Shown piece by piece: positions 1 to 64,000 of a stretch of 64,000 nucleotides of DNA. Below the pieces are notes generated by a model. That model did no database searches, had not been told where the DNA came from, and was given only the letters and a program-made list of their open reading frames with translations. The translations under genes and the position numbers were made by a program. Where the stretch lies: the NCBI RefSeq assembly GCF_004310425.1, contig NZ_SIUB01000003.1:372001-436000 (forward strand), given 5' to 3'. This stretch comes from Hansschlegelia quercus (GTDB lineage: Bacteria > Pseudomonadota > Alphaproteobacteria > Rhizobiales > Methylopilaceae). Every line of letters begins with the position of its first letter. Position 1 is the first letter of the stretch.

Positions 1-2
1 AC

Positions 3-722
3 CGCATGATCGCCGAGCTCGACGGGCCGGTGTCGCTCACCACGGCCGACGGGCGAACCCTCGCGCTTAGCTACCAGCTCGCACAGGCGAGCCTCGGCAT
101 CGCCGACCGTCGCTTCGATCGCGGCTCGTTGGTCGTCGACGCTCCGCGCCTGAGGGAGGGGCCGGACGAGGTCGGGGCCGCCAAGGCGTTCGAAGCCCAT
201 GTCCGCCGCGTGCCGGGCGGCGAGGCGGGCGCCTACGACGTCGCGCTCACGCTCGACGAAGCCGACGCGCCGCTGCTTGGCATGCTGCCCATCGGGCAAG
301 GCCCCGTGTCGCTGCAACTCCAGGCCGAAGCGCGCGGCGTCGACGATTCGACGACGCTAAAATCGCCGGCGGACCGCCTCCGAGCCTTCGCGGAAGCGGC
401 AGGGACGGTGCACGTGTCGCTGGCGAAGCTCGTTCGCGGCGATGTCGCGGCCGAGGCGCGCGGCGATCTCGCCCTCGACAAGCAGGGCCGCATCGAAGGC
501 TCCGGCGATTTCGTCGCGCGCGGCGCCGACGACCTTGTGCGCGCTCTGCTTCCCGACGACGGCAAGAAGGGGCTGGCTGCTCTGCTCGGCGTTGGCGTCC
601 AGATGCTGGGCTCGCCGGCGAAGCTCGATGGGGCCGACGCCATGAGCTATCGCATAAGGATCGAGAAGGGCCGCGTCGCGGTTGGGCCGATCAAGGTCTA
701 CAAGCTGCCTCCGGTCTTCTGA
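3..722 (+). CDS. DUF2125 domain protein (5' end cut by window)
   Basis: The reading frame is open from the left edge to the TGA at 720-722, giving about 240 residues with no signal peptide or membrane anchor. The text resembles the C-terminal part of DUF2125 proteins, envelope-associated proteins of unknown function found in alphaproteobacteria that usually start with a transmembrane segment. That N-terminus probably lies outside the window, and the ATG at position 6 is unlikely to be the true start. The gene converges on the ThDP enzyme and their 3' ends overlap by 25 bp. The family call is from memory of the fold-like repeats of short beta strands and is moderately sure; the function is unknown. 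Confidence 0.65.
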   Translation, partial: RMIAELDGPVSLTTADGRTLALSYQLAQASLGIADRRFDRGSLVVDAPRLREGPDEVGAAKAFEAHVRRVPGGEAGAYDVALTLDEADAPLLGMLPIGQGPVSLQLQAEARGVDDSTTLKSPADRLRAFAEAAGTVHVSLAKLVRGDVAAEARGDLALDKQGRIEGSGDFVARGADDLVRALLPDDGKKGLAALLGVGVQMLGSPAKLDGADAMSYRIRIEKGRVAVGPIKVYKLPPVF

Positions 723-2374
723 GCGGCCTCGCGGATCGACGATAGCGTCGCGGTCGGCGTGACAGCCTCGGGATCAAGCCGGACGTGGACGAGCGCCGGC
801 CGTCCGCACGCCAGCGCTGTCGAGAAGGCTCCGGCGAACTGGCCGGCCTCCGTGACCGAAAAACCCTCCGCGCCATAGGCGCGCGCGAGACCGGCGAAAT
901 CCGGGCTCGTCACTGTGGCGCCGAACGATCGGCCGGGATATTCGCGCTCCTGATGCATGCGGATCGTGCCGAACTGGCCGTTGTCGATCACCACGACGAC
1001 GATCGCGAGTTCGTGTTGAACGGCGGTCGCCATCTCCTGCCCGGTCATCAGGAAGCAGCCATCGCCAGCGAGCGCGACCACGATGCGCTCTGAATGCAGG
1101 CGCTTCGCGGCGATCGCGGCCGGCACGCCGTAGCCCATCGATCCCGAGTTCGGCGCAGCCTGCGTCCCGTAAGCGCGGAAGCGGTGGAACCGGTGAAGCC
1201 AGATCGCATAATTGCCGGCGCCGTTCGCGACGATCGCGTCCTGCGGCAGCGCCCTCAGCGCGTCGATCACTTCCGCCATCTGCACGTCGCCGGGGTGGGG
1301 CGGGACGGTCTCCGACCATTCGAGATAGGCGGCGTGAGCGGCCTCCGCCTCGCCTTCCCAGGGGATCGTCTGCGGCGGCTGGACGGCTTCGAGCGCAGCG
1401 GCGAAGGCCGCCGGCGAGGCGTTGATCGCGAGCGCCGGCTGATAGACGCGGCCGAGCTCCTCCGGGTCGGCATGGATATGGACTAGCGCCTGCCGCGGCG
1501 TTGGCACGGCGAGCGCCTCGTAGCCTTGGGCGGACGCCTCCGACAGGCGCCCCCCGATCAGCAGGACGAGGTCGGCCTCGTCGACGCGCGCGCGGAGCTT
1601 CGGGTTCGGGCCGATGCCGAAATCGCCGGCGTAGCAGGGGTGATCGGCCGAAAAGAGCGATTGTCTGCGGAAGGTGACCGCGGTCGGCAGCTGGAAGCGG
1701 CTCGCGAAGCGCTCGACGCGGGAGACCGCGGCCTGGCTCCAGCGCGAGCCGCCGATGAGCGCAATCGGACGCTTCGCCGCCCAGAGCATCTTCTGGAGCT
1801 GCGCCATGTCGGCGAGCCCCGGCCAAGTCTCGGCCGCGACGACAGGCGGAGCGTCCTCGACATCCGCCGTCTCCGTCAGCATGTCCTCGGGGAGCGCGAT
1901 GACCACGGGGCCGGGCCGTCCCTGGCAGGCCGTGCGGATGGCGCGCGCGACGAATTCCGGGATGCGCGCGGGATCGTCGATCTCGACGACCCACTTCGCG
2001 ACCGAGCCGAACACGGCGCGATAGTCGAGCTCCTGGAAGGCCTCGCGATGGCGCATGCCGCGGGCGACTTGCCCGACGAACAGGATCATTGGCGTCGAGT
2101 CCTGCGAGGCCACATGAAGCCCGCTCATCGCATTCGCCGCGCCTGGTCCGCGCGTGACGAAGCACAGGCCTGTCCGTCCGGTCAGCCGTCCCGCGGCGTC
2201 GGCCGCCATCGCGGCGCCGCCTTCCTGACGGCAGACGACGAAGTCGAAGGCGCGCGAACGCATGGCGTCGAGCACGGCGAGGTAGCTCTCGCCGGGCACG
2301 CCGAAGCCGAGCGTCAGCCCGTTCGCCAAGAGCGCGTCGACCAGGATCTCCGCGCCGGTCCGCGGTTCCGTCAT
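698..2374 (-). CDS. Thiamine-diphosphate-dependent enzyme, acetolactate synthase-like
   Basis: A 558-residue protein with the three-domain ThDP layout: an N-terminal pyrimidine-binding domain with the catalytic glutamate in CRQEGGAA (Glu51), a central TPP_enzyme_M domain, and a C-terminal pyrophosphate domain with AGDGCF followed by the NGQFGT motif that binds the metal and diphosphate. The family includes acetolactate synthase, oxalyl-CoA decarboxylase and benzoylformate decarboxylase, and the substrate cannot be told from the sequence. The start ATG overlaps the stop of the upstream SDR gene by 4 bp, and that gene overlaps a KpsS-like gene in the same way, so the three are probably cotranscribed. 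No small regulatory subunit (IlvH) is nearby, which argues against housekeeping acetolactate synthase. Confidence 0.85.
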   Translation of the reverse strand: MTEPRTGAEILVDALLANGLTLGFGVPGESYLAVLDAMRSRAFDFVVCRQEGGAAMAADAAGRLTGRTGLCFVTRGPGAANAMSGLHVASQDSTPMILFVGQVARGMRHREAFQELDYRAVFGSVAKWVVEIDDPARIPEFVARAIRTACQGRPGPVVIALPEDMLTETADVEDAPPVVAAETWPGLADMAQLQKMLWAAKRPIALIGGSRWSQAAVSRVERFASRFQLPTAVTFRRQSLFSADHPCYAGDFGIGPNPKLRARVDEADLVLLIGGRLSEASAQGYEALAVPTPRQALVHIHADPEELGRVYQPALAINASPAAFAAALEAVQPPQTIPWEGEAEAAHAAYLEWSETVPPHPGDVQMAEVIDALRALPQDAIVANGAGNYAIWLHRFHRFRAYGTQAAPNSGSMGYGVPAAIAAKRLHSERIVVALAGDGCFLMTGQEMATAVQHELAIVVVVIDNGQFGTIRMHQEREYPGRSFGATVTSPDFAGLARAYGAEGFSVTEAGQFAGAFSTALACGRPALVHVRLDPEAVTPTATLSSIREAAQKTGGSL

Positions 2375-3159
2375 TTGCGCGGATCGTCGGCGATCGTGAC
2401 CGGCACGCGGCCGAGGATCAAGCGCAGCAGCCGTCGCGGGAGCAGGCGGCCGACGCGGATGGCGGCCACCATCTGCCAGGGGAAAGCGACCAGCGACGCG
2501 CTGCGCTCGACGCGCCGACGGATCAGCGCGGCGGCGGCGTCCGCCGACATCTCGAAGGGCTTTGGCCCGAGATAGCGCGCGCTCATGTCGCTGGTGACAA
2601 AGCCGGGGCAGACGACGGTGACGCTGACGCCGTCCGGCGCGAGGAAATCACCGAGCGCTTCGCCCCAGGTGAGGATTCCAGCCTTGGAGGCTGAATAGGC
2701 GGCCGTGTCGCCGATCGGCTGGAGGGCGGCGAGCGAGCTCATCAGCACGATGCGGCCCTCCTTACGGGCGCGCATCGGCTCGACGAGCGGGGTGACGGTC
2801 GCGACAGCGCCCTCGAGATTGACGCGAATTTGCCGTTGCGCGCTGGCGAAGGTCTCCATCCGCCGACCGGCTTCTAGGCCGCCGGAAACGCCGGCGTTCG
2901 CGATCAGCACATCGACAGGATGCGCGGCGTCGAAGGCGAGCAGCGCGCCCGCCAGCGCCGCTGAGTCCGAGACGTCGATCGACGCGGTCTCGGCCTCGGC
3001 GCCGCGCGAGCGGCACTCGCTCGCGACCGCCTCGAGCGCTGCAACGTCACGGCCGATCAGCAGCAGCGTCGCGCCCGGGCCGGCATAGACGCGGGCGAGC
3101 GCGGCGCCAATGCCGCGGCCGCCGCCGGTCACCACGATCGACTTCGGGGCGTTGCTCAT
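2371..3159 (-). CDS. SDR family NAD(P)-dependent oxidoreductase
   Basis: A 262-residue classical short-chain dehydrogenase. The Rossmann glycine motif TGGGRGIG is at residues 11-18, the NAG motif is near 88-90, the catalytic serine is at 141/142, and YSASK supplies Tyr155 and Lys159. The last 20-30 residues are basic and hydrophobic (GRLLPRRLLRLILGR), suggesting peripheral membrane contact. It sits between a KpsS-like glycosyltransferase-family gene and a ThDP enzyme with 4-bp ATGA overlaps on both sides, so it probably acts in the same pathway, perhaps reducing a keto group made by the ThDP enzyme. That pairing is inference; the substrate is unknown. Confidence 0.87.
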   Translation of the reverse strand: MSNAPKSIVVTGGGRGIGAALARVYAGPGATLLLIGRDVAALEAVASECRSRGAEAETASIDVSDSAALAGALLAFDAAHPVDVLIANAGVSGGLEAGRRMETFASAQRQIRVNLEGAVATVTPLVEPMRARKEGRIVLMSSLAALQPIGDTAAYSASKAGILTWGEALGDFLAPDGVSVTVVCPGFVTSDMSARYLGPKPFEMSADAAAALIRRRVERSASLVAFPWQMVAAIRVGRLLPRRLLRLILGRVPVTIADDPRK

Positions 3160-4478
3160 TCGCCTGGGGCGACCACGCGCTCGCCGCCGTAATGCCGCTC
3201 CGGCCTCGACCAGCCGGTCGCGACGAGGCGGGCTGGCAATGGCGGCCGCACCTCCAGCCGCTTGATCGCGAGGGAGACGGCGATATCGATCGCCTGCTTC
3301 GAGTAGAACCCGCCGTTCAGCTGGGTCTGCGCTGTGACGACGCGGCGGAAATCCTGCGCGAAATCCGGATCGGGCGGCGTCGGCTCCCGCCAGAAACTCT
3401 CCAGCGTGCCCTGATGGGTGAGGCCGGGCATGTCGTAGATCGCCTGGCCCAACGCGATCGTCGGCCGGCCGCGGCTGACGGCGAGCGTCCCGATCGTGCT
3501 GTTGACCACCACGACTCCCGCCGCGCCGTCGAGCAGCGACGGGCCATGGCCGCCGTCGAGATAGAGCAGGCGTTCGCCGAGCCCGGTCTTGCGCGCGGTG
3601 ATGCCCGTGAGGCGGCGGCGGTTGACCAGGCCGTTGTCGAGCGGGTGCAGCTTCACGACAAGCCGGTCGGTCGGACGCGCGTTCATGGCGAACGAGCGCG
3701 CGACGAAGTCCACAACCTCCGTCATCGCGCTGAAGGGGGAGTGCAGGCGGATCTGGTAGTCGCTGTCGAGCTGAAGCGGCAGGAGGAAATAGCGTCCCTC
3801 GCCGGTCGCGAGCTGCGCCTCGACCTCGGCCGCGCGACGCTTCTCCGCCTTCCCCTTTATGAAGCGGCCGAGCCAGCCGGCATATTCGATCAAAGGGTGC
3901 TGCGGCCTATGCCGGCGATAGAACGGGTAGAAATAGGGGAGCGCGACGTTCGCCACATTGTAGGTCACGTCCCAGAGCGTCCGGAGCCGCATGTCGCCGC
4001 GGATGTGCTCGTGCCCTAGGTCGGTCTCCGCCAGTTCGGCTGCGAGTTGGCGGATCGCCTGCGGATCTCGCGGCAAGCGGGAGAAGCCGTTGACGCCGCC
4101 GGTCTCAAGCGTGATCCAGTTCGGTCGGAAGTAGCCTTCCTCGAACACATGGACGTCGAGGCCGCGCAGCCGCGCAGTCTCGATTGCGGCGCGGTGATAG
4201 GGCCGGCCGTCGCCGAACAGCACGAGGTCGGTGACGCCGCGCTCCTCGATGAAGTTGGAGAGGAAGTCAGGCCAAGCGGACAACCGGCCGCGATAAGCGA
4301 CGGCGCCGCCGAGCCGCCAGAACAGTTCGTCGCCGAGGTTGAGATTGATCCGCGTGACGTTGAAGCCGCGCTCCAGGAGCGCGCCGCCGAGGCGCCTGAA
4401 GAATGGCGAGGCAAGGCCCTGCAGAAACAGGAAGGTGCGCGCCGGCCGGGGGTGATCGGCATGTCCGCGGTCTGTCAT
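3156..4478 (-). CDS. Capsule polysaccharide biosynthesis protein, KpsS-like
   Basis: A 440-residue protein of the Capsule_synth family, seen in the N-terminal FLFLQGLASPFFRRL segment, FGDGRPYHR, the EEGYFRPNWIT motif and a late VVVNSTIGTLAVSRGRP stretch typical of the KpsS/KpsC group. E. coli KpsS and KpsC are cytoplasmic Kdo transferases that build the lipid-linked Kdo anchor of group 2 capsules. The reading frame continues upstream to 4616, but the first 46 residues are low-complexity and basic, so I take the ATG at 4478 (MTDRGHAD). It overlaps the SDR start by 4 bp and diverges from the KpsC-like gene. A capsule role is well supported by context; Kdo specificity is inferred. Confidence 0.83.
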   Translation of the reverse strand: MTDRGHADHPRPARTFLFLQGLASPFFRRLGGALLERGFNVTRINLNLGDELFWRLGGAVAYRGRLSAWPDFLSNFIEERGVTDLVLFGDGRPYHRAAIETARLRGLDVHVFEEGYFRPNWITLETGGVNGFSRLPRDPQAIRQLAAELAETDLGHEHIRGDMRLRTLWDVTYNVANVALPYFYPFYRRHRPQHPLIEYAGWLGRFIKGKAEKRRAAEVEAQLATGEGRYFLLPLQLDSDYQIRLHSPFSAMTEVVDFVARSFAMNARPTDRLVVKLHPLDNGLVNRRRLTGITARKTGLGERLLYLDGGHGPSLLDGAAGVVVVNSTIGTLAVSRGRPTIALGQAIYDMPGLTHQGTLESFWREPTPPDPDFAQDFRRVVTAQTQLNGGFYSKQAIDIAVSLAIKRLEVRPPLPARLVATGWSRPERHYGGERVVAPGE

Positions 4479-4670
4479 CGGTCGCCTGCGGGGATGTCTC
4501 GAATAGGCGGTCCCCGTCTCCACCCTGACCGACGTTCTGGAAGAATCACCGCCGCATTCAAGCCTATGCGGCGAGGACCGCCGCGATCGGCGCGGCTTTG
4601 ACGTTGCAAGCGGCATGACCGACAGCTAGCGCTTGGCGCCGGTCCGGAGCGCTATACCTCGGATGCCCAG

Positions 4671-6233
4671 TTGAAACATAGGAACGGCAGGGTGGCAATC
4701 GTCTCGCGGCGGCTGGAAAGCCGTCGCGCGGATGTCGAGGCCGTCACGAGCTTGACCGTCTCCGGCGCCGGTCCTGTGATCATTGTCGCAACGACAAGCG
4801 GCGATCCGCATATGGCGACGGCCGAGGCGAAGGCGCGGAACGCAGGCGCCGGGCTCGCGGTCTTTGCGCCTGCTCCGCTCGCAATCTCAATCTTCGAGCG
4901 CGCCCGCCGGCCGCTTTGCTACCGCGTGACGGGCCTGGAGGGCCCGCCGGTCGACGAGGCTGCTTCAGGCGGCCTGAAAGTAGCCGTCTCGGGCCTTTTG
5001 GCTATCGCCCCGCCGGGCGAAATCCGTATCGAAGCCGACCTTGACCCGGCGGATCCATCAATCGTTTGGCTCTGCCCGTATACCCGGCGGCGGATCTCCG
5101 CGGCTCGCGCGATCGACATTGCGGGCGACGCGCTGCGCCATCGGGCGCGGACCGCCCGCCGCTCTTTCGCGGTCGGCATCACCCGCTGGAAACGGGACGC
5201 CGTAAGCGCGTTCCTTGACGGACCGAATGGAAGCCCCGTCTTCGCCGATACAGGCGATGCCGCTGCAGGCGCAAAGGCGGCGTCGGGCCGGATCGTCGTC
5301 TGGGCGTCTCGCCGCAGTGAGGAGGTTGAGAAAGCGGCGCGCGAGGCCGGCGCGCCGCTCGCGCGCCTCGAGGACGGCTTTCTCCGCTCGGTTGGCCTCG
5401 GCTCCGCCTTCGTTCGGCCTGCGTCGCTCGTGCTCGACGAGAGCGGAATCTACTACGACCCCTCAACGGCGAGCGACCTCGAGAAACTTCTGCGTGAGGT
5501 GGACCTGCCGGCGCCGCTCATCGCGCGCGCGGCAGCCCTTCGGCGCCGGATCGTCGAGGCCGGCGCCACCAAATACAATGTGGGCGCAAGCGGGCGGCGC
5601 GTGGTCCCGGAAGGCCGGGTGGGCGTTCTCGTGCCCGGCCAGGTCGAAGATGACGCCTCGATCCTGCGCGGCGCGGGCGCGGTGCGCACCAACCTGGCGC
5701 TGGTCGCGGCCGTGCGGGCGCGCAGGCCGGACGCCTTCATCGTCTACAAGCCGCATCCGGACGTGGTCGCCGGCTACAGGAGGGGCGCGCCGGCCGATCC
5801 GGAGATCGCCCGGATTGCCGACGCCGTCGTGACGGAAGGCTCGATCGCGGACCTCTATCCGCAATGCTCGAGCGTCGAGACCATGACCTCGCTCACGGGC
5901 TTCGAGGCCCTTCTACGCGGGCTGGAGGTCACCACCCATGGGCAGCCCTTCTATGCGGGCTGGGGACTCACCGAGGATCTCGCCCCGCCGTCGCCCCGTC
6001 GCGGCCGCGCGCGCGCGCTCGACGAACTGGTGGCCGCCGCCCTCATCCTCTACCCGCTCTACGTGGATCCGGCGTCCGGCCTGCCGTGCGGGCCGGAGAC
6101 GGCGCTCGAGCGCATTCTGGAGGCGCGGAGCGCCGCTTCCGCCGCCGGCGGCCGGCTCGCCGCGCGTGTGCGCCATGCTTATGCGCTTGCCCGCCACCGG
6201 CTGCTCGGCCCGTTCGCCAAGGGGCGGCTGTGA
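4671..6233 (+). CDS. Capsule polysaccharide biosynthesis protein, KpsC-like
   Basis: Up to 520 residues, of the KpsC/Capsule_synth family: LARLEDGFLRSVGLGS, SGIYYDP, a VLVPGQVEDDASI strand, YKPHPDVV, and the late GFEALLRGLEVTTHGQPFYAGWGLT signature. E. coli KpsC has two tandem transferase halves of about 330 residues each; here only one half is recognisable and the first 150 residues are divergent, so this looks like a single-module version. The frame begins with TTG at 4671; GTG at 4692 (with AGGAA just upstream) and ATG at 4812 are also possible, so the start is uncertain. Its stop overlaps the next gene's GTG start. It probably adds linker sugars to a capsule lipid. Confidence 0.82.
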   Translation: MKHRNGRVAIVSRRLESRRADVEAVTSLTVSGAGPVIIVATTSGDPHMATAEAKARNAGAGLAVFAPAPLAISIFERARRPLCYRVTGLEGPPVDEAASGGLKVAVSGLLAIAPPGEIRIEADLDPADPSIVWLCPYTRRRISAARAIDIAGDALRHRARTARRSFAVGITRWKRDAVSAFLDGPNGSPVFADTGDAAAGAKAASGRIVVWASRRSEEVEKAAREAGAPLARLEDGFLRSVGLGSAFVRPASLVLDESGIYYDPSTASDLEKLLREVDLPAPLIARAAALRRRIVEAGATKYNVGASGRRVVPEGRVGVLVPGQVEDDASILRGAGAVRTNLALVAAVRARRPDAFIVYKPHPDVVAGYRRGAPADPEIARIADAVVTEGSIADLYPQCSSVETMTSLTGFEALLRGLEVTTHGQPFYAGWGLTEDLAPPSPRRGRARALDELVAAALILYPLYVDPASGLPCGPETALERILEARSAASAAGGRLAARVRHAYALARHRLLGPFAKGRL

Positions 6234-7696
6234 GCGCGCTGGCTTTGTCCTTCGTGGCGTCCTTCGCGCTGTCGCTCGTCCTCGAGCGCGTTCCGCCCGG
6301 TTCTGGGCTGGTCAGGATGGCTGGGCCGGCGCTGCTCGCCCGGCTCGCGCTGCACCTCTTTCTGTTCGCGGCCTTTTTCGCGCTGTCGTGGCGCCCGTTC
6401 CACGCGGGGTTCGTGACGGTCGCGCTTGCGGGGCTGTTCGCCGCGGGCGACGCGACCAAGCGGCGAATTCTCGGCGAGCCGCTGCTGTTCTCCGATTTCG
6501 CGCTGGTCCGGCTCGCGATCCGGCACCCGCGCCTCTACTACGCCGACCGGCTGAAAAGCCCGAAGGTGCTTGCCGTCTTGGCGGCGGTGGTGCTCGCGAC
6601 CGTCGCCTGGTTCTGGATCGAGCCGACCATCCTGCCGCCAAGTGCGCCGTGGCTGCTGCTTGCGCCGCCCGCCTTGGCCGCGCTGCTCCTTGTGGCCGCC
6701 CGCACGGCCGGCGCCTCGCGCGTCGCTCAAAGGATCGTCGGCGACCATCCTCTCCCGGAAAAGGATGTCGAACGGTTCGGCCTCGGCGCCGCGATGCTGC
6801 TGCACTGGCTGGCCTGGCGGAGAAAGGAGCGGCCCTCCGAAGCCGCGCGCGTCGTGATGGCCCAGACGCCGGCAACCCCGAGCGCGATAAGGCCCGCGGT
6901 TGTGGTCGCAATCCAGTGCGAGAGCTTCGTCGACCTCGCCGCACGGGGACTGCGGGGGCCAGCGCTTCCTCTCTGGACGGAAATGAGAGAAAGCGCAGCC
7001 GCCTGGGGCAAAGTCCGCGTTCCGGCGGCCGAGGGCGCCTATACGATGCGGAGCGAATTCGGCTTCCTTACCGGCCTTCCCAACGACGCGCTCGGCCTCG
7101 ACGGCTTCGACCCTTATCTGACCGCCGAGCCTTATGCAGAGGCGTCGATTGCGCGGCGATGTGTCGAGGGCAGCCGCCGCACGCTCTTCATCCACCCTTA
7201 CGACCGGCGCTTTTTCGAGCGCGAACGGGTGATGATGGCGCTCGGCTTCGAGCGCATGATCTATGGCGAGGCTTTCGAAGACGCCGAGCGCCTCGGGCCC
7301 TACGTCTCGGACGCGGCGCTCGCCGACGTGATCGTCGCGGAGATCGAGGCGGCGCGGGAGCCGCTTTTCATCTTTGCTGTCTCGATCGAGAACCATGGGC
7401 CTTGGGGTCCGGGCCGGATCGCTGGCGTGGACGAGCCGGCCGCGCAATACGCGCTCCACCTCGAAAGCGCCGACCGGATGGTCGGCCGGGTCGCCGAAGC
7501 GCTGCGGCGCAAGCCGGGCGGCGGCGTGCTCTGCGCTTATGGCGACCACGCGCCGGCGCGCACGCTGCATCCAGAACTGCCCGACCGCGACTGTGCGGAT
7601 TACGTGCTCTGGGACTCGAGGGGCGAGCAGACACGGACGTCTGCGCGCGATCTGCCGATCGATGCGCTTGGGCGGCTTCTTCGGTCGCGGATCTAG
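6230..7696 (+). CDS. LTA synthase/sulfatase-type membrane enzyme
   Basis: About 488 residues from a GTG start at 6230 whose bases overlap the upstream TGA (GTGA). The N-terminal ~190 residues carry four or so hydrophobic segments (LALSFVASFALSLVL, LALHLFLFAAFFALS, VLAVLAAVVLATVAWFW and LLLAPPALAALLLVA). The remainder is an alkaline-phosphatase-superfamily domain: VVVAIQCESFVDL with the metal-binding acidic residue, ENHGPWGPG, and the GDHAPAR metal motif near the C-terminus. Members transfer phosphoglycerol or phosphoethanolamine from lipids to glycans. Sitting between KpsC-like and OPX genes, it probably decorates the capsule with a phospho-substituent (inference). The open frame extends upstream to 5864 inside the KpsC-like gene, which I discount. 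Confidence 0.82.
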   Translation: MSALALSFVASFALSLVLERVPPGSGLVRMAGPALLARLALHLFLFAAFFALSWRPFHAGFVTVALAGLFAAGDATKRRILGEPLLFSDFALVRLAIRHPRLYYADRLKSPKVLAVLAAVVLATVAWFWIEPTILPPSAPWLLLAPPALAALLLVAARTAGASRVAQRIVGDHPLPEKDVERFGLGAAMLLHWLAWRRKERPSEAARVVMAQTPATPSAIRPAVVVAIQCESFVDLAARGLRGPALPLWTEMRESAAAWGKVRVPAAEGAYTMRSEFGFLTGLPNDALGLDGFDPYLTAEPYAEASIARRCVEGSRRTLFIHPYDRRFFERERVMMALGFERMIYGEAFEDAERLGPYVSDAALADVIVAEIEAAREPLFIFAVSIENHGPWGPGRIAGVDEPAAQYALHLESADRMVGRVAEALRRKPGGGVLCAYGDHAPARTLHPELPDRDCADYVLWDSRGEQTRTSARDLPIDALGRLLRSRI

Positions 7697-7841
7697 AAGG
7701 CCTGCTGGGAGCGCTTCTGTGGCCAAAACGTCGCAGAGCCCTCATCAAGCGGCGGCAGGATTGTGGCCCGTGAACCCGTGGGGGTCACGTTAGTTGGCAG
7801 CTAAGAGGTTCAATGCTAACCGGACCTCCAGGGGATTGCGT

Positions 7842-9002
7842 ATGCGAGGTTTCATGCCGGCCAGGCGCGTATTCGGCGTGGCGCTCATCAGCGCTTCGAT
7901 CGGAGTTCTGCCGGGCTGTTCGACCCTGCCGGGCACAGGTCCCTCGACGCAAGAGATTGCGCCTCCGACGGTCAACCGCGATTCTCTCAAGGATTACGTG
8001 CTGGTTGATCTCAGCCAGCCCGTCGTCGACGTCCTTTCGCAGTATCGCGTCGCGCCGTTCGCCAGGCGTTTCGCGGCCCCGCGTCCGGCCCCCGGCCAGA
8101 TCGTCGGCGCCGGCGACGTGCTCTCGATCACCGTGTTCGAGGCGGGCCAGGGCGGTCTGTTCTCCAGCGATTACGGCTCGCGCGTCGCGCTGGAGCAGCG
8201 GGTCGACACCGACGGAACGATCAGCGTGCCCTATGCCGGCCGCGTGAAGGCCGCAGGCGAGGCGCCGCAAGTGGTGGAGCGCCGCATCGTCTCTGCGCTA
8301 GAGGGCCGCGCCATCCAGCCTCAGGCGCTGGTTCAGATCAAGGAAACGGTGAGCCGCAGCTTCGTCGTCAACGGCGAGGTCAACAGGCCTGGCCGCTACC
8401 CGATCACGGCCGCCGGCGACCGCGTGCTCGACGTGCTCGCGACTGCGGGCGGTTCGAAGGAAGAGACCTTCTCGACCCGCATCACGCTGCAGCGCGGCTC
8501 GTCGCAGGGCTCCGCGATCATGAAGGACCTGATCGATAATCAGGCTGACAACGTCTATGTGCAGCCGAACGACCGGATCTACGTCACACGCGATCCCGAG
8601 ATCTTCCTGGCCTTCGGCGCGGTGCCAAAGCCCGGCCCGATCGATTTCGGCCTGGAGAAGATCTCGCTGCTCGAAGCCGTCGGCAAGGCCGGCGGCCTGA
8701 TCGACCAGCGCTCCGACCCGGGCGCGTTCTTCCTGTTCCGCTACGAGCCGGCCTCCGCCGTGCAGTCCATCAGCCCGGGCTATAACGGCCGCTTCGGCGA
8801 GAAGGTCCCGGTGGTGTACCGCGTCAACCTGCGGGATCCGCAGGCCTACTTCTACGCGCGGAACTTCATCATGCGCGACCGCGACGTGCTCTACGTCGCC
8901 AATGCGCAGCTCTCGGAGCTTCAGAAGTTCCTGCAGATCCTGGCGGGCGCCCGCGACGTCGCGTCGACGGCCTATCTCGCGCAGCGCGCTTCTTCGTACT
9001 GA
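7842..9002 (+). CDS. Polysaccharide export outer-membrane lipoprotein (OPX/Wza-KpsD family)
   Basis: A 386-residue secreted lipoprotein: a basic start, a hydrophobic stretch VFGVALISASIGV and lipobox LPGC with Cys26. It has the Poly_export domain (PGQIVGAGDVLSITVFEAG, then DTDGTISVPYAGRVKAAG) and SLBB-type beta-grasp repeats (FVVNGEVNRPGRYPI; YVQPNDRIYVTRDPEIFLAFGAV). OPX proteins form the outer-membrane channel for capsule or EPS. I chose ATG 7842 because AGGGG lies 8 bases upstream; the open frame runs further to a TTG at 7794. It follows the KpsC-like and LTA-synthase-like genes after 145 bp. No KpsM/T/E inner-membrane exporter is present in the window. Confidence 0.9.
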   Translation: MRGFMPARRVFGVALISASIGVLPGCSTLPGTGPSTQEIAPPTVNRDSLKDYVLVDLSQPVVDVLSQYRVAPFARRFAAPRPAPGQIVGAGDVLSITVFEAGQGGLFSSDYGSRVALEQRVDTDGTISVPYAGRVKAAGEAPQVVERRIVSALEGRAIQPQALVQIKETVSRSFVVNGEVNRPGRYPITAAGDRVLDVLATAGGSKEETFSTRITLQRGSSQGSAIMKDLIDNQADNVYVQPNDRIYVTRDPEIFLAFGAVPKPGPIDFGLEKISLLEAVGKAGGLIDQRSDPGAFFLFRYEPASAVQSISPGYNGRFGEKVPVVYRVNLRDPQAYFYARNFIMRDRDVLYVANAQLSELQKFLQILAGARDVASTAYLAQRASSY

Positions 9003-9018
9003 TCGGGGCGATGCGGGC

Positions 9019-10191
9019 CTAGAGCCCGCGCACCTTCGCGGCGGCGTCCAGGAAGCCCTTGGTCGTCGCGAACAGCTCCGGCACGTCGAGCAGGAAGGCG
9101 TCGTGGCCCTTGTCGGTCGCGATCTCGACGAAGCTGACATTCGCCGCCGCCGCGTTCAGCGCATGGACGACTTGGCGCGCGCCTTCCGTCGGAAACAGCC
9201 AGTCGGACGTGAAGGAGGCGACGCAGAAGCGCGTCTTCGTGCCCTTGAACGCCGCCGCAAGCGAGCCGCCATGGTCAGCGCCGAGATCGAAATAGTCCAT
9301 CGCGCGGGTGACGTAGAGATAGGAGTTCGCGTCGAACCGCTCGACGAAGCTTGCGCCCTGATGGCGCAGATAGCTTTCAATCTGAAAGTCGGCGTCGAAG
9401 CCGAAGGTGCGCCGGTCGCGGTCCTGCAGGTTGCGGCCGAACTTGGTCTGGAGCGCGGGCTCGGAGAGGTACGTGATGTGCGCCGCCATGCGCGCGACGG
9501 CGAGCCCCTTCCGCGGGATCGAACCCTCCAGAAGGTAGCGGCCGTCGCGCCAGTCCGGGTCGGCGGTGATCGCCTGCCGGCCGACCTCGTGGAAGGCGAT
9601 ATTTTGCGCGGAATGCTTGGCGGCGGTCGCAATCGGCAGCGCCGAGAACACGCGGTCAGGATGGCGGGCCGCCCATTGCAGCACCTGCATGCCGCCCATC
9701 GATCCGCCGACCGCGCAGAACAGGTCGGGGATGCCGAGATGGTCGAGCAGCAGCGCTTGCGCGTCGACCATGTCGCGGATGGTGACGAGCGGCAGCGACA
9801 GGCCATAGGGCTCGCCGGTCGCGGGATCGGTCGAGGCCGGCCCGGTCGTGCCCATGCAGCCGCCAACGACGTTCGAGCAGATGACGAAGAAGCGGTCGGT
9901 GTCGACGGGCCGGCCGGGGCCGACCATGGTCGACCACCAGCCTTGCTTGCCCGTGACGGGATGCACGTTCGCGACATGTTGGTCGCCGGTCAGCGCGTGG
10001 CAGACCAGCACCGCATTCGAGCGATCGCGGTTCAACACGCCGTAGGTCTGGTAGGCGATCCGCAGCGGCGCCAGCGTCGAGCCGGATTCAAGCTTGAGCG
10101 GCTTGCCGATGGCGGCGACGAGCGAACGGGGATTATCGGCCTCGCGTCGCGCGGCCGCATTCACCGACAGTTCGATCGTCGCCTCGTTCAT
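9019..10191 (-). CDS. metX: Homoserine O-acetyltransferase
   Basis: A 390-residue alpha/beta-hydrolase of the MetX family, which activates homoserine by acylation for methionine synthesis in the cytoplasm. The nucleophile elbow GGSMGGMQ places Ser164; the Asp is in TSDWLFP and the His in DKGHDAFL near the C-terminus. The oxyanion-side motif CHALTGDQH and the [12 protein letters not shown] signature agree with MetX. Some MetX-like enzymes in proteobacteria use succinyl- rather than acetyl-CoA, and I cannot separate these by eye. It converges on the OPX gene (16-bp gap) and lies 60 bp downstream of hemA on the same strand. I see no SAM-II riboswitch in the short leader. Confidence 0.93.
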
Positions 10192-10251
10192 GGGCCTGAG
10201 GGTGAAGACCTGTCGCGCGCCGCTGTCAACAATCAGGGCTTGCGCCCCGGC

Positions 10252-11478
10252 TTATTCGGCGGCGAGAGCCTCGTAGCGGCGGGGCAGGTCGAGCGCGCGC
10301 CACACGGCGTCGAGCGCCTGGGTCAACTCGCGGATCAGCGCGTCGTCGTGGAATGGCGACGGTGAAATCCTCAGCCGCTCTGTGCCGCGCGGGACGGTCG
10401 GGTAGTTGATCGGCTGGATGTAGATGCCGTGCTGCGTGAGCAGCATGTCGGTCGCCTGCTTGGCCTTTTCCGGACAGCCGACGAGGACCGGGACGATATG
10501 CGTCTCGGACGGCATCACAGGCAGGCCGATCGAGGCCAGCGCAAACTTGGTCTCCGCCGTCTGGCGGTGATGCCGGTCACGCTCGACTTGGCTGGTCTTG
10601 AGATGCGCGACCGAGGCGCGCGCCGCGGCCGCGATCGCCGGCGGTATCGCGGTGGTGAAGATGAAGCCCGGCGCATAGCAGCGGATGGCGTCGATGATCG
10701 GCTTCGACGCCGTGACATAGCCGCCGATCACGCCGAAGCCCTTGGCGAGCGTGCCTTCGATGACGGTCAAGCGGTCCATCACGCCGTCGCGCTCGGCGAT
10801 GCCTGCGCCGCGCGGGCCATAGAGGCCGACCGCATGGACCTCGTCGAGATAGGTCATCGCGCCGTATTTGTCGGCGAGGTCGCAGATCGCCGAGATCGGC
10901 GAAATGTCGCCGTCCATCGAGTACACGCTCTCGAACGCGATCAGCTTGTGTCGGTCGCCGGCCTCAATCAGCAGGCGCTCGAGGTCTTCGAGGTCGTTGT
11001 GCTGCCAGATCCTGCGCTCGCAGCCTGAGCCGCGGACGCCGGCGATCATCGAGGCGTGGTTGAGCGCGTCGGATAGGATCACGCAATTCGGCAGCAGCCG
11101 CGCGATGGTCGAGATAGACGCCTCATTCGAGACGTAGCCGGAGGTGAAGACGAGGCCCGCTTCCTTGCCATGGAGGTCAGCGAGCTCCTGCTCGAGCAGG
11201 ACGAGAGGGTGATTGTTGCCGGCGATGTTGCGGGTGCCGCCGGCGCCAGCGCCGACCTTCATCGCGGTCTCGGTCAGGGCGGCGAGCACCTTGGGATGCT
11301 GGCCCATGCCGAGATAGTCATTGGAGCACCAGACCACGACGTCGCGCGCGCCTTCGGGCGCATGCCACGTCGCATGCGGGAAATCTCCCGCACGGCGCTC
11401 GAGGTCAGCGAAGACACGGTAGCGCTTTTCTGAGTGAAGCTGCTCGACCGCGCCGCGGAAAACGTCGTCATAGGTCAT
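10252..11478 (-). CDS. hemA: 5-aminolevulinate synthase
   Basis: A 408-residue PLP enzyme of the alpha-oxoamine synthase family, condensing glycine and succinyl-CoA to 5-aminolevulinate, the first step of haem synthesis by the C4 route used in alphaproteobacteria. Diagnostic strings are [29 protein letters not shown], the [11 protein letters not shown] motif with the cofactor Asp, and the Schiff-base lysine in GTLAKGFG (Lys246). I chose ATG 11478 (MTYDDVFRG, typical of the family); an in-frame ATG at 11490 adds four residues. A possible iron-control/FNR-like palindrome lies 10-22 bp upstream of these starts (11500-11516). metX follows after 60 bp. Confidence 0.95.
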
Positions 11479-11499
11479 GTGGCGTCTCATCCCGCCCAC

Positions 11500-11516
11500 T
11501 TGATAATCATTCTAGG
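11500..11516 (-). promoter_or_regulatory. Possible Irr/ICE-like or FNR-type site upstream of hemA
   Basis: On the hemA strand this 17-mer reads CCTAGAATGATTATCAA. It matches the rhizobial iron control element TTTAGAA-N3-TTCTAAA at 10 of 14 fixed positions. It also carries one perfect FNR/FixK half-site (ATCAA) with a poor partner. Both regulators are known to act on haem genes in this group. It is an isolated AT-rich patch in very GC-rich DNA, immediately ahead of the hemA start. The match is suggestive only. Confidence 0.35.
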
Positions 11517-11749
11517 ACCAAATGTCGCCTCCCTCGGAAAGGAAAGCGACAGAAGGCCGCGTCTGGGCTGGGATGTCTTTTTGCGGTCGCTAGAGAGCGC
11601 GGGACGCCCGGCCAGTCGCGCGGGCGAGCACCGCGATCGGGATGAGCTCGACCAGGATGATACGAGCGCCGTCACCGCTGTTTCATCTTCGGCGGGGCGC
11701 CTGATATGACCGCTCGCTCGATCCACTGAAGCAAGCGGGTAGAAGGCTG

Positions 11750-12565
11750 ATGGCGTCGATGCGTCTGATCGTGGCGGGGGCGGCCGGCAGGATGGGCCGC
11801 GCGCTTACCCGCGCCATCGTAGAGACCGAGGGCGCGGAGCTCTCCGGCGCCTTCGAGCGGCCGGGGAGTCCGGCGATCGGTCAGGACGCCGGCGAACTTG
11901 CGGGCGTCGGACGGCTCGGCGTGGCGATCTCGGACGACCCGCTGTCGCTGGTCGTTTCGGCCGACGGCGCGCTCGACTTCACGACGCCGGACGCAACCGT
12001 CGCGCTCTCGGAACTCGCGGCGCAGGGGCGCATCGTCCACGTCATCGGCACGACGGGGCTGGAGGAAAAACACCTCGCCCGGCTCGACGCCGCAGCCCGG
12101 CACGCCGTGATCGTCCGCTCCGGCAATATGAGCCTCGGCGTCAATCTGCTGGCGGCTTTGGTCCGTCAGGCGGCCGCCGCGCTCGGGCCGGACTGGGATC
12201 TCGAAATCCTGGAGATGCATCATCGCGCCAAGGTCGATGCGCCGTCGGGCACCGCGCTGCTGCTCGGCGAAGCGGCGGCCGAGGGGCGCAAGATATCGCT
12301 CGCGGAACACTCCGTCCGCTCGCGCGACGGGCATACCGGCGCACGGCCGGAGGGGACGATCGGCTTCGCCACGTTGCGCGGCGGAAGCGTCGTCGGCGAC
12401 CACACCGTGATCCTCGCCGGCTCTGGCGAGCGGGTGGAGCTCAGCCATCGCGCAGAGGACCGCATGATCTTCGCCCGCGGCGCGGTGAAGGCGGCGCTTT
12501 GGGGCTACCGTCGCAAGCCCGGCCATTATTCGATGGCTGACGTGCTCGGTTTCGCCGGCCAGTGA
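11750..12565 (+). CDS. dapB: 4-hydroxy-tetrahydrodipicolinate reductase
   Basis: A 271-residue NAD(P)H-dependent reductase of the lysine/diaminopimelate pathway. The Rossmann motif [10 protein letters not shown] is at the N-terminus, DFTTPDAT and GTTGL follow, and the catalytic block [17 protein letters not shown] carries the proton-donor histidines and lysine. The C-terminal tetramerisation segment ends [11 protein letters not shown]. The start at 11750 is preceded by GAAGG seven bases upstream; ATG 11759 is an alternative. The gene is 250 bp from the divergent hemA and 90 bp ahead of gpmA on the same strand, so dapB and gpmA may share a transcript. Confidence 0.95.
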
Positions 12566-12654
12566 GGAAAAGCCGCGGTGCAAACGGTCCGCTGCTGGGG
12601 TAAGGGATCGATCCCGCGCCAGTGGCGCCGAGACCTGCCGAGAGAGTTCGTCAT

Positions 12655-13296
12655 ATGAGCCGTCGCCTCGTCCTCGTCCGTCACGGTCAGAGCGAGTGGA
12701 ACCTGAAGAACCTGTTCACAGGATGGAAGGATCCCGATCTGACGGAGAAGGGCGTCGAGGAGGCGAAGGAGGCAGGTCGCCGGTTGAAGGCCGAAGGCGT
12801 CAACTTCGACATCGCCTTCACCTCGAAGCTAATCCGCGCCCAGCGCACCAACCAGCTGATCCTCTCGGAGCTCGGCCAACGCGGCGTGAAGACGATCGAG
12901 GACGAGGCGCTGAACGAGCGCGACTATGGCGAGCTGACCGGCCTCAACAAGGACGAGGCTCGCAAGACATGGGGCGAGGGGCGCGTGCTGTTGTGGCGCC
13001 GCTCCTATGACGTGCCGCCCCCCGGCGGCGAGAGCCTGAAGGATACCGTCGCGCGCGCGCTTCCTTACTTCGTCCGTGAAATCCTGCCGCATGTGTTGAG
13101 CGGGCGCACAACGCTCGTCACGGCGCACGGCAACTCGCTTCGCGCGCTCATCATGACGCTTGAGCGGCTGACGCCGGACCAGCTTCTCAAGCGCGAATTG
13201 TTCACCGGCGCGCCGGTGATCTACGAAATGAATGCGGACTCGACAATCGCCTCGTTCCGCGACCTCGCCGGACCTGCGACAAAAAAGGTCCAATGA
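12655..13296 (+). CDS. gpmA: 2,3-bisphosphoglycerate-dependent phosphoglycerate mutase
   Basis: A 213-residue histidine-phosphatase-fold enzyme interconverting 2- and 3-phosphoglycerate. The phospho-histidine motif [12 protein letters not shown] is at residues 5-16 (His10), followed by [30 protein letters not shown] and the second catalytic histidine in [11 protein letters not shown]. It is shorter than the ~250-residue E. coli enzyme, a common alphaproteobacterial variant. The ATG at 12655 is chosen over the longer frame from 12622 because conservation begins at [10 protein letters not shown] and AGAGAG lies upstream. It follows dapB. Confidence 0.94.
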
Positions 13297-13376
13297 CCTC
13301 CGACCTGCCCGCATGACAGGGTCGCGGCGGTAATATGTGATTGGCGTCGCGGCGTTTGCGGCGCATCATTGGCCAT

Positions 13377-14486
13377 ATGGCGCATTCGGCTGTTGGCGGT
13401 TGGCGCGGCGCACTTGGGGTCGGGGCCATCGCAGCCACGCTCGCCCTGACGCCTTGCGCCGCTGCTCAGGCCGGTTCGTCCAGCCCCACATCCGAAGCTC
13501 CTTCTCCACGGCCAACCGAGGACGATGCGCCGAAGCAGGCGGCGTTCTGCGGCGGGGTCGATCTGGTCCGAGCGCTTCAGGTCAGCGATCCCGCGAGCTT
13601 CGAGCGGTTCGACAGCGCCGCCCGCATGGTGGTGAATGGCGCGGGCTTGCTGTGGCGGGTCGACGCTCCGGGGATGCAGCCGTCCTACCTCTTCGGGACC
13701 ATGCACTCGAGTGAGGCGTTTGCGAGCTCGTTCGACGACCTCGTGCTGCGCGCGCTGTCGCGCTCTAAGCTGGTCGCGACCGAACTGCCCGGCGCCAGCA
13801 CGCGGCGCATCGCAAACGAACTGCGCCGCCTCGTGGGCGCGCGCTCCTTCCGGCCGCAGGGCGGCTCGCTCGACGCCCTGCCGGACAGCGCGCGGGTCGC
13901 GGTCGAGAGCCGGCTCGCCTCGATCGGCATCTCGCACGCGGTCGCGTCGCAGCTCCAGCCCTGGTTCCTCGCTTTATCGCTTTCGCGCTCGAACTGCTCG
14001 GCGACCGCCGCGCGCAGCGGGGCGCCGCAGGAGACCGCGGACGCGCGGATCGAGCGGCTCGCGCTGGAGCAGGGCGCGACCGTGCTCGGCCTGGAGACAC
14101 CCGCCGAGCAGGTCGACGCTTTGGCCTCGGTGCCGGACGAGGTCGCGCTGAGGATGCTGAAGGACGCGGCCGAGCGGCGCGTCAGTCCCGAGGACTTCGA
14201 GAGCACGATCACCGGGCTCTATTCGGCCCGGCGCATCGGCTATCTGCTCGCGATGCGCGGGCAGAACTGGGCGGGCGTGCTCGACGGCGACGGCTATGCC
14301 GATTTCATCTCGGCCTTCGTCGGGTCGTTCATCACCAGACGCAACCACGCCATGGCTGCCCGCGCGACGCCGATCCTCGCGCAAGGAGGAGCGTTCGTCG
14401 CGGTGGGGGCGCTGCACCTTCCTGGCGAGGAAGGCATGGTCGAACTGATCCGTCGTCAGGGCTTCGCCGTGTCGAGGATCTGGTGA
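13377..14486 (+). CDS. TraB/GumN family protein, secreted
   Basis: A 369-residue protein with an N-terminal Sec-type signal (GALGVGAIAATLALTPCAAAQAG). The TraB/GumN domain starts at LLWRVDAPGMQPSYLFGTMHSSE, with the first conserved GTxH motif, and ends with FVAVGALHLPGEEGMVELIRRQGFAVSRIW, with the second conserved GxxHLxG motif. The family resembles Tiki-type metalloproteases, but bacterial functions are mostly unknown. The open frame begins with TTG at 13341; ATG 13377 starts the signal peptide. It lies 80 bp after gpmA and converges on the LpoA-like gene (15-bp gap). The family call is firm; the role is unknown. Confidence 0.85.
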   Translation: MAHSAVGGWRGALGVGAIAATLALTPCAAAQAGSSSPTSEAPSPRPTEDDAPKQAAFCGGVDLVRALQVSDPASFERFDSAARMVVNGAGLLWRVDAPGMQPSYLFGTMHSSEAFASSFDDLVLRALSRSKLVATELPGASTRRIANELRRLVGARSFRPQGGSLDALPDSARVAVESRLASIGISHAVASQLQPWFLALSLSRSNCSATAARSGAPQETADARIERLALEQGATVLGLETPAEQVDALASVPDEVALRMLKDAAERRVSPEDFESTITGLYSARRIGYLLAMRGQNWAGVLDGDGYADFISAFVGSFITRRNHAMAARATPILAQGGAFVAVGALHLPGEEGMVELIRRQGFAVSRIW

Positions 14487-14501
14487 CGGAGCATTCACTC
14501 G

Positions 14502-15746
14502 TTAGTTGGCGGGAGCCGCCGCCTGCGCGGTCTGTCCGCCAAAGCTCTTCGGCGGCGAGCTGACCATACGCGGCGTCCCGCCGCCGATCTCGTAGACTGC
14601 GAGGCCGCGCTCGTTGGCGCCGTTCGACTTGAAGCGGAACGCGCCATCGACGCCTGCGAAGCCGGAGGGGCTGGAGAAGGTCTGATCGCTCAACGCGCCT
14701 GCCCCCTGCGCCTTGACCAGCGCCGCCGCGAGCGAGGTCGCGTCGTAGGCGAGCGAGGCCGTGCGGACGGGGTCCTCGCCGTATTTGGCGCGGTAGCGGG
14801 CGGCGAAGCTGCGGTAGCCGCTATCGTCGGGCGCGGCGTACCATGCGCCGGCGAGGCTCGCGTCGTGGGCGAGCGCGGGATCGTCCCACAAGCCCGTTCC
14901 GAGCAATTGCACGCGCTTGAGGTTCACGCCGTTGGTCGCGAGCAGGCCGATCAGCGTCTGGACGTCGCCTGCGGAGGCCGGGATGAACAGCGCGTCGGCC
15001 TGGGGCAGCGCGGAGGCGATTCTGGTGACGGCCTCCGCCATCTTCGTCTTGTCGGCGGCGTAGCGCTCCAGCCCGACAACCCTGCCGCCTGATTTGGCGA
15101 CCGCCTGCTGGAAGGCGCCTTCGACGACGGAGCCGTAGCCGTTTTCCGGCAGCAGCGCCGCGAACGACCGCTTACCCTGCGAGGCGGCATAGGAGACCAC
15201 TCGCTGGACGTCGGATTCCGGCAAGAAGCTCAGGAGGTACACGCCCGGGCCGGCCACGTTGGCGTCGGTCGAGAAGGCGAGCACGGGCACGCCCTTCTGA
15301 CGCGCGACCTGCCCGGCGCTCGCGACGGTGTGGGCGAACAGCGGCCCGATGACGAGCTTCGCGCCCTCGTCAGTCGCCTGGGAGACCGCCGCCTGCGCGC
15401 CCTGCGCGGTGCCGCCGTCGTCCTTCACCACCAACTGGATGTCGGGCGCGTTGGATTCGGAGATCGCGAGCTCCGCGGCCCGCTTCATGGACTGAGCGGC
15501 CATCCCAGCGTTCCCGGAGGCCGAAGTCGGCAGCACCAGCGCAACCTTCACCGAGCCCTGACCGAGCATGTCGGCGGCGCCCGTCGGCGCGCCGAGCGGC
15601 GCCTGCTCGACCTGCGGCGTCGGCACGCCCTGCATAGGGTCGAGCTTCGCCTGGGAGGGGCTGTCCGGGGTGTCGCAGCCGGAAAGCGCAAACGCCGCCG
15701 CCGCGACCAATATCGCGCTGCGGATGGTCCGCGGGAGGACGTTCAT
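14502..15746 (-). CDS. Penicillin-binding protein activator, LpoA C-terminal-like lipoprotein
   Basis: A 414-residue lipoprotein with signal SAILVAAAAFALSGC (lipobox LSGC). The mature part is a Leu/Ile/Val-type periplasmic-binding fold: VKVALVLPTSASGNAGMAAQSMKRAAELAI, VVKDDGGTAQGA, VIGPLFAHTVASAGQ and LAYDATSLAAALV. This type is annotated as a penicillin-binding-protein activator because the C-terminal domain of LpoA has the same fold. It may regulate peptidoglycan synthases at the outer membrane or simply bind a ligand. The gene diverges from rsmI with 104 bp between them, a very common alphaproteobacterial arrangement. ATG 15746 is preferred to the GTG at 15755. Confidence 0.83.
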   Translation of the reverse strand: MNVLPRTIRSAILVAAAAFALSGCDTPDSPSQAKLDPMQGVPTPQVEQAPLGAPTGAADMLGQGSVKVALVLPTSASGNAGMAAQSMKRAAELAISESNAPDIQLVVKDDGGTAQGAQAAVSQATDEGAKLVIGPLFAHTVASAGQVARQKGVPVLAFSTDANVAGPGVYLLSFLPESDVQRVVSYAASQGKRSFAALLPENGYGSVVEGAFQQAVAKSGGRVVGLERYAADKTKMAEAVTRIASALPQADALFIPASAGDVQTLIGLLATNGVNLKRVQLLGTGLWDDPALAHDASLAGAWYAAPDDSGYRSFAARYRAKYGEDPVRTASLAYDATSLAAALVKAQGAGALSDQTFSSPSGFAGVDGAFRFKSNGANERGLAVYEIGGGTPRMVSSPPKSFGGQTAQAAAPAN

Positions 15747-15850
15747 GACGTTCACCGTGTCTGGCGCGAAGGCCGCCGGCCTGCAGGGCCGCTTTGCGAG
15801 AGGGTCGCGCCTCGATAGAGTTTATTGATCAGTAGCCAACGAGCCGATGC

Positions 15851-16810
15851 ATGCCAAGGGCGGAGCGCCAGAAACATCCTCAGGATACCCCCTCCGACGA
15901 GATCGTCGATGGACGGCGCTCCTACGTCCTCGCCGGGCAGCGTCTTGTCGCGCCGCCGCTCGCGCCGGGCCTTCACGTTGTCGCGACGCCGATCGGGGCG
16001 CTTGCCGACGTTACGATCCGCGCGCTGGAGACGCTGGCCGCCGCCGACCTCATCCTGTGCGAGGACACGCGCGTATCCCGCAAGCTGACCTCGCATTACG
16101 GAATCTCGGCGACGCTCACCGCCTATCACGAGCATAACGCCTCCGAGATGCGGCCGAAGGTGATGGCGCGGCTCAGCGCGGGGCAGCGCGTCGCGCTGAT
16201 CTCCGACGCCGGGACTCCTCTGGTCTCGGACCCGGGCTTCAAGCTGGTGCGCGACGCGGTCGAGGCGGGCGTTCACGTCGTCGCGGCGCCTGGCGCGTCC
16301 GCGGTGCTGACTGCGCTGGTGGTCTCGGGACTGCCGACCGACCGCTTTTTCTTCGAGGGCTTCCTGCCCCCGAAGCGCCACGCCCGGCAGGCGCGCGCGG
16401 CGGAGCTTGCCCGCATCCCCGCGACGCTCGTGCTGTTCGAGACCGGCCCCCGGCTCGCCGACGCGCTCGCCGACCTTGCGGAAGGGCTTGGGTCCCGGCC
16501 GGCGGCGATCGCCCGCGAACTGACCAAGCGCTTCGAGGAGGTTCGGCGTGGGCCGCTCGACGAACTCGCGGCTCAACTCGCCGGCGAGCCGGACCCGAAG
16601 GGCGAGATCGTTTTGGTCATCGGGCCGCCGGTCGAGGCCGCGCCGTCCGCGGACGACATCGACGCGCTGCTCGCGGCCGCGCTCGCCCGCGCCTCGGTGA
16701 AGGACGCGGTGGCGGAGGTGTCGGCCGCATCAGGCGTCGCGCGGCGCGAGGTGTATGCCCGCGCCCTGGAACTCTCGAAGGCTCAAGATTCTTCGAAGGC
16801 AAAAATCTGA
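15851..16810 (+). CDS. rsmI: 16S rRNA (cytidine(1402)-2'-O)-methyltransferase
   Basis: A 319-residue SAM-dependent tetrapyrrole-methylase-fold enzyme that methylates C1402 in the ribosomal decoding centre. Motifs in order: LHVVATPIGALADVTIRALETL, LILCEDTRVSRKL, ALISDAGTPLVSDPGF, PGASAVLTAL and FEGFLPPK. About 35 extra residues precede the conserved core, so a later start is possible, but ATG 15851 is the first clear one. The stop overlaps the ATG of the YraN-family gene (TGATG), a classic rsmI-yraN pair, and gshB follows, so all probably form one operon. Confidence 0.94.
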   Translation: MPRAERQKHPQDTPSDEIVDGRRSYVLAGQRLVAPPLAPGLHVVATPIGALADVTIRALETLAAADLILCEDTRVSRKLTSHYGISATLTAYHEHNASEMRPKVMARLSAGQRVALISDAGTPLVSDPGFKLVRDAVEAGVHVVAAPGASAVLTALVVSGLPTDRFFFEGFLPPKRHARQARAAELARIPATLVLFETGPRLADALADLAEGLGSRPAAIARELTKRFEEVRRGPLDELAAQLAGEPDPKGEIVLVIGPPVEAAPSADDIDALLAAALARASVKDAVAEVSAASGVARREVYARALELSKAQDSSKAKI

Positions 16811-17175
16811 TGGCGGCCGCAGGCGCGCGCCTCCGCGCGTTCCGGCTTGGCCTTCGCGCCGAGACCATCGCGGTCTGGCTTCTGAGGCTGAAAGGCTGGT
16901 CGATTCTCGGCCGCCGCTTCACCGAAGGCACGGGCGAGGTCGACGTGATCGCCGTGCGAGGCCGCACGCTCGCCTTTGTGGAAGTGAAGGCGCGCGCTGA
17001 TTTCGCCCGCGCGATCGAGGCGGTGACGCCGCGACAGCAGGCGCGCATCCGTCGCGGCGCCGAAGCCTTTCTTGCGCGCAGGCCTGCTTATGCGGGATAT
17101 GTCGTGACGTTCGACGTGATCCTGGTTGCGCCGCGTCGCCTGCCGCAGCACCTTGCAAACGCTTTCGGCCTCTAG
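16810..17175 (+). CDS. YraN family (UPF0102) endonuclease-like protein
   Basis: A 121-residue protein with the UPF0102 core: a helix AETIAVWLLRLKGWSILGRRF, then EGTGEVDVIAVRGRTLAFVEVKARADF, which carries the PD-(D/E)xK-type acidic residues and EVK, resembling Holliday-junction-resolvase folds. Activity is not established for most members. The ATG lies in a TGATG overlap with rsmI, so translation is probably coupled, and gshB begins 12 bp later. Confidence 0.9.
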   Translation: MAAAGARLRAFRLGLRAETIAVWLLRLKGWSILGRRFTEGTGEVDVIAVRGRTLAFVEVKARADFARAIEAVTPRQQARIRRGAEAFLARRPAYAGYVVTFDVILVAPRRLPQHLANAFGL

Positions 17176-17187
17176 AGAATCACTCCC

Positions 17188-18128
<941 letters not shown>

Positions 18129-18132
<4 letters not shown>

Positions 18133-19046
18133 CGCCGATGCGTCTGCTCGTCTCCGTGCTCTTCGCTCTAGGGGTCTCAGCGGGCCTCGCGCACGCCCAG
18201 GACGTCCGGCCGGCGGGTTTCTCGCTGCCGCCGATGGTCGCGACGCCCATGACGCCCGCGAAGGAGCTGTTCGGGCGCGTCCAGCGCCCGAACGCAGGTC
18301 CCGACCGCTCGATCGGCTTCTATTCCAACGGCTGCATGTCGGGCGGCGTCGCGCTACCGCTGACCGGCCCGACTTGGCAGGTCATGCGCCCCGGCCGCAA
18401 CCGCTTCTACGGCCGGCGGCGGCTGATCGCGATGATCCAGAGGGTGTCGAAAAAGGTCGCCGCTCAGACGAACTGGGCCGGCCTGCTGATCGGAGACATG
18501 GCCCAGCCGCGCGGCGGGCCGATGCTGGGCGGGCACGGGTCGCACCAGATCGGCCTCGACGTCGACATCTGGCTGCGGCAGATGCCGGCCCAGGAAATCC
18601 CGATGGCGCAGCGCGAGACGATCATGTCGTCGATGGTCGTCGCGCAAAACCGGATCGACGTGAACGGATATTGGACGCCCGACACGTTGGGGGCGATCAA
18701 GGCGGTGGCGACCGATCCGGAGGTCGAGCGCGTGCTGGTGAACCCGGCGATCAAGCGCGCGATCTGCCGTCAGGCCACGGGCGATCGGTCATGGCTGCAG
18801 AAGGTCCGCCCGAACTGGGGCCACGACTATCACATGCACGTTCGCATCGGCTGCGGCGGCGAGAAGTCCTGCCGCCCTCAGCGCGACGTCGTGCCGGGAG
18901 AAGGCTGCGGCAAGGAGCTCGACTACTGGTTCCAGAGGGCGATCCTGTTTCCGGATCCCTCGCCTAAGAAGCCTTCGAAGGCGCCGCCACCCTTCACGGT
19001 CGCGAAGCTACCCGGCGAGTGCGCCGCGGTGCTCAACGCGCCGTAG
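18129..19046 (+). CDS. mepA: Penicillin-insensitive murein endopeptidase
   Basis: A 305-residue periplasmic LAS-type zinc peptidase that cuts D-Ala-meso-DAP cross-links in peptidoglycan. A signal peptide ([19 protein letters not shown]) leads to the mature protein. Zinc motifs are [14 protein letters not shown] (HxxxxxxxD) and [12 protein letters not shown] (HxH). The conserved cysteine-rich C-terminal part ([23 protein letters not shown]) is present. ATG 18129 overlaps the gshB stop; ATG 18138 would also give a good signal peptide. It converges on the ABC ATPase gene (30-bp gap). Confidence 0.93.
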
Positions 19047-19076
19047 AACGTCGGCGGCGCCACGCAGCCCGCAGTC

Positions 19077-19964
19077 TCAGTCGATCCCGTCCTTTATCGG
19101 CGCGAGCCGGACGATCGGTGTCACCGGCTCATCCTCCGCCGCCTGCGCCTGCTCCTGCGCGTGAATGAAGCCTTCGAGGCGGATCAGCGCCGCCTTGAGG
19201 GCGGGAGAATCAAGGTCGCGGGCGCCGGGAAGCGCTGGCACGTCCATGAGCTCGACGACTTCGCCGGGATTGGTCTTCAGCACCAGCACGCGGTCGGCGA
19301 GCAGCAGGGCCTCGTCGAGGTCGTGGGTGATGAAGACGATGGTGACGTCGATCTTGCGCCAGATGTCGATGAGGTAGGCCTGCATCCGCGCGCGGGTGCG
19401 GGCGTCGAGCGCGGAGAACGGCTCGTCCATCAGCAGGATGCGCGGCTGGATCGCGAGCGCGCGGGCGATCGCGACGCGCTGCTTCATGCCGCCGGAAAGG
19501 TGGTGAGGATAGGCGTCGGCATAGGGCTCCAGGCCGACGAGGTCGAGCCATTGCCGCGCCTCGCGCGCCGCCTCGTCCTTCGGCTTGTTCGCCATCTGCA
19601 GGCCGAACATGACGTTCCCGAGCACGGTGAGCCACGGAAACAGCGTATACCCCTGGAACACCATCGCGCGGTCGGGCCCGGGGCCGTGCACGGGCTTGCC
19701 GTCGACCAGGATGTCCCCGCCCTGCGCCTCCTCAAGTCCGGCGATCGTGCGGATCAAGGTCGACTTCCCGCAGCCGGAGGGTCCGACGACGCAGAGGAAC
19801 TCGCGGCGGCGGACCTTGAGGTGGACGTTGTTGAGAATGGTCCGCTCGGAGGTGCCGTGCGGGACGGTCTTCACCAGCCCGCGCACGTCAAGGATCGCCT
19901 CGCGGGCGTTGAGCCGGTCGAGGCGCGCGGCGACCTGGTGTTCGATGGCGGACGGATCGCTCAT
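19077..19964 (-). CDS. NitT/TauT-family ABC transporter ATP-binding protein
   Basis: A 295-residue ABC ATPase with Walker [11 protein letters not shown]-loop VFQGYTLFPWLTV, signature LSGGMKQRVAIARALA, Walker B ILLMDEPFSALD and the switch histidine in VFITHDLDEAL. Its closest types are TauB/SsuB/NrtD ATPases. The C-terminal ~35 residues (acidic, ending PIVRLAPIKDGID) extend past the usual length. The permease stop overlaps its ATG (4 bp), so it is the last gene of a substrate-binding protein > permease > ATPase operon. A longer frame to 20549 runs antisense to codon bias through the permease and is rejected. The substrate is unknown. Confidence 0.9.
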   Translation of the reverse strand: MSDPSAIEHQVAARLDRLNAREAILDVRGLVKTVPHGTSERTILNNVHLKVRRREFLCVVGPSGCGKSTLIRTIAGLEEAQGGDILVDGKPVHGPGPDRAMVFQGYTLFPWLTVLGNVMFGLQMANKPKDEAAREARQWLDLVGLEPYADAYPHHLSGGMKQRVAIARALAIQPRILLMDEPFSALDARTRARMQAYLIDIWRKIDVTIVFITHDLDEALLLADRVLVLKTNPGEVVELMDVPALPGARDLDSPALKAALIRLEGFIHAQEQAQAAEDEPVTPIVRLAPIKDGID

Positions 19965-20968
19965 GCGCTGGTCCTCTTCCACGGGAAGAGCCAGCGGCCC
20001 AGCCAGGCGAGCAGGAGGTCCGAGCCGAAGCCGACGATCCCGAGCACGAGGATCGCGGCGTAGACGTTCTCGAAATGCTGGTAACGCGCCTGCTGGGTGA
20101 TGAAGAAGGTGATCCCCGACGAGGTGCCGACCAGTTCGGCGACGATCAGATAGGTCCATGCCCAGCCGAGCAGGATGCGCTGGTCGTTGTAGAGGTCCGG
20201 CAGGATCGCGGGGACGACGACCCTGCGGACGAGCTTCAGATTGCGGGCGCCGAGCGTCTGCGCGGCCTCGAGCAGGGCATATTCCACCCGCCGCGTCGTC
20301 GTCGCGATGATCAGCACCTGCTGGAAGAACGTGCCGATGACGACGATCGCGATCTTCGGCGCGTCGTAGATGCCGAGCACCGCGACCGCAAGCGCGCCGA
20401 AGGCGGGGGCGGGCAGGTAGCGGAAGAACTCGATGAAGGGCTCGGTCAGGCGCCCGACCGCGGAAAACGACCCGCACAGGATGCCGAGCGGCACGCCCAC
20501 GGCTGACGAGATCAGGAACGCCCAGAAGATGATCTGGATCGAGTGCCATAGGCTGGAGCTCAGCCGGAACTCTTCGCGCGCGTCGGCGGCAGGCGTCGCC
20601 GCATGCCAGAGCGCGATCGCGACCTCATGCGGGGCGGGCAGATAGACGGGGTTCGCCGGCACGCCCCTTGGCGGCGCTTGGCCGGCGGCGGTCATCGCTT
20701 CGACCTCCTCGGCGAAGGCGTCCGCCGGAGCGCGCATGCCGGCCGAGAAATAGCTCACATCGCCGGGATCGGTGATCTCGACCAGCGGATGCCACAGGAA
20801 AGGCGCGTAGGAGATCGCACTCCAGAGCGTCAGCGGAAGAATAAAAGAGAGGACGCCGAGCACGGCGCGAACGCGCGGCGCCGGCGGCCGCCCGACGGCG
20901 AACAGGCGCCGCGCTGTGAGAGCCCGCCGCCGAGTCGGCGGCGGGGTCGCGACGACTTTCGCCTCCAA
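19961..20968 (-). CDS. NitT/TauT-family ABC transporter permease
   Basis: A 335-residue membrane protein with a hydrophobic segment near residues 38-58 (VLGVLSFILPLTLWSAISYAP), a periplasmic insert of about 90 residues, then a BPD_transp_1 core: WHSIQIIFWAFLISSAVGVP, the coupling-helix region EAAQTLGARNLKLVRRVVVPAILP, and late segments ILVLGIVGFGSDLLLAWLG. It resembles TauC/SsuC permeases, but the periplasmic insert (GDVSYFSAGMRAPADAF onward) is larger than usual. It follows the binding-protein gene by 3 bp and overlaps the ATPase start. The operon is preceded by a NikR-type operator. Confidence 0.9.
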   Translation of the reverse strand: MEAKVVATPPPTRRRALTARRLFAVGRPPAPRVRAVLGVLSFILPLTLWSAISYAPFLWHPLVEITDPGDVSYFSAGMRAPADAFAEEVEAMTAAGQAPPRGVPANPVYLPAPHEVAIALWHAATPAADAREEFRLSSSLWHSIQIIFWAFLISSAVGVPLGILCGSFSAVGRLTEPFIEFFRYLPAPAFGALAVAVLGIYDAPKIAIVVIGTFFQQVLIIATTTRRVEYALLEAAQTLGARNLKLVRRVVVPAILPDLYNDQRILLGWAWTYLIVAELVGTSSGITFFITQQARYQHFENVYAAILVLGIVGFGSDLLLAWLGRWLFPWKRTSA

Positions 20969-20971
20969 GAT

Positions 20972-21955
20972 TTACTTGGCCGCGATCGACGGATCGATAT
21001 AGGCCTTCACGTCTTGGGCGTCCTTGTAGACGCCCGCCTTGACGTTGAAGTCGTCGGCGTAACGCGAGGAGCCGTAGAGCGATCCGAAGCCCTCGGCGTC
21101 CTTGAACACCTTGGCCCCCTCGACCGCGCTCAGCAGCTTGGTGCCCTTGAGGTAGCGGACATATTCCTCCGGCGGCACGCCGCTGCGCGCCGCCATGATC
21201 TTCACGGCGTCGGGCTGCGTCTTCGGGTCGTCGATATAGGCGACCACCCTGTCCCAGACCTTGAGCATCTTGGCCCAGTCGTCCTTGCGGGACGCGAAGC
21301 TCGTCGGCGACACGGTCACGACGTCGTAGATCAGGCCGGGCTGATCGGCGGAGGTGTAGAGCGGGCGGGCGCCGGGGGAGCCCTTCATCGCCTGGCCGGC
21401 CACCGGCTGCCACGCGCCCACCGCCGAGATGGCGGCGTCGCCGAGCACCTGCGGCGTGTCGTTCGTCTTGACGTTGACGATCTCGACGTCGGTGTCCTTC
21501 ATGTTGGCCTTCTTCAGGCCGTTGAGCAGCAGCAGGTGCTCGACGAGACCGCTCTCGAGGCCGATCTTCTTGCCCTTGAGGTCGGCGAGCTTCTTCACGC
21601 CGGACTTGCCGATGATCATGTCGTTGCCGTTGGAGTAATCCGTCAGCATGACCATCACGCCCTTGGAGCCCGACGAGCCCATGACCAGCGTGTCGCCGTT
21701 GGTGACGGTCACGGCGTCGATCTTGCCGGCGCCGAAGGCCTCCATCGAGGCCGAATAGTCGAACCACTCGAACTGCACGTCGACGCCGGCTTCCTTGAAC
21801 CAGCCCTTGTCGATCGCGACCTGCCAGGCGACCCAGCCCGGCCAGTCGCTATAGCCGACCTTGAGCGGCTCGGCCGCAAGCGTGGAAGAGGCGGGAGCGG
21901 CGAACGCCGCGAGCGCCAGCGCCGCAGCGCCGATGAATTTCCGGAAGGACCGCAT
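20972..21955 (-). CDS. NMT1/SsuA-like ABC transporter substrate-binding protein
   Basis: A 327-residue periplasmic binding protein with signal FIGAAALALAAFAAPASSTLA and an NMT1-type fold: KVGYSDWPGWVAWQVAIDKGWF, EAGVDVQFEWFDYSASMEAFGAG, DAVTVTNGDTLVM, LLTDYSNGNDMIIGKSGV and GKKIGLESGLVEHLLLLNGL. From memory, the YSDWPGWVAW and DYSNGNDMI strings recall binding proteins annotated as urea-carboxylase-associated, some linked to guanidine or urea metabolism; I treat that as a lead only. ATG 21955 is preferred to the frame start at 22015, which would cross the operator. The palindrome at 21973-22000 ends 18 bp upstream of this start, well placed for repression. Confidence 0.88.
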   Translation of the reverse strand: MRSFRKFIGAAALALAAFAAPASSTLAAEPLKVGYSDWPGWVAWQVAIDKGWFKEAGVDVQFEWFDYSASMEAFGAGKIDAVTVTNGDTLVMGSSGSKGVMVMLTDYSNGNDMIIGKSGVKKLADLKGKKIGLESGLVEHLLLLNGLKKANMKDTDVEIVNVKTNDTPQVLGDAAISAVGAWQPVAGQAMKGSPGARPLYTSADQPGLIYDVVTVSPTSFASRKDDWAKMLKVWDRVVAYIDDPKTQPDAVKIMAARSGVPPEEYVRYLKGTKLLSAVEGAKVFKDAEGFGSLYGSSRYADDFNVKAGVYKDAQDVKAYIDPSIAAK

Positions 21956-21972
21956 GCCGATCTCCTGCCTGA

Positions 21973-22000
21973 GTATTACGATTTGACACATTCGTAATAC
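21973..22000. promoter_or_regulatory. Perfect 28-bp palindromic operator, NikR-type spacing
   Basis: GTATTACGA, ten bases, then TCGTAATAC: a perfect 9-bp inverted repeat spanning 28 bp. The E. coli NikR site, GTATGA-N16-TCATAC, spans the same 28 bp and shares the outer GTAT...ATAC. It lies in the 84-bp gap between the ABC-importer operon and the NikR-like gene, 18 bp from one start and 40 bp from the other, so one bound tetramer could control both directions. Confidence 0.8.
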
Positions 22001-22039
22001 GGCTATTCGATGCACGAGGCATGCCAGATGGAGGCGTCG

Positions 22040-22519
22040 ATGGCTCGAAGCGCGGCGACGAAAGCGGGGACCGGAGGCGGCCAGCGCTTCAACGTGGAGC
22101 GCATGACGGTCTCACTGCCGCAGACCGTTCTCGCCGAACTCGACGCGACGGTTGCGCGGCGCGGCTTCGCCAGCCGCTCGCAGGCCGTGGCGGAGCTCCT
22201 GCACCGCGGTCTCGTCGACGATCGTAGCGAGTTCGGCGACGAAGTGATGTGCGGCGCGCTGACCTTGTTCTACGGTCAGCCCTCGGCCGGCGTCGAGCAG
22301 CGGCTGGGCGATCTCCAGCGGGCGAATATCGACGAGGTGATCGCCTCGTTTCACGTGCACCTCAACGAAAACAGGACACTGGAGGTGGTTCTGCTCCAAG
22401 GACCCGCGCGCAAATTGCAGGCGATTGCCGATGAAATGATCACCGTTCGCGGGGTGATCTCGGGACGGCTGCAGGTGGTCGCAGCGATCATGCCGCAGAT
22501 CCATCCCTTTATCCGCTGA
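22040..22519 (+). CDS. NikR-like ribbon-helix-helix regulator lacking two nickel ligands
   Basis: 159 residues: a ~20-residue extension, a ribbon-helix-helix DNA-binding domain (VERMTVSLPQTVLAELDATV, RRGFASRSQAVAELLHRGL) and an ACT-like C-terminal domain (IASFHVHLNENRTLEVVLLQG, IADEMITVRGVISGRL). In E. coli NikR the high-affinity nickel site is His76, His87, His89 and Cys95. Aligned by eye without gaps, those positions here are Arg94, His105, His107 and Thr113, so two of four ligands are lost. I chose ATG 22040 because GGAGG lies 5 bases upstream; ATGs at 22010 and 22028 are possible. lrgA follows after 20 bp. It probably binds the palindrome at 21973-22000, but its effector may not be nickel. 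Confidence 0.87.
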   Translation: MARSAATKAGTGGGQRFNVERMTVSLPQTVLAELDATVARRGFASRSQAVAELLHRGLVDDRSEFGDEVMCGALTLFYGQPSAGVEQRLGDLQRANIDEVIASFHVHLNENRTLEVVLLQGPARKLQAIADEMITVRGVISGRLQVVAAIMPQIHPFIR

Positions 22520-22539
22520 GCCCAAGGTCGGAGGCGGCC

Positions 22540-22923
22540 ATGCTCAAGGGCCTTTTCATCCTGCTGCTGTTCCAACTCGTCGGCGAGGCGATCTCGCGAG
22601 GGTTGGGGCTGCCAGTGCCGGGACCGGTGATCGGCGTGATGCTGCTATTCGCCGCCCTCATGCTAAGCGCCCGCTTCAAGCCCATGCGGAAGCCTGACGA
22701 AGGGCCTCTCCCGGTTGAGCAGGCAGCGGACGGGCTCCTGAGCCATCTCGGCTTGCTGTTCGTGCCGGCAGGCGTCGGCGTCGCGCAAAGCTATTACGCG
22801 CTGCAAGGTCACCTGCTCGGCGTCGCCGTCGCGCTGATCGGTTCGACGGCGATAACTCTGGTCGCGACCGTCGCTGTGTTCCGGCTGGTCGCGCGCGCGA
22901 TCGAACGCAGGGCCGCGCGATGA
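22540..22923 (+). CDS. CidA/LrgA family membrane protein
   Basis: A 127-residue protein with four predicted membrane segments: LFILLLFQLVGEAIS, VPGPVIGVMLLFAALML, LGLLFVPAGVGVAQSY and GVAVALIGSTAITLVATVAVF. The PGPVIGM-like and FVPAGVG motifs are typical of CidA/LrgA. It partners with LrgB, encoded next with a 4-bp overlap. LrgAB were first described as holin-like, but several pairs are now known to transport small carboxylates such as pyruvate, and the plant fusion homologue PLGG1 moves glycolate/glycerate. Being 20 bp downstream of the NikR-like gene, it is likely controlled by the same operator. Confidence 0.9.
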   Translation: MLKGLFILLLFQLVGEAISRGLGLPVPGPVIGVMLLFAALMLSARFKPMRKPDEGPLPVEQAADGLLSHLGLLFVPAGVGVAQSYYALQGHLLGVAVALIGSTAITLVATVAVFRLVARAIERRAAR

Positions 22924-23651
22924 AGCCGTCGCCCGAGCGCTTCTTCGAACTCTGGGTCTTTCTCTCCACCAGCCCGCTGCTCTGGCTGACCGTCACGATC
23001 GGCGCATTCCTCGCGGCGCAGCAAATTGCAGCGGCGGCGGGGCGTCACCCGCTGGTCAATCCGGTGCTGATCGCCATTGTCGCCATCGTCGTCGTGTTGC
23101 GGGTGACCGAGACCGACTACCGGACCTATTTCGACGGCGCGCAGTTCGTGCATTTCGCGCTCGGGCCGGCGACCGTGGCGCTCGCCGTCTCGCTGTTCCG
23201 CAACCGGGCGCTGGTCGCCCATGACGCGGCCCCGATCGCCGCCGCGCTCGTCGTGGGCGCGATCGTCGCCTGCGTCTCCGTTGTCCTGATCGCCCGCGCG
23301 CTCGCGTTGCCGCCCGAGATCGTTACAGCGCTTGCGCCGAAATCGGTGACGGTGAGCATCGCGCTCGGCATCGCCGGCCAGATCGGCGCCGATCCCGGCC
23401 TGGTAGCGGTGTTCGCGATCGCGACCGGCATCAGCGGGGCGATCCTCGTTACCCCCGTCATGAACGCGCTTGGGGTGAAGGACTTCGCCGCCCGCGGCTT
23501 CGCCGTGGGCCTGGCTTCGCATGGCATCGGGACCGCGCGCGCCTTTCAGGTGGACGGCGTGGCCGGCGCCTTCGCGGGGCTGGCGATGGCGCTCAACGCC
23601 GTCGTCACCGCGCTCGTCGCCCCGACGATCATCGGCTGGCTCGCTCCGTAG
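22920..23651 (+). CDS. LrgB family membrane protein
   Basis: A 243-residue LrgB/CidB-type protein with six or seven hydrophobic segments. The family motifs are clear: YRTYFDGAQFVHFALGPATVALAVSL, the LAPKSVTVSIALGIAGQIG block, FAIATGISGAILVTPVMNALGVKD, and AVGLASHGIGTARAFQ. It forms the second half of an LrgAB pair (ATGA overlap with lrgA) and probably a carboxylate transporter in the inner membrane. Its 3' end overlaps the convergent DUF763 gene by 23 bp. Substrate unknown. Confidence 0.9.
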   Translation: MKPSPERFFELWVFLSTSPLLWLTVTIGAFLAAQQIAAAAGRHPLVNPVLIAIVAIVVVLRVTETDYRTYFDGAQFVHFALGPATVALAVSLFRNRALVAHDAAPIAAALVVGAIVACVSVVLIARALALPPEIVTALAPKSVTVSIALGIAGQIGADPGLVAVFAIATGISGAILVTPVMNALGVKDFAARGFAVGLASHGIGTARAFQVDGVAGAFAGLAMALNAVVTALVAPTIIGWLAP

Positions 23652-24891
23652 AGGCTGGCGCCGCCGGCTCCCAGCCGAAGGTGCTGCGCCCGCCATAATC
23701 GTACGATCGCGCCCGCTCCTCGGCGATCACCGCCTCGACCGATGGTCCGGTCGCGACGCGCTCAAGCCTGCGGGCCTCCGCGTCGAGCCGCTTCAGCGCG
23801 TCAAGCCGGTCGTCGAGGCCGAGCTTGGAGCGGCCCACGGCCGATCGCAGCACGCCGATCGTCTCGTCATAGACCCGCGTCGGCACGGGGAAGGGATGCC
23901 GATCCTTACCGCCATGCGCGAAGGAGAACCGCGCGGGATCGCTGAACCGGCAGGGCGCGCCGTGAACGACTTCGGCGACCAGGGCCAGCGCGCGGACCGT
24001 GCGCGCGCCGACGCCCGGCGTCAGCAGCAGGTCCGGAAAATCCTGCGGTCCGCGCTCGGCGGCCGCTGCGATCGCGCCCTGCAGCCTCCGCTCGACGACG
24101 TCTTGGCGACGCACCTCGTGATGCGCCGGCATGACGAGATGCGGCAGCATCGGCTGCGCGTCGGGCGTCTTCTCGACCGAAGGACGCTCCAGCGCGATCG
24201 CTTCCGCTGCGATCCTGTCCGGCGACACGGTTCGCAACAGGTCGAGCTGGACATCGCGCGACGACTTCGCGCGGCAGTCCGCAAGGTTGACGATCCGGCC
24301 CTGCGCTTCGCCGTCGATCGCGGCGTGTGGATCGTCGACGAAGCTTTCCAGCCCTTCCGAGAGCCAGTGGTAGCGCCGCGCCGTGCGGTTGTCGCCGTTC
24401 ATGCCCTGCTGGACCACGGTCCAATTCCCGTCGTCTGTGACGAAGAAGCCGTGGAGATAGAGATCAAACCCGTCCTGGACCGCGGCGCTGTCGATCTTGG
24501 CGACCAGACGGCTCGCTTTCGTCAGCGGCTCCGCATCGATCCCGATCCGCTCGCCGATCAGGCCGAGCTCCGCCGGCGTCTTGCGTGACTGCGCGCCGCG
24601 GCCGCCGCAGACATGGATTCCGAGTTCCGAGGACAGCGGCGCAAGACCGCGCTTGAGCGCTCCGACGACGCTGGTGGTGACGCCGGAGGAGTGCCAGTCC
24701 ATGCCCATCACGGCGCCGAAGGACTGGAACCAGAAGGGATGCGCCAACCGTCGGAGCAGCTCGTCTCGCCCGTAATGGATGACGATCGCTTCCGCCATCA
24801 CGGCGCCAAGCCGCGTCATCCGCTGGCCGAGCCAAGCCGGCACGCGTCCGCCATGCAGCGGCAGGTCCGCCCCGCCGGTTCGTCTCGCCAT
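23629..24891 (-). CDS. DUF763 domain protein
   Basis: A 420-residue DUF763 protein: RTGGADLPLHGGRVPAWLGQRM, then HYGRDELLRRLAHPFWFQSFGAVMGMDWHSSGVTTSVVGALKRGL, GIHVCGGRGAQSRKTPAEL and LYLHGFFVTDDGNWTVVQQGM. The second half contains a helix-hairpin-helix-like string, LLLTPGVGARTVRALALVAEV, suggesting nucleic-acid contact. Two Cys/His-type sites are not obvious. DUF763 is found in archaea and scattered bacteria and has no established function that I know of. It is monocistronic here and diverges from the L,D-transpeptidase. Confidence 0.85.
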   Translation of the reverse strand: MARRTGGADLPLHGGRVPAWLGQRMTRLGAVMAEAIVIHYGRDELLRRLAHPFWFQSFGAVMGMDWHSSGVTTSVVGALKRGLAPLSSELGIHVCGGRGAQSRKTPAELGLIGERIGIDAEPLTKASRLVAKIDSAAVQDGFDLYLHGFFVTDDGNWTVVQQGMNGDNRTARRYHWLSEGLESFVDDPHAAIDGEAQGRIVNLADCRAKSSRDVQLDLLRTVSPDRIAAEAIALERPSVEKTPDAQPMLPHLVMPAHHEVRRQDVVERRLQGAIAAAAERGPQDFPDLLLTPGVGARTVRALALVAEVVHGAPCRFSDPARFSFAHGGKDRHPFPVPTRVYDETIGVLRSAVGRSKLGLDDRLDALKRLDAEARRLERVATGPSVEAVIAEERARSYDYGGRSTFGWEPAAPASTERASR

Positions 24892-25027
24892 CGTTCCCTC
24901 GCTCGATTCGTCCGACGCTAGCCGATTCGAAACCGCCCTCCGATCCGTTCACGCCCCGTTATGATTGTCGGGCGCAATCTTCCGGACGGCCTTTGTATTG
25001 GGCCGATGTGTGGAAGAGGTCGGCGAT

Positions 25028-25828
25028 ATGAGTACATCGTCGCTGTGCGCGCGTCCTTTTGGCGTCGCGCTGATCATCATCGTGGCGCTGGCGCTCGCCG
25101 CCTGCTCGTCCGGCCGCCAGGCGCGGGTGAAGACCGGCTCGGTCTCGGTGGCTACCGTCAGCCTGATGTCGAAGCTCGACATGCCGCGCGCCGCGCCGAT
25201 CATGATCCGCGTCTTCAAGGAAGAAGCGGTGCTTGAGGTCTGGAAGCAGGAGCGCAACGGCCAGTATGGGCTGCTCCGAACCTACGAGATCTGCAAGTTC
25301 TCAGGGCGGCTCGGCCCGAAGCAGTATGAGGGCGACCGGCAGGCGCCGGAAGGCTTCTACGAGATCGACAAGTCGAGCCTCAATCCGTTCTCGCGCAACC
25401 ATCTCGCCTTCAACATCGGCTTTCCGAACGCCTATGACCGCGCGCTCGGCCGGACCGGGAGCAACCTGATGGTCCACGGCGGCTGCAAGTCGGTGGGCTG
25501 CTACGCCATGACCCATCCGCGGATGGAGGAGATCTACGGTCTCGTGCGCGAGGCGCTGCTGTCGGGCCAGGAATCGATCCCGGTCCAGGCGTTCCCCTTC
25601 CGCATGACGAACGAGAACATGGCGCGCCACGCCGGCGACCCCAACATGCCGTTCTGGGAGATGCTGAAGGTCGGCTATGACGTGTTCTCGCGCGCGAACC
25701 GTCCCGGCCGGGCGGCGCCTTGCTCCGACGGCTACCAGTTCACCTCCGACCCTCGCTGGCAGAACGCGAAGGACTCCGAGATTTGCGAGGCTGCAGCTGC
25801 GGTCGCGCGCAACGAAGCCCGCTACTAA
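25028..25828 (+). CDS. YafK-type L,D-transpeptidase lipoprotein
   Basis: 266 residues with a lipoprotein signal (GVALIIIVALALAAC; Cys26) and a YkuD domain whose catalytic motif is HGGCKSVGCYAM (His150, Ser155, catalytic Cys158). MIRVFKEEAVLEVWKQ and APEGFYEID match the YafK/murein L,D-transpeptidase subgroup; E. coli YafK (DpaA) removes Braun lipoprotein from peptidoglycan, while others make 3-3 cross-links. Four extra cysteines include two near the C-terminus (APCSDGY, SEICEA) that may form a disulfide. ATG 25028 begins the signal; the frame opens further back at 24965. Confidence 0.88.
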   Translation: MSTSSLCARPFGVALIIIVALALAACSSGRQARVKTGSVSVATVSLMSKLDMPRAAPIMIRVFKEEAVLEVWKQERNGQYGLLRTYEICKFSGRLGPKQYEGDRQAPEGFYEIDKSSLNPFSRNHLAFNIGFPNAYDRALGRTGSNLMVHGGCKSVGCYAMTHPRMEEIYGLVREALLSGQESIPVQAFPFRMTNENMARHAGDPNMPFWEMLKVGYDVFSRANRPGRAAPCSDGYQFTSDPRWQNAKDSEICEAAAAVARNEARY

Positions 25829-25937
25829 GAAGCCCAGATTCAGAAACGGTCAGTTTCGATCGTTTCTCTTCTGAGATCTCATGCAGATCGTACCTTCGCT
25901 TTAACGAATTCACCGTTGGAGCCCGAAGGTCATCGCT

Positions 25938-26882
25938 ATGAACGCCAGCGCGCCTGTTTCCGCCCTCCACCACGTCACCGCGATCAGCGGCCCGGCGGCC
26001 CGCAACGTTCGCTTCTATACGAACGTGCTCGGGCTTCGCTTGGTGAAGAAGACCGTCAACTTCGACGATCCCGGCACGTATCACCTCTATTACGGCGACG
26101 AGGCCGGCCGGCCCGGCTCGATCCTCACCTTCTTCGCGTGGGACCATGTCGCGCCCGGCCGGCTCGGCGTCGGCGAGACGTCGCGGACCTCGTTCCGCGT
26201 GCCCCGCGCCTCGATCGGCTGGTGGACGCAGCGCTTCGTCGAGGCCGCCGTCGCCCATAAGGCGCCGTTCGTCCGCTTCGGCGAGGCGACGCTCGCCTTC
26301 AAAGATCCTGGCGGCCTCTCACTTGCCCTCGTCGGCGTCGAAGGCGCTGAAGGTGAGGCCGCTTGGGCGAGCGAGAACGTGCCCGCCGAACACGCCATCC
26401 GCGGCTTCCACGGCGTGACGCTGCTTCTCCGCGACGCAGTCCCGACGGGCGAAATCCTGTCGAACGTGTTCGGCCAGCGCAAGATCGCTCGCGAAGGCGC
26501 CGTCACGCGGTTTGAAGCGGGCGAAGAGGCCTATGGCCGCTACGTCGATCTGCACGCCGCGGGCGACTTCCTGGCCGGTCGGCTGGGCGGCGGCAGCGTG
26601 CATCACGTCGCCTTCCGGGCGGCCGACGACGCCGCGCAGGCCGAAATGGCGCGCAAGCTGGTCGCCGAGCACCGCATCGGCGTAACGGAGCAGAAGGACC
26701 GCAATTACTTCCGGTCCGTCTACTTCCGCGAGCCCGGCGGCGTTCTGTTTGAGATTGCGACAGACCAGCCCGGCTTCGCGGTCGACGAGCCGGCCGACAC
26801 CCTCGGCCAGGCGCTGAAGCTGCCGGCCCAATTTGAGGCCCTGCGGTCCCGCATCGAGGAGGGGCTGCCCGCGCTCGTCTGA
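25938..26882 (+). CDS. Ring-cleaving dioxygenase, MhqO/glyoxalase-type
   Basis: A 314-residue protein made of two vicinal-oxygen-chelate modules. Module one opens with LHHVTAISGPAARNVRFYTNVLGLRLVKKTVN; module two has IRGFHGVTLLLRD and SVHHVAFRAADD, and GVLFEIATDQPGF supplies the metal-binding glutamate. This is the MhqO/MhqA-like group of predicted hydroquinone or catechol extradiol dioxygenases, often paired with an MhqD-like hydrolase, which follows here after 49 bp. The pair would detoxify quinone-type electrophiles (known for Bacillus Mhq; inferred here). Confidence 0.87.
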   Translation: MNASAPVSALHHVTAISGPAARNVRFYTNVLGLRLVKKTVNFDDPGTYHLYYGDEAGRPGSILTFFAWDHVAPGRLGVGETSRTSFRVPRASIGWWTQRFVEAAVAHKAPFVRFGEATLAFKDPGGLSLALVGVEGAEGEAAWASENVPAEHAIRGFHGVTLLLRDAVPTGEILSNVFGQRKIAREGAVTRFEAGEEAYGRYVDLHAAGDFLAGRLGGGSVHHVAFRAADDAAQAEMARKLVAEHRIGVTEQKDRNYFRSVYFREPGGVLFEIATDQPGFAVDEPADTLGQALKLPAQFEALRSRIEEGLPALV

Positions 26883-26931
26883 TGCGCGGGTTACTTCTCC
26901 TTCCTTCACGTCAACCTGAGGGAGCGACGCC

Positions 26932-27582
26932 ATGAGCGCGCGCAGCCTTTCGTTCGTGCATGTCTTCCAGCCGGCGACTACGGCCGGCCTTCCGCCGCTG
27001 CTTCTGCTCCACGGCACGGGCGGTGACGAGAGCGATCTGATCCCGCTCGGCCAAGCGCTTGCGCCGGGGGCGGCGCTGCTCTCACCGCGCGGCCAGGTGA
27101 TGGAAGGCGGCGCGCCGCGCTTCTTCCGTCGTCTTGCGGAGGGCGTCTTCGACGAGGCGGATGTCGTCCGCCGCGCGCGCGACCTCGCCCGCTTCGTGGG
27201 AGAAGCGCGGGCGGTCTACGGGATCGTGCCGCCGATCGCGCTCGGCTTCTCCAACGGAGCGAACATCGCCGCGGCCACGCTGTTGCTCCATCCTGATGCG
27301 CTCGCTGGCGCAGCTCTGTTGCGGCCGATGGTTCCGTTGTCGAGCCCGTCGGATGCGCGGCTCTCGGGCAAGCCGGTGCTGATCCTGTCCGGCGTCGCGG
27401 ACCCCGTCGCGCCGCCCGACAACGTCGCGCGACTGGAGGCCCTGTTGCGCCGTTCGGGCGCGGCGGTGACGCATGAGGCGATCCCCGCGAGCCATGGCCT
27501 GACGCGTCTCGATCTCATTTCGGCGACGGAATGGTATGCCGGCCTGGCGGACGCTGACGCCGTGGGCGAAACCGGATCGTAG
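26932..27582 (+). CDS. MhqD/phospholipase-carboxylesterase-type alpha/beta hydrolase
   Basis: A 216-residue alpha/beta hydrolase. LLLLHGTGGDESDLIPLGQALAPGAALLSPRG is the typical N-terminus, the nucleophile is Ser in GFSNGANIA, the Asp in LSGVADPVAP, and the His in SHGLT. MhqD-type hydrolases are encoded beside MhqO-type dioxygenases in quinone-response operons. The start ATG at 26932 has GGGAG about 9 bases upstream. The native substrate is unknown. Confidence 0.86.
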   Translation: MSARSLSFVHVFQPATTAGLPPLLLLHGTGGDESDLIPLGQALAPGAALLSPRGQVMEGGAPRFFRRLAEGVFDEADVVRRARDLARFVGEARAVYGIVPPIALGFSNGANIAAATLLLHPDALAGAALLRPMVPLSSPSDARLSGKPVLILSGVADPVAPPDNVARLEALLRRSGAAVTHEAIPASHGLTRLDLISATEWYAGLADADAVGETGS

Positions 27583-27615
27583 CGGAAACAAAGCGATCGG
27601 CGGGTTCGGAGACCG

Positions 27616-27691
27616 TGGCGCTCCCAAGGGGACTCGAACCCCTGTTTTCGCCGTGAGAGGGCGACGTCCTAGACCGCTAGACGATGGGAGC
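27616..27691 (-). tRNA. tRNA-Glu (CTC)
   Basis: On the minus strand a 76-nt cloverleaf runs from GCTCCCATCGTC to GGGAGCGCCA, with an encoded CCA. The seven-bp acceptor stem GCTCCCA/TGGGAGC, the T-arm with GTTCGAGTC, and the anticodon stem TCGCC/GGCGA around loop CTCTCAC give anticodon CTC, reading GAG. It lies 77 bp downstream of the DUF6476-type gene on the same strand. Confidence 0.96.
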
Positions 27692-27767
27692 GTGTGCGCG
27701 GTGCGCCCGTATAGCGGCGTTGGGCGCTCGCTTCAAGCCGGTTCGGCGGTCTTTTGGCGGCGGCCGC

Positions 27768-28154
27768 TCAGCGCAGCGGCGGGACGGAGGCGCCGCCGGG
27801 CGCGAGCGACAGGCGACCGGTCTCCGCCAGCGTCGCGGCGTCGACAATGTGGATCGTGGCGCGGCCTTCCGCCTCGACGGTGACGATCAGGCGGCCGCTA
27901 TCTGCAGTCGTGGATATAATTCTTGCGCCCGCCGGAAGCGCCAGCGTGCGCTCGACGATCTGGCCGGAAGGCGCGCTCGACTTGACGACCCGGTACGCGA
28001 TCACCGACACCAGCGCGAGAAAGCCCACGCCCATGGTCACCGCGCCGACGACCGTCAGGCGCCTGAGACGCGCGTAGACCCGCCGGATGCGCGGATCCTC
28101 GTCGTCCGCGACCTCGTCGAGCGATGGGCCGGGAGAGCCGATCTGCGCCGTCAT
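27768..28154 (-). CDS. DUF6476-like single-pass membrane protein
   Basis: 128 residues: an acidic N-terminus, a basic stretch, then one transmembrane helix (LTVVGAVTMGVGFLALVSVIAYRVV) and a ~75-residue beta-rich periplasmic tail (ALPAGARIISTTADSGRLIVTVEAEGRATIHIVD). The arrangement fits DUF6476, an alphaproteobacterial family of unknown function; the assignment is from memory. Its ATG (CAT 28152-28154) overlaps the ATG of the divergent rluD (28153-28155) by two bases, so each promoter must lie inside the other gene unless one start is wrong. Confidence 0.7.
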   Translation of the reverse strand: MTAQIGSPGPSLDEVADDEDPRIRRVYARLRRLTVVGAVTMGVGFLALVSVIAYRVVKSSAPSGQIVERTLALPAGARIISTTADSGRLIVTVEAEGRATIHIVDAATLAETGRLSLAPGGASVPPLR

Positions 28155-29157
28155 GTCCTCGTCGTCCTCTGAAGTTCCCGCCGTGGCCGCCGCCGGGGCG
28201 GCGCTCGTCGTCGCCGCAGGCCCGGAAGATTCCGCCGAGCGGCTGGACAAGTTCCTGGCGGCCAGGCTGCCGGAGCTGTCGCGGGCGCGCGTCCAGGCGC
28301 TCATGCGCCAGGGCGCGGTCCGCCAAGGCGGCCGGACGCTAGAGGACCCCTCCGCGAGGGTCAACGCGGGCGAGATCACGGTCGATCTGCCGCCGCCGGT
28401 CGCGGCCGAGCCGGTGGGGCAGGAGATCCCGCTCACCGTCGTGTTCGAGGACGACGCGCTGATCGTGATCGACAAGCCGGCGGGCCTCGTCGTGCATCCG
28501 GCCGCCGGCCATGCCGACGGCACGCTGGTGAATGCGCTGATCGCCCATTGCGGGGCGAGCCTTTCGGGCGTCGGCGGCGTCGCGCGGCCGGGGATCGTGC
28601 ACCGCCTGGACAAGGACACCAGCGGCCTGATGGTGGTCGCGAAAACAGATGCCGCGCATCGTTCGCTCTCGGCGCAGTTCGCCGATCACGGCCGCACCGG
28701 GCCACTGCGCCGCGCCTATCTCGCGCTCGTCTGGGGCGCGCCTGACCGGCCGCGCGGCGTGGTTGACGCTCCGCTCGCCCGCAGCGTCAAGAACCGCGAG
28801 AAGATCGCCGTCTCCTCAGGCGGGCGTGAGGCGATCACCCATTGGGAAACGCTCGAGACCTTCGAGATCGCAAGCCTGATCGAGTGCCGGCTGGAGACAG
28901 GGCGCACGCACCAGATCCGCGTCCACATGGCCCATATCGGCCACCCCCTGCTCGGCGACGAGGTCTATGGCGCGGGACATCGGACCAAGGCGTCGAAGCT
29001 CGCTCCGGAGGCGGCGGAGGCGCTTTCGGCGCTCGGCCGGCAGGCGCTGCACGCCGCCGAGCTTGGCTTCGCTCATCCCGTAACGGGCAAAACCGTGCTG
29101 TTCGAAAGCGCGCCGCCGCCGGACATGGCCCGGCTGATCGCGGCGCTGCTCGGCTGA
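28153..29157 (+). CDS. rluD: RluA/RluD family 23S rRNA pseudouridine synthase
   Basis: A 334-residue RluA-family pseudouridine synthase. An N-terminal S4 RNA-binding domain (RLDKFLAARLPELSRARVQALMRQGAVR) is followed by the catalytic domain: IVIDKPAGLVVHPAAGHADGTLVNAL, the motif II GIVHRLDKDTSGLMVVAKT with catalytic Asp, and GRTHQIRVHMAHIGHPLLGD. E. coli RluD modifies 23S rRNA positions 1911, 1915 and 1917. ATG 28153 is chosen; an in-frame ATG at 28087 would overlap the divergent gene by 68 bp. Confidence 0.91.
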   Translation: MSSSSSEVPAVAAAGAALVVAAGPEDSAERLDKFLAARLPELSRARVQALMRQGAVRQGGRTLEDPSARVNAGEITVDLPPPVAAEPVGQEIPLTVVFEDDALIVIDKPAGLVVHPAAGHADGTLVNALIAHCGASLSGVGGVARPGIVHRLDKDTSGLMVVAKTDAAHRSLSAQFADHGRTGPLRRAYLALVWGAPDRPRGVVDAPLARSVKNREKIAVSSGGREAITHWETLETFEIASLIECRLETGRTHQIRVHMAHIGHPLLGDEVYGAGHRTKASKLAPEAAEALSALGRQALHAAELGFAHPVTGKTVLFESAPPPDMARLIAALLG

Positions 29158-29214
29158 CTTTACGGCGCTTACCTTGCGGGCGTTTTGGAAAGCGTTTAAT
29201 CCGGCCTCGGCTGT

Positions 29215-29244
29215 GACTATATAAGTCAATACAGCAATTAATTG
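29215..29244 (+). promoter_or_regulatory. AT-rich double palindrome upstream of cysD
   Basis: In the 106-bp gap before cysD an AT-rich patch holds GACT-ATATA-AGTC (29215-29227) and the perfect palindrome CAATTAATTG (29235-29244), 20 bp before the ATG. A TATAAG string overlaps the first. This is probably the cys promoter and operator region, perhaps for a LysR-type activator, but no specific regulator can be named. Confidence 0.35.
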
Positions 29245-29263
29245 TAGAATAGCGGCCAGCCGA

Positions 29264-30172
29264 ATGTCCACGCGCCTGTCGACCCATCTCAAGCGGCTCG
29301 AAGCGGAGTCAATTCACATCATCCGCGAGGTGGCGTCCGAGTTCAAAAACCCGGTCATGCTGTACTCGATCGGCAAGGACTCGTCGGTGATGCTTCATCT
29401 CGCGATGAAGGCGTTCTATCCGGCCAAACCGCCGTTCCCGCTGCTCCATGTCGACACGACGTGGAAGTTCCGGGAGATGATCACGTTCCGCGACGAGACG
29501 GCGAAGCGCCTCGGGATCGACCTGATCGTGCACATCAACGAGGACGGGGTGCGCCGCGGCGTCTCGCCGGTGGCGTCGGGCTCCAACGTCCATACTCAGG
29601 TGATGAAGACCGAAGGGCTTCGCCAGGCGCTCGACAAGTACAAGTTCGACGCGGCCTTCGGCGGCGCGCGCCGCGACGAGGAGAAGAGCCGCGCCAAGGA
29701 GCGGGTGTTCTCGTTCCGCACCGAGAACCATGGTTGGGATCCGCGCAACCAGCGGCCGGAGCTCTGGAGCCTCTACAACACGCGCGTCCGGCCGGGCGAG
29801 TCGATCCGCGTGTTCCCGCTGTCGAACTGGACCGAACTCGACGTCTGGCAGTATGTCGCGGCGGAGGACATCCCCGTCGTCCCGCTGTACTTCGCGGCCG
29901 AGCGCCCGGTGGTGACCCGTGACGGCGCGCTGATCATGCGCGACGACGAGCGGCTGCCGCTGAAAGCCGACGAGGTTCCGGAGATGCGCCGCGTCCGCTT
30001 CCGGACGCTCGGCTGCTACCCACTGACCGGCGCGATCGAGAGCGACGCGACTGATCTCGACGACATCATCTCGGAAATGCTGGCCTCGACGACCTCGGAG
30101 CGGCAGGGCCGGCTGATCGACAGCGACGAGGCCGGATCGATGGAGAAGAAGAAGCGCGAGGGCTACTTCTGA
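29264..30172 (+). CDS. cysD: Sulfate adenylyltransferase subunit 2
   Basis: A 302-residue PP-loop ATPase, the catalytic subunit of ATP sulfurylase, forming adenylyl sulfate (APS). The PP-loop is [13 protein letters not shown], followed by [42 protein letters not shown] and [16 protein letters not shown]. It matches CysD/NodP closely in length and sequence. It overlaps cysNC by one base (TGATG), so the subunits are made together. Upstream is an AT-rich region with two palindromes. Confidence 0.96.
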
Positions 30173-32079
30173 TGAACGCGCCGGTCTCCACCGCCGCGCT
30201 CGCGGAATCTGTCGCCGAAAAGAGCCTGCTGCGCTTCATCACCTGCGGGTCGGTGGACGACGGCAAGTCGACGCTGATCGGAAGGCTGCTCTACGACACC
30301 AAGCTGATCTTCGACGACCAACTCGCGGCCATCGAGAAGGATTCGAAGAAATACGGCACGACCGGCCCCGGCATCGACCTTGCGCTGCTCGTCGACGGAC
30401 TTGAGGCCGAGCGCGAGCAGGGCATCACGATCGACGTCGCCTACCGCTATTTCGCGACGGACAAGCGGACCTTCATCGTCGCCGACACGCCCGGCCACGA
30501 ACAATACACCCGCAACATGGCGACCGGCGCCTCGACCGCCGACGTCGCGGTGATCCTGATCGACGCCCGCAAGGGCGTGCTGACGCAGACCAAGCGGCAC
30601 TCCTTCATCTGTTCGCTGCTCGGCATCCGTCACGTCGTGGTGGCGGTGAACAAGATCGACCTCGTCGGCTACAGCCACGTGGTCTTCGCCGAGATCGAGC
30701 AAGCCTATCGTGAATTCGCCGAGAAGCTGGGCTTCGCCTCGATCACGCCAATCCCGATGTCGGCGCTGACCGGCGCGAACGTCACCGCGCCGTCGCCTGA
30801 CCTGCCGTGGTATCGCGGGCCGACGCTGCTCTCCTATCTCGAGGAGATCACGGTCGAGGCCGACCGTGTGAACCGGCCGATGCGCTTTCCGGTGCAATGG
30901 GTGAACCGGCCGAACCTCGACTTCCGCGGCTTTGCGGGCACGCTCGCCTCCGGCGAGATCCGGCCCGGCGACGAGGTCACGGTCGCGGCTTCGGGAAAGA
31001 CGACGAAGGTCGCCCGCATCGTCGCGATGGGCGGCGATCTCGACCTCGCCCAGGCCGGCGACAGCGTGACATTGACCTTGGCGGATGAGGTCGACGTCGC
31101 GCGCGGCGACGTGCTGGCGCCTCCGACCGACCGGCCAACGGTCGCGAACCAGTTCGCCGCTCGGATCATCTGGATGGAGCAGGAGCAACTGATCCCGGGC
31201 CGCTCCTATCTGCTCAAGCTCGCGACCCGGACGACGCCCGCGAGCGTCGTCGCGATCCGCCACAAGATCGACGTCAACACGCTCGACGAGCTCGCGGCCA
31301 GGACGCTGAGCCTCAACGAGATCGCCGAGGCGACGATCGAGACCGCCTCGCCAATCGCGTTCGATCCTTATTCCGAGAACCGCGAGACCGGCGCCTTCAT
31401 CCTCATCGATCGCGAAACCAACGCCACAGCGGCGGCGGGCATGATCCTGCACGGCCTGCGTCGCGCCACGAACATCCATCGCCACGCGACCACGGTCGAC
31501 CGGGCCGCGCGGGCGCGGCTCAAGCGCCAGAAGCCTGCGATCCTGTGGTTCACGGGGTTGTCGGGCTCGGGCAAGTCGAGCGTCGCGAACCGGGTCGAGC
31601 AGATGCTCGTCGGGCGCGGCCAGCACACCATGCTGCTCGACGGCGACAATGTGCGGTTCGGCTTAAATAAGGATCTCGGCTTCACCGACGCCGACCGCGT
31701 CGAGAACATCCGGCGAGTGGGCGAAGTCGCAAAGCTCTTTGTCGAGGCGGGCACGCTGGTGCTCTGCAGCTTCATCTCGCCTTTCGAGAGCGAGCGGCGG
31801 ATGGCGCGCGACCTCGTCGGCGAAGGCGAGTTCATCGAGATCTTCGTCGACACCCCGCTCGAGACCTGCATCGCCCGCGACCCTAAGGGCCTCTACAAGC
31901 GGGCGCTCGCTGGCGACATCCCGAACTTCACGGGCGTGTCGTCGCCTTATGAGGCCCCGCAGAACGCCGAGCTCGTGCTTAAGACCGCGGACGCCGATGT
32001 CGACGCGCTCGCCGAACGCGTCGTTGAGGCGCTGCTCAAGCGGGGCTTCATCGAGTCCTTCGACGATCCGGTGATTTGA
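30172..32079 (+). CDS. cysNC: Bifunctional sulfate adenylyltransferase subunit 1/APS kinase
   Basis: 635 residues fusing two enzymes. Residues 1-~440 are the GTPase subunit CysN: GSVDDGKSTLIGRL (G1), DTPGHEQYTRNM (G3), NKIDLVGY (G4), then EF-Tu-like barrels. Residues ~450-635 are APS kinase: Walker A FTGLSGSGKSSVAN, DGDNVRFGLNKDLGF, and CSFISPFESERRMARDLV, leading to PAPS. The fusion is common in rhizobia (also as NodQ). It forms an operon with cysD. Three GTTAAC palindromes follow the stop. Confidence 0.96.
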   Translation: MNAPVSTAALAESVAEKSLLRFITCGSVDDGKSTLIGRLLYDTKLIFDDQLAAIEKDSKKYGTTGPGIDLALLVDGLEAEREQGITIDVAYRYFATDKRTFIVADTPGHEQYTRNMATGASTADVAVILIDARKGVLTQTKRHSFICSLLGIRHVVVAVNKIDLVGYSHVVFAEIEQAYREFAEKLGFASITPIPMSALTGANVTAPSPDLPWYRGPTLLSYLEEITVEADRVNRPMRFPVQWVNRPNLDFRGFAGTLASGEIRPGDEVTVAASGKTTKVARIVAMGGDLDLAQAGDSVTLTLADEVDVARGDVLAPPTDRPTVANQFAARIIWMEQEQLIPGRSYLLKLATRTTPASVVAIRHKIDVNTLDELAARTLSLNEIAEATIETASPIAFDPYSENRETGAFILIDRETNATAAAGMILHGLRRATNIHRHATTVDRAARARLKRQKPAILWFTGLSGSGKSSVANRVEQMLVGRGQHTMLLDGDNVRFGLNKDLGFTDADRVENIRRVGEVAKLFVEAGTLVLCSFISPFESERRMARDLVGEGEFIEIFVDTPLETCIARDPKGLYKRALAGDIPNFTGVSSPYEAPQNAELVLKTADADVDALAERVVEALLKRGFIESFDDPVI

Positions 32080-32085
32080 CCGCGG

Positions 32086-32122
32086 GTTAACCGCGAGACG
32101 CTTCGGAGTTAACGCGTTAACT
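32086..32122. repeat. Cluster of three GTTAAC palindromes
   Basis: GTTAAC occurs at 32086-32091, 32108-32113 and 32116-32121. The last two lie inside a perfect 16-bp palindrome, AGTTAACGCGTTAACT (32107-32122). The first is inside CGCGG-GTTAA-CCGCG, which could fold as a hairpin after cysNC. The hexamer should be rare in DNA this GC-rich, so the group looks selected, as an operator for the retropepsin-like gene or a cysNC terminator element. Confidence 0.5.
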
Positions 32123-32180
32123 GGCCACACACCGGCTGGCCGCACCTTGTCCCCACTGGTGGCGTGGGTGCGTTTCGGAC

Positions 32181-32672
32181 GTGATCAAGCTTGCTTTCAT
32201 TGCGGCCGTTCTGACGATCGGCGGAGCCTGGCTTGCCGGCGATCTCGCTCGCATGGCGGCGCCTGTCAATCGTCCGGCCCCGAAGCCCGAGCAGCAAACG
32301 CCCGGCCGCGTGGTGTTGCGCGCCGATCCCGATGGTCATTTCCGCGTCGACGCTACGATCGGCGGCCGGCGCGCGCCGATGCTGGTCGACACCGGCGCGA
32401 CGGTGGTCGCGCTGTCTTATGAGAACGGGCGCGACCTCGGCCTGATCTCCGGCGCAGACCGTTTCGATCTGCGGGTCTCGACGGCGAACGGAACGGTCGG
32501 CGCGAAGCGCGTCGTGCTGCGCGACCTACGCGTCGGCTCCGTCCAGATCCAGGACGTGACGGCGGTGGTGCTGAGCGAGGGCGCGATGGACGGCGCTCTG
32601 CTCGGCATGAGCTTTCTTGGCCGCTTGCGCCGCATGGAAACCTCGGGTGACCGGATGGTGCTGGAGCGCTGA
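32181..32672 (+). CDS. Retropepsin-like aspartic protease, clan AA (TIGR02281-type)
   Basis: A 163-residue protein with an N-terminal membrane anchor or signal (KLAFIAAVLTIGGAWLAGDLA) and one retropepsin-type domain: DGHFRVDATIGGRRAPMLVDTGATVVALS with the catalytic Asp in DTGA, and the C-terminal psi-loop ALLGMSFLGRLRRMETSGDRMVL. It would act as a periplasm-facing homodimer. The alphaproteobacterial TIGR02281 group has no firmly assigned substrate. Start is GTG 32181. The GTTAAC palindrome cluster lies 60-95 bp upstream. pgm follows after 96 bp. Confidence 0.85.
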   Translation: MIKLAFIAAVLTIGGAWLAGDLARMAAPVNRPAPKPEQQTPGRVVLRADPDGHFRVDATIGGRRAPMLVDTGATVVALSYENGRDLGLISGADRFDLRVSTANGTVGAKRVVLRDLRVGSVQIQDVTAVVLSEGAMDGALLGMSFLGRLRRMETSGDRMVLER

Positions 32673-32768
32673 TCCCGCTGGCCGATCGGCCGCGCCGCGC
32701 CATTTTGCGCGAGCCTTCCGGCTGAACCTGCTAGATCGGAGGCGACGCCAACGGAGCCTAAAGCCCAT

Positions 32769-34421
32769 ATGTCAGACGACGTCAGTCCGCTCGCCGGCCA
32801 TCCCGTCGATCCCGCCCGCCTCGTCGACGTGCCGAGGCTGATCACCGACTACTTCCTGAACAAGCCGGAGATGGACAAGGCCGCCCAGCGCGTCGCCTTC
32901 GGGACCTCCGGCCACCGCGGCACGTCGCTGGACGGCGTCTTCACCGAAAGCCACATCGCGGCGAGCGCGCAGGCGATCTGCCTCCATCGCGCGAAAGCGG
33001 GCATCGATGGGCCGATGTTCGTCGGCAAGGACACGCACGCGCTGTCGGAGGCCGCCTTCGCGACCGCGCTCGAGGTGTTCGCGGGCAATGGCGTCGAAGT
33101 CCGGGTCTCGGCCTCGAACGCCCGTTTCACTCCGACCCCCGTCGTGTCCCATGCGGTCATCACCTACAATCGCGGCCGCGCGGGCGGGCTGGCCGACGGC
33201 GTCGTGATCACGCCGTCGCACAATCCGCCGGAGGACGGCGGCTTCAAATACAATCCGCCGAACGGCGGTCCGGCTGGCGGCGACGCGACCGGCTGGATCG
33301 AGAAGACCGCGAACGCGCTGATCGAGGACGGCCTCAGGGACGTCCGCCGGCTGCCGCTCCAGAAAGCGCTGAAGGCCTCGACCACGAGAGAACACGACTA
33401 TGTCGCGTCGTACGTCGGCGATCTTGGCCAGGTCGTCGATATGGAGGCAATCCGCGCCGCGGGCGTCCGCATCGGCGTCGATCCGCTGGGCGGCGCAGGG
33501 CTTGAATATTGGGGGCCGATCGCGGAGGCCTACGGGCTAGACCTCACCGTCGTGAATGAGGTCGTCGATCCGACCTTCCGCTTCATGACCGCGGACTGGG
33601 ACGGGAAGATCCGCATGGACTGCTCGTCGCCTTACGCGATGGCGAACCTCATCGGGCTGAAAGACCGGTTTGACGTCGCCTTCGCCAACGACCCCGACGC
33701 CGACCGCCACGGGATCGTCACCCCCTCCGTCGGGCTGATGAACCCGAACCACTATCTGGCGGCATCGATCGCCTATCTCTACGGCCACCGGCCGGATTGG
33801 AGGTCGCGTCCCGCGATCGGCAAGACGCTGGTCTCGAGTTCGATCATCGACCGGCTGGCCTCCTCGCTCGGCCTGCCGCTGATGGAGGTCCCGGTCGGCT
33901 TCAAATGGTTCGTTGACGGCCTCGTCGATGGCTCGCTGGGCTTCGTCGGCGAGGAGAGCGCCGGGGCGACCTTCCTCCGTCGCGACGGCGGCGTCTGGAC
34001 CACCGACAAGGACGGCCTGATCCTCGGGCTGCTGGCGGCGGAGATGACCGCCGTACTCGGCCAAGACCCCGGCCAGGTCTATCTCGGCCTCACCGAAAAA
34101 CTCGGCGCCCCGATCTACGCACGCATCGACGCGCCCGCGACGCCGGAGCAGAAGGCGGTGCTGAAGAAGCTGTCGCCGGAGCAGATTCCCGGCGACGAAC
34201 TCGCCGGCGAGCCGATCCGTGAGCGGTTGACGAAAGCGCCCGGCAACGGAGCCGACTTCGGCGGGGTGAAGGTCTCGACCGAGAACGGCTGGTTCGCGGC
34301 GCGGCCGTCCGGCACCGAGAACGTCTACAAGATCTATGCGGAAAGCTTCATCGGCGCCGACCATCTGGCTCAGATCCAGACGGAGGCTAAGGATATCGTG
34401 TCGAAGGCGCTAGGCGGGTAG
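32769..34421 (+). CDS. pgm: Phosphoglucomutase (alpha-D-glucose phosphate-specific)
   Basis: A 550-residue alpha-D-phosphohexomutase interconverting glucose 1- and 6-phosphate. [17 protein letters not shown] marks the N-terminus; the phosphoserine loop is [17 protein letters not shown]; the metal loop is NDPDADRHG; the sugar-binding loop is [11 protein letters not shown]; and the phosphate-binding loop is [16 protein letters not shown] near the C-terminus. Length matches E. coli Pgm (546). It supplies glucose 1-phosphate for glycogen, trehalose or surface sugars. A duplicated hairpin element follows its stop. Confidence 0.95.
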
Positions 34422-34432
34422 CAGGCGGGCGC

Positions 34433-34522
34433 CTGAGAGAACAAACCGGCAGCGCTCGATTCGTTCTCTCAGGGGTGGAGCAGGAACGCGCGCTTCGGAG
34501 CGAATCCTAAAGGAAAGTGAAC
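34433..34522 (+). repeat. Hairpin repeat element, copy 1
   Basis: Opens with a perfect 10-bp inverted repeat, CTGAGAGAAC/GTTCTCTCAG (34433-34442 and 34463-34472), around a 20-nt loop, followed by a smaller stem CGCT-TCGG-AGCG and the shared tail CGAATCCTAAAG...GTGAAC. It is the better preserved of two copies about 190 bp apart. With no U-tract it is not a plain terminator. Confidence 0.6.
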
Positions 34523-34625
34523 GAGGTAGTGCTCTAGATCCGGCGCCCGCGTGGCCGCACGGCGCCGGTCGGCGTGCTTCGACACGCCTGCTGGCGCGGA
34601 CGCGTCAGCGCGAGGCAAAGCTCAG

Positions 34626-34713
34626 CTGAGAACAAACCGGCAGCGTCCGATTCGTTCTCCCCGGGGCGGAAGGGGAACGCCGGCTCCGGCGCGAATCCTA
34701 AAGAAAGCTGAAC
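34626..34713 (+). repeat. Hairpin repeat element, copy 2
   Basis: Repeats copy 1 in order: GAGAAC...AAACCGGCAGCG...CGATTCGTTCTC, then GGGGAACG and the tail GCGAATCCTAAAG...CTGAAC. The outer stem is reduced to GAGAAC/GTTCTC, while the second hairpin has become GCCGG-CT-CCGGC. Sequence differs but hairpin potential is kept. It ends 14 bp before the CAP-domain gene's stop. Confidence 0.6.
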
Positions 34714-34726
34714 ATGTTGGTTGCCG

Positions 34727-35350
34727 TCAGCGGACGCCGACGGGCGCGCCGATCGTGAGCGGGATCGCGTTGGCGGCCGCGCGGGTCCTTGCGGCTTCGG
34801 CTTCCTCAGATCCGGGCATCGGCCGCGGGTCGTTGGGATCGGCAAGCTCCATCGCCCAGAACACTTCGTAGCGCGAGCCCGGCGCGCGCACGGCGGCGAT
34901 GCCCATGCGGGCCGCCTTCGGCTGCGCCATGTTCTTCGCGTGGGGAGGCGAGGAGCGCCAGCCGGTGAAGGCATCTGCCAGCGTGTCGTGGCCGGCGCCG
35001 ATGTTCTCCCACATACCGCCGTTGCGGTAGCCGGAGGCTGCGATCCGGCTCTTGAACGTGCCGCCCGCCTCGTGGCTGAGCTTGTCGTTGCGCGCCATGG
35101 CCGCCGCCTGCGCCTCCGCCATCGCATTCAGCGTCGGGTCGAGCGTCACCGGCCCCAGACCCTTGCCGCGACGATATTCGCTGACCATCTCGGCCGCCGC
35201 TCGCTTGTCGAGCCGGGCGCCCGGCGCGGACTGGCTCTGATAGAGGCTGGGCGTCGTCGAAACCACTGGTGCGGTGGGCGAGGTCGAGCAGCCGGCGAGC
35301 GCCGCCGCGAGCAGCGCGGGGCCAAGCGCGCGGGCGAATGGCTTCTTCAT
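34727..35350 (-). CDS. CAP (SCP/PR1) domain lipoprotein
   Basis: 207 residues with a lipoprotein signal (FARALGPALLAAALAGC; lipobox LAGC) and a CAP domain: VSEYRRGKGLGPVTLDPTLNAMAEAQAAAMARNDKLSHEAGG, MWENIGAGHDTLADAFTGWRSSPPHAKNM and YEVFWAMELADP. The conserved His/Glu cavity residues (LSHE, WENIG, SPPHAKNM) are present. CAP proteins are secreted and bind sterols or glycans in eukaryotes; bacterial roles are unclear. ATG 35350 is preferred over the longer frame to 35389. It lies downstream of the MscS gene on the same strand. Confidence 0.88.
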   Translation of the reverse strand: MKKPFARALGPALLAAALAGCSTSPTAPVVSTTPSLYQSQSAPGARLDKRAAAEMVSEYRRGKGLGPVTLDPTLNAMAEAQAAAMARNDKLSHEAGGTFKSRIAASGYRNGGMWENIGAGHDTLADAFTGWRSSPPHAKNMAQPKAARMGIAAVRAPGSRYEVFWAMELADPNDPRPMPGSEEAEAARTRAAANAIPLTIGAPVGVR

Positions 35351-35404
35351 CGGCAGGCTCCGGGATCGCAACAATTGGACGGCCGACAATGGTCGGGTCG
35401 ACGG

Positions 35405-37825
35405 TTAACGGTTCATTGACGCCGGGGGCGGAGGAGCGAGCAGCGCGACGCCCTTGAGCGCTTCCGCGACCCGATCGACGGCGTCGACCATGCTCGGAGC
35501 GTCGGGCCCTCCGAGCGGCATCTTCGCATCGGCGAACGCTTTCACGAGCGCGAAGTTCAGGTCGCTCTTCACGCTGCCGACCTGCCGCGGGCTCTGCACA
35601 TTGCAGAACAACGAAAAGTTGTTGGTCGAAGCGCCGAGCGTGTTGAACAGCAATTGCGGCTCGGGGAATCCCAGCACCGCGGGATGGCCCTTGGCCACCT
35701 CCATCGCGACCCGCTTCACCTGCGCCGGATCGATCGCCGAGGAGACCGCGAGGTCGATCTGCACGCGACCGGTGGGAGCGCCGTGGGTGACGTTCTTCAC
35801 GCTCTTCGTCACGAAGTCCGAGTTCGGCACGATCAACGTCGAGCGGTCGAACAGCTCGATCTCGGTCGATCGCACCGAGATCCTCCGGACGTTGCCCTGA
35901 TCCGAGCCGATGACGATCCAGTCGCCCGCCTTGATGGGGCGCTCGGCGAGCAGGATGATCCCGGACACGAAGTTCGAGATGATCGCCTGCAGGCCGAAGC
36001 CGATGCCGACCGAGAGGGCGCCGGCGACGATCGCCAGACGGTCGAGGCTGAAGCCGAGATAAGCGAGCGAGATCACGATCACGCCGACGCCGCCGAGATA
36101 GCCGACGCCGGTCGAGATCGAGGCTTTCAGGCCGACGTCCATGCGCGTCTTCGGCAGCAGGTCGCGGTCGAGCCAGCGCTGCACGCCGCGGGTCAGCGCG
36201 ACGCCGATCACGACGAGCGCGATGGCGCCAAGAACCCCGGCGACGGAGATGGTGATGCCGCCGAGCTGGACGCCGGTGACGCCGTAGCGCAGCCAGCCGA
36301 ACACATCGGTCGACTCCACGCCCCACGGCGCGAGCACGAAGGAGGCCGCCACCGCGATCAGGATCACGCGGATGAGGCCGGACAGAACGACGCCGATCTG
36401 TTCGAGCGATTCCGGGCGGGCGCCCATGCCCTCGCTCAGCGAGCGGCCGATGCCGGTGCCTGACGAAAAGGCGGCTGTGATCAGGTCGTCGATGACGATC
36501 AGCAGGAGATAAGCGAGCGAAAGGACCGACGAGATCCAGATGACCTGGTTCGCCAGGAACTGGGCGAGCGCGACATAGCCGGTCGCCGCCGCGACCAGGA
36601 CGACGAAGACGGCGATCGCGGCTAGCCCGCGGGCGATGTTGAGCCAGGGCCGCGAGACCGCTTCGCCGTCAGTCTTCTCGGCGGCCTCCACCCGCCGCGC
36701 GGCGCGGAACCGGCGAAGCGCGATGGCGAAGGCGATCGCGTTCAGGACCGCGAACAGCCCTGTCGTCGCGATCGAGGCGGAGAGGCTCGCCACGATCGTC
36801 TCGTTGAAGCGGTCGACCTGCCGTCCGACCACGAAGATCAGCATGCACCAGAAGGGCTGGTTCTTGATCTCTGCGATGGCCGCGTCGGAGAAATTCGCGA
36901 GCCGCCAGCTCGGCCGTCCCGGCGCGAGCAGAGCGCGCATCATCCCGTGCGCGAAGCCTAGGAAGCCCGACGCCCAGATGAGGCCGACGAAGTTGCGCTC
37001 CAGATTGAGCGGCATCCAGCCCGCGGTCTTCAGGCCCCAGAACACGCAAAGCGCCGCAAGCAGCGGCGCAACGGTGGCCGCGAAGACCCGGAAGAGCGCT
37101 GTCGCCGAGCGTCTGAGGCGGGATTTCGGCGCCTGCTTCGCGACGATCCGCTCGCCCAGCGTCGCAAGCGTCCGCCGCGCAGGGAACAGCAGGATGAAGG
37201 CCGCGACCAGCGAAGCAGCGACGATCGCGAGCGAGGAAGGATCGGCGTTACGCTGGACGACGGCGGACCAGTTCGCGCCGAGCGCGCCGACGCTCGCGAC
37301 GTCGCGCGGCGCCTCTGACACGACGTCGCGCCAGAGGGTCGGATCGAGCACCGAGCGGGAGCGCTCGAACAGTTTCTGCGCAAGCAGGCCGCGGCGACGC
37401 TGGGTGATCTCGTCGCCGGTCTGCCGCGCCTCGACCTCGATCAGGCGGCCGCGCTTGATGGTGTCGTCGAGCTTCTGGCGCGTCGCCGTCTGCGCGTCGC
37501 GCTCGCGCGTGACGTCGGCGCTCTCCGGGGCCGCGTCGGCTGCGGGCTTGGCGCCGATCTGCGCGAGCCGCTGATCGGCCGCTTCCAGTTGCGGCGCAAG
37601 CTGTGCGATCGCCGCCTCGATCTTCAGCGTCAGCGGGTCGATGCGTTCGCGCAGCCCGGCGAGGTCGCGATCATCGGCCTTCGGATCGGCGAGCGTCGCC
37701 TTCATGCGGTCCAGCTCGGCGCGCGCGGCGTCCACAATGCTGAACGCGTCCTCCTGCGCGCGCGCCAACGTGACGGCCGAGAGGGCTAGGGCGAGGAGCA
37801 GGATGCGAAGCAGGGTCTTGAGCAT
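35405..37825 (-). CDS. DUF3772/MscS-family mechanosensitive channel
   Basis: An 806-residue large MscS-type channel. A signal peptide (LLRILLLALALSAVTLARAQ) leads to a ~170-residue periplasmic coiled-coil region (DUF3772; charged helices such as ELDRMKATLADPKADDRDLAGLRERI), then about ten hydrophobic segments, and a C-terminal MscS core: ISTGVGYLGGVGVIVISLAYLGFS, GIGFGLQAIISNFVSGIILLAERPIKAGDWIVIG, and DRSTLIVPNSDFVTKSVKN. It resembles E. coli YbdG/MscK-like enlarged channels that gate under hypo-osmotic shock. ATG 37825 starts the signal; upstream codons to 37987 are not protein-like. It diverges from the HWE kinase. Confidence 0.9.
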   Translation of the reverse strand: MLKTLLRILLLALALSAVTLARAQEDAFSIVDAARAELDRMKATLADPKADDRDLAGLRERIDPLTLKIEAAIAQLAPQLEAADQRLAQIGAKPAADAAPESADVTRERDAQTATRQKLDDTIKRGRLIEVEARQTGDEITQRRRGLLAQKLFERSRSVLDPTLWRDVVSEAPRDVASVGALGANWSAVVQRNADPSSLAIVAASLVAAFILLFPARRTLATLGERIVAKQAPKSRLRRSATALFRVFAATVAPLLAALCVFWGLKTAGWMPLNLERNFVGLIWASGFLGFAHGMMRALLAPGRPSWRLANFSDAAIAEIKNQPFWCMLIFVVGRQVDRFNETIVASLSASIATTGLFAVLNAIAFAIALRRFRAARRVEAAEKTDGEAVSRPWLNIARGLAAIAVFVVLVAAATGYVALAQFLANQVIWISSVLSLAYLLLIVIDDLITAAFSSGTGIGRSLSEGMGARPESLEQIGVVLSGLIRVILIAVAASFVLAPWGVESTDVFGWLRYGVTGVQLGGITISVAGVLGAIALVVIGVALTRGVQRWLDRDLLPKTRMDVGLKASISTGVGYLGGVGVIVISLAYLGFSLDRLAIVAGALSVGIGFGLQAIISNFVSGIILLAERPIKAGDWIVIGSDQGNVRRISVRSTEIELFDRSTLIVPNSDFVTKSVKNVTHGAPTGRVQIDLAVSSAIDPAQVKRVAMEVAKGHPAVLGFPEPQLLFNTLGASTNNFSLFCNVQSPRQVGSVKSDLNFALVKAFADAKMPLGGPDAPSMVDAVDRVAEALKGVALLAPPPPASMNR

Positions 37826-38099
37826 TGCGGCCGTTCGATTCGAAGGGGGCGCCTTTCCATCGACAAGGAATGCGGCCAAGCGCAGGCGTTTATCGGTGAA
37901 AGTAGCGGACAGGGTATCGGGGCGCCGTCTTCCAGAGCCGCAGCGTTGAAAAAAAGTCGCACCCTCCTCGGATTGTCTGTCGATCACTATTCATCAAGCG
38001 CTCCGGGCCCATAAATGCAACCGCAGCGACCGGCCGGCGGCCGACTGCGCGCGGCTTGGATCGACGAAGGGTGAAGGTCTGTTCACCGGCGGCGGAGAG

Positions 38100-40025
38100 A
38101 TGGCGTCCCGGCTGGGGGCGTTCGACTGGAGGGGGCACCCGCTCGGTCCTCCTGAGGAGTGGCCGGGCGAACTGAAGGCCGCCCTCGGCATCTGCATGCA
38201 TTCAAGCCTGCCGACGGCGATCTATTGGGGGCCCGAGCTCCGCCTCCTCTACAACGACGCGTGGTCCTCGGTGCCGCGCGACCGTCACCCCTGGGCCGTA
38301 GGCCGCCCGGCCAAGGAGGTGTGGGCGGACATTTGGCCGGTTGTCGGTCCCCAATTCGAGGAGGTTTTCGGGCGCGGCAGGGGCGTCTCGTCGGATGGCC
38401 AGATGCTTGCGATCAAGCGTGACGGCGTTCCCGAGGAAACCTATTGGAACTACTCGCTGACGCCGATCTTCGACGCGTCCGGCGGCGTCGCGGGCGTGTT
38501 CAACCAGGGCGCGGAGATCACCGAGAGCGTCCTGAAATCACGCGACCAGTCTTTCCTGCTCGCCTTCGGCGACCGCCTCCGCGACATGACGGAAGACGGC
38601 CAGGCCGGCGCGCTCGCTAGCGCGGTCGAGGCGCTCGCCGCGCATCTAAGGCTCGACCGCGTCGGCTACGCCGCGGTTGAGGACGGCGTCGCGACTGTCG
38701 TGCGCTCCTGGAGCACGCCGAGGCTCGAGGACACCACGGCGAAGCGTTTTACCCTTGATGAGTTCGGCGCCGAGGAGATGGCGACGCTGCTCCGCGGCGA
38801 GGTGATCTCGAGCGCGAACATCGCGTCGGACCCGCGCTATGGCGAGGAGGAGCGCAGGCGCTACGCATCCTACAGCGTTGGCGCGCAGATGGTCGCGCCC
38901 TTCGTGCGGGCGGGACGTGTGCTCTCCTTCATCTTCTTCAACACGATCGGCCCGCGGCGCTGGACAGGGCGCGACGCCGAACTCGCCCGCGACGTCGCGG
39001 AACGCATCTGGGTAGCGAGCGACCGTGCGGAGGCCTCGATCCGGCTGAGGGCGAGTGAGCAGAGGTTCGCTTTGCTGTTCGGGCAGGCGTCGGTCGGCCT
39101 CTCCGAGGTGGATCGCGCCGGTCGGTTCACGCGCGTCAACGACAGCATGGGCCGGCTGCTCGATCGCTCCCCGGAATCCATCGTCGGCATGAGCGTCGCC
39201 GACGTCACTCATCCCGAGGATGTCGACGATACCGGCGCCGAGATCCTTCGCGGCGCGGAGACCGGCGAGCCGTACACGATCGAAAAGCGGTACCTCAAGC
39301 CAGACGGATCGTCGTTCTGGGCCGTCACCAACGTGACGCCCGTCGTTGACGCTGCCGGTCTCGTCTCCGGTTTCTTCGCGGTCACGACCGACGTCGGCGA
39401 GCGCAAGGAACAGGAGCGTATCCGAAGCTGGCTGCTCGCGGAACTCAATCACCGCGTCAGGAACAACCTCGTCACCGTGCAGTCGCTCGCCCATCACACC
39501 AAGCTGACGACCAGTTCGAGCGACGAGTTCGAGCGGGTGTTCAACGCGCGGCTGATGGCGTTGTCGCGCGCCCATGACGTGCTGATGCGCGAGACCTGGG
39601 CGTCGGCCGCGCTCTCCGATCTTCTCGCCGGCACGCTTGCGCCTTATGAGATCGAGGGTCTTTCGCGCGTGACCCTCGGCGGGCCCGAAATCCGGCTGTC
39701 GCCGACTGCGGCGGTGACGCTCAACCTCGCCTTCCACGAGCTTGCGACCAACGCCGCGAAGTTCGGGGCGCTGTCGCGGCCCGAGGGTCGGGTCGTGGTC
39801 ACCTGGTCGGTCGACGCCGCGCGGGGCGACGGCGCGGTCGAGCTGAACTGGCGGGAGTGCGGCGGACCGCCGGTCTCCGCGCCGCGCCGGCGCGGCTTCG
39901 GCCTCCGCCTGATCGAACGCGGCGCGCCGCGCGAACTCGGTGGACACGCGATTATGGATTTCGCAACCAACGGGCTCGCCTGCGCCTTCCAATTACCGCT
40001 GTCTGAGAAGATTATGACGCCATGA
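38100..40025 (+). CDS. HWE-family sensor histidine kinase with PAS-GAF-PAS input
   Basis: 641 residues: an N-terminal PAS-like domain (HPLGPPEEWPGELKAAL, LRLLYNDAWSSVPRDRHPWAVGRP), a GAF domain (~150-315), a second PAS with PAC (RFALLFGQASVGLSEVDRAGRFTRV), then an HWE kinase core: the phospho-acceptor H-box LLAELNHRVRNNLVTVQSL, the N-box FHELATNAAKFGALS and the WRE motif (NWRECGGP). It has no membrane segments, so it is a cytoplasmic sensor, possibly of light or redox. It overlaps its response regulator by 4 bp. In-frame codons just before ATG 38100 read FTGGGE, which fits the family's usual N-terminus, so the true start may be upstream and non-canonical. Confidence 0.9.
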   Translation: MASRLGAFDWRGHPLGPPEEWPGELKAALGICMHSSLPTAIYWGPELRLLYNDAWSSVPRDRHPWAVGRPAKEVWADIWPVVGPQFEEVFGRGRGVSSDGQMLAIKRDGVPEETYWNYSLTPIFDASGGVAGVFNQGAEITESVLKSRDQSFLLAFGDRLRDMTEDGQAGALASAVEALAAHLRLDRVGYAAVEDGVATVVRSWSTPRLEDTTAKRFTLDEFGAEEMATLLRGEVISSANIASDPRYGEEERRRYASYSVGAQMVAPFVRAGRVLSFIFFNTIGPRRWTGRDAELARDVAERIWVASDRAEASIRLRASEQRFALLFGQASVGLSEVDRAGRFTRVNDSMGRLLDRSPESIVGMSVADVTHPEDVDDTGAEILRGAETGEPYTIEKRYLKPDGSSFWAVTNVTPVVDAAGLVSGFFAVTTDVGERKEQERIRSWLLAELNHRVRNNLVTVQSLAHHTKLTTSSSDEFERVFNARLMALSRAHDVLMRETWASAALSDLLAGTLAPYEIEGLSRVTLGGPEIRLSPTAAVTLNLAFHELATNAAKFGALSRPEGRVVVTWSVDAARGDGAVELNWRECGGPPVSAPRRRGFGLRLIERGAPRELGGHAIMDFATNGLACAFQLPLSEKIMTP

Positions 40026-40396
40026 GCGAAGCGCTTAACGGACTGCGGATTCTCCTCGTCGAGGATGAGGCGATGATCGCGATGCTTTTCGAGGACGTGC
40101 TGCTCGACAGCGGCGCCGTCGTGGTCGGCCCGGCGAGCGGCGTGAAGACCGCGCTCGACGCGATCGCGAGCGAGGAGATCCATGGCGCTCTGCTCGACGT
40201 CAATCTCGGCGGCGAGCAGAGCTTCGCCGTCGCCGACGCGCTTCAGGAGCGCAGCATTCCCTTCGTGTTCGTGACGGGCTATGGCGGCGCGGGCGTCCGC
40301 GACCGTTATCCCCATGCGCCGACATTGCAGAAGCCGTTCGTGACGAGCGACCTCGAACGGGCGCTCTCCGAACTCGGACTCGCAGCACGGGCTTGA
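40022..40396 (+). CDS. Single-domain response regulator
   Basis: A 124-residue receiver domain without an output domain: ILLVEDEAMIAML with the acidic pocket, the phospho-acceptor Asp in GALLDVNLG, the Thr in FVTGYG and the Lys in LQKPF. Such stand-alone receivers commonly pair with HWE kinases and act as phosphate sinks or relays. Its ATG overlaps the kinase stop (ATGA), so the two are translationally coupled. Confidence 0.92.
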   Translation: MSEALNGLRILLVEDEAMIAMLFEDVLLDSGAVVVGPASGVKTALDAIASEEIHGALLDVNLGGEQSFAVADALQERSIPFVFVTGYGGAGVRDRYPHAPTLQKPFVTSDLERALSELGLAARA

Positions 40397-40401
40397 TCAT
40401 T

Positions 40402-40821
40402 ATGCGTCCCTTCCATCTCGCCTTCCCCGTGACGGATCTCGAAGCGACGCGCAGCTTCTATGGCGGCGTCATGGGCTGCCGGATCGGCCGGGAGAGCCCC
40501 GGTTGCTGGATCGACTTCGACCTCTTCGGGCACCAGCTCTCGGCGCATCTGCGGCCGGCGGCGCCGGAAGCGGCCGCCTCGGGCGGCGTCGATGGCGATC
40601 AGGTGCCGATCCCGCATTTTGGCGTGGTCCTGGAGATGGCGGACTGGAAGGCGTTGGCCGCCCGGCTCGAGTCTGATTCCGACACTGACTGGCGTCTTCG
40701 GCCGAAGATCCGGTTCGAAGGCGAGCCCGGCGAGCAGGCCACGATGTTTGTGATGGACCCGTCCGGCAACGCGCTCGAGTTCAAGGCCTTCGCCGACGAC
40801 GCGGCTATCTTCGCCGCATAA
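40402..40821 (+). CDS. VOC family protein (glyoxalase/bleomycin-resistance fold)
   Basis: A 139-residue VOC protein: PFHLAFPVTDLEATRSFYGGVMGCRIGRE at the N-terminus and MFVMDPSGNALEFKAF at the C-terminus, supplying possible metal ligands His and Glu. Length and sequence fit a stand-alone dimeric VOC module of the type seen beside dioxygenases. ATG 40402 lies six bases after the response-regulator stop, so it is likely in the same transcript. Substrate unknown. Confidence 0.86.
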   Translation: MRPFHLAFPVTDLEATRSFYGGVMGCRIGRESPGCWIDFDLFGHQLSAHLRPAAPEAAASGGVDGDQVPIPHFGVVLEMADWKALAARLESDSDTDWRLRPKIRFEGEPGEQATMFVMDPSGNALEFKAFADDAAIFAA

Positions 40822-40856
40822 GCGCGTCCAGCGTCAACGCTGCCGGGCAAGACGCG

Positions 40857-41864
40857 ATGGCCAGTGGCGCTGCTCGTAAGGCAGGCGCATCCTGGCTGGG
40901 CAGGTCGGCTGCTCCTGCGATTTACGCCCTGCGCGCTGCTGATCGATCTCGCGCACAGGGAAGAGAGCTTCTACGATCGCGTCGCCCCGGACAGCATGCG
41001 GCCGACGGTCCAAATCGTAGCGCCTCAAGGACGACCCTCCTGCGGACTTTGCCTTCTCTCGCGGCCTATGCCATGGCCGTCGTCGCGCTCGCCGCAGCGG
41101 GCGTCATCGCTACGGAGACGGCGAGGCGCCTTATAGCGACGCCCGAAATACAGAGCTTGCGGCTGTCCGAACTGCCGATGCGAGCGGCGAAGTGGCTGTC
41201 GGGCGATGCCGCCCCGCACGCGCCGGAGCTGGCGCCAGAAACAAAAGATCCCGATGTCGCGCCGGACGCGGCGCCGGCTGCGGGTCCGCAGCCCATCGTC
41301 TTGCGTGATCCGTTCTCCCCCGATCCGGACGCCCCGACCGAGTTCATCACCCTTGCGTTGGCGGATGGCGAGACCTTCTGCCGTTCCCTCCAGAACACGG
41401 GCCTCAACCAACCGGTCTTCCAGCGCCTGACCGTGCCTTCGCATGGCTGGACCTGCGTGCCCGACATGCTGAAGCCGGTCGACGGCGCTGAATCCGTCGT
41501 CTCCAGCCTGTTCGTGACGGTGCGCGGCGAGGTTGCCGACAGGCTCTCGTCGCTGCGCATCAAGCTGAACCTTATCGATCCCGCCACTGCGCCGCTCGCC
41601 CGCGAGAAGGCGAAGGACGTGCTGACGCAGATGCTCGCCGTGTTCGGAGGCGTAGCGCCGGAGCGGGTGCTCCAAGCGATCAACTTCGGCGTCAACGTCG
41701 CAGTGGTCGATCGCGGCGTGACCTATGAGCTGAAGAAGGAGTTCGGCGACCCGCGTCGCGCCAACCTGCTCGTCGTCTTCCCACAGCAACTGGGCGACGG
41801 CGGCGAGGCTCGCTTTATCGAGAAACCGGAAGGCATACGCATCCTGCCGAGCTTCCGCCCCTAG
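40857..41864 (+). CDS. DUF6030-like membrane-anchored protein
   Basis: Up to 335 residues with one transmembrane segment (LAAYAMAVVALAAAGVIATETA), a Pro/Ala-rich linker (about residues 115-150), and a ~180-residue C-terminal domain beginning FITLALADGETFCRSLQNTGL and containing SLFVTVRGEVADRLSSLRIKLNL. The domain fits DUF6030 as I recall it, of unknown function in rhizobia-like bacteria. The first ~60 residues from ATG 40857 are basic and low-complexity, so the true start is probably close to the membrane segment (near 41040). It converges on apaG. Confidence 0.7.
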   Translation: MASGAARKAGASWLGRSAAPAIYALRAADRSRAQGRELLRSRRPGQHAADGPNRSASRTTLLRTLPSLAAYAMAVVALAAAGVIATETARRLIATPEIQSLRLSELPMRAAKWLSGDAAPHAPELAPETKDPDVAPDAAPAAGPQPIVLRDPFSPDPDAPTEFITLALADGETFCRSLQNTGLNQPVFQRLTVPSHGWTCVPDMLKPVDGAESVVSSLFVTVRGEVADRLSSLRIKLNLIDPATAPLAREKAKDVLTQMLAVFGGVAPERVLQAINFGVNVAVVDRGVTYELKKEFGDPRRANLLVVFPQQLGDGGEARFIEKPEGIRILPSFRP

Positions 41865-41887
41865 CCGGCACAGTCGCATCCGTCAGC

Positions 41888-42319
41888 TCAGTGCAGCGTG
41901 CGAACCATATGCGGGCTTTCGAGCGCGAAAGCCGGGATTGCGACCACGAAGGGCTGACCGGCGTCGGTCAGCATGTGGTAGTCGCCGACCATGATGCCCG
42001 ACGGCGTCGGCAGCGGGGCGCCCGATGTATAGGTAAACGACTGACCGGGCTTGAGCGTCGGCTGTTCGCCGACCACGCCCGGTCCGCGAACCTCTTCCGT
42101 GCGGCCCTGTCCGTCGGTGATGCGCCAGTGTCGGGCGATCAGCCGCACGGTCTCCTCGCCCTCGTTCACGATCTCGACCGTGTAGGCGAAGATAAATCGG
42201 TCCTCATCGGGCGCAGATTCGTCGGCGAGATAGCGCGGGGCGACCGTCACCCGGATCGCGCGGGTGGTGGCGGTCCAGGAACCGCCGTCGAGCTTTTCGG
42301 GAGCCGCCGCCATCGTCAT
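41888..42319 (-). CDS. apaG: ApaG family protein
   Basis: A 143-residue ApaG/DUF525 protein: AIRVTVAPRYLADES, RFIFAYTVEIVNEGEETVRLIARHWRITDGQGRTEEVRGPGVVGEQPTLKPGQSF, YTSGAPLPTPSGIMVGDYHM. The GPGVVG stretch and fibronectin-like fold are diagnostic. It was linked to Co2+/Mg2+ efflux genetically, but the biochemical role is unsettled. It follows hslO by 33 bp on the same strand. ATG 42319 (or 42313) is preferred over the frame start at 42346. Confidence 0.93.
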   Translation of the reverse strand: MTMAAAPEKLDGGSWTATTRAIRVTVAPRYLADESAPDEDRFIFAYTVEIVNEGEETVRLIARHWRITDGQGRTEEVRGPGVVGEQPTLKPGQSFTYTSGAPLPTPSGIMVGDYHMLTDAGQPFVVAIPAFALESPHMVRTLH

Positions 42320-42352
42320 GCGCAAATCATAAGACGGGGCGCGCACGCGCCG

Positions 42353-43369
42353 TCAAGCGGCTGGGCCCGCCTGACGCGTCTCGCCGTCCTCTTCGTCTTC
42401 CGCATCGATCGCCGTCGCCTCCTCCACGGAGAAGGCGTAGCGCGTCGAGCAGAAGTCGCAGGTGACCTCGATTGAGCCGTCATCCGCGCGCATGTCGCGC
42501 CGCTCTTCGGGCGAGAAGCTCTTCAGCATGCCGAGAACCCGCTCGCGCGAGCACCGGCAGGCCTCGCGCACGGCGCGGCTCTCGAACACGCGGATGTCGC
42601 GCTCGTTGAACAGGCGGATCAGCAGGCGCTCGGGCTCGAGCGTAGGATCGATCAGCTCATGATCCTCGACCGTGCCGACGAGCGACTGGGCCTCGACCCA
42701 GGCGTCGTCCTCCTCGCCCTCAGGCATCTCCAAGCCGGCCGGCGCGTCACCGGGATCGAGGTCAGGCATCCGCATGCGATCGGGCGCCTCGGGGAGGAAC
42801 TGCACGAGCAGGCCGCCTGCGCGCCAGGAATGGGCGGCGCCGGGCGCGAGCGTTTCGGCGACCGCGAGCCGTACCTTGGTCGGGATCTGCTCGGACTGGC
42901 GGAAATAGGCGTGCGCAGCGTCCTCCAGCGAGCCGCCGTCGAGCGCGACCACGCCCTGATAACGCGACATCTCCGGCCCCTGGTCGATCGTCAGCGCCAT
43001 GTGGCCGTGGCCGAGCAGCGCGCCGGTCCCCCGCACGTCGTAGAGCCGGCTCTCATCGAAGCGCGCGCAGGCGCGCACCCGGTCTGGCGCCTCAAAATCC
43101 ACGACCAGCATGCCGACGGGGCCGTCCGAGCGCGTCTGCAGCTGAAAGCGGCCGTCGATCTTGAGCGAGGAGCCAAGCAGCACCGTCAGAGCCACGGCCT
43201 CGCCGAGCAGTTTGGAGACCGCCGGCGGATAAGCGTGGCGCTCGATCACCCTGTCGATCGACGGCCCGAGCCGGACGACGCGCCCGCGCACGTCGAGCGC
43301 CTCGATCTGGAACGGCAGGACGCGGTCGTCGCCGTCCTCGCGGAGGCTGGAAGAAGAGATGTCGGTCAT
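42353..43369 (-). CDS. hslO: Hsp33 redox-regulated chaperone
   Basis: A 338-residue Hsp33. The zinc/redox switch has four cysteines: CRC (Cys271, Cys273) and CDFC (Cys304, Cys307). The N-terminal domain is recognisable by PPAVSKLLGEAVALTVLLGSSLK, FQLQTRSDGPVGMLVVDF and ALLGHGHMALTIDQGPEMSRYQGVV. It is longer than E. coli HslO (~290) because of an acidic insert near 200-230 and an acidic C-terminal tail. Oxidation of the cysteines activates holdase activity. It lies between argF and apaG on the same strand. Confidence 0.94.
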   Translation of the reverse strand: MTDISSSSLREDGDDRVLPFQIEALDVRGRVVRLGPSIDRVIERHAYPPAVSKLLGEAVALTVLLGSSLKIDGRFQLQTRSDGPVGMLVVDFEAPDRVRACARFDESRLYDVRGTGALLGHGHMALTIDQGPEMSRYQGVVALDGGSLEDAAHAYFRQSEQIPTKVRLAVAETLAPGAAHSWRAGGLLVQFLPEAPDRMRMPDLDPGDAPAGLEMPEGEEDDAWVEAQSLVGTVEDHELIDPTLEPERLLIRLFNERDIRVFESRAVREACRCSRERVLGMLKSFSPEERRDMRADDGSIEVTCDFCSTRYAFSVEEATAIDAEDEEDGETRQAGPAA

Positions 43370-43490
43370 GATCGCTATTTAGTGACCGCAGGCGGATCGC
43401 GAAAGGTTTGCGGCGGCATGGCCCGGTTGCGGCTCTTCAGCTCGCGATGGATGCCGCCGTCCCCCGGTTTGTCCCGGGATCCAGCGGCGA

Positions 43491-44432
43491 TCACACCGCC
43501 CCGAAGCACCACGCCAGCACGCCTTTCTGGGCGTGCAGCCGGTTCTCGGCTTCGTCGAACACCACCGACTGCGGACCGTCGATCACGTCATCGGTGACCT
43601 CCTCGCCGCGGTGGGCGGGGAGACAGTGCATGAAGATCGCGTCCGGAGCGGCCGATCCCATCAGGCGCTCGTTCACTTGGAAGGGCGTCAGCAGATTGTG
43701 GCGGCGCTCGCCGTCGGCGTCTCCCATCGAGACCCAGCTGTCCGTGATGACAGCGTCGGCGCCCCGCACGGCGGCCTCGGCGTCGTTGCCGAGGGTGAGC
43801 GCCACGCGCTCCCGCTTCGCCCAATCCAGCATCTCCGCGCCCGGCGCGAGCTCTTTTGGCGTCGCGACGTTGATCCGGAAATCGAACCGGGCCGCCGCAT
43901 GGATCCAGGACGCGAGCACGTTGTTGGTGTCGCCGACCCAGGCTACGGTGCGGCCGCGGATCGGGCCCTTGCGCTCCTCGAAGGTCAGCAGATCGGCCAT
44001 GACTTGGCAGGGGTGCGATTTCTTGGTGAGCCCGTTGATAACGGGCACCGTCGCGTAGGTCGCAAGCTCGACCAGCGCATCGTGCTTGAGCATGCGGATC
44101 ATGATCGCGTCGACGAAGCGGGAGAGCACGCGCGCGGTGTCGGCGATCGCCTCGCGCTCTCCGAGCTCGATCTCCTTGCCCGTCACCATCACGGGCTCGC
44201 CGCCGAGCTCGCGGATGCCGACGTCGAACGACATGCGGGTGCGCAAAGAGGGCTGCTCGAACACCATGGCGATGGCTCGGCCGGCGAGCGGTTTGTCGTT
44301 GACGTCGTCGGGCGTACGCCGGCGCGCCTTCATCGCGGCGCCGGCGTCGGCGATCGCGCGAAGCGTGCCGCCGTCGAAATCGCCGATGTCGAGGAAGTGG
44401 CGGATCCCGCTCCCGTGCGTTCCGTGCGTCAT
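43491..44432 (-). CDS. argF: Ornithine carbamoyltransferase
   Basis: A 313-residue carbamoyltransferase making citrulline from ornithine and carbamoyl phosphate. The carbamoyl-phosphate loop reads SLRTR (Ser62-Arg66; STRTR in most relatives, so the second position is Leu here), then [11 protein letters not shown], the ornithine-side DSWVSMGD, and [13 protein letters not shown] with the active-site Cys near residue 270. It overlaps the argD stop-start by 4 bp, forming an argD-argF arginine operon common in rhizobia. Confidence 0.95.
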
Positions 44433-45634
44433 GCGTCCCCCCGGGCGCCAATCATCTTCCGCTCGAGCGCGACAAGGCCCCTGTCGATGCGCGCGACGGC
44501 CTCGCCGATCTCGTCCGCCGTCACGATCAGCGGCGGCAGCAGGCGCACCACATTGTCGCCGGCGGCGACCGTCAGCAGCTTCTCGTCACGCAATACGGCC
44601 GAGACCTCGCTGTTCGGCGCCTTGCAGCGGATGCCGGTGAGCAGGCCCTCGCCACGGATCTCGGCGACAGTCTCGGGATGCGCGTCGACGATCGCCGCAA
44701 GCCGCTGGCGGAGCAGCAGGCCCATCTCGGCGACGTGCTCGATGAAGCCGGGCGCCAGCACGACGTCGAGCACAGCGTTGCCGACCGCCATGGCGAGCGG
44801 ATTGCCGCCGAAGGTGGAGCCATGGACGCCGGCGGTCATGCCGGACGCCGCTTCGCGCGTCGCGAGGCACGCGCCGAGCGGGAAGCCGCCGCCGAGGCCT
44901 TTCGCGAGCGCCATGATGTCGGGTTCGACGCCCGAATGCTGATGCGCGAACAGCGTGCCGGTGCGCCCGACGCCGGTCTGCACCTCGTCAAAGATCAGCA
45001 GCAGGTCGCGCTCGTCGCAGATCTCGCGGAGCGCGCGCAGGAAGGCGGGAGGGACCACGCGGACGCCGCCTTCGCCCTGCACCGGCTCGATCAGGATCGC
45101 TGCAGTCTCGGGGCCGATTGCGGCCTTAAGGGCTTCGAGGTCGCCGAAGGGAACCTGGTCGAAGCCGTCGACCTTGGGACCGAAGCCCTCGATGTATTTG
45201 GCTTGGCCGCCGGCCGCGATCGTCGCGAGCGTGCGGCCGTGGAAGGCGCCCTCGAAGGTGATGATCCGGAAGCGCTCGCCTTCGCCCTTGGCGTGGAAAT
45301 GCTTGCGCGCGACCTTGACCGAGGCCTCGACAGCCTCGGCGCCGGAATTGGCGAAGAACACCACGTCGGCGAAGCTGGCGTCCGTCAGCCGGCGGGCAAG
45401 CCGCTCGCCGTCGGGGATCTGGTAGAGGTTCGAGACGTGCCAGAGCTTTTCCGCTTGGGCCCGGATCGCCTCGACGAGATGCGGATGGGCGTGGCCGAGC
45501 GCGTTGACGGCGACGCCGGAGCCGAAATCGAGATAGCGCTCGCCATCGTCCGTAATCAGCCAGCAGCCCTCTCCGCGCTCGAAGGCGAGCGGAGCGCGGG
45601 CGAAGACTGGCATCAGCGCGGAGGCGTCGGTCAC
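44429..45634 (-). CDS. argD: Acetylornithine aminotransferase
   Basis: A 401-residue class-III PLP aminotransferase: [38 protein letters not shown], the Asp in [15 protein letters not shown], and the Schiff-base lysine in [15 protein letters not shown] (Lys245). It makes N-acetylornithine and may double as succinyl-DAP aminotransferase. The start is GTG 45634, with GAAGG nine bases upstream; ATG 45613 is an alternative without a ribosome site. A terminator-shaped hairpin lies 50-88 bp upstream in its leader. Confidence 0.95.
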
Positions 45635-45683
45635 GAGGGCGGACCCTTCGGCGAAGCCCGCGGTTGCTGACCGATCGGGCGGT

Positions 45684-45722
45684 GAAAAAAAGAAAAGAGC
45701 CGCTCCGGCCGGGGCGGCTCTT
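45684..45722 (-). terminator. Intrinsic terminator in the argD leader
   Basis: On the minus strand a perfect 9-bp stem, AAGAGCCGC/GCGGCTCTT, with a 10-nt loop is followed by TTTTCTTTTTTT. It lies upstream of argD, so it either attenuates argD or ends a small RNA read from the gcrA side. Confidence 0.75.
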
Positions 45723-45734
45723 CGTGCGCGGGCA

Positions 45735-45761
45735 ATAATCTAAAGACGCGGCCTATGTCAA
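45735..45761 (-). promoter_or_regulatory. Candidate argD promoter
   Basis: On the minus strand a perfect -35 hexamer TTGACA (45756-45761) stands 15 bases from GATTAT (45735-45740), four of six matches to TATAAT. Predicted initiation near 45727 would place the terminator hairpin at the very 5' end of the RNA. Confidence 0.4.
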
Positions 45762-45817
45762 CGCTGAGGCGCCTCGGTCTTCAACGTTTTCCCGCGAAGA
45801 ACGCGATGTGGACGGCG

Positions 45818-45826
45818 TGTGGAAAA
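45818..45826 (+). promoter_or_regulatory. DnaA-box-like site upstream of gcrA
   Basis: TGTGGAAAA matches the DnaA box complement TGTGGATAA at eight of nine positions, 210 bp before the gcrA start. In Caulobacter DnaA activates gcrA; the same link here is inferred. Confidence 0.35.
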
Positions 45827-45901
45827 CGCTCGCGCACGGACCTGTTGAAAACGCCCGTGTTGCATTTCGGACTCTTTACGCTGAGTCGCGGCATATCGTA
45901 C

Positions 45902-45916
45902 TTTACGAACCGTTAA
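45902..45916 (+). promoter_or_regulatory. CtrA-box-like site upstream of gcrA
   Basis: TTTA-N7-TTAA matches the CtrA consensus TTAA-N7-TTAA at seven of eight fixed positions. In Caulobacter CtrA represses gcrA. GANTC methylation sites flank it. Confidence 0.45.
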
Positions 45917-46035
45917 GCACGACGTCCGTGCTCACGTTTGTCACCAGTAATCCCGGCGGCCTCGCCGCCCGACGCGATAGCACGCGTCGCGGCGAACGAT
46001 CGTGGATTCCGGCGACGGCACGACTGGAGGATGCG

Positions 46036-46578
46036 ATGCAGTGGACCGATGAGCGGGTCGAGCTCCTCAAGAAGCGCTGGGCTGACGGCCTGAGCGCAAG
46101 CCAGATCGCGGCCGAGCTCGGCGGCGTCACGCGCAACGCCGTCATCGGCAAGGTTCACCGCCTCGGCCTGTCCGGCCGCGTCAAGGCGCAGCCGAGCGGC
46201 GTCGCCCGCCTCCGCGTCAAACCGGCCCCGACGACAGCGCGCCGCGGCGCCCCCTCCGCCCCGCGCGAACACGTCTATGCCAGCCATGGCGGCGCCGCGC
46301 TGCAAGCCGTCGCCCAGCCCCAGGCCCGCGTCATGCCGCAGCCGCGGGTCACGCCGATCGAGCTCGTCGAGACTCAGTTCGCCTGCGAGCGCGTGACGAT
46401 CATGGAGCTGCGCGAGAACATGTGCCGCTGGCCGCTGGGCGATCCCAGCCAGACCGACTTCCGCTTCTGCGGCGGTCGCTCCTCGCCGGGCGACGCTTAT
46501 TGCTCGCACCACGCGCAGATCGCCTACCAGCCGGCTAACGACCGCCGCCGCGATCGCCGGCCGGCCATCGCGCACTGA
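46036..46578 (+). CDS. gcrA: GcrA cell-cycle regulator
   Basis: A 180-residue GcrA homologue. The N-terminal helix-turn-helix region MQWTDERVELLKKRW...GLSASQIAAELGGVTRNAVIGKVHRLGLSGR is the family hallmark; a Pro/Ala-rich linker follows; the C-terminal sigma-70-contact region has LRENMCRWPLGDP and FRFCGGRSSPGDAYCSHH with conserved cysteines. GcrA acts with sigma-70 at promoters carrying CcrM-methylated GANTC. ATG 46036 with GGAGG upstream is clearly the start, since upstream codons are not GcrA-like. Its leader carries DnaA-, CtrA- and GANTC-type sites. Confidence 0.95.
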   Translation: MQWTDERVELLKKRWADGLSASQIAAELGGVTRNAVIGKVHRLGLSGRVKAQPSGVARLRVKPAPTTARRGAPSAPREHVYASHGGAALQAVAQPQARVMPQPRVTPIELVETQFACERVTIMELRENMCRWPLGDPSQTDFRFCGGRSSPGDAYCSHHAQIAYQPANDRRRDRRPAIAH

Positions 46579-46596
46579 CAGTTTCCGAAAAGAAAA

Positions 46597-46614
46597 GGCG
46601 TCCCGTGGGACGCC
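46597..46614. terminator. Bidirectional terminator between gcrA and phoB
   Basis: GGCGTCCC-GT-GGGACGCC flanked by an A-tract (from 46588) and a T-tract (to 46620), so it works for both converging genes. Confidence 0.88.
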
Positions 46615-46675
46615 TTTTTTGTTTCTGTAGTTCGTGCGTCGAAGGCCGGACCTTCGTCCGCGGATAAAAGTGATC

Positions 46676-47377
46676 TCACATAGCCTGTGAGAACGTCTCG
46701 TCGAACGAGTAGCCCGCGCCTCGCACGGTGCGAATCGGGTCGGGCTTGCGGCCGCGGTTGATGGCCTTGCGCAGGCGGCCCACATGGACGTCGACGGTGC
46801 GCTCGTCGACATAGACGTCACGGCCCCAGACGCCGTCGAGCAGCTGCTCGCGGGAGAATACGCGGCCTGCGGACTGCATCAGGAACTCGAGCAGGCGGAA
46901 CTCGGTCGGGCCGAGATGCACCTCGCGGGCGTGGCGGCGCACGCGGCGGTTCTCGCGGTCGAGCTCGATGTCGCCGGCCCTCAAGGTCTTCGACACGTGC
47001 TCGGGTTTCGCTCGCCGGAGCAGGGCGCGAACGCGCGCGACGAGCTCGGGCACCGAGAATGGCTTGACGACATAGTCGTCGGCGCCGGTGGCGAGGCCGC
47101 GGATGCGTTCGCCTTCCTCGCCGCGGGCGGTCAGCATGATGATCGGCAACTGCTCCGTTTCGGGGCGAGCCCGAAGCCGGCGGCAGAGTTCGATGCCCGA
47201 TACGCCCGGCAACATCCAGTCGAGCAGGATGAGGTCGGGCGCGCCTTCCTGAAGGCGGATTTCCGCTTCATCGCCGCGCGAGACGCTGTCGACGTCGTAA
47301 CCCTCGGCCTCGAGGTTGTAGCGAAGCAGCATGATCAGCGGCTCCTCATCCTCGACGATCATGACGCGGGGCTTCAT
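46676..47377 (-). CDS. phoB: Phosphate regulon response regulator PhoB
   Basis: A 233-residue OmpR/PhoB-type regulator: the receiver has IVEDEEPL, phospho-acceptor Asp53 in LLDWMLPG, Thr in MLTARG and Lys in VVKPFS; the winged helix has LGPTEFRLLEFLMQSAGRVFSREQLLDGVWG and RTVDVHVGRLRKAI. It activates pst and other Pho genes when phosphate is scarce. It is the last gene of the phoR-pstSCAB-phoU-phoB cluster, 16 bp after phoU. Confidence 0.95.
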   Translation of the reverse strand: MKPRVMIVEDEEPLIMLLRYNLEAEGYDVDSVSRGDEAEIRLQEGAPDLILLDWMLPGVSGIELCRRLRARPETEQLPIIMLTARGEEGERIRGLATGADDYVVKPFSVPELVARVRALLRRAKPEHVSKTLRAGDIELDRENRRVRRHAREVHLGPTEFRLLEFLMQSAGRVFSREQLLDGVWGRDVYVDERTVDVHVGRLRKAINRGRKPDPIRTVRGAGYSFDETFSQAM

Positions 47378-47393
47378 GGCTCGGCGTCTCCGA

Positions 47394-48098
47394 TCAAAGC
47401 CCGGCGGCCGTGCTCATGAGGTCGGCCTTCGGCCTCTCCTCCGCGAGCGCGACGCCATGGACGAGGTAGTAGACGGTCTCCGCAACGTTGGTCGCGTGGT
47501 CTCCGATCCGCTCGATGTTCTTCGCGCAGAACAGAAGATGCGCGCAGAAGCCGATATTGCGCGGATCCTCCATCATGTAGGTCAGCAGCTCGCGGAACAG
47601 CGAATTGTAGAGCGCGTCGATCTCGCCGTCGCGGTTCCACACGTCCATCGCCCGCTCCTCGTCACGACGGGTGTAGGCGTCGAGCACGTCCTTGAGCTGG
47701 CCGAGGGTCAGGTCTGCGATGTGCGCCACGCCGCCGGCGAGCTTCGGGGGCTGGAACTGGCCCTCGAGCGCAACGACCCGTTTGGCGATGTTCTTCGCCA
47801 GGTCGCCGATCCGCTCAAGATCGTTCGCGACCCGCAACGCCGCGACCACCTCGCGGAGATCGACCGCGACCGGCGCGCGGCGGGCGATCGTGTTGATGGC
47901 GCTCTCTTCGATCGCGGCCTGCAGCCGGTCGATCGAGAGGTCCCAGTCGATCACGCGCCGGGCGAGGGCGATGTCGCGCCTGAGCAGCGCGTCGACGGAT
48001 TCCGCGACGAGTTTTTCGCAGAGGCCGCCCATCTCGGCGAGCTTGTCGCCAAGCTCCTTCAGGTCCGCGTCGAACGCGGAGACAATATGGTCAGTCAT
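47394..48098 (-). CDS. phoU: Phosphate signalling protein PhoU
   Basis: A 234-residue protein of two three-helix PhoU repeats. Metal-binding motifs are ALRVANDLERIGDLAKNIA and LLFCAKNIERIGDHATNVAE (E/D-rich ExxRxxD type). PhoU links the PstSCAB transporter to PhoR and represses the regulon when phosphate is ample. ATG 48098 (MTDHIV) fits the family N-terminus; ATG 48122 adds eight residues. It follows pstB by about 50 bp. Confidence 0.94.
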   Translation of the reverse strand: MTDHIVSAFDADLKELGDKLAEMGGLCEKLVAESVDALLRRDIALARRVIDWDLSIDRLQAAIEESAINTIARRAPVAVDLREVVAALRVANDLERIGDLAKNIAKRVVALEGQFQPPKLAGGVAHIADLTLGQLKDVLDAYTRRDEERAMDVWNRDGEIDALYNSLFRELLTYMMEDPRNIGFCAHLLFCAKNIERIGDHATNVAETVYYLVHGVALAEERPKADLMSTAAGL

Positions 48099-48147
48099 GG
48101 CCTTCTCGCTTTCATCCGTCATGTTGAAGCCCGCTCGCCTCAACAGC

Positions 48148-48993
48148 TCAGCCGAAGCGGCCCGTGATGTAGTCCTGCGTGCGTCGGTCATGGGGGCTCA
48201 TGAAGATCTGCTGGGTTTCGCCGAACTCGATGAGCTCCCCGAGATACATGAACGCCGTGAACTCCGACGTCCGCGAGGCCTGCTGCATGTTGTGCGTGAC
48301 GATTGCGATCGTGTAGTCGGCTTTCAGTTCGTCGATCAGCTCTTCGATCTTCGCAGTTGAGATCGGGTCAAGCGCGGAGCAGGGCTCGTCGAGGAGGATG
48401 ACCTCGGGCCGCACTGCGATGGTGCGAGCGATGCACAGACGCTGCTGCTGGCCGCCGGAGAGCGAGAGGCCAGACGCGTCGAGCTTGTCCTTCACCTCGT
48501 TCCAGAGCGCCGCCCGGCGCAGCGCGGCTTCGACGCGGCCGTCGAGCTCGGACTTCGAGATTTTCTCGTAGAGCCGGATGCCGAAGGCGATGTTGTCGTA
48601 GATCGACATCGGGAACGGCGTCGGCTTCTGGAACACCATGCCGACGCGCGAGCGCAGCAGGTTGAGGTCGAGCTTCGGCGACAGCACGTCGACGCCGTCG
48701 AGTAGGACCTGACCCTCGGCGCGCTGCTTCGGATAAAGGTCGTACATCCGGTTGAGGATGCGCAGCAGCGTGGACTTGCCGCAGCCAGAAGGTCCGATGA
48801 AGGCGGTGACCTTGCGCTCGTAGATCGGCAGATCGACGCCCTTCAGAGCAAGCGAGTCGCCGTAGAAGAACTTGAGGCCCCGGACCGAAATCTTCTCCGA
48901 AAGGCCGGCGCCGGCCATCGGCCGCGCGCCTGGGGCGATCTTGATCTGGCCGGGTTCGGCCGGGTTTGAGCGGGCCAAATCGATGCTGGTCAT
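48148..48993 (-). CDS. pstB: Phosphate ABC transporter ATP-binding protein PstB
   Basis: A 281-residue ABC ATPase: [21 protein letters not shown], Walker [15 protein letters not shown], the PstB-typical NRMYDLYP and [19 protein letters not shown], signature [18 protein letters not shown], and Walker [17 protein letters not shown]. The ~35-residue extension before the core is Pro/Ala-rich. The pstA stop overlaps its ATG by 4 bp. Confidence 0.96.
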
Positions 48994-49862
48994 TTCTGGG
49001 CTCCGGCTGAGAGGACGCGAGCCCCGATGCTGAGCGCAAGGACTGCGAAAGTGACGATGAGCGCGCCGGTCCAGGCGAGCGCCTGCCAGTCGGCGTAGGG
49101 GCTGAGGGCGAACTGGAAGATGACGACCGGAAGGCTCGACATCGGGGCGTTAAGGTCCGTGCTTCCGAACTGGTTGTTCAAAGCGGTGAACAGCAGCGGC
49201 GCAGTCTCGCCCGAGACGCGGGCGATGGCGAGCAGCACGCCGGTGATCATGCCGGCCTGCGCGGCCTTGTAGGAGATCCGCTGGATCACCGTGGAGCGCG
49301 GCAGGCCGAGGGAGGAGGCCGCCTCGCGAAGCTGACTGGGAACGAGGTTCAGCATGTCCTCGGTGGTGCGGACGACAACCGGCACCACGATGATCGCGAG
49401 CGCCAGCGCGCCGGCGATGCCGGAGAAATGCCCCATGTGGATGACCACCACCTCGTAGACGAAAAGGCCGACCACGATCGAGGGCGCGCTGAGCAGGATA
49501 TCGTTGATGAAGCGCACGATCGAGGCGAGCTTACCGTGCTTGCCATATTCGGCCATGTAGGTGCCGGCGAGGATGCCGACCGGGGTGCCGAGCGCCACGC
49601 CGATCGCGGTCATGATCAGGCTGCCGACGATGGCGTTCAGCAGACCGCCCTGCGAGCCCGGGGGCGGCGTGTTCTCGGTGAACACGGCGAGCGACAGACC
49701 GCCAAAACCCTTGATGAGCAGCGTCAGCAGGATGACGACGAGGAAGGCGAGACCGACGAACGCGGCCGCGAAGGACAGCGACATCATCAGCACGCTCTTG
49801 CCGCGACGGCGGCGGTAGAGCGGAGCGTCCGCGGTGTGCTTGCTGGGCTCCAGAACGGTCAT
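48990..49862 (-). CDS. pstA: Phosphate ABC transporter permease PstA
   Basis: A 290-residue permease with six hydrophobic segments, starting at [21 protein letters not shown]. The PstA region [51 protein letters not shown] (coupling helix) and [15 protein letters not shown] is clear. It forms the channel with PstC, encoded 5 bp upstream, and overlaps pstB. Confidence 0.95.
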
Positions 49863-49867
49863 GGCGC

Positions 49868-50863
49868 TCAGACTCCCGCCTTCTTGTCGAGCCGCATGAG
49901 CATCAGCCGCGCGATCGACAGGACGATGAAGGTGATGATGAAGAGGATCAGACCGAGCGCGATCAACGACGAGGTGTAGAGGTCGCCGACGGCTTCCGTG
50001 AATTCGTTGGCGATCGAGGCCGAGATCGTCGTGCCGGGCGCGAGGATCGAGCCTGAGATCTTGTGGGCGTTGCCGATCACGAAGGTGACCGCCATCGTCT
50101 CGCCGAGCGCGCGGCCGAGGCCGAGCATCACGCCGCCGACGAGCCCGACGCGGGTGAACGGGATCACGATCTGGCGCACGACCTCCCAGCGGGTGCAGCC
50201 CACGCCATAGGCCGCTTCCTTCAACACCGGCGGGACGGTCTCGAAGACGTCGCGCGAGATCGAGGTGATGAAGGGCAAGACCATGATCGCGAGGATGAAT
50301 CCGGCGGTCATGATGCCGATGCCGTAAGGCGGGCCGGCGAACAGGGTCGACAGCACCGGCACGTGGCCGAAGACCGAGATCAGGAACGGCTGCACCGTCT
50401 CCTGAAGGAGCGGGGCGAAGACGAAGAGGCCCCAGATGCCGTAGATGATCGAGGGAATGCCCGCGAGCAGCTCGATCGCGACGCCGATGGGGCGTCGGAG
50501 AACCGGCGGGCAGAGCTCGGTGAGGAAGATAGCGATGCCCAGCCCGAGCGGCACCGCAATCAGCATGGCGATCAGCGACGTCACCAGCGTCCCGTAGATC
50601 GGCGAGAGCGCGCCGAATTTCTCGGTGACCGGGTTCCAGGCCTGGGTGACGAAGAAGTCGAAGCCAAAAGTCGAGAAGGCGAGCGCCGAGCCGATGACGA
50701 GGGCGAGAATGACGCCGCCGAGGATCGCGAGGACCAGCAGGGCCGAGGCCAGCGTGATGTTGCGGAACGCGCCGTCCTTGATCCGGAACGACCGCAGCTT
50801 GGAAGCTCGCGCCTCGGCGGCCGCGGAAAGGCCTGAGGGTGCCTGAAGCGACAGATCGGTCAT
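49868..50863 (-). CDS. pstC: Phosphate ABC transporter permease PstC
   Basis: A 331-residue permease: an N-terminal cytoplasmic extension, TM1 ([25 protein letters not shown]), then [69 protein letters not shown] (coupling helix) and [15 protein letters not shown], all diagnostic of PstC. ATG 50863 is preferred over TTG 50884. A 141-bp gap with two hairpins separates it from pstS. Confidence 0.95.
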
Positions 50864-50911
50864 CCGGACGGGTTCTCTGCTCAAAAGCGAAAAGGGCTGT
50901 CGGAAGGGATA

Positions 50912-50979
50912 GGGGCGGCGACGCGTCCGTCAGGATGCGCCGCCGCGCCCCGAGTTGAGCCGGCGGGGGTCACCGGCTC
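50912..50979 (-). repeat. Intercistronic hairpins between pstS and pstC
   Basis: GGCGGCG/CGCCGCC (50914-50920 and 50938-50944) and GAGCCGG/CCGGCTC (50957-50963 and 50973-50979) are perfect 7-bp stems without U-tracts. They could protect the 3' end of pstS mRNA, allowing more binding protein than permease. Confidence 0.45.
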
Positions 50980-51004
50980 GTTCGTCATGTCTCAGATCAA
51001 GATG

Positions 51005-52051
51005 TCAGTTCGACAAAGAGTAGAGGGCTTTGCCGTCGGCGCCCTTGATGTCCTTCGCCCAGACCTTCTGCACGTCGGCGACGACCTTCTCCGGCATCGG
51101 GATGTAGTCGAGCGTCTCGGCCATCTGCGCGCCGCCCTTGTAGGCCCAGGCGAAGAACTTCAGCGCCTCGGTCGCGGCCGCCGGATCCTGCGGCTGCTTG
51201 TGGATCAGGATGAAGGTCGCGGCGGTGATCGGCCAGCTCTCGGCGCCCGGCTCGTCGGTCAGGATGACGCCGAAGCCCGGCGTGGAGGACCAGTCCGCGT
51301 TCTTCGCGGCCGCCTGGAAGGAGGCGGTGACCGGCTGGACGGTCTTGCCGTCCTTGTTCACGAGAGCGGCGTGGCTGAGCTTGTTCTGCTTGGCGTAGGC
51401 GTATTCGACGTAGCCGATCGCGCCCTTGGTCTGCGCGACATAGTTGGCGACGCCTTCATTGCCCTTGCCGCCGAGGCCGGTCGGCCATTCGACCGCGGTC
51501 GCGGAGCCGACCTTGTCCTTCCACTCGGGCGAGACCTTGGAGAGGTAGTTCGTGAAGTTGAAGGTGGTGCCCGAGCCGTCCGAACGGTGAACGATCGCGA
51601 TGGCGGTCGAGGGCAGCGTGAGGCCCGAGTTCAGCTTCTTGATCGCGGCGTCGTCCCAGGTCTTGATCTCGCCGAGGAAGATCTTGCCGAGGGTCGGGCC
51701 GTCGAGGACCAGCTTGCCAGGCTCCACGCCTTCGATGTTCACGACCGGCACGATGCCGCCCATCACCATCGGGAACTGGACGAGGCCATCCTTCTCGAGC
51801 TGCTCGCCCTTGAGCGGAGCGTCGGTGGCGCCGAAAGTGACGGTCTTGGCCTGGATCTGCTTGATCCCGCCGCCGGAGCCGATCGACTGGTAGTTCAGAC
51901 CGTTGCCGGTCTCCTTCTTATAGGCCTCGGCCCATTTGGCGTAGACCGGATAGGGGAAGGTCGCGCCGGCGCCGGAGATGTCGATGGCGAGGGCGGGGGT
52001 CGCCATCAGAGCGGCGGCGGCCGCAATGGCGAGGAAACGGAAGGGCTTCAC
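51005..52051 (-). CDS. pstS: Phosphate-binding protein PstS
   Basis: A 348-residue periplasmic binding protein with signal [17 protein letters not shown]. PstS motifs: [72 protein letters not shown] and the C-terminal [10 protein letters not shown]. It delivers phosphate to PstCA. The start is GTG 52051 with AGGAG 7 bases upstream. Pho-box-like repeats lie 80-145 bp upstream. Confidence 0.96.
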
Positions 52052-52132
52052 GAGCAGCTCCTGGGCTAACGTCGTTGCGTCGGTGATCGGTGCGCTCCGG
52101 GAGCCGCAGCATGCTGTGCGCGATCCAGGGCC

Positions 52133-52195
52133 ATGACAGGAAGTACCTGTCCGACGACGCTCTTCTATGACGCTGCCATGAAGCTCGTATGACGG
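52133..52195 (-). promoter_or_regulatory. Pho-box-like repeats upstream of pstS
   Basis: On the pstS strand three 7-mers, CCGTCAT (52189-52195), GCTTCAT (52178-52184) and GCGTCAT (52167-52173), stand exactly 11 bp apart, matching PhoB's CTGTCAT-N4 layout. A perfect CTGTCAT lies at 52133-52139. Confidence 0.7.
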
Positions 52196-52216
52196 CGTAA
52201 GCCGCTGATTTCGTTG

Positions 52217-53524
52217 TTATCCGGCCTTCTTGTAGCCCTCTGCGGCGGGCTGCTCGTTAACGGATGCCGCTGGAAGGGCCACGGTGAAGGTGGCGCCGTC
52301 GCCGGCCGCGCTGTCGATCAGCAACCGCCCGCCATGCCGCTGCAGGATGTGTTTGACGAGCGCCAAGCCCAATCCCGTGCCGCCTTTGTCGCGACTGTCG
52401 GCGACGTCGACGCGGTAGAAGCGCTCGGTCAGCCGGGGCAGATGTTCGGGGGCCACCCCTGGCCCGTAGTCCCGCACGACGAACAGCGCGCCTTCGCGGC
52501 CGCCGCCGGATTTCACGGTCACGTCGACCTTTTTGCCGGACTGGCCGTATTTGATGCCGTTCTCGACGAGGTTCTCGGCCACCCGAATGAGCTCGTCGCG
52601 GTCGCCGCGCACGAATAGCGGCTCGGGCGCGGACACCACGATCTCGACGCCGCGTTCGGCCGCAAGCGGCGCCAAGGCGTCGGCGACGCCGCCGGCAAGC
52701 GCCGCGAGGTCCACCAGCGCGTCCGGCCGCACATGGGCCTTGAGCTCGATCCGCGAGAGCGAGAGCAGGTCGTCGATCAGCCGCGCCATCCGGTTCGCCT
52801 GCGTGCGCATGATGCCGAGGAATTTTTCGCGCGCGACCGTGTCGTTCTTCGCAGGACCCTGCAGGGTCTCGATGAAGCCGAGCAGCGAGGCGAGCGGGGT
52901 GCGGAGCTCGTGGCTGGCGTTCGCGACGAAATCCGCGCGCATGCGCTCCGACCGGCGCTGCTCGGTGAGGTCGCGGAGCCTGACGACGATGTGGAGCGCT
53001 GCGTCCGGGTTCGCGCGGGCGGTCGCGACATGCGCCTCGCGCCAGCGCTCGACCGGGGTCCGCTCCGAATAGAGCACGGTCGCGGAAGCGCCCGTCGCTG
53101 CTGCGCGCACGGCGTCGAGCACCTCCGGCGTCCTCAGCACGAAGGAGATCGGGTCGCCATTGCGGATTCCGCCGAGCCATTCCCGCGCCTCCGCGTTGAA
53201 GGCGAGCACCGTGCCGCGGCGGTCCAGGATCAGCACGGGCTCCGGCAGCCCGGAGAGCAGCGCGAGCGCTTCCTGCGAGACCACGTCCTCGCCTTCGTTC
53301 GGGCGGGCGAGGCTCTCGAACTGCCGCCGGCCCGGCGCGAAGGCGGCGGCGAACAGGACGAAGACGATCGCCAAGACCGTGCCCCAGGGGCCGATGGCGC
53401 CTTTGAACCAGAACAGCAGGAGAGCGGCGACCGCGGCGGCGAGCGGCCATCGCGCGGCGGCCAAGCGCTCCAGCCTAGGCTCCGTCACCGCCGCGCGGCT
53501 TTCGGGTTTTTCGTCGTCGCTCAT
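52217..53524 (-). CDS. phoR: Phosphate regulon sensor kinase PhoR
   Basis: A 435-residue kinase: two membrane segments (WPLAAAVAALLLFWF, GTVLAIVFVLFAAAFAP), a PAS domain (LLSGLPEPVLILDRRGTVLAFNAEAREWLG), then HisKA with DFVANASHELRTPLASLLGF (His205) and HATPase_c with LVENGIKYG, VRDYGPGVAPEHLPRLTERFYRVD and GGTGLGLALVKHI. It phosphorylates PhoB. ATG 53524 is preferred to the frame start at 53590. It is first in the cluster and diverges from ppk2. Confidence 0.94.
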   Translation of the reverse strand: MSDDEKPESRAAVTEPRLERLAAARWPLAAAVAALLLFWFKGAIGPWGTVLAIVFVLFAAAFAPGRRQFESLARPNEGEDVVSQEALALLSGLPEPVLILDRRGTVLAFNAEAREWLGGIRNGDPISFVLRTPEVLDAVRAAATGASATVLYSERTPVERWREAHVATARANPDAALHIVVRLRDLTEQRRSERMRADFVANASHELRTPLASLLGFIETLQGPAKNDTVAREKFLGIMRTQANRMARLIDDLLSLSRIELKAHVRPDALVDLAALAGGVADALAPLAAERGVEIVVSAPEPLFVRGDRDELIRVAENLVENGIKYGQSGKKVDVTVKSGGGREGALFVVRDYGPGVAPEHLPRLTERFYRVDVADSRDKGGTGLGLALVKHILQRHGGRLLIDSAAGDGATFTVALPAASVNEQPAAEGYKKAG

Positions 53525-53583
53525 GCTTCTAGGGGTGGTCCTGCCGGTTCCGAGATCGAGATTCGCCACATCACGCGCGCTCG

Positions 53584-53601
53584 GCGACACCTTTGCGACA
53601 C
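53584..53601 (-). promoter_or_regulatory. Degenerate Pho box between phoR and ppk2
   Basis: On the phoR strand GTGTCGC occurs twice, 11 bp apart (53595-53601 and 53584-53590), with the TGTC core and N4 spacing of a Pho box. It lies in the 110-bp gap between phoR and ppk2. Confidence 0.45.
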
Positions 53602-53634
53602 GAAGGCCGTCCGGCCGCGGCCCAGGGAGACATC

Positions 53635-54591
53635 ATGGCGCAGAAAGCGGATTCGGCGAAGAACGGCGGAGACAAGGCGCGCGGGGATGAGTCCCAGCCT
53701 GCGCTCCCCGAGGGCATGGAGGACGCGCCCGCCGTGATGATCGGCGGGGTCGAGGTCGACCTCGACGATCTGGAGCTGCCGAAGGCGATCCGAAAGGCGG
53801 CCTTCCGCAGCGGTCGCTACCCTTATGACGAGAAGATGGACGAGAAGGCGGGCGACAAGGCGCTCGTTCCGCTCCAGATCGAGCTGCTCAAGCTGCAGGC
53901 CTGGGCGAAGCAGACCGGCGAGCGCATCGTCATCGTCTTCGAAGGCCGCGACGGCGCCGGCAAGGGCGGCACGATCGGCAGCTTCACCGAGCACCTCAAC
54001 CCGCGCAGCGTCACTGTGCACGCGCTGTCGAAGCCGTCGCCGGCGGAGGCCGGGCAATGGTACTTCCAGCGCTATGTCAGCCGCTTCCCCTCGGCCGGCG
54101 AGATCGTGCTGTTCGACCGCTCCTGGTACAACCGCGCGGTCGTCGAGCCGGTGATGGGCTTCTGCACGCCCGCCGAAACGCTGAAGTTCCTCGACGCGGC
54201 GCCGAAATTGGAGCGCCTCCTGGTCGAAGACGGCGTCAGGCTGTTCAAGTTCTGGCTGACAGTCGGCCGCGAGATGCAGCTCGAGCGGCTGCACGCCCGC
54301 CGGCACGACCCGCTGAAGCGCTGGAAGCTGTCGCCGATCGACTATGCCGGCCTCAACCTCTGGGACGCCTACACCGAGGCCGCCGAGCGCATGCTTGACG
54401 TCACCAGCACGGCGGAAGCGCCCTGGACGGTGATCAAGGCGAACGACAAGCGCCGCCTGCGCCTCGCGGCGCTGCGCCATGTCCTGCTCGCCGTGCCCTA
54501 CAAGGGCCGCGACCTCACGGCGATCGGCGGCGAGGACGAGCAGATCGTGATGCGGGCCGACGCCTTTTTGGCCGAGGGCGGGGAGGAGTAG
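53635..54591 (+). CDS. ppk2: Polyphosphate kinase 2
   Basis: A 318-residue PPK2-family enzyme that moves phosphate between polyphosphate and nucleoside diphosphates. Walker A is FEGRDGAGKGG (about 103-112), Walker B EIVLFDRSWYNRAVVEPV (Asp161), and ELLKLQAWAKQTG, SKPSPAEAGQWYFQRYVSRFP, DPLKRWKLSPID and ANDKRRLRLAALRHVL complete the signature. One kinase domain of usual short-chain length follows an acidic N-terminus. ATG 53635 has CAGGGAGA upstream. It diverges from phoR. Confidence 0.94.
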   Translation: MAQKADSAKNGGDKARGDESQPALPEGMEDAPAVMIGGVEVDLDDLELPKAIRKAAFRSGRYPYDEKMDEKAGDKALVPLQIELLKLQAWAKQTGERIVIVFEGRDGAGKGGTIGSFTEHLNPRSVTVHALSKPSPAEAGQWYFQRYVSRFPSAGEIVLFDRSWYNRAVVEPVMGFCTPAETLKFLDAAPKLERLLVEDGVRLFKFWLTVGREMQLERLHARRHDPLKRWKLSPIDYAGLNLWDAYTEAAERMLDVTSTAEAPWTVIKANDKRRLRLAALRHVLLAVPYKGRDLTAIGGEDEQIVMRADAFLAEGGEE

Positions 54592-54606
54592 GGCGCGCGG
54601 AGCGCC

Positions 54607-55488
54607 TCACCCCAATGGCCGGCCCGCGCGCCGGAAGGCGCCGCCGGCCAGCCCCGACCAGTCCTTCTCGCCGTCGCCGGCGGCGATCGCCTCGATGAAG
54701 CCGTCGCGCAGCACGGAGGCGATCGGCAGCGGCGTCCTTTGCGCCTCGCCGGCTGCGAGCGCGAGGCGCACGTCCTTCAGGCCGAGCGTCATCTTGAAGC
54801 CGGCCGGTTCGAACGTCCCGTCCTCGATCAACGCGCCATAGGTCTTGTAGGCGGGCGCGGAAAACAGCGTGTTCGTCATCAGCTCGTAGAGGTCGGCGCG
54901 GCCGATCCCGTAGGCCTCGGCGAGCGATCCTGCCTCGCCCAGCGTCTCGATCATGCTGGCGAGCGAGAAATTGACCGCGAGCTTCACGACATTGGCGCGG
55001 CTGGGCTTCTCGCCGAACTCCCACACCTTCGCCGCGAACAGCTCCAGCAGCGGCCGCGCCTTGGCGAGCGAGTCCGCCGCGCCCGCCGCGAGCACGTTGA
55101 GCTTGCCGGCGGCCGCCGCGTCCGGCCGGCCGAGGACGGGGGCCGCGACATAGCCGACGCCCTTCTCGCCATGCAGCGCCGCCATGCGGTCGGCGAAGGC
55201 GACGGAGACGGTCGAGAGGTTCACGTGGACGCAGCCGGCCTTCGCCGCGTCGAGCGCGCCGGAGGCGACCACCACCTCCTCGATCGCCTCGTCCTGGGAG
55301 AGCATCGACAGCGTGACGTCCGTCTGGAACGCGTCGGCCGGCTTTTCCGCCCGCGTGGCGCCCTCGGCGACAAGCGCCTCGACCGGGCCGGGCGAGCGGT
55401 TCCAGACGGTGAGTTCGTGCCCGCCCTTCATGAGGTTGCGCGCGAGCCCCGCGCCCATGTTTCCGAGGCCGATCAGTCCGACATGCAT
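54607..55488 (-). CDS. NAD(P)-dependent beta-hydroxyacid dehydrogenase
   Basis: A 293-residue 3-hydroxyisobutyrate-dehydrogenase-family protein: Rossmann motif VGLIGLGNMGAGLARNLMKGGH, substrate motif VHVNLSTVSVAFADRMA, the VAAPVLGRPDAAAAG stretch, and the catalytic lysine in NVVKLAVNFSLASM. It could be a 3-hydroxyisobutyrate, tartronate-semialdehyde or succinic-semialdehyde-type reductase; the class cannot be fixed by eye. ATG 55488 has AGGAG 7 bases upstream. It converges on ppk2 (15-bp gap). The repeat island begins upstream of its start. Confidence 0.87.
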   Translation of the reverse strand: MHVGLIGLGNMGAGLARNLMKGGHELTVWNRSPGPVEALVAEGATRAEKPADAFQTDVTLSMLSQDEAIEEVVVASGALDAAKAGCVHVNLSTVSVAFADRMAALHGEKGVGYVAAPVLGRPDAAAAGKLNVLAAGAADSLAKARPLLELFAAKVWEFGEKPSRANVVKLAVNFSLASMIETLGEAGSLAEAYGIGRADLYELMTNTLFSAPAYKTYGALIEDGTFEPAGFKMTLGLKDVRLALAAGEAQRTPLPIASVLRDGFIEAIAAGDGEKDWSGLAGGAFRRAGRPLG

Positions 55489-55563
55489 GGCGCTGCTCCT
55501 TATTCCGGTTGGGGAAACGCCAAGGGGCGGCGCCGGTTCGAAGCGCGGCGCGTCGGCATAGCC

Positions 55564-55650
55564 GCCATGCCTTCTTAGGGCATCCGCGACGGACCTTGCC
55601 GCCGCCGCTCGGCGTCTAAGTCGTGGATACCCCTTCGGGGCATGACGGCG
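55564..55650. repeat. Palindromic repeat element A (degenerate)
   Basis: Left arm CCATGCC...GGGCATCC.CGAC, a GC-rich spacer ending CTCGGCGTCT, and right arm AAGTCGTGGATACCCC-TTC-GGGGCATGACGGCG. The same arms and spacer recur in elements B and C. The left arm is decayed, the right arm intact. Confidence 0.6.
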
Positions 55651-56096
55651 CAGCGCGGCGATACGGACGCGCGGCATCCTCCGGTCGCCCGGAAATCGCG
55701 TCAGTCCCGCTCTGGTCAAACAGCGAAGCTCATTAGGCGGGGGAAGCGCGGGAGCGCCGGGCCACCGTCAGGGGGTAGAGTAGTTGCCGGTCGCCCGGCG
55801 CTCCACGCACGGCATTTCGCGTGCGATCGCAGACGGATTCTTAGGGCGCTCATAGGTTCCCGCGGGCGAACGCAACAGTCCCGCTTCGGGCCGGCCCCCG
55901 CATCTCCCGGCCTTCGGAGCCGGACGCGGAAGACTGGCGCCATGCGCCCCTGACGCCACGAAAGGCGCGCCGGTCTTAGTGCCGGCGGTCCTCTTAACGC
56001 GCGCAGCCTGAACCGCCCTCACTCTCAAGGAACGGCCGAGCCGCGCGGGCCCCGCGACCGACGCCCCGGGATCGGAAGTTCCGGCCTCCCGACCGC
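55651..56096. repeat. Putative dispersed conserved noncoding block
   Basis: Strings such as GTGCGATCGCAGACGGATTC, CCCCGCATCTCCCGGCCTTC and CTTAGTGCCGGCGGTCCTCTT recall a high-copy intergenic sequence I have seen in Rhizobiales genomes. I cannot confirm copy number from one window. No tRNA, rRNA, RNase P or tmRNA signature is recognisable. Confidence 0.35.
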
Positions 56097-56208
56097 AGGC
56101 GCCGCCTTCATCCCCGCATGGCCGGCCGGTCCGGACACGCCTTCCCGACGGGGAGAAGCCAACGGAGTGGATCATGGGAGGAAAGGAATGTCAAGGAATT
56201 TGATCCTA
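56097..56208. repeat. Repeat X, copy 1
   Basis: Runs from AGGCGCCGCC to TGATCCTA. It matches 56840-56950 over its whole length at roughly 80% by eye, including GGTCCG.ACACGCCTTCCC and GGAGAAG...CGGAGTG. Direct orientation, before palindrome B. Confidence 0.65.
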
Positions 56209-56248
56209 TCCCGCTTTGGGACGCCCTCGGCCGGCGCCTCACCCTCCA

Positions 56249-56341
56249 CCGTCATGCCCGCCTTCGCTTGTATCCACGACTTCCTTCCCCGCCGCTCGAC
56301 GCTCCAAGACGTGGATACCCGGCTGCCGCCGGGCATGACGG
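56249..56341. repeat. Palindromic repeat element B
   Basis: A 93-bp inverted repeat: CCGTCATGCCCG...TATCCACGACTT, a 23-nt spacer ending CTCGACGCTCC, then AAGACGTGGATACCCGG...CGGGCATGACGG. The outer 12 bp are perfectly complementary. It ends 58 bp before the GIY-YIG start. Confidence 0.85.
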
Positions 56342-56399
56342 GTGAGCGTCGTTTGTCACGCCTCTTGCCAAGACCTCGGCTTCTTCCGAGCATTCGGCG

Positions 56400-56690
56400 A
56401 TGCGCTTCTCCTTCGTCTACCTCATGACGAACCGGCCGAACGGCGTGCTCTATTGCGGCGTCACGACCGATCTTGTCCGCCGCGTCGCCGAACATCGCGC
56501 CGGCGCCGCTCCCGGCTTCACCAAGCGCTACGGACTGAAGACGCTCGTCTGGTTCGAGACGCATGAGGACATCGCCGTCGCGATCGCCCGCGAGAAGGCG
56601 ATCAAGCATTTAACCCGCGCGGAAAAGGCCCGGCTGATCCTTCGGGACAATCCGGACTGGCGCGACCTGTGGCCTGAAATTTCAGGCTAG
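56400..56690 (+). CDS. Small GIY-YIG (URI-type) endonuclease
   Basis: A 96-residue single-domain GIY-YIG nuclease: FVYLMTNRPNGVLYCGVTTDLVRRVAEH gives the VY...YCG core and catalytic Arg27/28; FTKRYG and LVWFE follow; AIAREKAIK holds the metal-binding Glu65. Catalytic residues look intact. The family (COG2827) is widespread in rhizobia and its biological role is unknown. No clear ribosome site precedes ATG 56400. Palindromic elements B and C stand 58 bp upstream and 47 bp downstream. Confidence 0.9.
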   Translation: MRFSFVYLMTNRPNGVLYCGVTTDLVRRVAEHRAGAAPGFTKRYGLKTLVWFETHEDIAVAIAREKAIKHLTRAEKARLILRDNPDWRDLWPEISG

Positions 56691-56737
56691 GCGCGCTCTT
56701 CGCCAAGCATGATAGTCCCATCGCGGTTCGGCCACCT

Positions 56738-56839
56738 CCGCCGTCATGCCCGCCTTCGCGGGTATCCACGACTTGCCGGCCCTGCCGCCCCTCGACGCTC
56801 CAAGCCGTGGATACCCGGCTGCCGCGGGCATGACGGCGG
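56738..56839. repeat. Palindromic repeat element C
   Basis: A 102-bp inverted repeat and the best preserved copy: CCGCCGTCATGCCCGC-CTTC-GCGGGTATCC...ACTT, a spacer ending CTCGACGCTCC, then AAGCCGTGGATACCCGG...CGGGCATGACGGCGG. Each arm also folds alone (CCCGC-CTTC-GCGGG). It directly abuts repeat X copy 2. Confidence 0.87.
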
Positions 56840-56950
56840 AGGCGCCGCCTACATCCCCGTACGGCCGGCTGGTCCGAACACGCCTTCCCTAGAGGGAGAA
56901 GTCAGCGGAGTGAGCACGGGAGGGGCGGAATTTCAAGGAACTTCATCCTA
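56840..56950. repeat. Repeat X, copy 2
   Basis: Direct repeat of 56097-56208, from AGGCGCCGCC to CTTCATCCTA, joined without a gap to palindrome C. The two copies bracket palindrome B, the GIY-YIG gene and palindrome C. Confidence 0.65.
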
Positions 56951-57101
56951 AGACCGGACGATAAAATATGATCGTCTGCCCTCGCGATGCGGAGTTGGGC
57001 GGTGCAACTGAATGCCGACGCGCTCACTTATGCTCAGAGACTACTTGAGCGGCGCAGACTATAACAACTCCCAGCCTGCGCCGCCGTGATTATCGCCAGC
57101 G

Positions 57102-57335
57102 CTAAGATTGCTGGACGGTGCAGACCAGTAACCTCCACCGGATAGGCTGTCCGCCCCGGTGCTGGTGGTGGTTCTGAGGAGGGAGGGGGTTCCCTTTGTT
57201 AGCGGCGATCTCATCACCGCAGTGGATGCACCTGTAGACGCCTGAATTAGACACAACCGTCCCAGGCGAATGATCCGCGTCAAAAGCACTATGGGTTTGA
57301 TGGGTCAGATGCTGACCATCTTGATACAGGGCCAT
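57102..57335 (-). CDS. Small zinc-ribbon protein ('protein L'-like)
   Basis: A 77-residue protein with a likely zinc site: CIHC (Cys36, Cys39) and NHHQH (His56, His57, His59). The N-terminus MALYQDGQHLTHQTHSAFDA and the ending PIRWRLLVC recall small proteins annotated 'protein L' in proteobacteria (from memory; function unknown to me). AGGAG stands 8 bases before ATG 57335, strong evidence that it is real; the frame runs upstream to 57491 without similar quality. Lower GC than its neighbours suggests transfer. Confidence 0.7.
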   Translation of the reverse strand: MALYQDGQHLTHQTHSAFDADHSPGTVVSNSGVYRCIHCGDEIAANKGNPLPPQNHHQHRGGQPIRWRLLVCTVQQS

Positions 57336-57659
57336 TGAAATAGCTCCTCTGGCAAGAGTCAGGCTTGACCAGAGGCACCTTCGGGAGTCTCCTCCCACTC
57401 GGCTTGCACGCCACTTCCGCCGCCTGACTCGTTGGGCGCGGATTGTCTGAAGACGGTCGTCAAGGGGTCCTAAGCCCTTGGCGGCCGTCATCAGCTTAGA
57501 TCAACCATGAGATGTATTTTGATTCGCGGCAGCAGCGCGAGTCCATTTTCGTCTTTGACAAACGAAGCTAAGTCATAAAGACATAAAGAAGCGCTCATAT
57601 AATCCGATGCGCTACGAGATCTTTATCGCAGGTGCCAGCGCAAGGCTCGCGTAGGCTCC
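57336..57659. other. Gene-free stretch before the M48 peptidase 3' end
   Basis: 324 bp of lower-GC DNA. It should contain the promoter of the zinc-ribbon gene (AT-rich around 57510-57600) and the terminator of the M48 gene, but I see no clear hairpin with a U-tract and no further gene. Confidence 0.5.
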
Positions 57660-59120
57660 TCACTCGTCCACCACCTTCACCCGCATCCCCGCCACCAGCG
57701 GCTCGCCGGGCGCGATCCCGTTCAGCACGGCGAACCTGTCCACCGCCCTGTCCGGCAGGGCCATGCGGTTGGCGAACACCGCTTCCGTGTCGCCCGGCTT
57801 CACGCTCACGATGTCGAGCTTCAGCGGCTGCGCGGCGTCGATCTCCGACTGGTTCAGCGTGCGGAAGCTCGTGATCGAGTCGCGGAAACCGCGGTCGATC
57901 TCCGGCGTCAGGTCGCGCGTCGCGAAGATCAGGCGGTAGACATCCGTGCCGAAATGAATCGCGGCGAAGCGGAAGGTCCAGTCGCGGCCTTTCGCGACCA
58001 GCGTCACCGCCGGCATGCCGTTGATCTCCAGCGTCTCCACCGGGCCGGGCTCGGCGCCCTCGATCCAGTTCTCGCGGATATAGCCTTCGAGCGTCTGGCC
58101 GGCGCTGAGCTTGGCGGCGTCCATGCGGAGCGCGCGCCCGTCGGCCGCGACGCCGAGCAGCGCGTCGGCGCCGTTCTCGAACGTGAAGCCTTCCGGCGCG
58201 ACGAAGCTGAAGCCGAGCCGCGGATGCAGGAAACGCCGCCCGCGCGCGAACCCCTGAGAGGGGTCGTCGCCGTAGACCATGCCGTCGACGGCGTCGAGAT
58301 AGGCCTCGCGGCCGCGCTCGCCGATGCCCGGCGCGCCGATCGCGCGGGCCGCCTGCACCGCGAGCTGCACGCGCTCGGGCGTCGAGGGGTGGGTGGCGAG
58401 GAAGTCGAGCCCGGGCTGCTGCGGCTGCTGGCCGAGCGTCGCGGAGCGCAGCTCCGTCTGGCGGCCCATCGAGAGCAGGAAGCGCGAGGCGCCGTAGGGG
58501 TCGAAGCCGGCGCGCGCGATGGTCTGCACGCCGATGCGGTCGGCCTCGAGCTCCTGCGCGCGCGAGAACGAGGCGAGCGAGAGTTTTCCGCGGGCGAGCG
58601 CGACGGCGCCGCCCTGACTGTCCTGCAGCACGTCGGAGACGACGCGGGAGACGAGCACGGCCTTGCGCTCCTCGTCCGCCCGCTGGATCGCGTGGCGCGC
58701 CGAGACATGCGCCATCTCGTGCGCGATCACCGCCGCGAGCTCGGACGAGTCGTTCGCCACCGCAAGCAGGCCGCGCGTGACGTAGAGGCTCCCGTTCGGC
58801 AGCGCGAAGGCGTTCACCAGCGGGGAGTTCAGCATGACCACCTTGTAGCGGAGGTCCGGGCGCTCGGAGGCCGCGGCGAGCCGGTCGGCCACCCCGTTGA
58901 GGAGGGTCGTCAGGTTCGGCTTGAGGTAGATGCCGCCATAGGCGCCGGCGATGCGCTGCTGCTCTTCGGTGACGGCGGTGGGCGGGGCGGGCGCGACCTT
59001 CGGCGCCTCCGCCGGCACGAGCGGCTGCGGGACCGGCTTGTCGCCGCCGCCGAGGCTGCCGCAGGCGGCGAGCGAGGCCGCCAGCCCGAACGCGCCGAGA
59101 AGCCGGGGGAGGCCGCTCAT
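57660..59120 (-). CDS. M48 family metalloprotease lipoprotein with LysM-like tail
   Basis: A 486-residue lipoprotein (signal LLGAFGLAASLAAC, Cys20). The M48 domain has PLVNAFALPNGSLYVTRGLL, the zinc motif HEMAH (134-138), the third ligand in QELEADRIGVQTIARAGFDP, and FLATHPSTPERVQ, as in BepA/LoiP-type periplasmic peptidases that police outer-membrane protein assembly. The second half is a beta-rich domain, and the last ~50 residues (VSVKPGDTEAVFANRM...VLNGIAPGEPLVAGMRVKVV) resemble LysM. The SNase-like gene overlaps its ATG by 4 bp. Confidence 0.9.
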   Translation of the reverse strand: MSGLPRLLGAFGLAASLAACGSLGGGDKPVPQPLVPAEAPKVAPAPPTAVTEEQQRIAGAYGGIYLKPNLTTLLNGVADRLAAASERPDLRYKVVMLNSPLVNAFALPNGSLYVTRGLLAVANDSSELAAVIAHEMAHVSARHAIQRADEERKAVLVSRVVSDVLQDSQGGAVALARGKLSLASFSRAQELEADRIGVQTIARAGFDPYGASRFLLSMGRQTELRSATLGQQPQQPGLDFLATHPSTPERVQLAVQAARAIGAPGIGERGREAYLDAVDGMVYGDDPSQGFARGRRFLHPRLGFSFVAPEGFTFENGADALLGVAADGRALRMDAAKLSAGQTLEGYIRENWIEGAEPGPVETLEINGMPAVTLVAKGRDWTFRFAAIHFGTDVYRLIFATRDLTPEIDRGFRDSITSFRTLNQSEIDAAQPLKLDIVSVKPGDTEAVFANRMALPDRAVDRFAVLNGIAPGEPLVAGMRVKVVDE

Positions 59121-59914
59121 CGGGCGGCCTCGTCGTCGAGTCGGTCGATCTGCCCGCGATCGGTGATCGCGATGACGGGGCCGCGGCGCGCGTCGACAAC
59201 CCCGCGCACGCGCAGAAGCGCGCCGGGCTTGATGTCGAGAGCGTTGAGACCGCCTAATCTGCGCAGCGCCGCCTCCGAAAGGGTCAGCGAAAGCGCGTCG
59301 CGCCAGCGCGCCCCAAAGTTCACATAAAGCCGTCCGGCGGCCTGCCGAACGCTCGCCACGCGGCCCTCCGCGACAACGAAGCGTCCCGCGGCGGAGGCGA
59401 GCGATGCGCCGTCCGCCGCGGACCGGACCTCGTAATCGGTTTCGGACCACAAACCAAGGCGAAGCGCGATCGCACGGGCCTCGGTTGCCTTCAGCGTGGC
59501 GTCGCAGTCACGCTCTCGCCCCGTGACGCGCAGCATCCCTTGCATGGCGAGCTCCGCGGAGACGCCGGCGTGATCAGCCCCGTCGAAATCGGCGAGGAAG
59601 CCGACGAGCCTGCCGTAGCGGTCTTGCCCGCTGGCGGCCGGCCGGAACTCGAGCACGCGGCCCGCGGCGGCCTTGTCGAGCGCGGCGCGCGCGGCTTCCC
59701 CGATCCGCCAGTCGGCGGCTGCAATCCCCGGCGGCGCTTTGGGGGCGGCGACGCCGGCGAGCCGGGCCTCGCGGCCGTCGTCGAGCAGCAGGGTGTCGCC
59801 GTCGATCGCGCGCTCGATGGCGACGGCCTCGGGCTTCGCCGCAAGGATGCACGGGCCGGCGGCCGCTGCTTGAGCGGAGATGGCGAGGATTGTCGGGAGG
59901 ATGAACAGGCGCAC
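59117..59914 (-). CDS. Secreted thermonuclease (SNase)-like protein
   Basis: 265 residues: a signal peptide (FILPTILAISAQAAAAG), then a staphylococcal-nuclease-like OB fold (IERAIDGDTLLLDDGREARLAGVAAPK; SGQDRYGRLVGFL), and a C-terminal ~90 residues (GRFVVAEGRVASVRQAAGRLYVNFG) like a second OB domain. Catalytic conservation is partial: the DGDT and DRYGR motifs are present. Start is GTG 59914. It overlaps the M48 gene by 4 bp, so both are probably exported together; the nuclease activity is uncertain. Confidence 0.8.
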   Translation of the reverse strand: MRLFILPTILAISAQAAAAGPCILAAKPEAVAIERAIDGDTLLLDDGREARLAGVAAPKAPPGIAAADWRIGEAARAALDKAAAGRVLEFRPAASGQDRYGRLVGFLADFDGADHAGVSAELAMQGMLRVTGRERDCDATLKATEARAIALRLGLWSETDYEVRSAADGASLASAAGRFVVAEGRVASVRQAAGRLYVNFGARWRDALSLTLSEAALRRLGGLNALDIKPGALLRVRGVVDARRGPVIAITDRGQIDRLDDEAAR

Positions 59915-59962
59915 GGCCGAGCCTCGCGCCGGTTTGGCGAACGGGAGGTTAACGCGCGGGCG

Positions 59963-60850
59963 TCACAGCACGACGATGCCGGAATGTTCGGCCTTGTCCT
60001 CCGGCTCGATATGGATCGTTACCAGCATGTCGGCGTCTTCGGCGTGGAGCGCGCGCTCGATGCGGTCGCAGATCTCGTGCGCCTCGGCGACGCGCATGTC
60101 GCCGGCGACGACGAGGTGGAAGTCCACGAAGGTCAGGCGGCCGGCATGGCGGGTGCGGAGATCGTGGGCTTCGATCGCGCCCTCGGCCTGCTTTGCGATG
60201 GTCTGGCGGATGAGCGTCTGGGTCTCGGGGGAGGCGGCCTCGTCCATCAGCCCGCCGAGCGACGACCGCACCAGCCGCGCGCCGGACCAGAGCACGTTGA
60301 TCGCGACCGCGCATGCGATCGCCGGGTCGAGCCAGGGCTGACGGAACGCGAGCGCGAGCCCAAGGCCGATCAGCACCCCGATCGAGGAGACCACGTCCGT
60401 CATCAGATGCGCGCCGTCGGCTTTGATCGCGGGCGAGCGTATCGCCTTGCCGCGGCGGAGCAGCAGCAGGCCCCAGGCGGCGTTGATCACGCTGGCCAGA
60501 ATGTTGGCGCCGAGGCCGAGCGGGGTGAGGTCGATCTCGCGCGGGTGGAGGAAAGCGCCCCAGGCCTCGTTGAGGATCGCGCCCGCGGCCGCCACGATCA
60601 GCACGCCCTCGAGCACGGCGGAGACGTATTCCGCCTTCTGGTGGCCGTAGGGGTGGTCGCGGTCCGGCGGCGCGGAGGCGACGCGCACTGCGACGAACAC
60701 GGCGATCGACGCAGCGACGTTCACGACGCTCTCCGCCGCGTCCGAATAGAGCGCGACCGACCCCGTCAGCAGATAGGCCGCCGCCTTGAGCGCCAGCACC
60801 ACGATCCCGACGACGATCGATCCGAGCGCGAGGCGCTGAATGCTGTCCAT
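59963..60850 (-). CDS. Cation diffusion facilitator family transporter
   Basis: A 295-residue CDF exporter: six membrane segments with metal-site residues in ALYSDAAESVVN (TM2) and LMTDVVSSIGVLIGLGLA (TM5), the HPYGHQKAEY motif after TM2, and a C-terminal cytoplasmic ferredoxin-like domain (LRTRHAGRLTFVDFHLVVAGDMRVAEAHEICDRIE). The TM2 site is SDAAE rather than the HxxxD of zinc-specific ZitB, which suggests an iron/zinc/manganese-type FieF/MamM relative. Monocistronic. Confidence 0.9.
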   Translation of the reverse strand: MDSIQRLALGSIVVGIVVLALKAAAYLLTGSVALYSDAAESVVNVAASIAVFVAVRVASAPPDRDHPYGHQKAEYVSAVLEGVLIVAAAGAILNEAWGAFLHPREIDLTPLGLGANILASVINAAWGLLLLRRGKAIRSPAIKADGAHLMTDVVSSIGVLIGLGLALAFRQPWLDPAIACAVAINVLWSGARLVRSSLGGLMDEAASPETQTLIRQTIAKQAEGAIEAHDLRTRHAGRLTFVDFHLVVAGDMRVAEAHEICDRIERALHAEDADMLVTIHIEPEDKAEHSGIVVL

Positions 60851-61064
60851 GACCCCCGCCTCGTAAGCCCGTCGTCCCCTCGAGCCGGCAGCGGTTATCC
60901 CGCAGCGGGGCCTTGGCGCAACCGCTATCTTCGCCCCTGCGAAGCGCTTGCAATCGCAATGGGCGAGACTGCGCCGAAGGAGCGGACGGAACCTGCGCCA
61001 CGACGAATTTTTTCGACTTGCGCGCGGCGCGATTTGAGGCTTGTTCTGGATCGCGCGTCGTTAC

Positions 61065-61141
<77 letters not shown>

Positions 61142-61159
61142 GCGGAATTTTCCGCCTTT
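61142..61159 (+). terminator. Hairpin after tRNA-Arg
   Basis: GCGGAA-TT-TTCCGC followed by CTTTA, directly after the CCA end. Weak U-tract, but well placed to terminate the tRNA transcript. Confidence 0.5.
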
Positions 61160-61192
61160 AAAGTTGCTGGGTTTCCCGACCAATAGCGCCGC

Positions 61193-61396
61193 CTAGTGCG
61201 CGACGACCTCTGTCTCTACCGCGCGCTCGATATTGGCGGCCTCCAGCGCGGCCATCCCTAGCAGGTAGGCGAGCAATCTGTGTCCTTGCTCTTGAGCCTG
61301 CCCTGCTAGCTCCTCCAATGCTTGAGAAAAAAGGTCACTCTCGGGTGATATTTGTAACATCGCGTCCGCCAGCTTCGGTTGCCGCGACGATCGCAT
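61193..61396 (-). CDS. Small hypothetical protein, 67 aa
   Basis: I do not recognise this protein. It is mostly helical and acidic, with SPESDLFSQALEELAGQAQEQGHRLLAYLLGMAALEAANIE suggesting amphipathic helices and no membrane segment or metal site. ATG 61396 is the only good start. It lies 51 bp after tRNA-Arg on the opposite strand, in DNA less GC-rich than the core. Amino-acid use looks protein-like, so I keep it. Confidence 0.5.
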   Translation of the reverse strand: MRSSRQPKLADAMLQISPESDLFSQALEELAGQAQEQGHRLLAYLLGMAALEAANIERAVETEVVAH

Positions 61397-61847
61397 AGGT
61401 TGTGTCCCACAGAATTAGGGGAAATCCCTTAGAAATTTCAAAAACTGCGAAGATTGTGCAACCTCTACAGCCTCACGAAGGCCGGGCCGCGATCTGCGAG
61501 CTGACGAAGGCGCTCGTCGAGCGCACCTGCAACCTCCAGCCAATGCCGCCGGCGAACCTTGATATTTTTGGCGGAGCCGAGTGCAGGTATAATGGATCGC
61601 CAGCTCTCAGCCGAGGCGATCTCCAATGGATTTCTAATCTTACGTCGAGCAGCCAAATAAATTCGAGCGTCAGAGCGCACATGCTGCCCTGGAAGGTAGG
61701 AGCCTCAGGACGGCTGACGATTGTATCCGCAATGGATGCAATCTTGCTGAAGACAGCCTTCTGAAGTTCGCGACGCCATCCTTTCCGGGGCTTCGGTCGC
61801 GTCAGGCTCCGCGCCATCTTCCGCGCGCCTACGCGGAGGCTTTTGCG
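61397..61847. other. Low-information stretch with weak reading frames
   Basis: Overlapping frames occur on both strands (61402-61764 plus; 61473-61817 and 61465-61680 minus). Only the last looks protein-like. Sequence is less GC-rich than the surroundings. No repeat of the tRNA-Arg 3' end is visible. Confidence 0.4.
61465..61680 (-). CDS. Doubtful small protein, 71 aa
   Basis: From GTG 61680, with AGGG 7 bases upstream. The frame gives a basic, helix-prone protein (DARIYLAARRKIRNPLEIAS, KVRRRHWLEVAGALDERLRQL) with no known domain. An overlapping frame on the same strand (61473-61817) is less protein-like. It may be a decayed fragment of a longer gene. Confidence 0.3.
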   Translation of the reverse strand: MRSDARIYLAARRKIRNPLEIASAESWRSIIPALGSAKNIKVRRRHWLEVAGALDERLRQLADRGPAFVRL

Positions 61848-62039
61848 TCAGGCGGCGTATTTGATCGCGAAAAAGATGAGCGCGCCGTTCATCGCAAGAA
61901 GCATGAGGACGGCGCTCACCACGCCGGGCATCTGGCCGTTTGTCGCCTTCGAGTATGAGGCGATCTCAGGAGCGGCGTGCGTGCGGAGCTTGCGTGGGTT
62001 CGATCGGCCCGAAGGGCTTGGGTGAAAGTGCGTCGACAT
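61848..62039 (-). CDS. Small single-pass membrane protein, 63 aa
   Basis: The C-terminal half is one transmembrane helix (VVSAVLMLLAMNGALIFFAIKY); the N-terminal half is soluble and His/Ser/Pro-rich. No family is recognised. ATG 62039 begins 13 bp after the stop of the next upstream small gene, suggesting a two-gene transcript. An internal ATG at the TM segment is also possible. Confidence 0.45.
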   Translation of the reverse strand: MSTHFHPSPSGRSNPRKLRTHAAPEIASYSKATNGQMPGVVSAVLMLLAMNGALIFFAIKYAA

Positions 62040-62052
62040 TGGCGGGCCCGCC

Positions 62053-62289
62053 TCACCACTGCCGATCGAGAACGTCTTCGAGCGTCTCCGGGTCCTGCTG
62101 GTATTCCCAGCGTCTCCCGATCGGGTCGAACCGGCAGAAGACCTTTCCTCGAGAGGCCGACAGCTTGCCCGTCGTCAGTCGGACGGGAAGAAGAGGATCG
62201 TATCTGTGCCAGCGGCCATCCCTGGGAGGGGTCTGCCGCCCGAAACGGAAGCGGATCGGAGCCAAGAGGGCGTTGATCGAAGTGTCCAT
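62053..62289 (-). CDS. Small hypothetical protein, 78 aa
   Basis: From ATG 62289, with AGGGA 7 bases upstream. Beta-rich with many Arg/Asp/Trp residues: RDGRWHRYDPLLPVRL, KVFCRFDPIGRRWEYQQDPETLEDVLDRQW. No known domain, but the composition is strongly protein-like. It is followed by the small membrane protein gene. The frame continues upstream to 62373 without better evidence. Confidence 0.55.
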   Translation of the reverse strand: MDTSINALLAPIRFRFGRQTPPRDGRWHRYDPLLPVRLTTGKLSASRGKVFCRFDPIGRRWEYQQDPETLEDVLDRQW

Positions 62290-62441
62290 GATCCGGTCCC
62301 TGCGGGGTGACAGATACGCTGACACATGCCGATAGGGTGCGCAATTAAGAGTTGCTAAAACGTTATTGCACAACCAAAAGCTTGTTTGGAGCCTGTGCGG
62401 CTCGTAGGCCTCTCTTTGCGGCCCCCGCCCGCTCGCACAAC

Positions 62442-62469
62442 GAAAAGCGGCCCCACGAATGGGGCCGCT
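62442..62469 (-). terminator. Intrinsic terminator of the secreted small protein
   Basis: On the minus strand AGCGGCCCC/GGGGCCGCT (9-bp stem, 6-nt loop) is followed by TTTTCGTT. It lies 38 bp after the stop at 62507. Confidence 0.82.
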
Positions 62470-62506
62470 TGCATAAGCTACCGGTGCTACGTAACCCGCT
62501 AGGCGG

Positions 62507-62806
62507 TTACTTCGGCTTCGGCTGGGCCGGGTCGTCGCCCGGGGTCGCGCCGACCGTGCCGGGCGAAGTCGCGCCCTTTCCGGCGTCGCCAGTGCCCTTG
62601 TTCTGCTCGCGCACTTCCTGCGGGCTCGTGGCGATGGTCGGCGCGGTGTGCTGCATCGCTCCGGTCGCGCCGGGAGACGTCTGCTTCGGATCGGACTGTG
62701 GGTCCTTACCTGCGGCCGCAGGCGGATCGACGGTCGACGGCGTGGTCTGGGCGAACGCGGCGCCGGTGGAAAGCAAGACGGCTAACAGTGCAGCTGAATA
62801 CTTCAT
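62507..62806 (-). CDS. Secreted Pro/Thr/Gly-rich small protein, 99 aa
   Basis: A Sec signal (KYSAALLAVLLSTGAAFAQ) leads to a ~80-residue low-complexity region rich in Pro, Thr, Gly, Lys and Asp (TVDPPAAAGKDPQSDP, ATSPQEVREQNKGTG). No cysteines and no globular domain; it is probably disordered in the periplasm. Similar short proteins are common in Hyphomicrobiales, function unknown to me. It has its own terminator and is separated from its neighbours, so it is monocistronic. Confidence 0.65.
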   Translation of the reverse strand: MKYSAALLAVLLSTGAAFAQTTPSTVDPPAAAGKDPQSDPKQTSPGATGAMQHTAPTIATSPQEVREQNKGTGDAGKGATSPGTVGATPGDDPAQPKPK

Positions 62807-63051
62807 GCAGTGTCCTCCCAGTGTCGCGCGTCAGGGCGCGCTTGCCGAGGTAAATGACCCAAGCCGGGAATTAGTTCCCGGCTTCGACTTAAGAGTCCTT
62901 AGGATCGCCCCGTACGCATCTTCTGCTCGTTTCTGCGGAGGGGCCGGGCGGTCCAGACCGCGCGGAAGATCTCGCCATTTCCGGACCTTGAACGCTGGCC
63001 TCGACCGCCGGCCATTAGGAGCGGTCACGGAGACGTGAGGTTGGACTCCCC

Positions 63052-64000
<949 letters not shown>

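Follow-up and report, generated by a model that had tools for sequence, protein, structure and literature searches.

Genomic organization of the nikR-like locus

The window analyzed here, i.e., a stretch of 64,000 nucleotides from the genome of Hansschlegelia quercus, contains a gene on the plus strand (22040–22519) encoding a NikR-like regulator of 159 amino acids with a ribbon-helix-helix/NikR_C architecture, assigned through Pfam NikR_C. An ABC importer operon runs divergently from it on the minus strand, comprising genes for a substrate-binding protein (SBP) of the NMT1/SsuA type (20972–21955; Pfam, with TIGR03427 as the best specific model at a score under its cut-off), a permease (BPD_transp_1, 19961–20968; Pfam) and an ATPase of the nitrate/taurine/sulfonate type (about 19077–19964, with the start deduced from where the gene overlaps the permease stop). 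On the regulator side, lrgA (22540–22923, plus strand) begins 20 bp past the stop of the nikR-like gene and is followed by lrgB (22920–23651, plus strand) with a 4-bp overlap, both identified with their Pfam models. For the SBP, ATPase and NikR-like genes, the coordinates reflect chosen starts that are shorter than the longest frames. The importer operon is separated from the nikR-like gene and the ensuing lrgAB pair by a 28-bp palindromic, strandless putative operator, GTATTACGA-N10-TCGTAATAC (21973–22000)—the palindrome that a sequence-only reading had placed in this gap, here recovered with 0 mismatches. A promoter scan covering positions 21800–23750 yielded no sigma-70 match. With a single NikR_C match in the host genome, crosstalk with a canonical NikR is not to be expected in this organism.

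A NikR-derived clade without the nickel site

The window protein scored 71.3 bits against NikR_C (Pfam cut-off, 22), and the closest solved chain was 2bj1 of P. horikoshii NikR (E 4e-24). Scores against the NCBIfam nikR models were 86 for PRK02967 (cut-off 83), 104.6 for PRK04460 (cut-off 105) and 79.2 for TIGR02793 (cut-off 175.45); as the PRK02967 cut-off is passed, automatic annotation can label the protein as nickel-responsive, which is probably wrong for its clade. Alignment to E. coli NikR confirmed that positions 76, 87, 89 and 95, the nickel ligands, correspond to Arg94, His105, His107 and Thr113, as first read from the sequence; the His3Cys square-planar nickel site is thus absent, with RHHT in its place. 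The potassium site is altered as well, with Glu30/Asp34 replaced by Gln30 and Glu34, Glu30 being a K+ ligand. Moreover, Glu99 aligns with E. coli position 81, and the C-terminus carries a PxxHP motif.

An alignment-based scan of genome contigs retrieved 25 relatives of the NikR-like protein, while a single-protein scan of the contigs returned 113 stretches, none of which was confirmed as a relative. The clade was recovered as monophyletic with an SH-like support of 1.000 and a stem length of 0.995. We compared 29 clade rows, representing 23 distinct sequences, with 36 canonical controls, from which L006, L007 and L032 had been removed because they belong to the clade, being identical to the genes of L069, L049 and L050. 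The His3Cys set was kept in 0 of the 29 clade rows versus 36 of 36 controls, so that no clade row retains all four nickel ligands; nickel sensing through conserved ligands was rejected on this basis. Position 30 is Gln in 29/29 clade rows and Glu in 36/36 controls, position 81 is Glu throughout the clade and in none of the controls (29/29 versus 0/36), and the C-terminal PxxH occurs in 28/29 rows versus 1/36 controls. Every row lacks the cysteine and the cross-subunit histidine: 26 rows have lost no further ligand, and the remaining 3 of 29 have lost more than two of the four. At the opposite end of the protein, Arg at position 3 and Thr or Ser at position 5 are found in the window and in all 25 loci L058–L082; Arg3/Thr5 are the base-contacting residues of the NikR ribbon-helix-helix. 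The NikR-like protein has probably lost its response to nickel.

Both His87 and His89 are kept in 26 of the 29 clade rows, so some metal may still bind. An altered metal sensor, in which His105 and His107, perhaps together with the conserved C-terminal His155 and Glu99, bind another metal such as Zn, Co, Cu or Fe and thereby gate DNA binding, would be consistent with this retained HxH, the new Glu at position 81 and the C-terminal PxxH, and canonical NikR is described as able to bind Co, Ni, Cu and Zn in PMC7055735. We nevertheless consider this explanation unlikely: both histidines are missing in L082 and the second one in L050 and L081, position 76 varies among R, F, Y, A and S, and the recurrent partners, judged on the partner genes scored, are nitrogen-compound genes.

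Conservation and position of the operator

Judged on its letters, the window operator fits the GTATGA-N16-TCATAC type, likewise a 28-bp palindrome. Matches with three mismatches or fewer averaged 0.01 in shuffles of the window, and the 3.58-Mb genome holds no other site at this threshold. For reference, we located the E. coli operator in MG1655 (GTATGACGAATACTTAAAATCGTCATAC, 37 bp ahead of nikA), and the half-sites of a Hyphomicrobium locus (L077) proved identical to the E. coli NikR half-sites, GTATGACGA-N10-TCGTCATAC.

The palindrome is conserved: of the 25 related loci that could be tested, 24 had their top operator match at the expected position, with 22 of these 24 matches scoring at least 15 of 18 positions and none of 458,108 other positions reaching 14/18 or more. 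This test left out L064, L072, L074 and L079, where the first gene of the operon is cut by the contig end or lies beyond it; scanning these four loci revealed nothing above 12/18. When nikR is the last gene of an operon, the operator is found at the operon front, before the SBP or creatininase gene, with scores of 15–18/18 in L062, L071 and L049 and 14/18 in L081. The scores of L081 and L050 (14/18) are near chance, a value of 14 having been reached in 1 of 15 shuffles (three loci), and L082 is the testable locus with no recognizable operator. Exactly one site with up to three mismatches was present in 6 of 6 carrier genomes; a backwards control pattern gave one match each in 3 of 15 genomes, and a three-mismatch site occurred in 4 of 9 congeners without the nikR-like gene. 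Control of the ABC importer by the NikR-like protein, as initially proposed from the window, is strongly supported because the operator is shared and moves when the gene order changes. The NikR-like protein most likely acts as a repressor.

Recurrent neighbors point to nitrogen-compound metabolism

At least one gene for an SBP, a creatininase-like hydrolase, a glutamate-methylamine-ligase-like enzyme (GlnT), UAAP or a carboxylase was detected in 24 of 25 clade loci versus 0 of 26 canonical NikR loci, a comparison that covers these five gene types and control loci hand-picked among the search matches. Frequent partners are the ABC importer, the creatininase-like hydrolase, GlnT and guanidine/urea carboxylase genes. 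GlnT, a type III ligase of the glutamine synthetase family, was matched in 20/25 loci; the copy in G010 scored 641 bits on TIGR03105 (cut-off 469.6) and is nearest to PDB 9qur. Close creatininase or GlnT orthologs were not found in the window genome. As a separate observation, reading the loci by eye placed urease genes next to nikR in L061 and L063.

Orthologs of the SBP (E 1e-60) occur in 4 of 397 genomes of the order, each of which also has the NikR-like gene. The window SBP reached 146 bits on TIGR03427 (urea-carboxylase-associated SBP), far below the equivalog cut-off of 333.9, while a riboswitch-linked SBP in G018 scored 501 bits on this model. As a single sequence, it matched no solved structure at E 1e-10; with its profile, seven structures were matched weakly (E 1e-9 to 2e-4), sulfonate-, taurine-, nitrate- and amino-acid-binding proteins among them.

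Could the regulator still respond to nickel through a degenerate site, tying the supply of nickel to nitrogen pathways that either depend on the metal or do without it? The NikR fold and operator are retained, and the urease genes of the two loci above would fit such a role. We regard this as very improbable, as the ligand losses always involve Cys and the cross-subunit His, Glu30 is lost too, and no nikA/nikB match was found in 25/25 clade loci, versus nikA in 6 of 26 canonical loci. In the window itself, the importer linked to the regulator is an NMT1-type ABC system and not a nickel importer.

Carboxylase or UAAP genes occur in 13/25 clade loci. In L074, L079 and L082, UAAP1 lies directly downstream of nikR, and no guanidine riboswitch was detected at gathering score. 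Five of the 13 carboxylase loci possess a Guanidine-II riboswitch of their own—also seen in G131—such that a further sensor for guanidine would partly duplicate what these already have. In the window genome, the carboxylase genes reside on a different contig and follow a Guanidine-I riboswitch. A guanidine riboswitch (I, II or III) within the window was considered and rejected, with no Rfam match at gathering score.

LrgAB is a lineage-specific neighbor

LrgA and LrgB scored 82.8 and 232.5 bits, respectively, both above the Pfam cut-offs, in a two-gene operon layout; for each of them, the scores on the three NCBIfam models listed were sub-threshold. In H. quercus, lrgAB is probably cotranscribed behind the nikR-like gene. 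The original interpretation went further, proposing a dedicated NikR-LrgAB circuit in which uptake of one solute is coupled to LrgAB transport of another. The short intergenic distance and shared strand in the window agree with this idea, as does a distant lrgAB pair (LrgB, 33%) convergent with nikR in L062. That locus is the single case among 25 related loci in a tblastn search at E 1e-8, where distant pairs may escape and some loci are incomplete; none was found beside nikR in L045–L056. Likewise, the LrgB orthologs of the two nearest relatives, G010 and G017, are located elsewhere, 215 kb off in one case and on a separate contig in the other, with no operator found at either. The adjacency of lrgAB to nikR is lineage-specific, LrgAB was rejected as a conserved partner, and a dedicated circuit appears improbable. 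What stands of the initial proposal is a repurposed NikR that kept DNA recognition with an altered metal site; coordination with LrgAB as a general system is not supported. Two findings named in advance as refuting that proposal were looked for, and neither refuted it: the ligand set is complete in no clade row, and the palindrome is conserved in related loci.

A probably repurposed NikR and its possible effector

Taken together, we consider it likely that the protein is a repurposed NikR—a local transcription factor that kept the operator, lost the nickel site and takes its signal from a nitrogen-rich metabolite, of guanidine, urea or methylated-amine type. The NikR-derived clade has retained the DNA reading head and its operator while dropping the nickel site with its square-planar geometry and, in part, the potassium site. 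Acting on a single target, most likely as a repressor, the NikR-like protein would bind the 28-bp operator, tens of bases from the starts of both the divergent ABC operon and its own gene, with the nitrogen-rich metabolite replacing nickel as the signal. Several observations count against this view: the retained histidine pair, the riboswitches already present at some carboxylase loci, the lack of close creatininase and GlnT orthologs and the separately located carboxylase genes in the window genome, the low TIGR03427 score of the SBP, the weak or missing operators of L081, L050 and L082, and the operator-like matches of the backwards pattern and of congeners. A more specific possibility, which we put forward tentatively, is that the NikR metal-binding domain became a protein domain that senses guanidine or one of its substituted forms; our guess is that such a compound is both effector and import substrate, and that the sensor pocket could be built from the Glu at position 81, the conserved Tyr60, Gln75 and Glu97, and the new C-terminal His.

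The clade resembles the NikR repressors of E. coli, H. pylori and P. horikoshii in its ribbon-helix-helix and NikR_C domains, the geometry of the operator half-sites and the adjacent ABC importer. It differs from them in the absence of His76 and Cys95, the exchange of Glu30 for Gln, the Glu at position 81 and the PxxHP tail, in the NMT1/SsuA rather than NikABCDE type of the window importer, and in the nitrogen-compound genes that recur nearby. Guanidine carboxylase regulons under riboswitches (reviewed in PMC12186494) share an NMT1-type importer related to the urea-carboxylase-associated SBP and the UAAP/carboxylase genes seen near nikR; unlike in these regulons, the clade combines a NikR-like protein with a DNA operator of its own, the window lacks both a guanidine riboswitch and a carboxylase gene beside the regulator, and other species additionally carry creatininase-like and GlnT genes. 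The type III glutamate-ammonia/glutamate-methylamine ligases (TIGR03105; PDB 9qur, 7cql) correspond to the partner enzyme of most loci, but the window genome has no close ortholog. As for LrgAB/CidAB-type transporters, the likeness lies in both Pfam models, and the difference in the sub-threshold NCBIfam scores and the lineage-specific position next to nikR.

In the open-access literature, we found no mention of NikR linked to glutamate-methylamine ligase, no paper on NikR together with lrgAB and no relevant paper on NikR as a ribbon-helix-helix protein with guanidine as ligand; for allophanate, the parts of PMC2667541 consulted name no such regulator. The clade is a clear example of a metal sensor keeping its operator while, in all likelihood, swapping the effector; living relatives display divergence to several degrees. 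Guanidine is handled as a riboswitch ligand in the review PMC12186494, and a guanidine-type effector would add a protein sensor for such a metabolite. Were the guanidine-sensor reading true, the clade would be the DNA-binding counterpart of guanidine riboswitches, taking their place in L074, L079 and L082, where none was found, and acting alongside them in other loci. PMC12797532 deals with creatininase genes in M. extorquens. The partner operon encoding the creatininase-like and methylamine-ligase-like enzymes points to an uncharacterized nitrogen pathway. In the loci compared here, this operon is found mostly in those of Methylobacterium, Hyphomicrobium and Hansschlegelia, all of them methylotroph genera.

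An operator between the importer operon and the NikR-like gene

The palindrome GTATTACGA-N10-TCGTAATAC, which the sequence-only reading had placed in the gap between an importer operon and a NikR-like gene, was found without a mismatch at positions 21973-22000 of the window. With up to three mismatches allowed, shuffles gave a mean of 0.01 matches, and the 3.58-Mb genome has no second site of this kind. Of the two flanking genes, that for the NMT1-type substrate-binding protein (SBP; minus strand) probably starts 17 bp from the operator and the NikR-like gene (22040-22519, plus strand) 39 bp from it, at 22040. Next after the NikR-like gene come lrgA, at a distance of 20 bp, and then lrgB. For comparison, the nickel ligands and operator of E. 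coli NikR were taken from PMC7055735, and the latter was located in MG1655 as GTATGACGA-N10-TCGTCATAC, 37 bp before nikA. A promoter scan in the window gave no sigma-70 match, leaving repression neither backed nor contradicted by that scan.

A NikR-derived clade without the nickel site

Searching 397 genomes of the order yielded five relatives at 56-79% identity (next at most 38%), and an alignment search of 385 genomes of the class gave strong matches in the window genome, G131 and G638 (at least 186 bits; next 108 bits). A further alignment search of named genomes provided 25 loci (L058-L082), with Hansschlegelia, Methylobacterium, Hyphomicrobium and Parvibaculum as named hosts, together with MAGs labelled Xanthobacteraceae, Bradyrhizobiaceae, Rhodobiaceae, Rhodospirillales, Alphaproteobacteria or Proteobacteria, one gammaproteobacterial MAG and one verrucomicrobial MAG. 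In a FastTree phylogeny, with identical sequences entered once, the window protein, the 25 named-locus proteins and those of G131, G357 and G638 formed one clade (SH-like support 1.000, stem 0.995); the control set comprised 36 canonical NikRs, the best-scoring other matches taken up as loci. The 29 clade rows represent 23 distinct sequences. Six carriers (G000, the window genome, with G010, G017, G018, G131 and G357) each gave a single NikR match at E 1e-6; a canonical NikR in addition to the NikR-like protein was thus not found in these genomes.

The residues initially assigned to E. coli positions 76, 87, 89 and 95 (R94, H105, H107 and T113) proved right, and the proposed alteration of the nickel site withstood a check for relatives with all four ligands: HHHC occurred in 0/29 clade rows and in 36/36 controls. 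The clade rows read RHHT (19), FHHT (4), YHHT (2) and RHQT, RSLV, AHHT or SHFS (one each). Glutamate stands at position 81 in all 29 clade rows vs none of the 36 canonical proteins, the potassium ligand Glu30 is Gln in 29/29 and Glu in 36/36, respectively, and a C-terminal PxxH motif is present in 28/29 vs 1/36. The window protein has the Pfam domain and the operator of a NikR, and on DNA it probably works like one, whereas its nickel and potassium sites fall outside the definition of a nickel-responsive regulator. Since it passes the cut-off of NCBIfam PRK02967 (nickel-responsive NikR), databases may nonetheless label it a nickel regulator. Our searches of open-access literature turned up no description of this NikR-derived clade.

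Conservation and displacement of the operator

That the operator should persist in related genomes was borne out in 24 of the 25 loci with the relevant intergenic region present—the window and named loci (22) with G131, G357 and G638—where the best whole-locus match to the window operator lay at the expected place; the verrucomicrobial locus L082 was the sole exception. Scores were 15-18/18 at 22 loci and 14/18 at L081 and L050. None of 458,108 other positions scored 14 or more, but 1/15 shuffles of three loci reached 14, so the L081 and L050 matches are near chance. When nikR comes last in an operon on one strand, which is the case at L062, L071, L049 and, with a weak match, L081, the operator precedes the first gene of that operon, an SBP or creatininase gene, and not nikR. 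This shift to the operon front provides the strongest argument for the operator serving the operon. Across 15 whole genomes, the six carriers each had one site (up to three mismatches), at the NikR-like locus; among nine congeners lacking the gene, four had one three-mismatch site and five none, and a reversed control pattern gave one match each in 3/15.

Recurrent neighbours and guanidine riboswitches

At least one gene for an SBP, a creatininase-like protein, a type III glutamate-ammonia-ligase-like protein (GlnT), a urea-amidolyase-associated protein (UAAP, the NCBIfam name of UAAP1/UAAP2) or a carboxylase accompanies nikR in 24 of the 25 loci L058-L082; the remaining locus, L064, has its contig cut 114 bp before the match. 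Of these loci, 20 have GlnT, 19 ABC genes, 18 creatininase-like genes and 13 UAAP or carboxylase genes; contig ends truncate several of them, and eight come from Methylobacterium. In 26 canonical NikR loci (13-18.5 kb), our own pick from the canonical matches, neither SBP, creatininase-like, GlnT, UAAP or carboxylase genes nor LrgAB gave a match at E 1e-8, and nikA relatives were present in six. An SBP orthologue (E 1e-60) occurs in 4/397 genomes of the order, all four carrying the NikR-like gene. By score (641 bits) the partner ligase is a type III glutamate-ammonia ligase, and its nearest solved relative is the glutamate-methylamine ligase 9qur.

Guanidine-II riboswitches were detected at the UAAP1 start in G131, L063, L065, L066 and L073 and before the carboxylase in L081. 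G131 aside, these are 5/13 named carboxylase loci, all 13 having been scanned; three of the eight loci without a match (L060, L078 and L080) are cut inside UAAP/carboxylase genes. At three loci (L074, L079 and L082) the gene directly 5' of UAAP1, on the same strand, is the nikR-like one, with no guanidine riboswitch at gathering score. The window genome has a Guanidine-I riboswitch on another contig (L127, 12216-12327), before UAAP and urea/guanidine carboxylase genes.

Two minor observations concern individual loci. Genes recognised by eye as urease structural and accessory genes are convergent with the nikR-like gene at the Methylobacterium loci L061 (10185-13756) and L063 (9490-13019), with a 5'_ureB_sRNA match. 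The verrucomicrobial member (L082, 330-5605) lacks all four nickel ligands; its gene order is a compact nikR-UAAP1-UAAP2-carboxylase, with no clear operator.

Proposed regulation and effector

The shared operator, its position and near-uniqueness, the loss of nickel ligands and the recurrent non-nickel neighbourhood are established. Because both gene starts are only tens of bases from the operator, we infer that the NikR-like protein would repress the importer operon and its own gene. It would presumably not respond to nickel. As effector we would guess at guanidine, a substituted guanidine or a related nitrogen compound. The best specific family of the window SBP, matched by 12/12 aligned orthologues, is the urea-carboxylase-associated SBP. 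The window SBP itself reaches 146 bits, vs a family cut-off of 333.9 and 501 bits for a riboswitch-linked SBP, and the compound imported by the window ABC system may well differ from guanidine. Close orthologues of GlnT (best 40%) and of the creatininase-like protein (best 34%) are absent from the window genome; the species thus retains importer and regulator but has lost, or never possessed, both enzymes.

LrgAB near NikR-like genes

In the window species lrgAB stands behind nikR; the LrgB orthologue of G010 (79%) is encoded 215 kb away from nikR and that of G017 (76%) on a different contig, with no operator at either site. The gene downstream of nikR varies between species, since a gene for serine hydroxymethyltransferase (L058, 9453-10721) follows closely 3' on the same strand in Hansschlegelia plantiphila. 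The window genome has a second lrgAB copy (L144, C9:11500-20500; 3933-5207) whose lrgB frames are broken; it comes after a weakly formamidase-like gene and a UrtA-like one, neither match reaching its cut-off. By eye, G017 appears to have the same arrangement (L143), there with lrgB as an open frame, and the LrgB of G017 has this second copy as its nearest relative (87-89%). Proteins of the LrgAB/CidAB type have been described as pyruvate or glycolate transporters; hence our guess, by analogy, that LrgAB here might move a small carboxylate left once a substrate has lost its nitrogen. At L062 (9470-10574), a distant lrgB-lrgA pair (LrgB 33% to that of the window) converges on the nikR-like gene and appears to be a second, independent instance of lrgAB next to this regulator.
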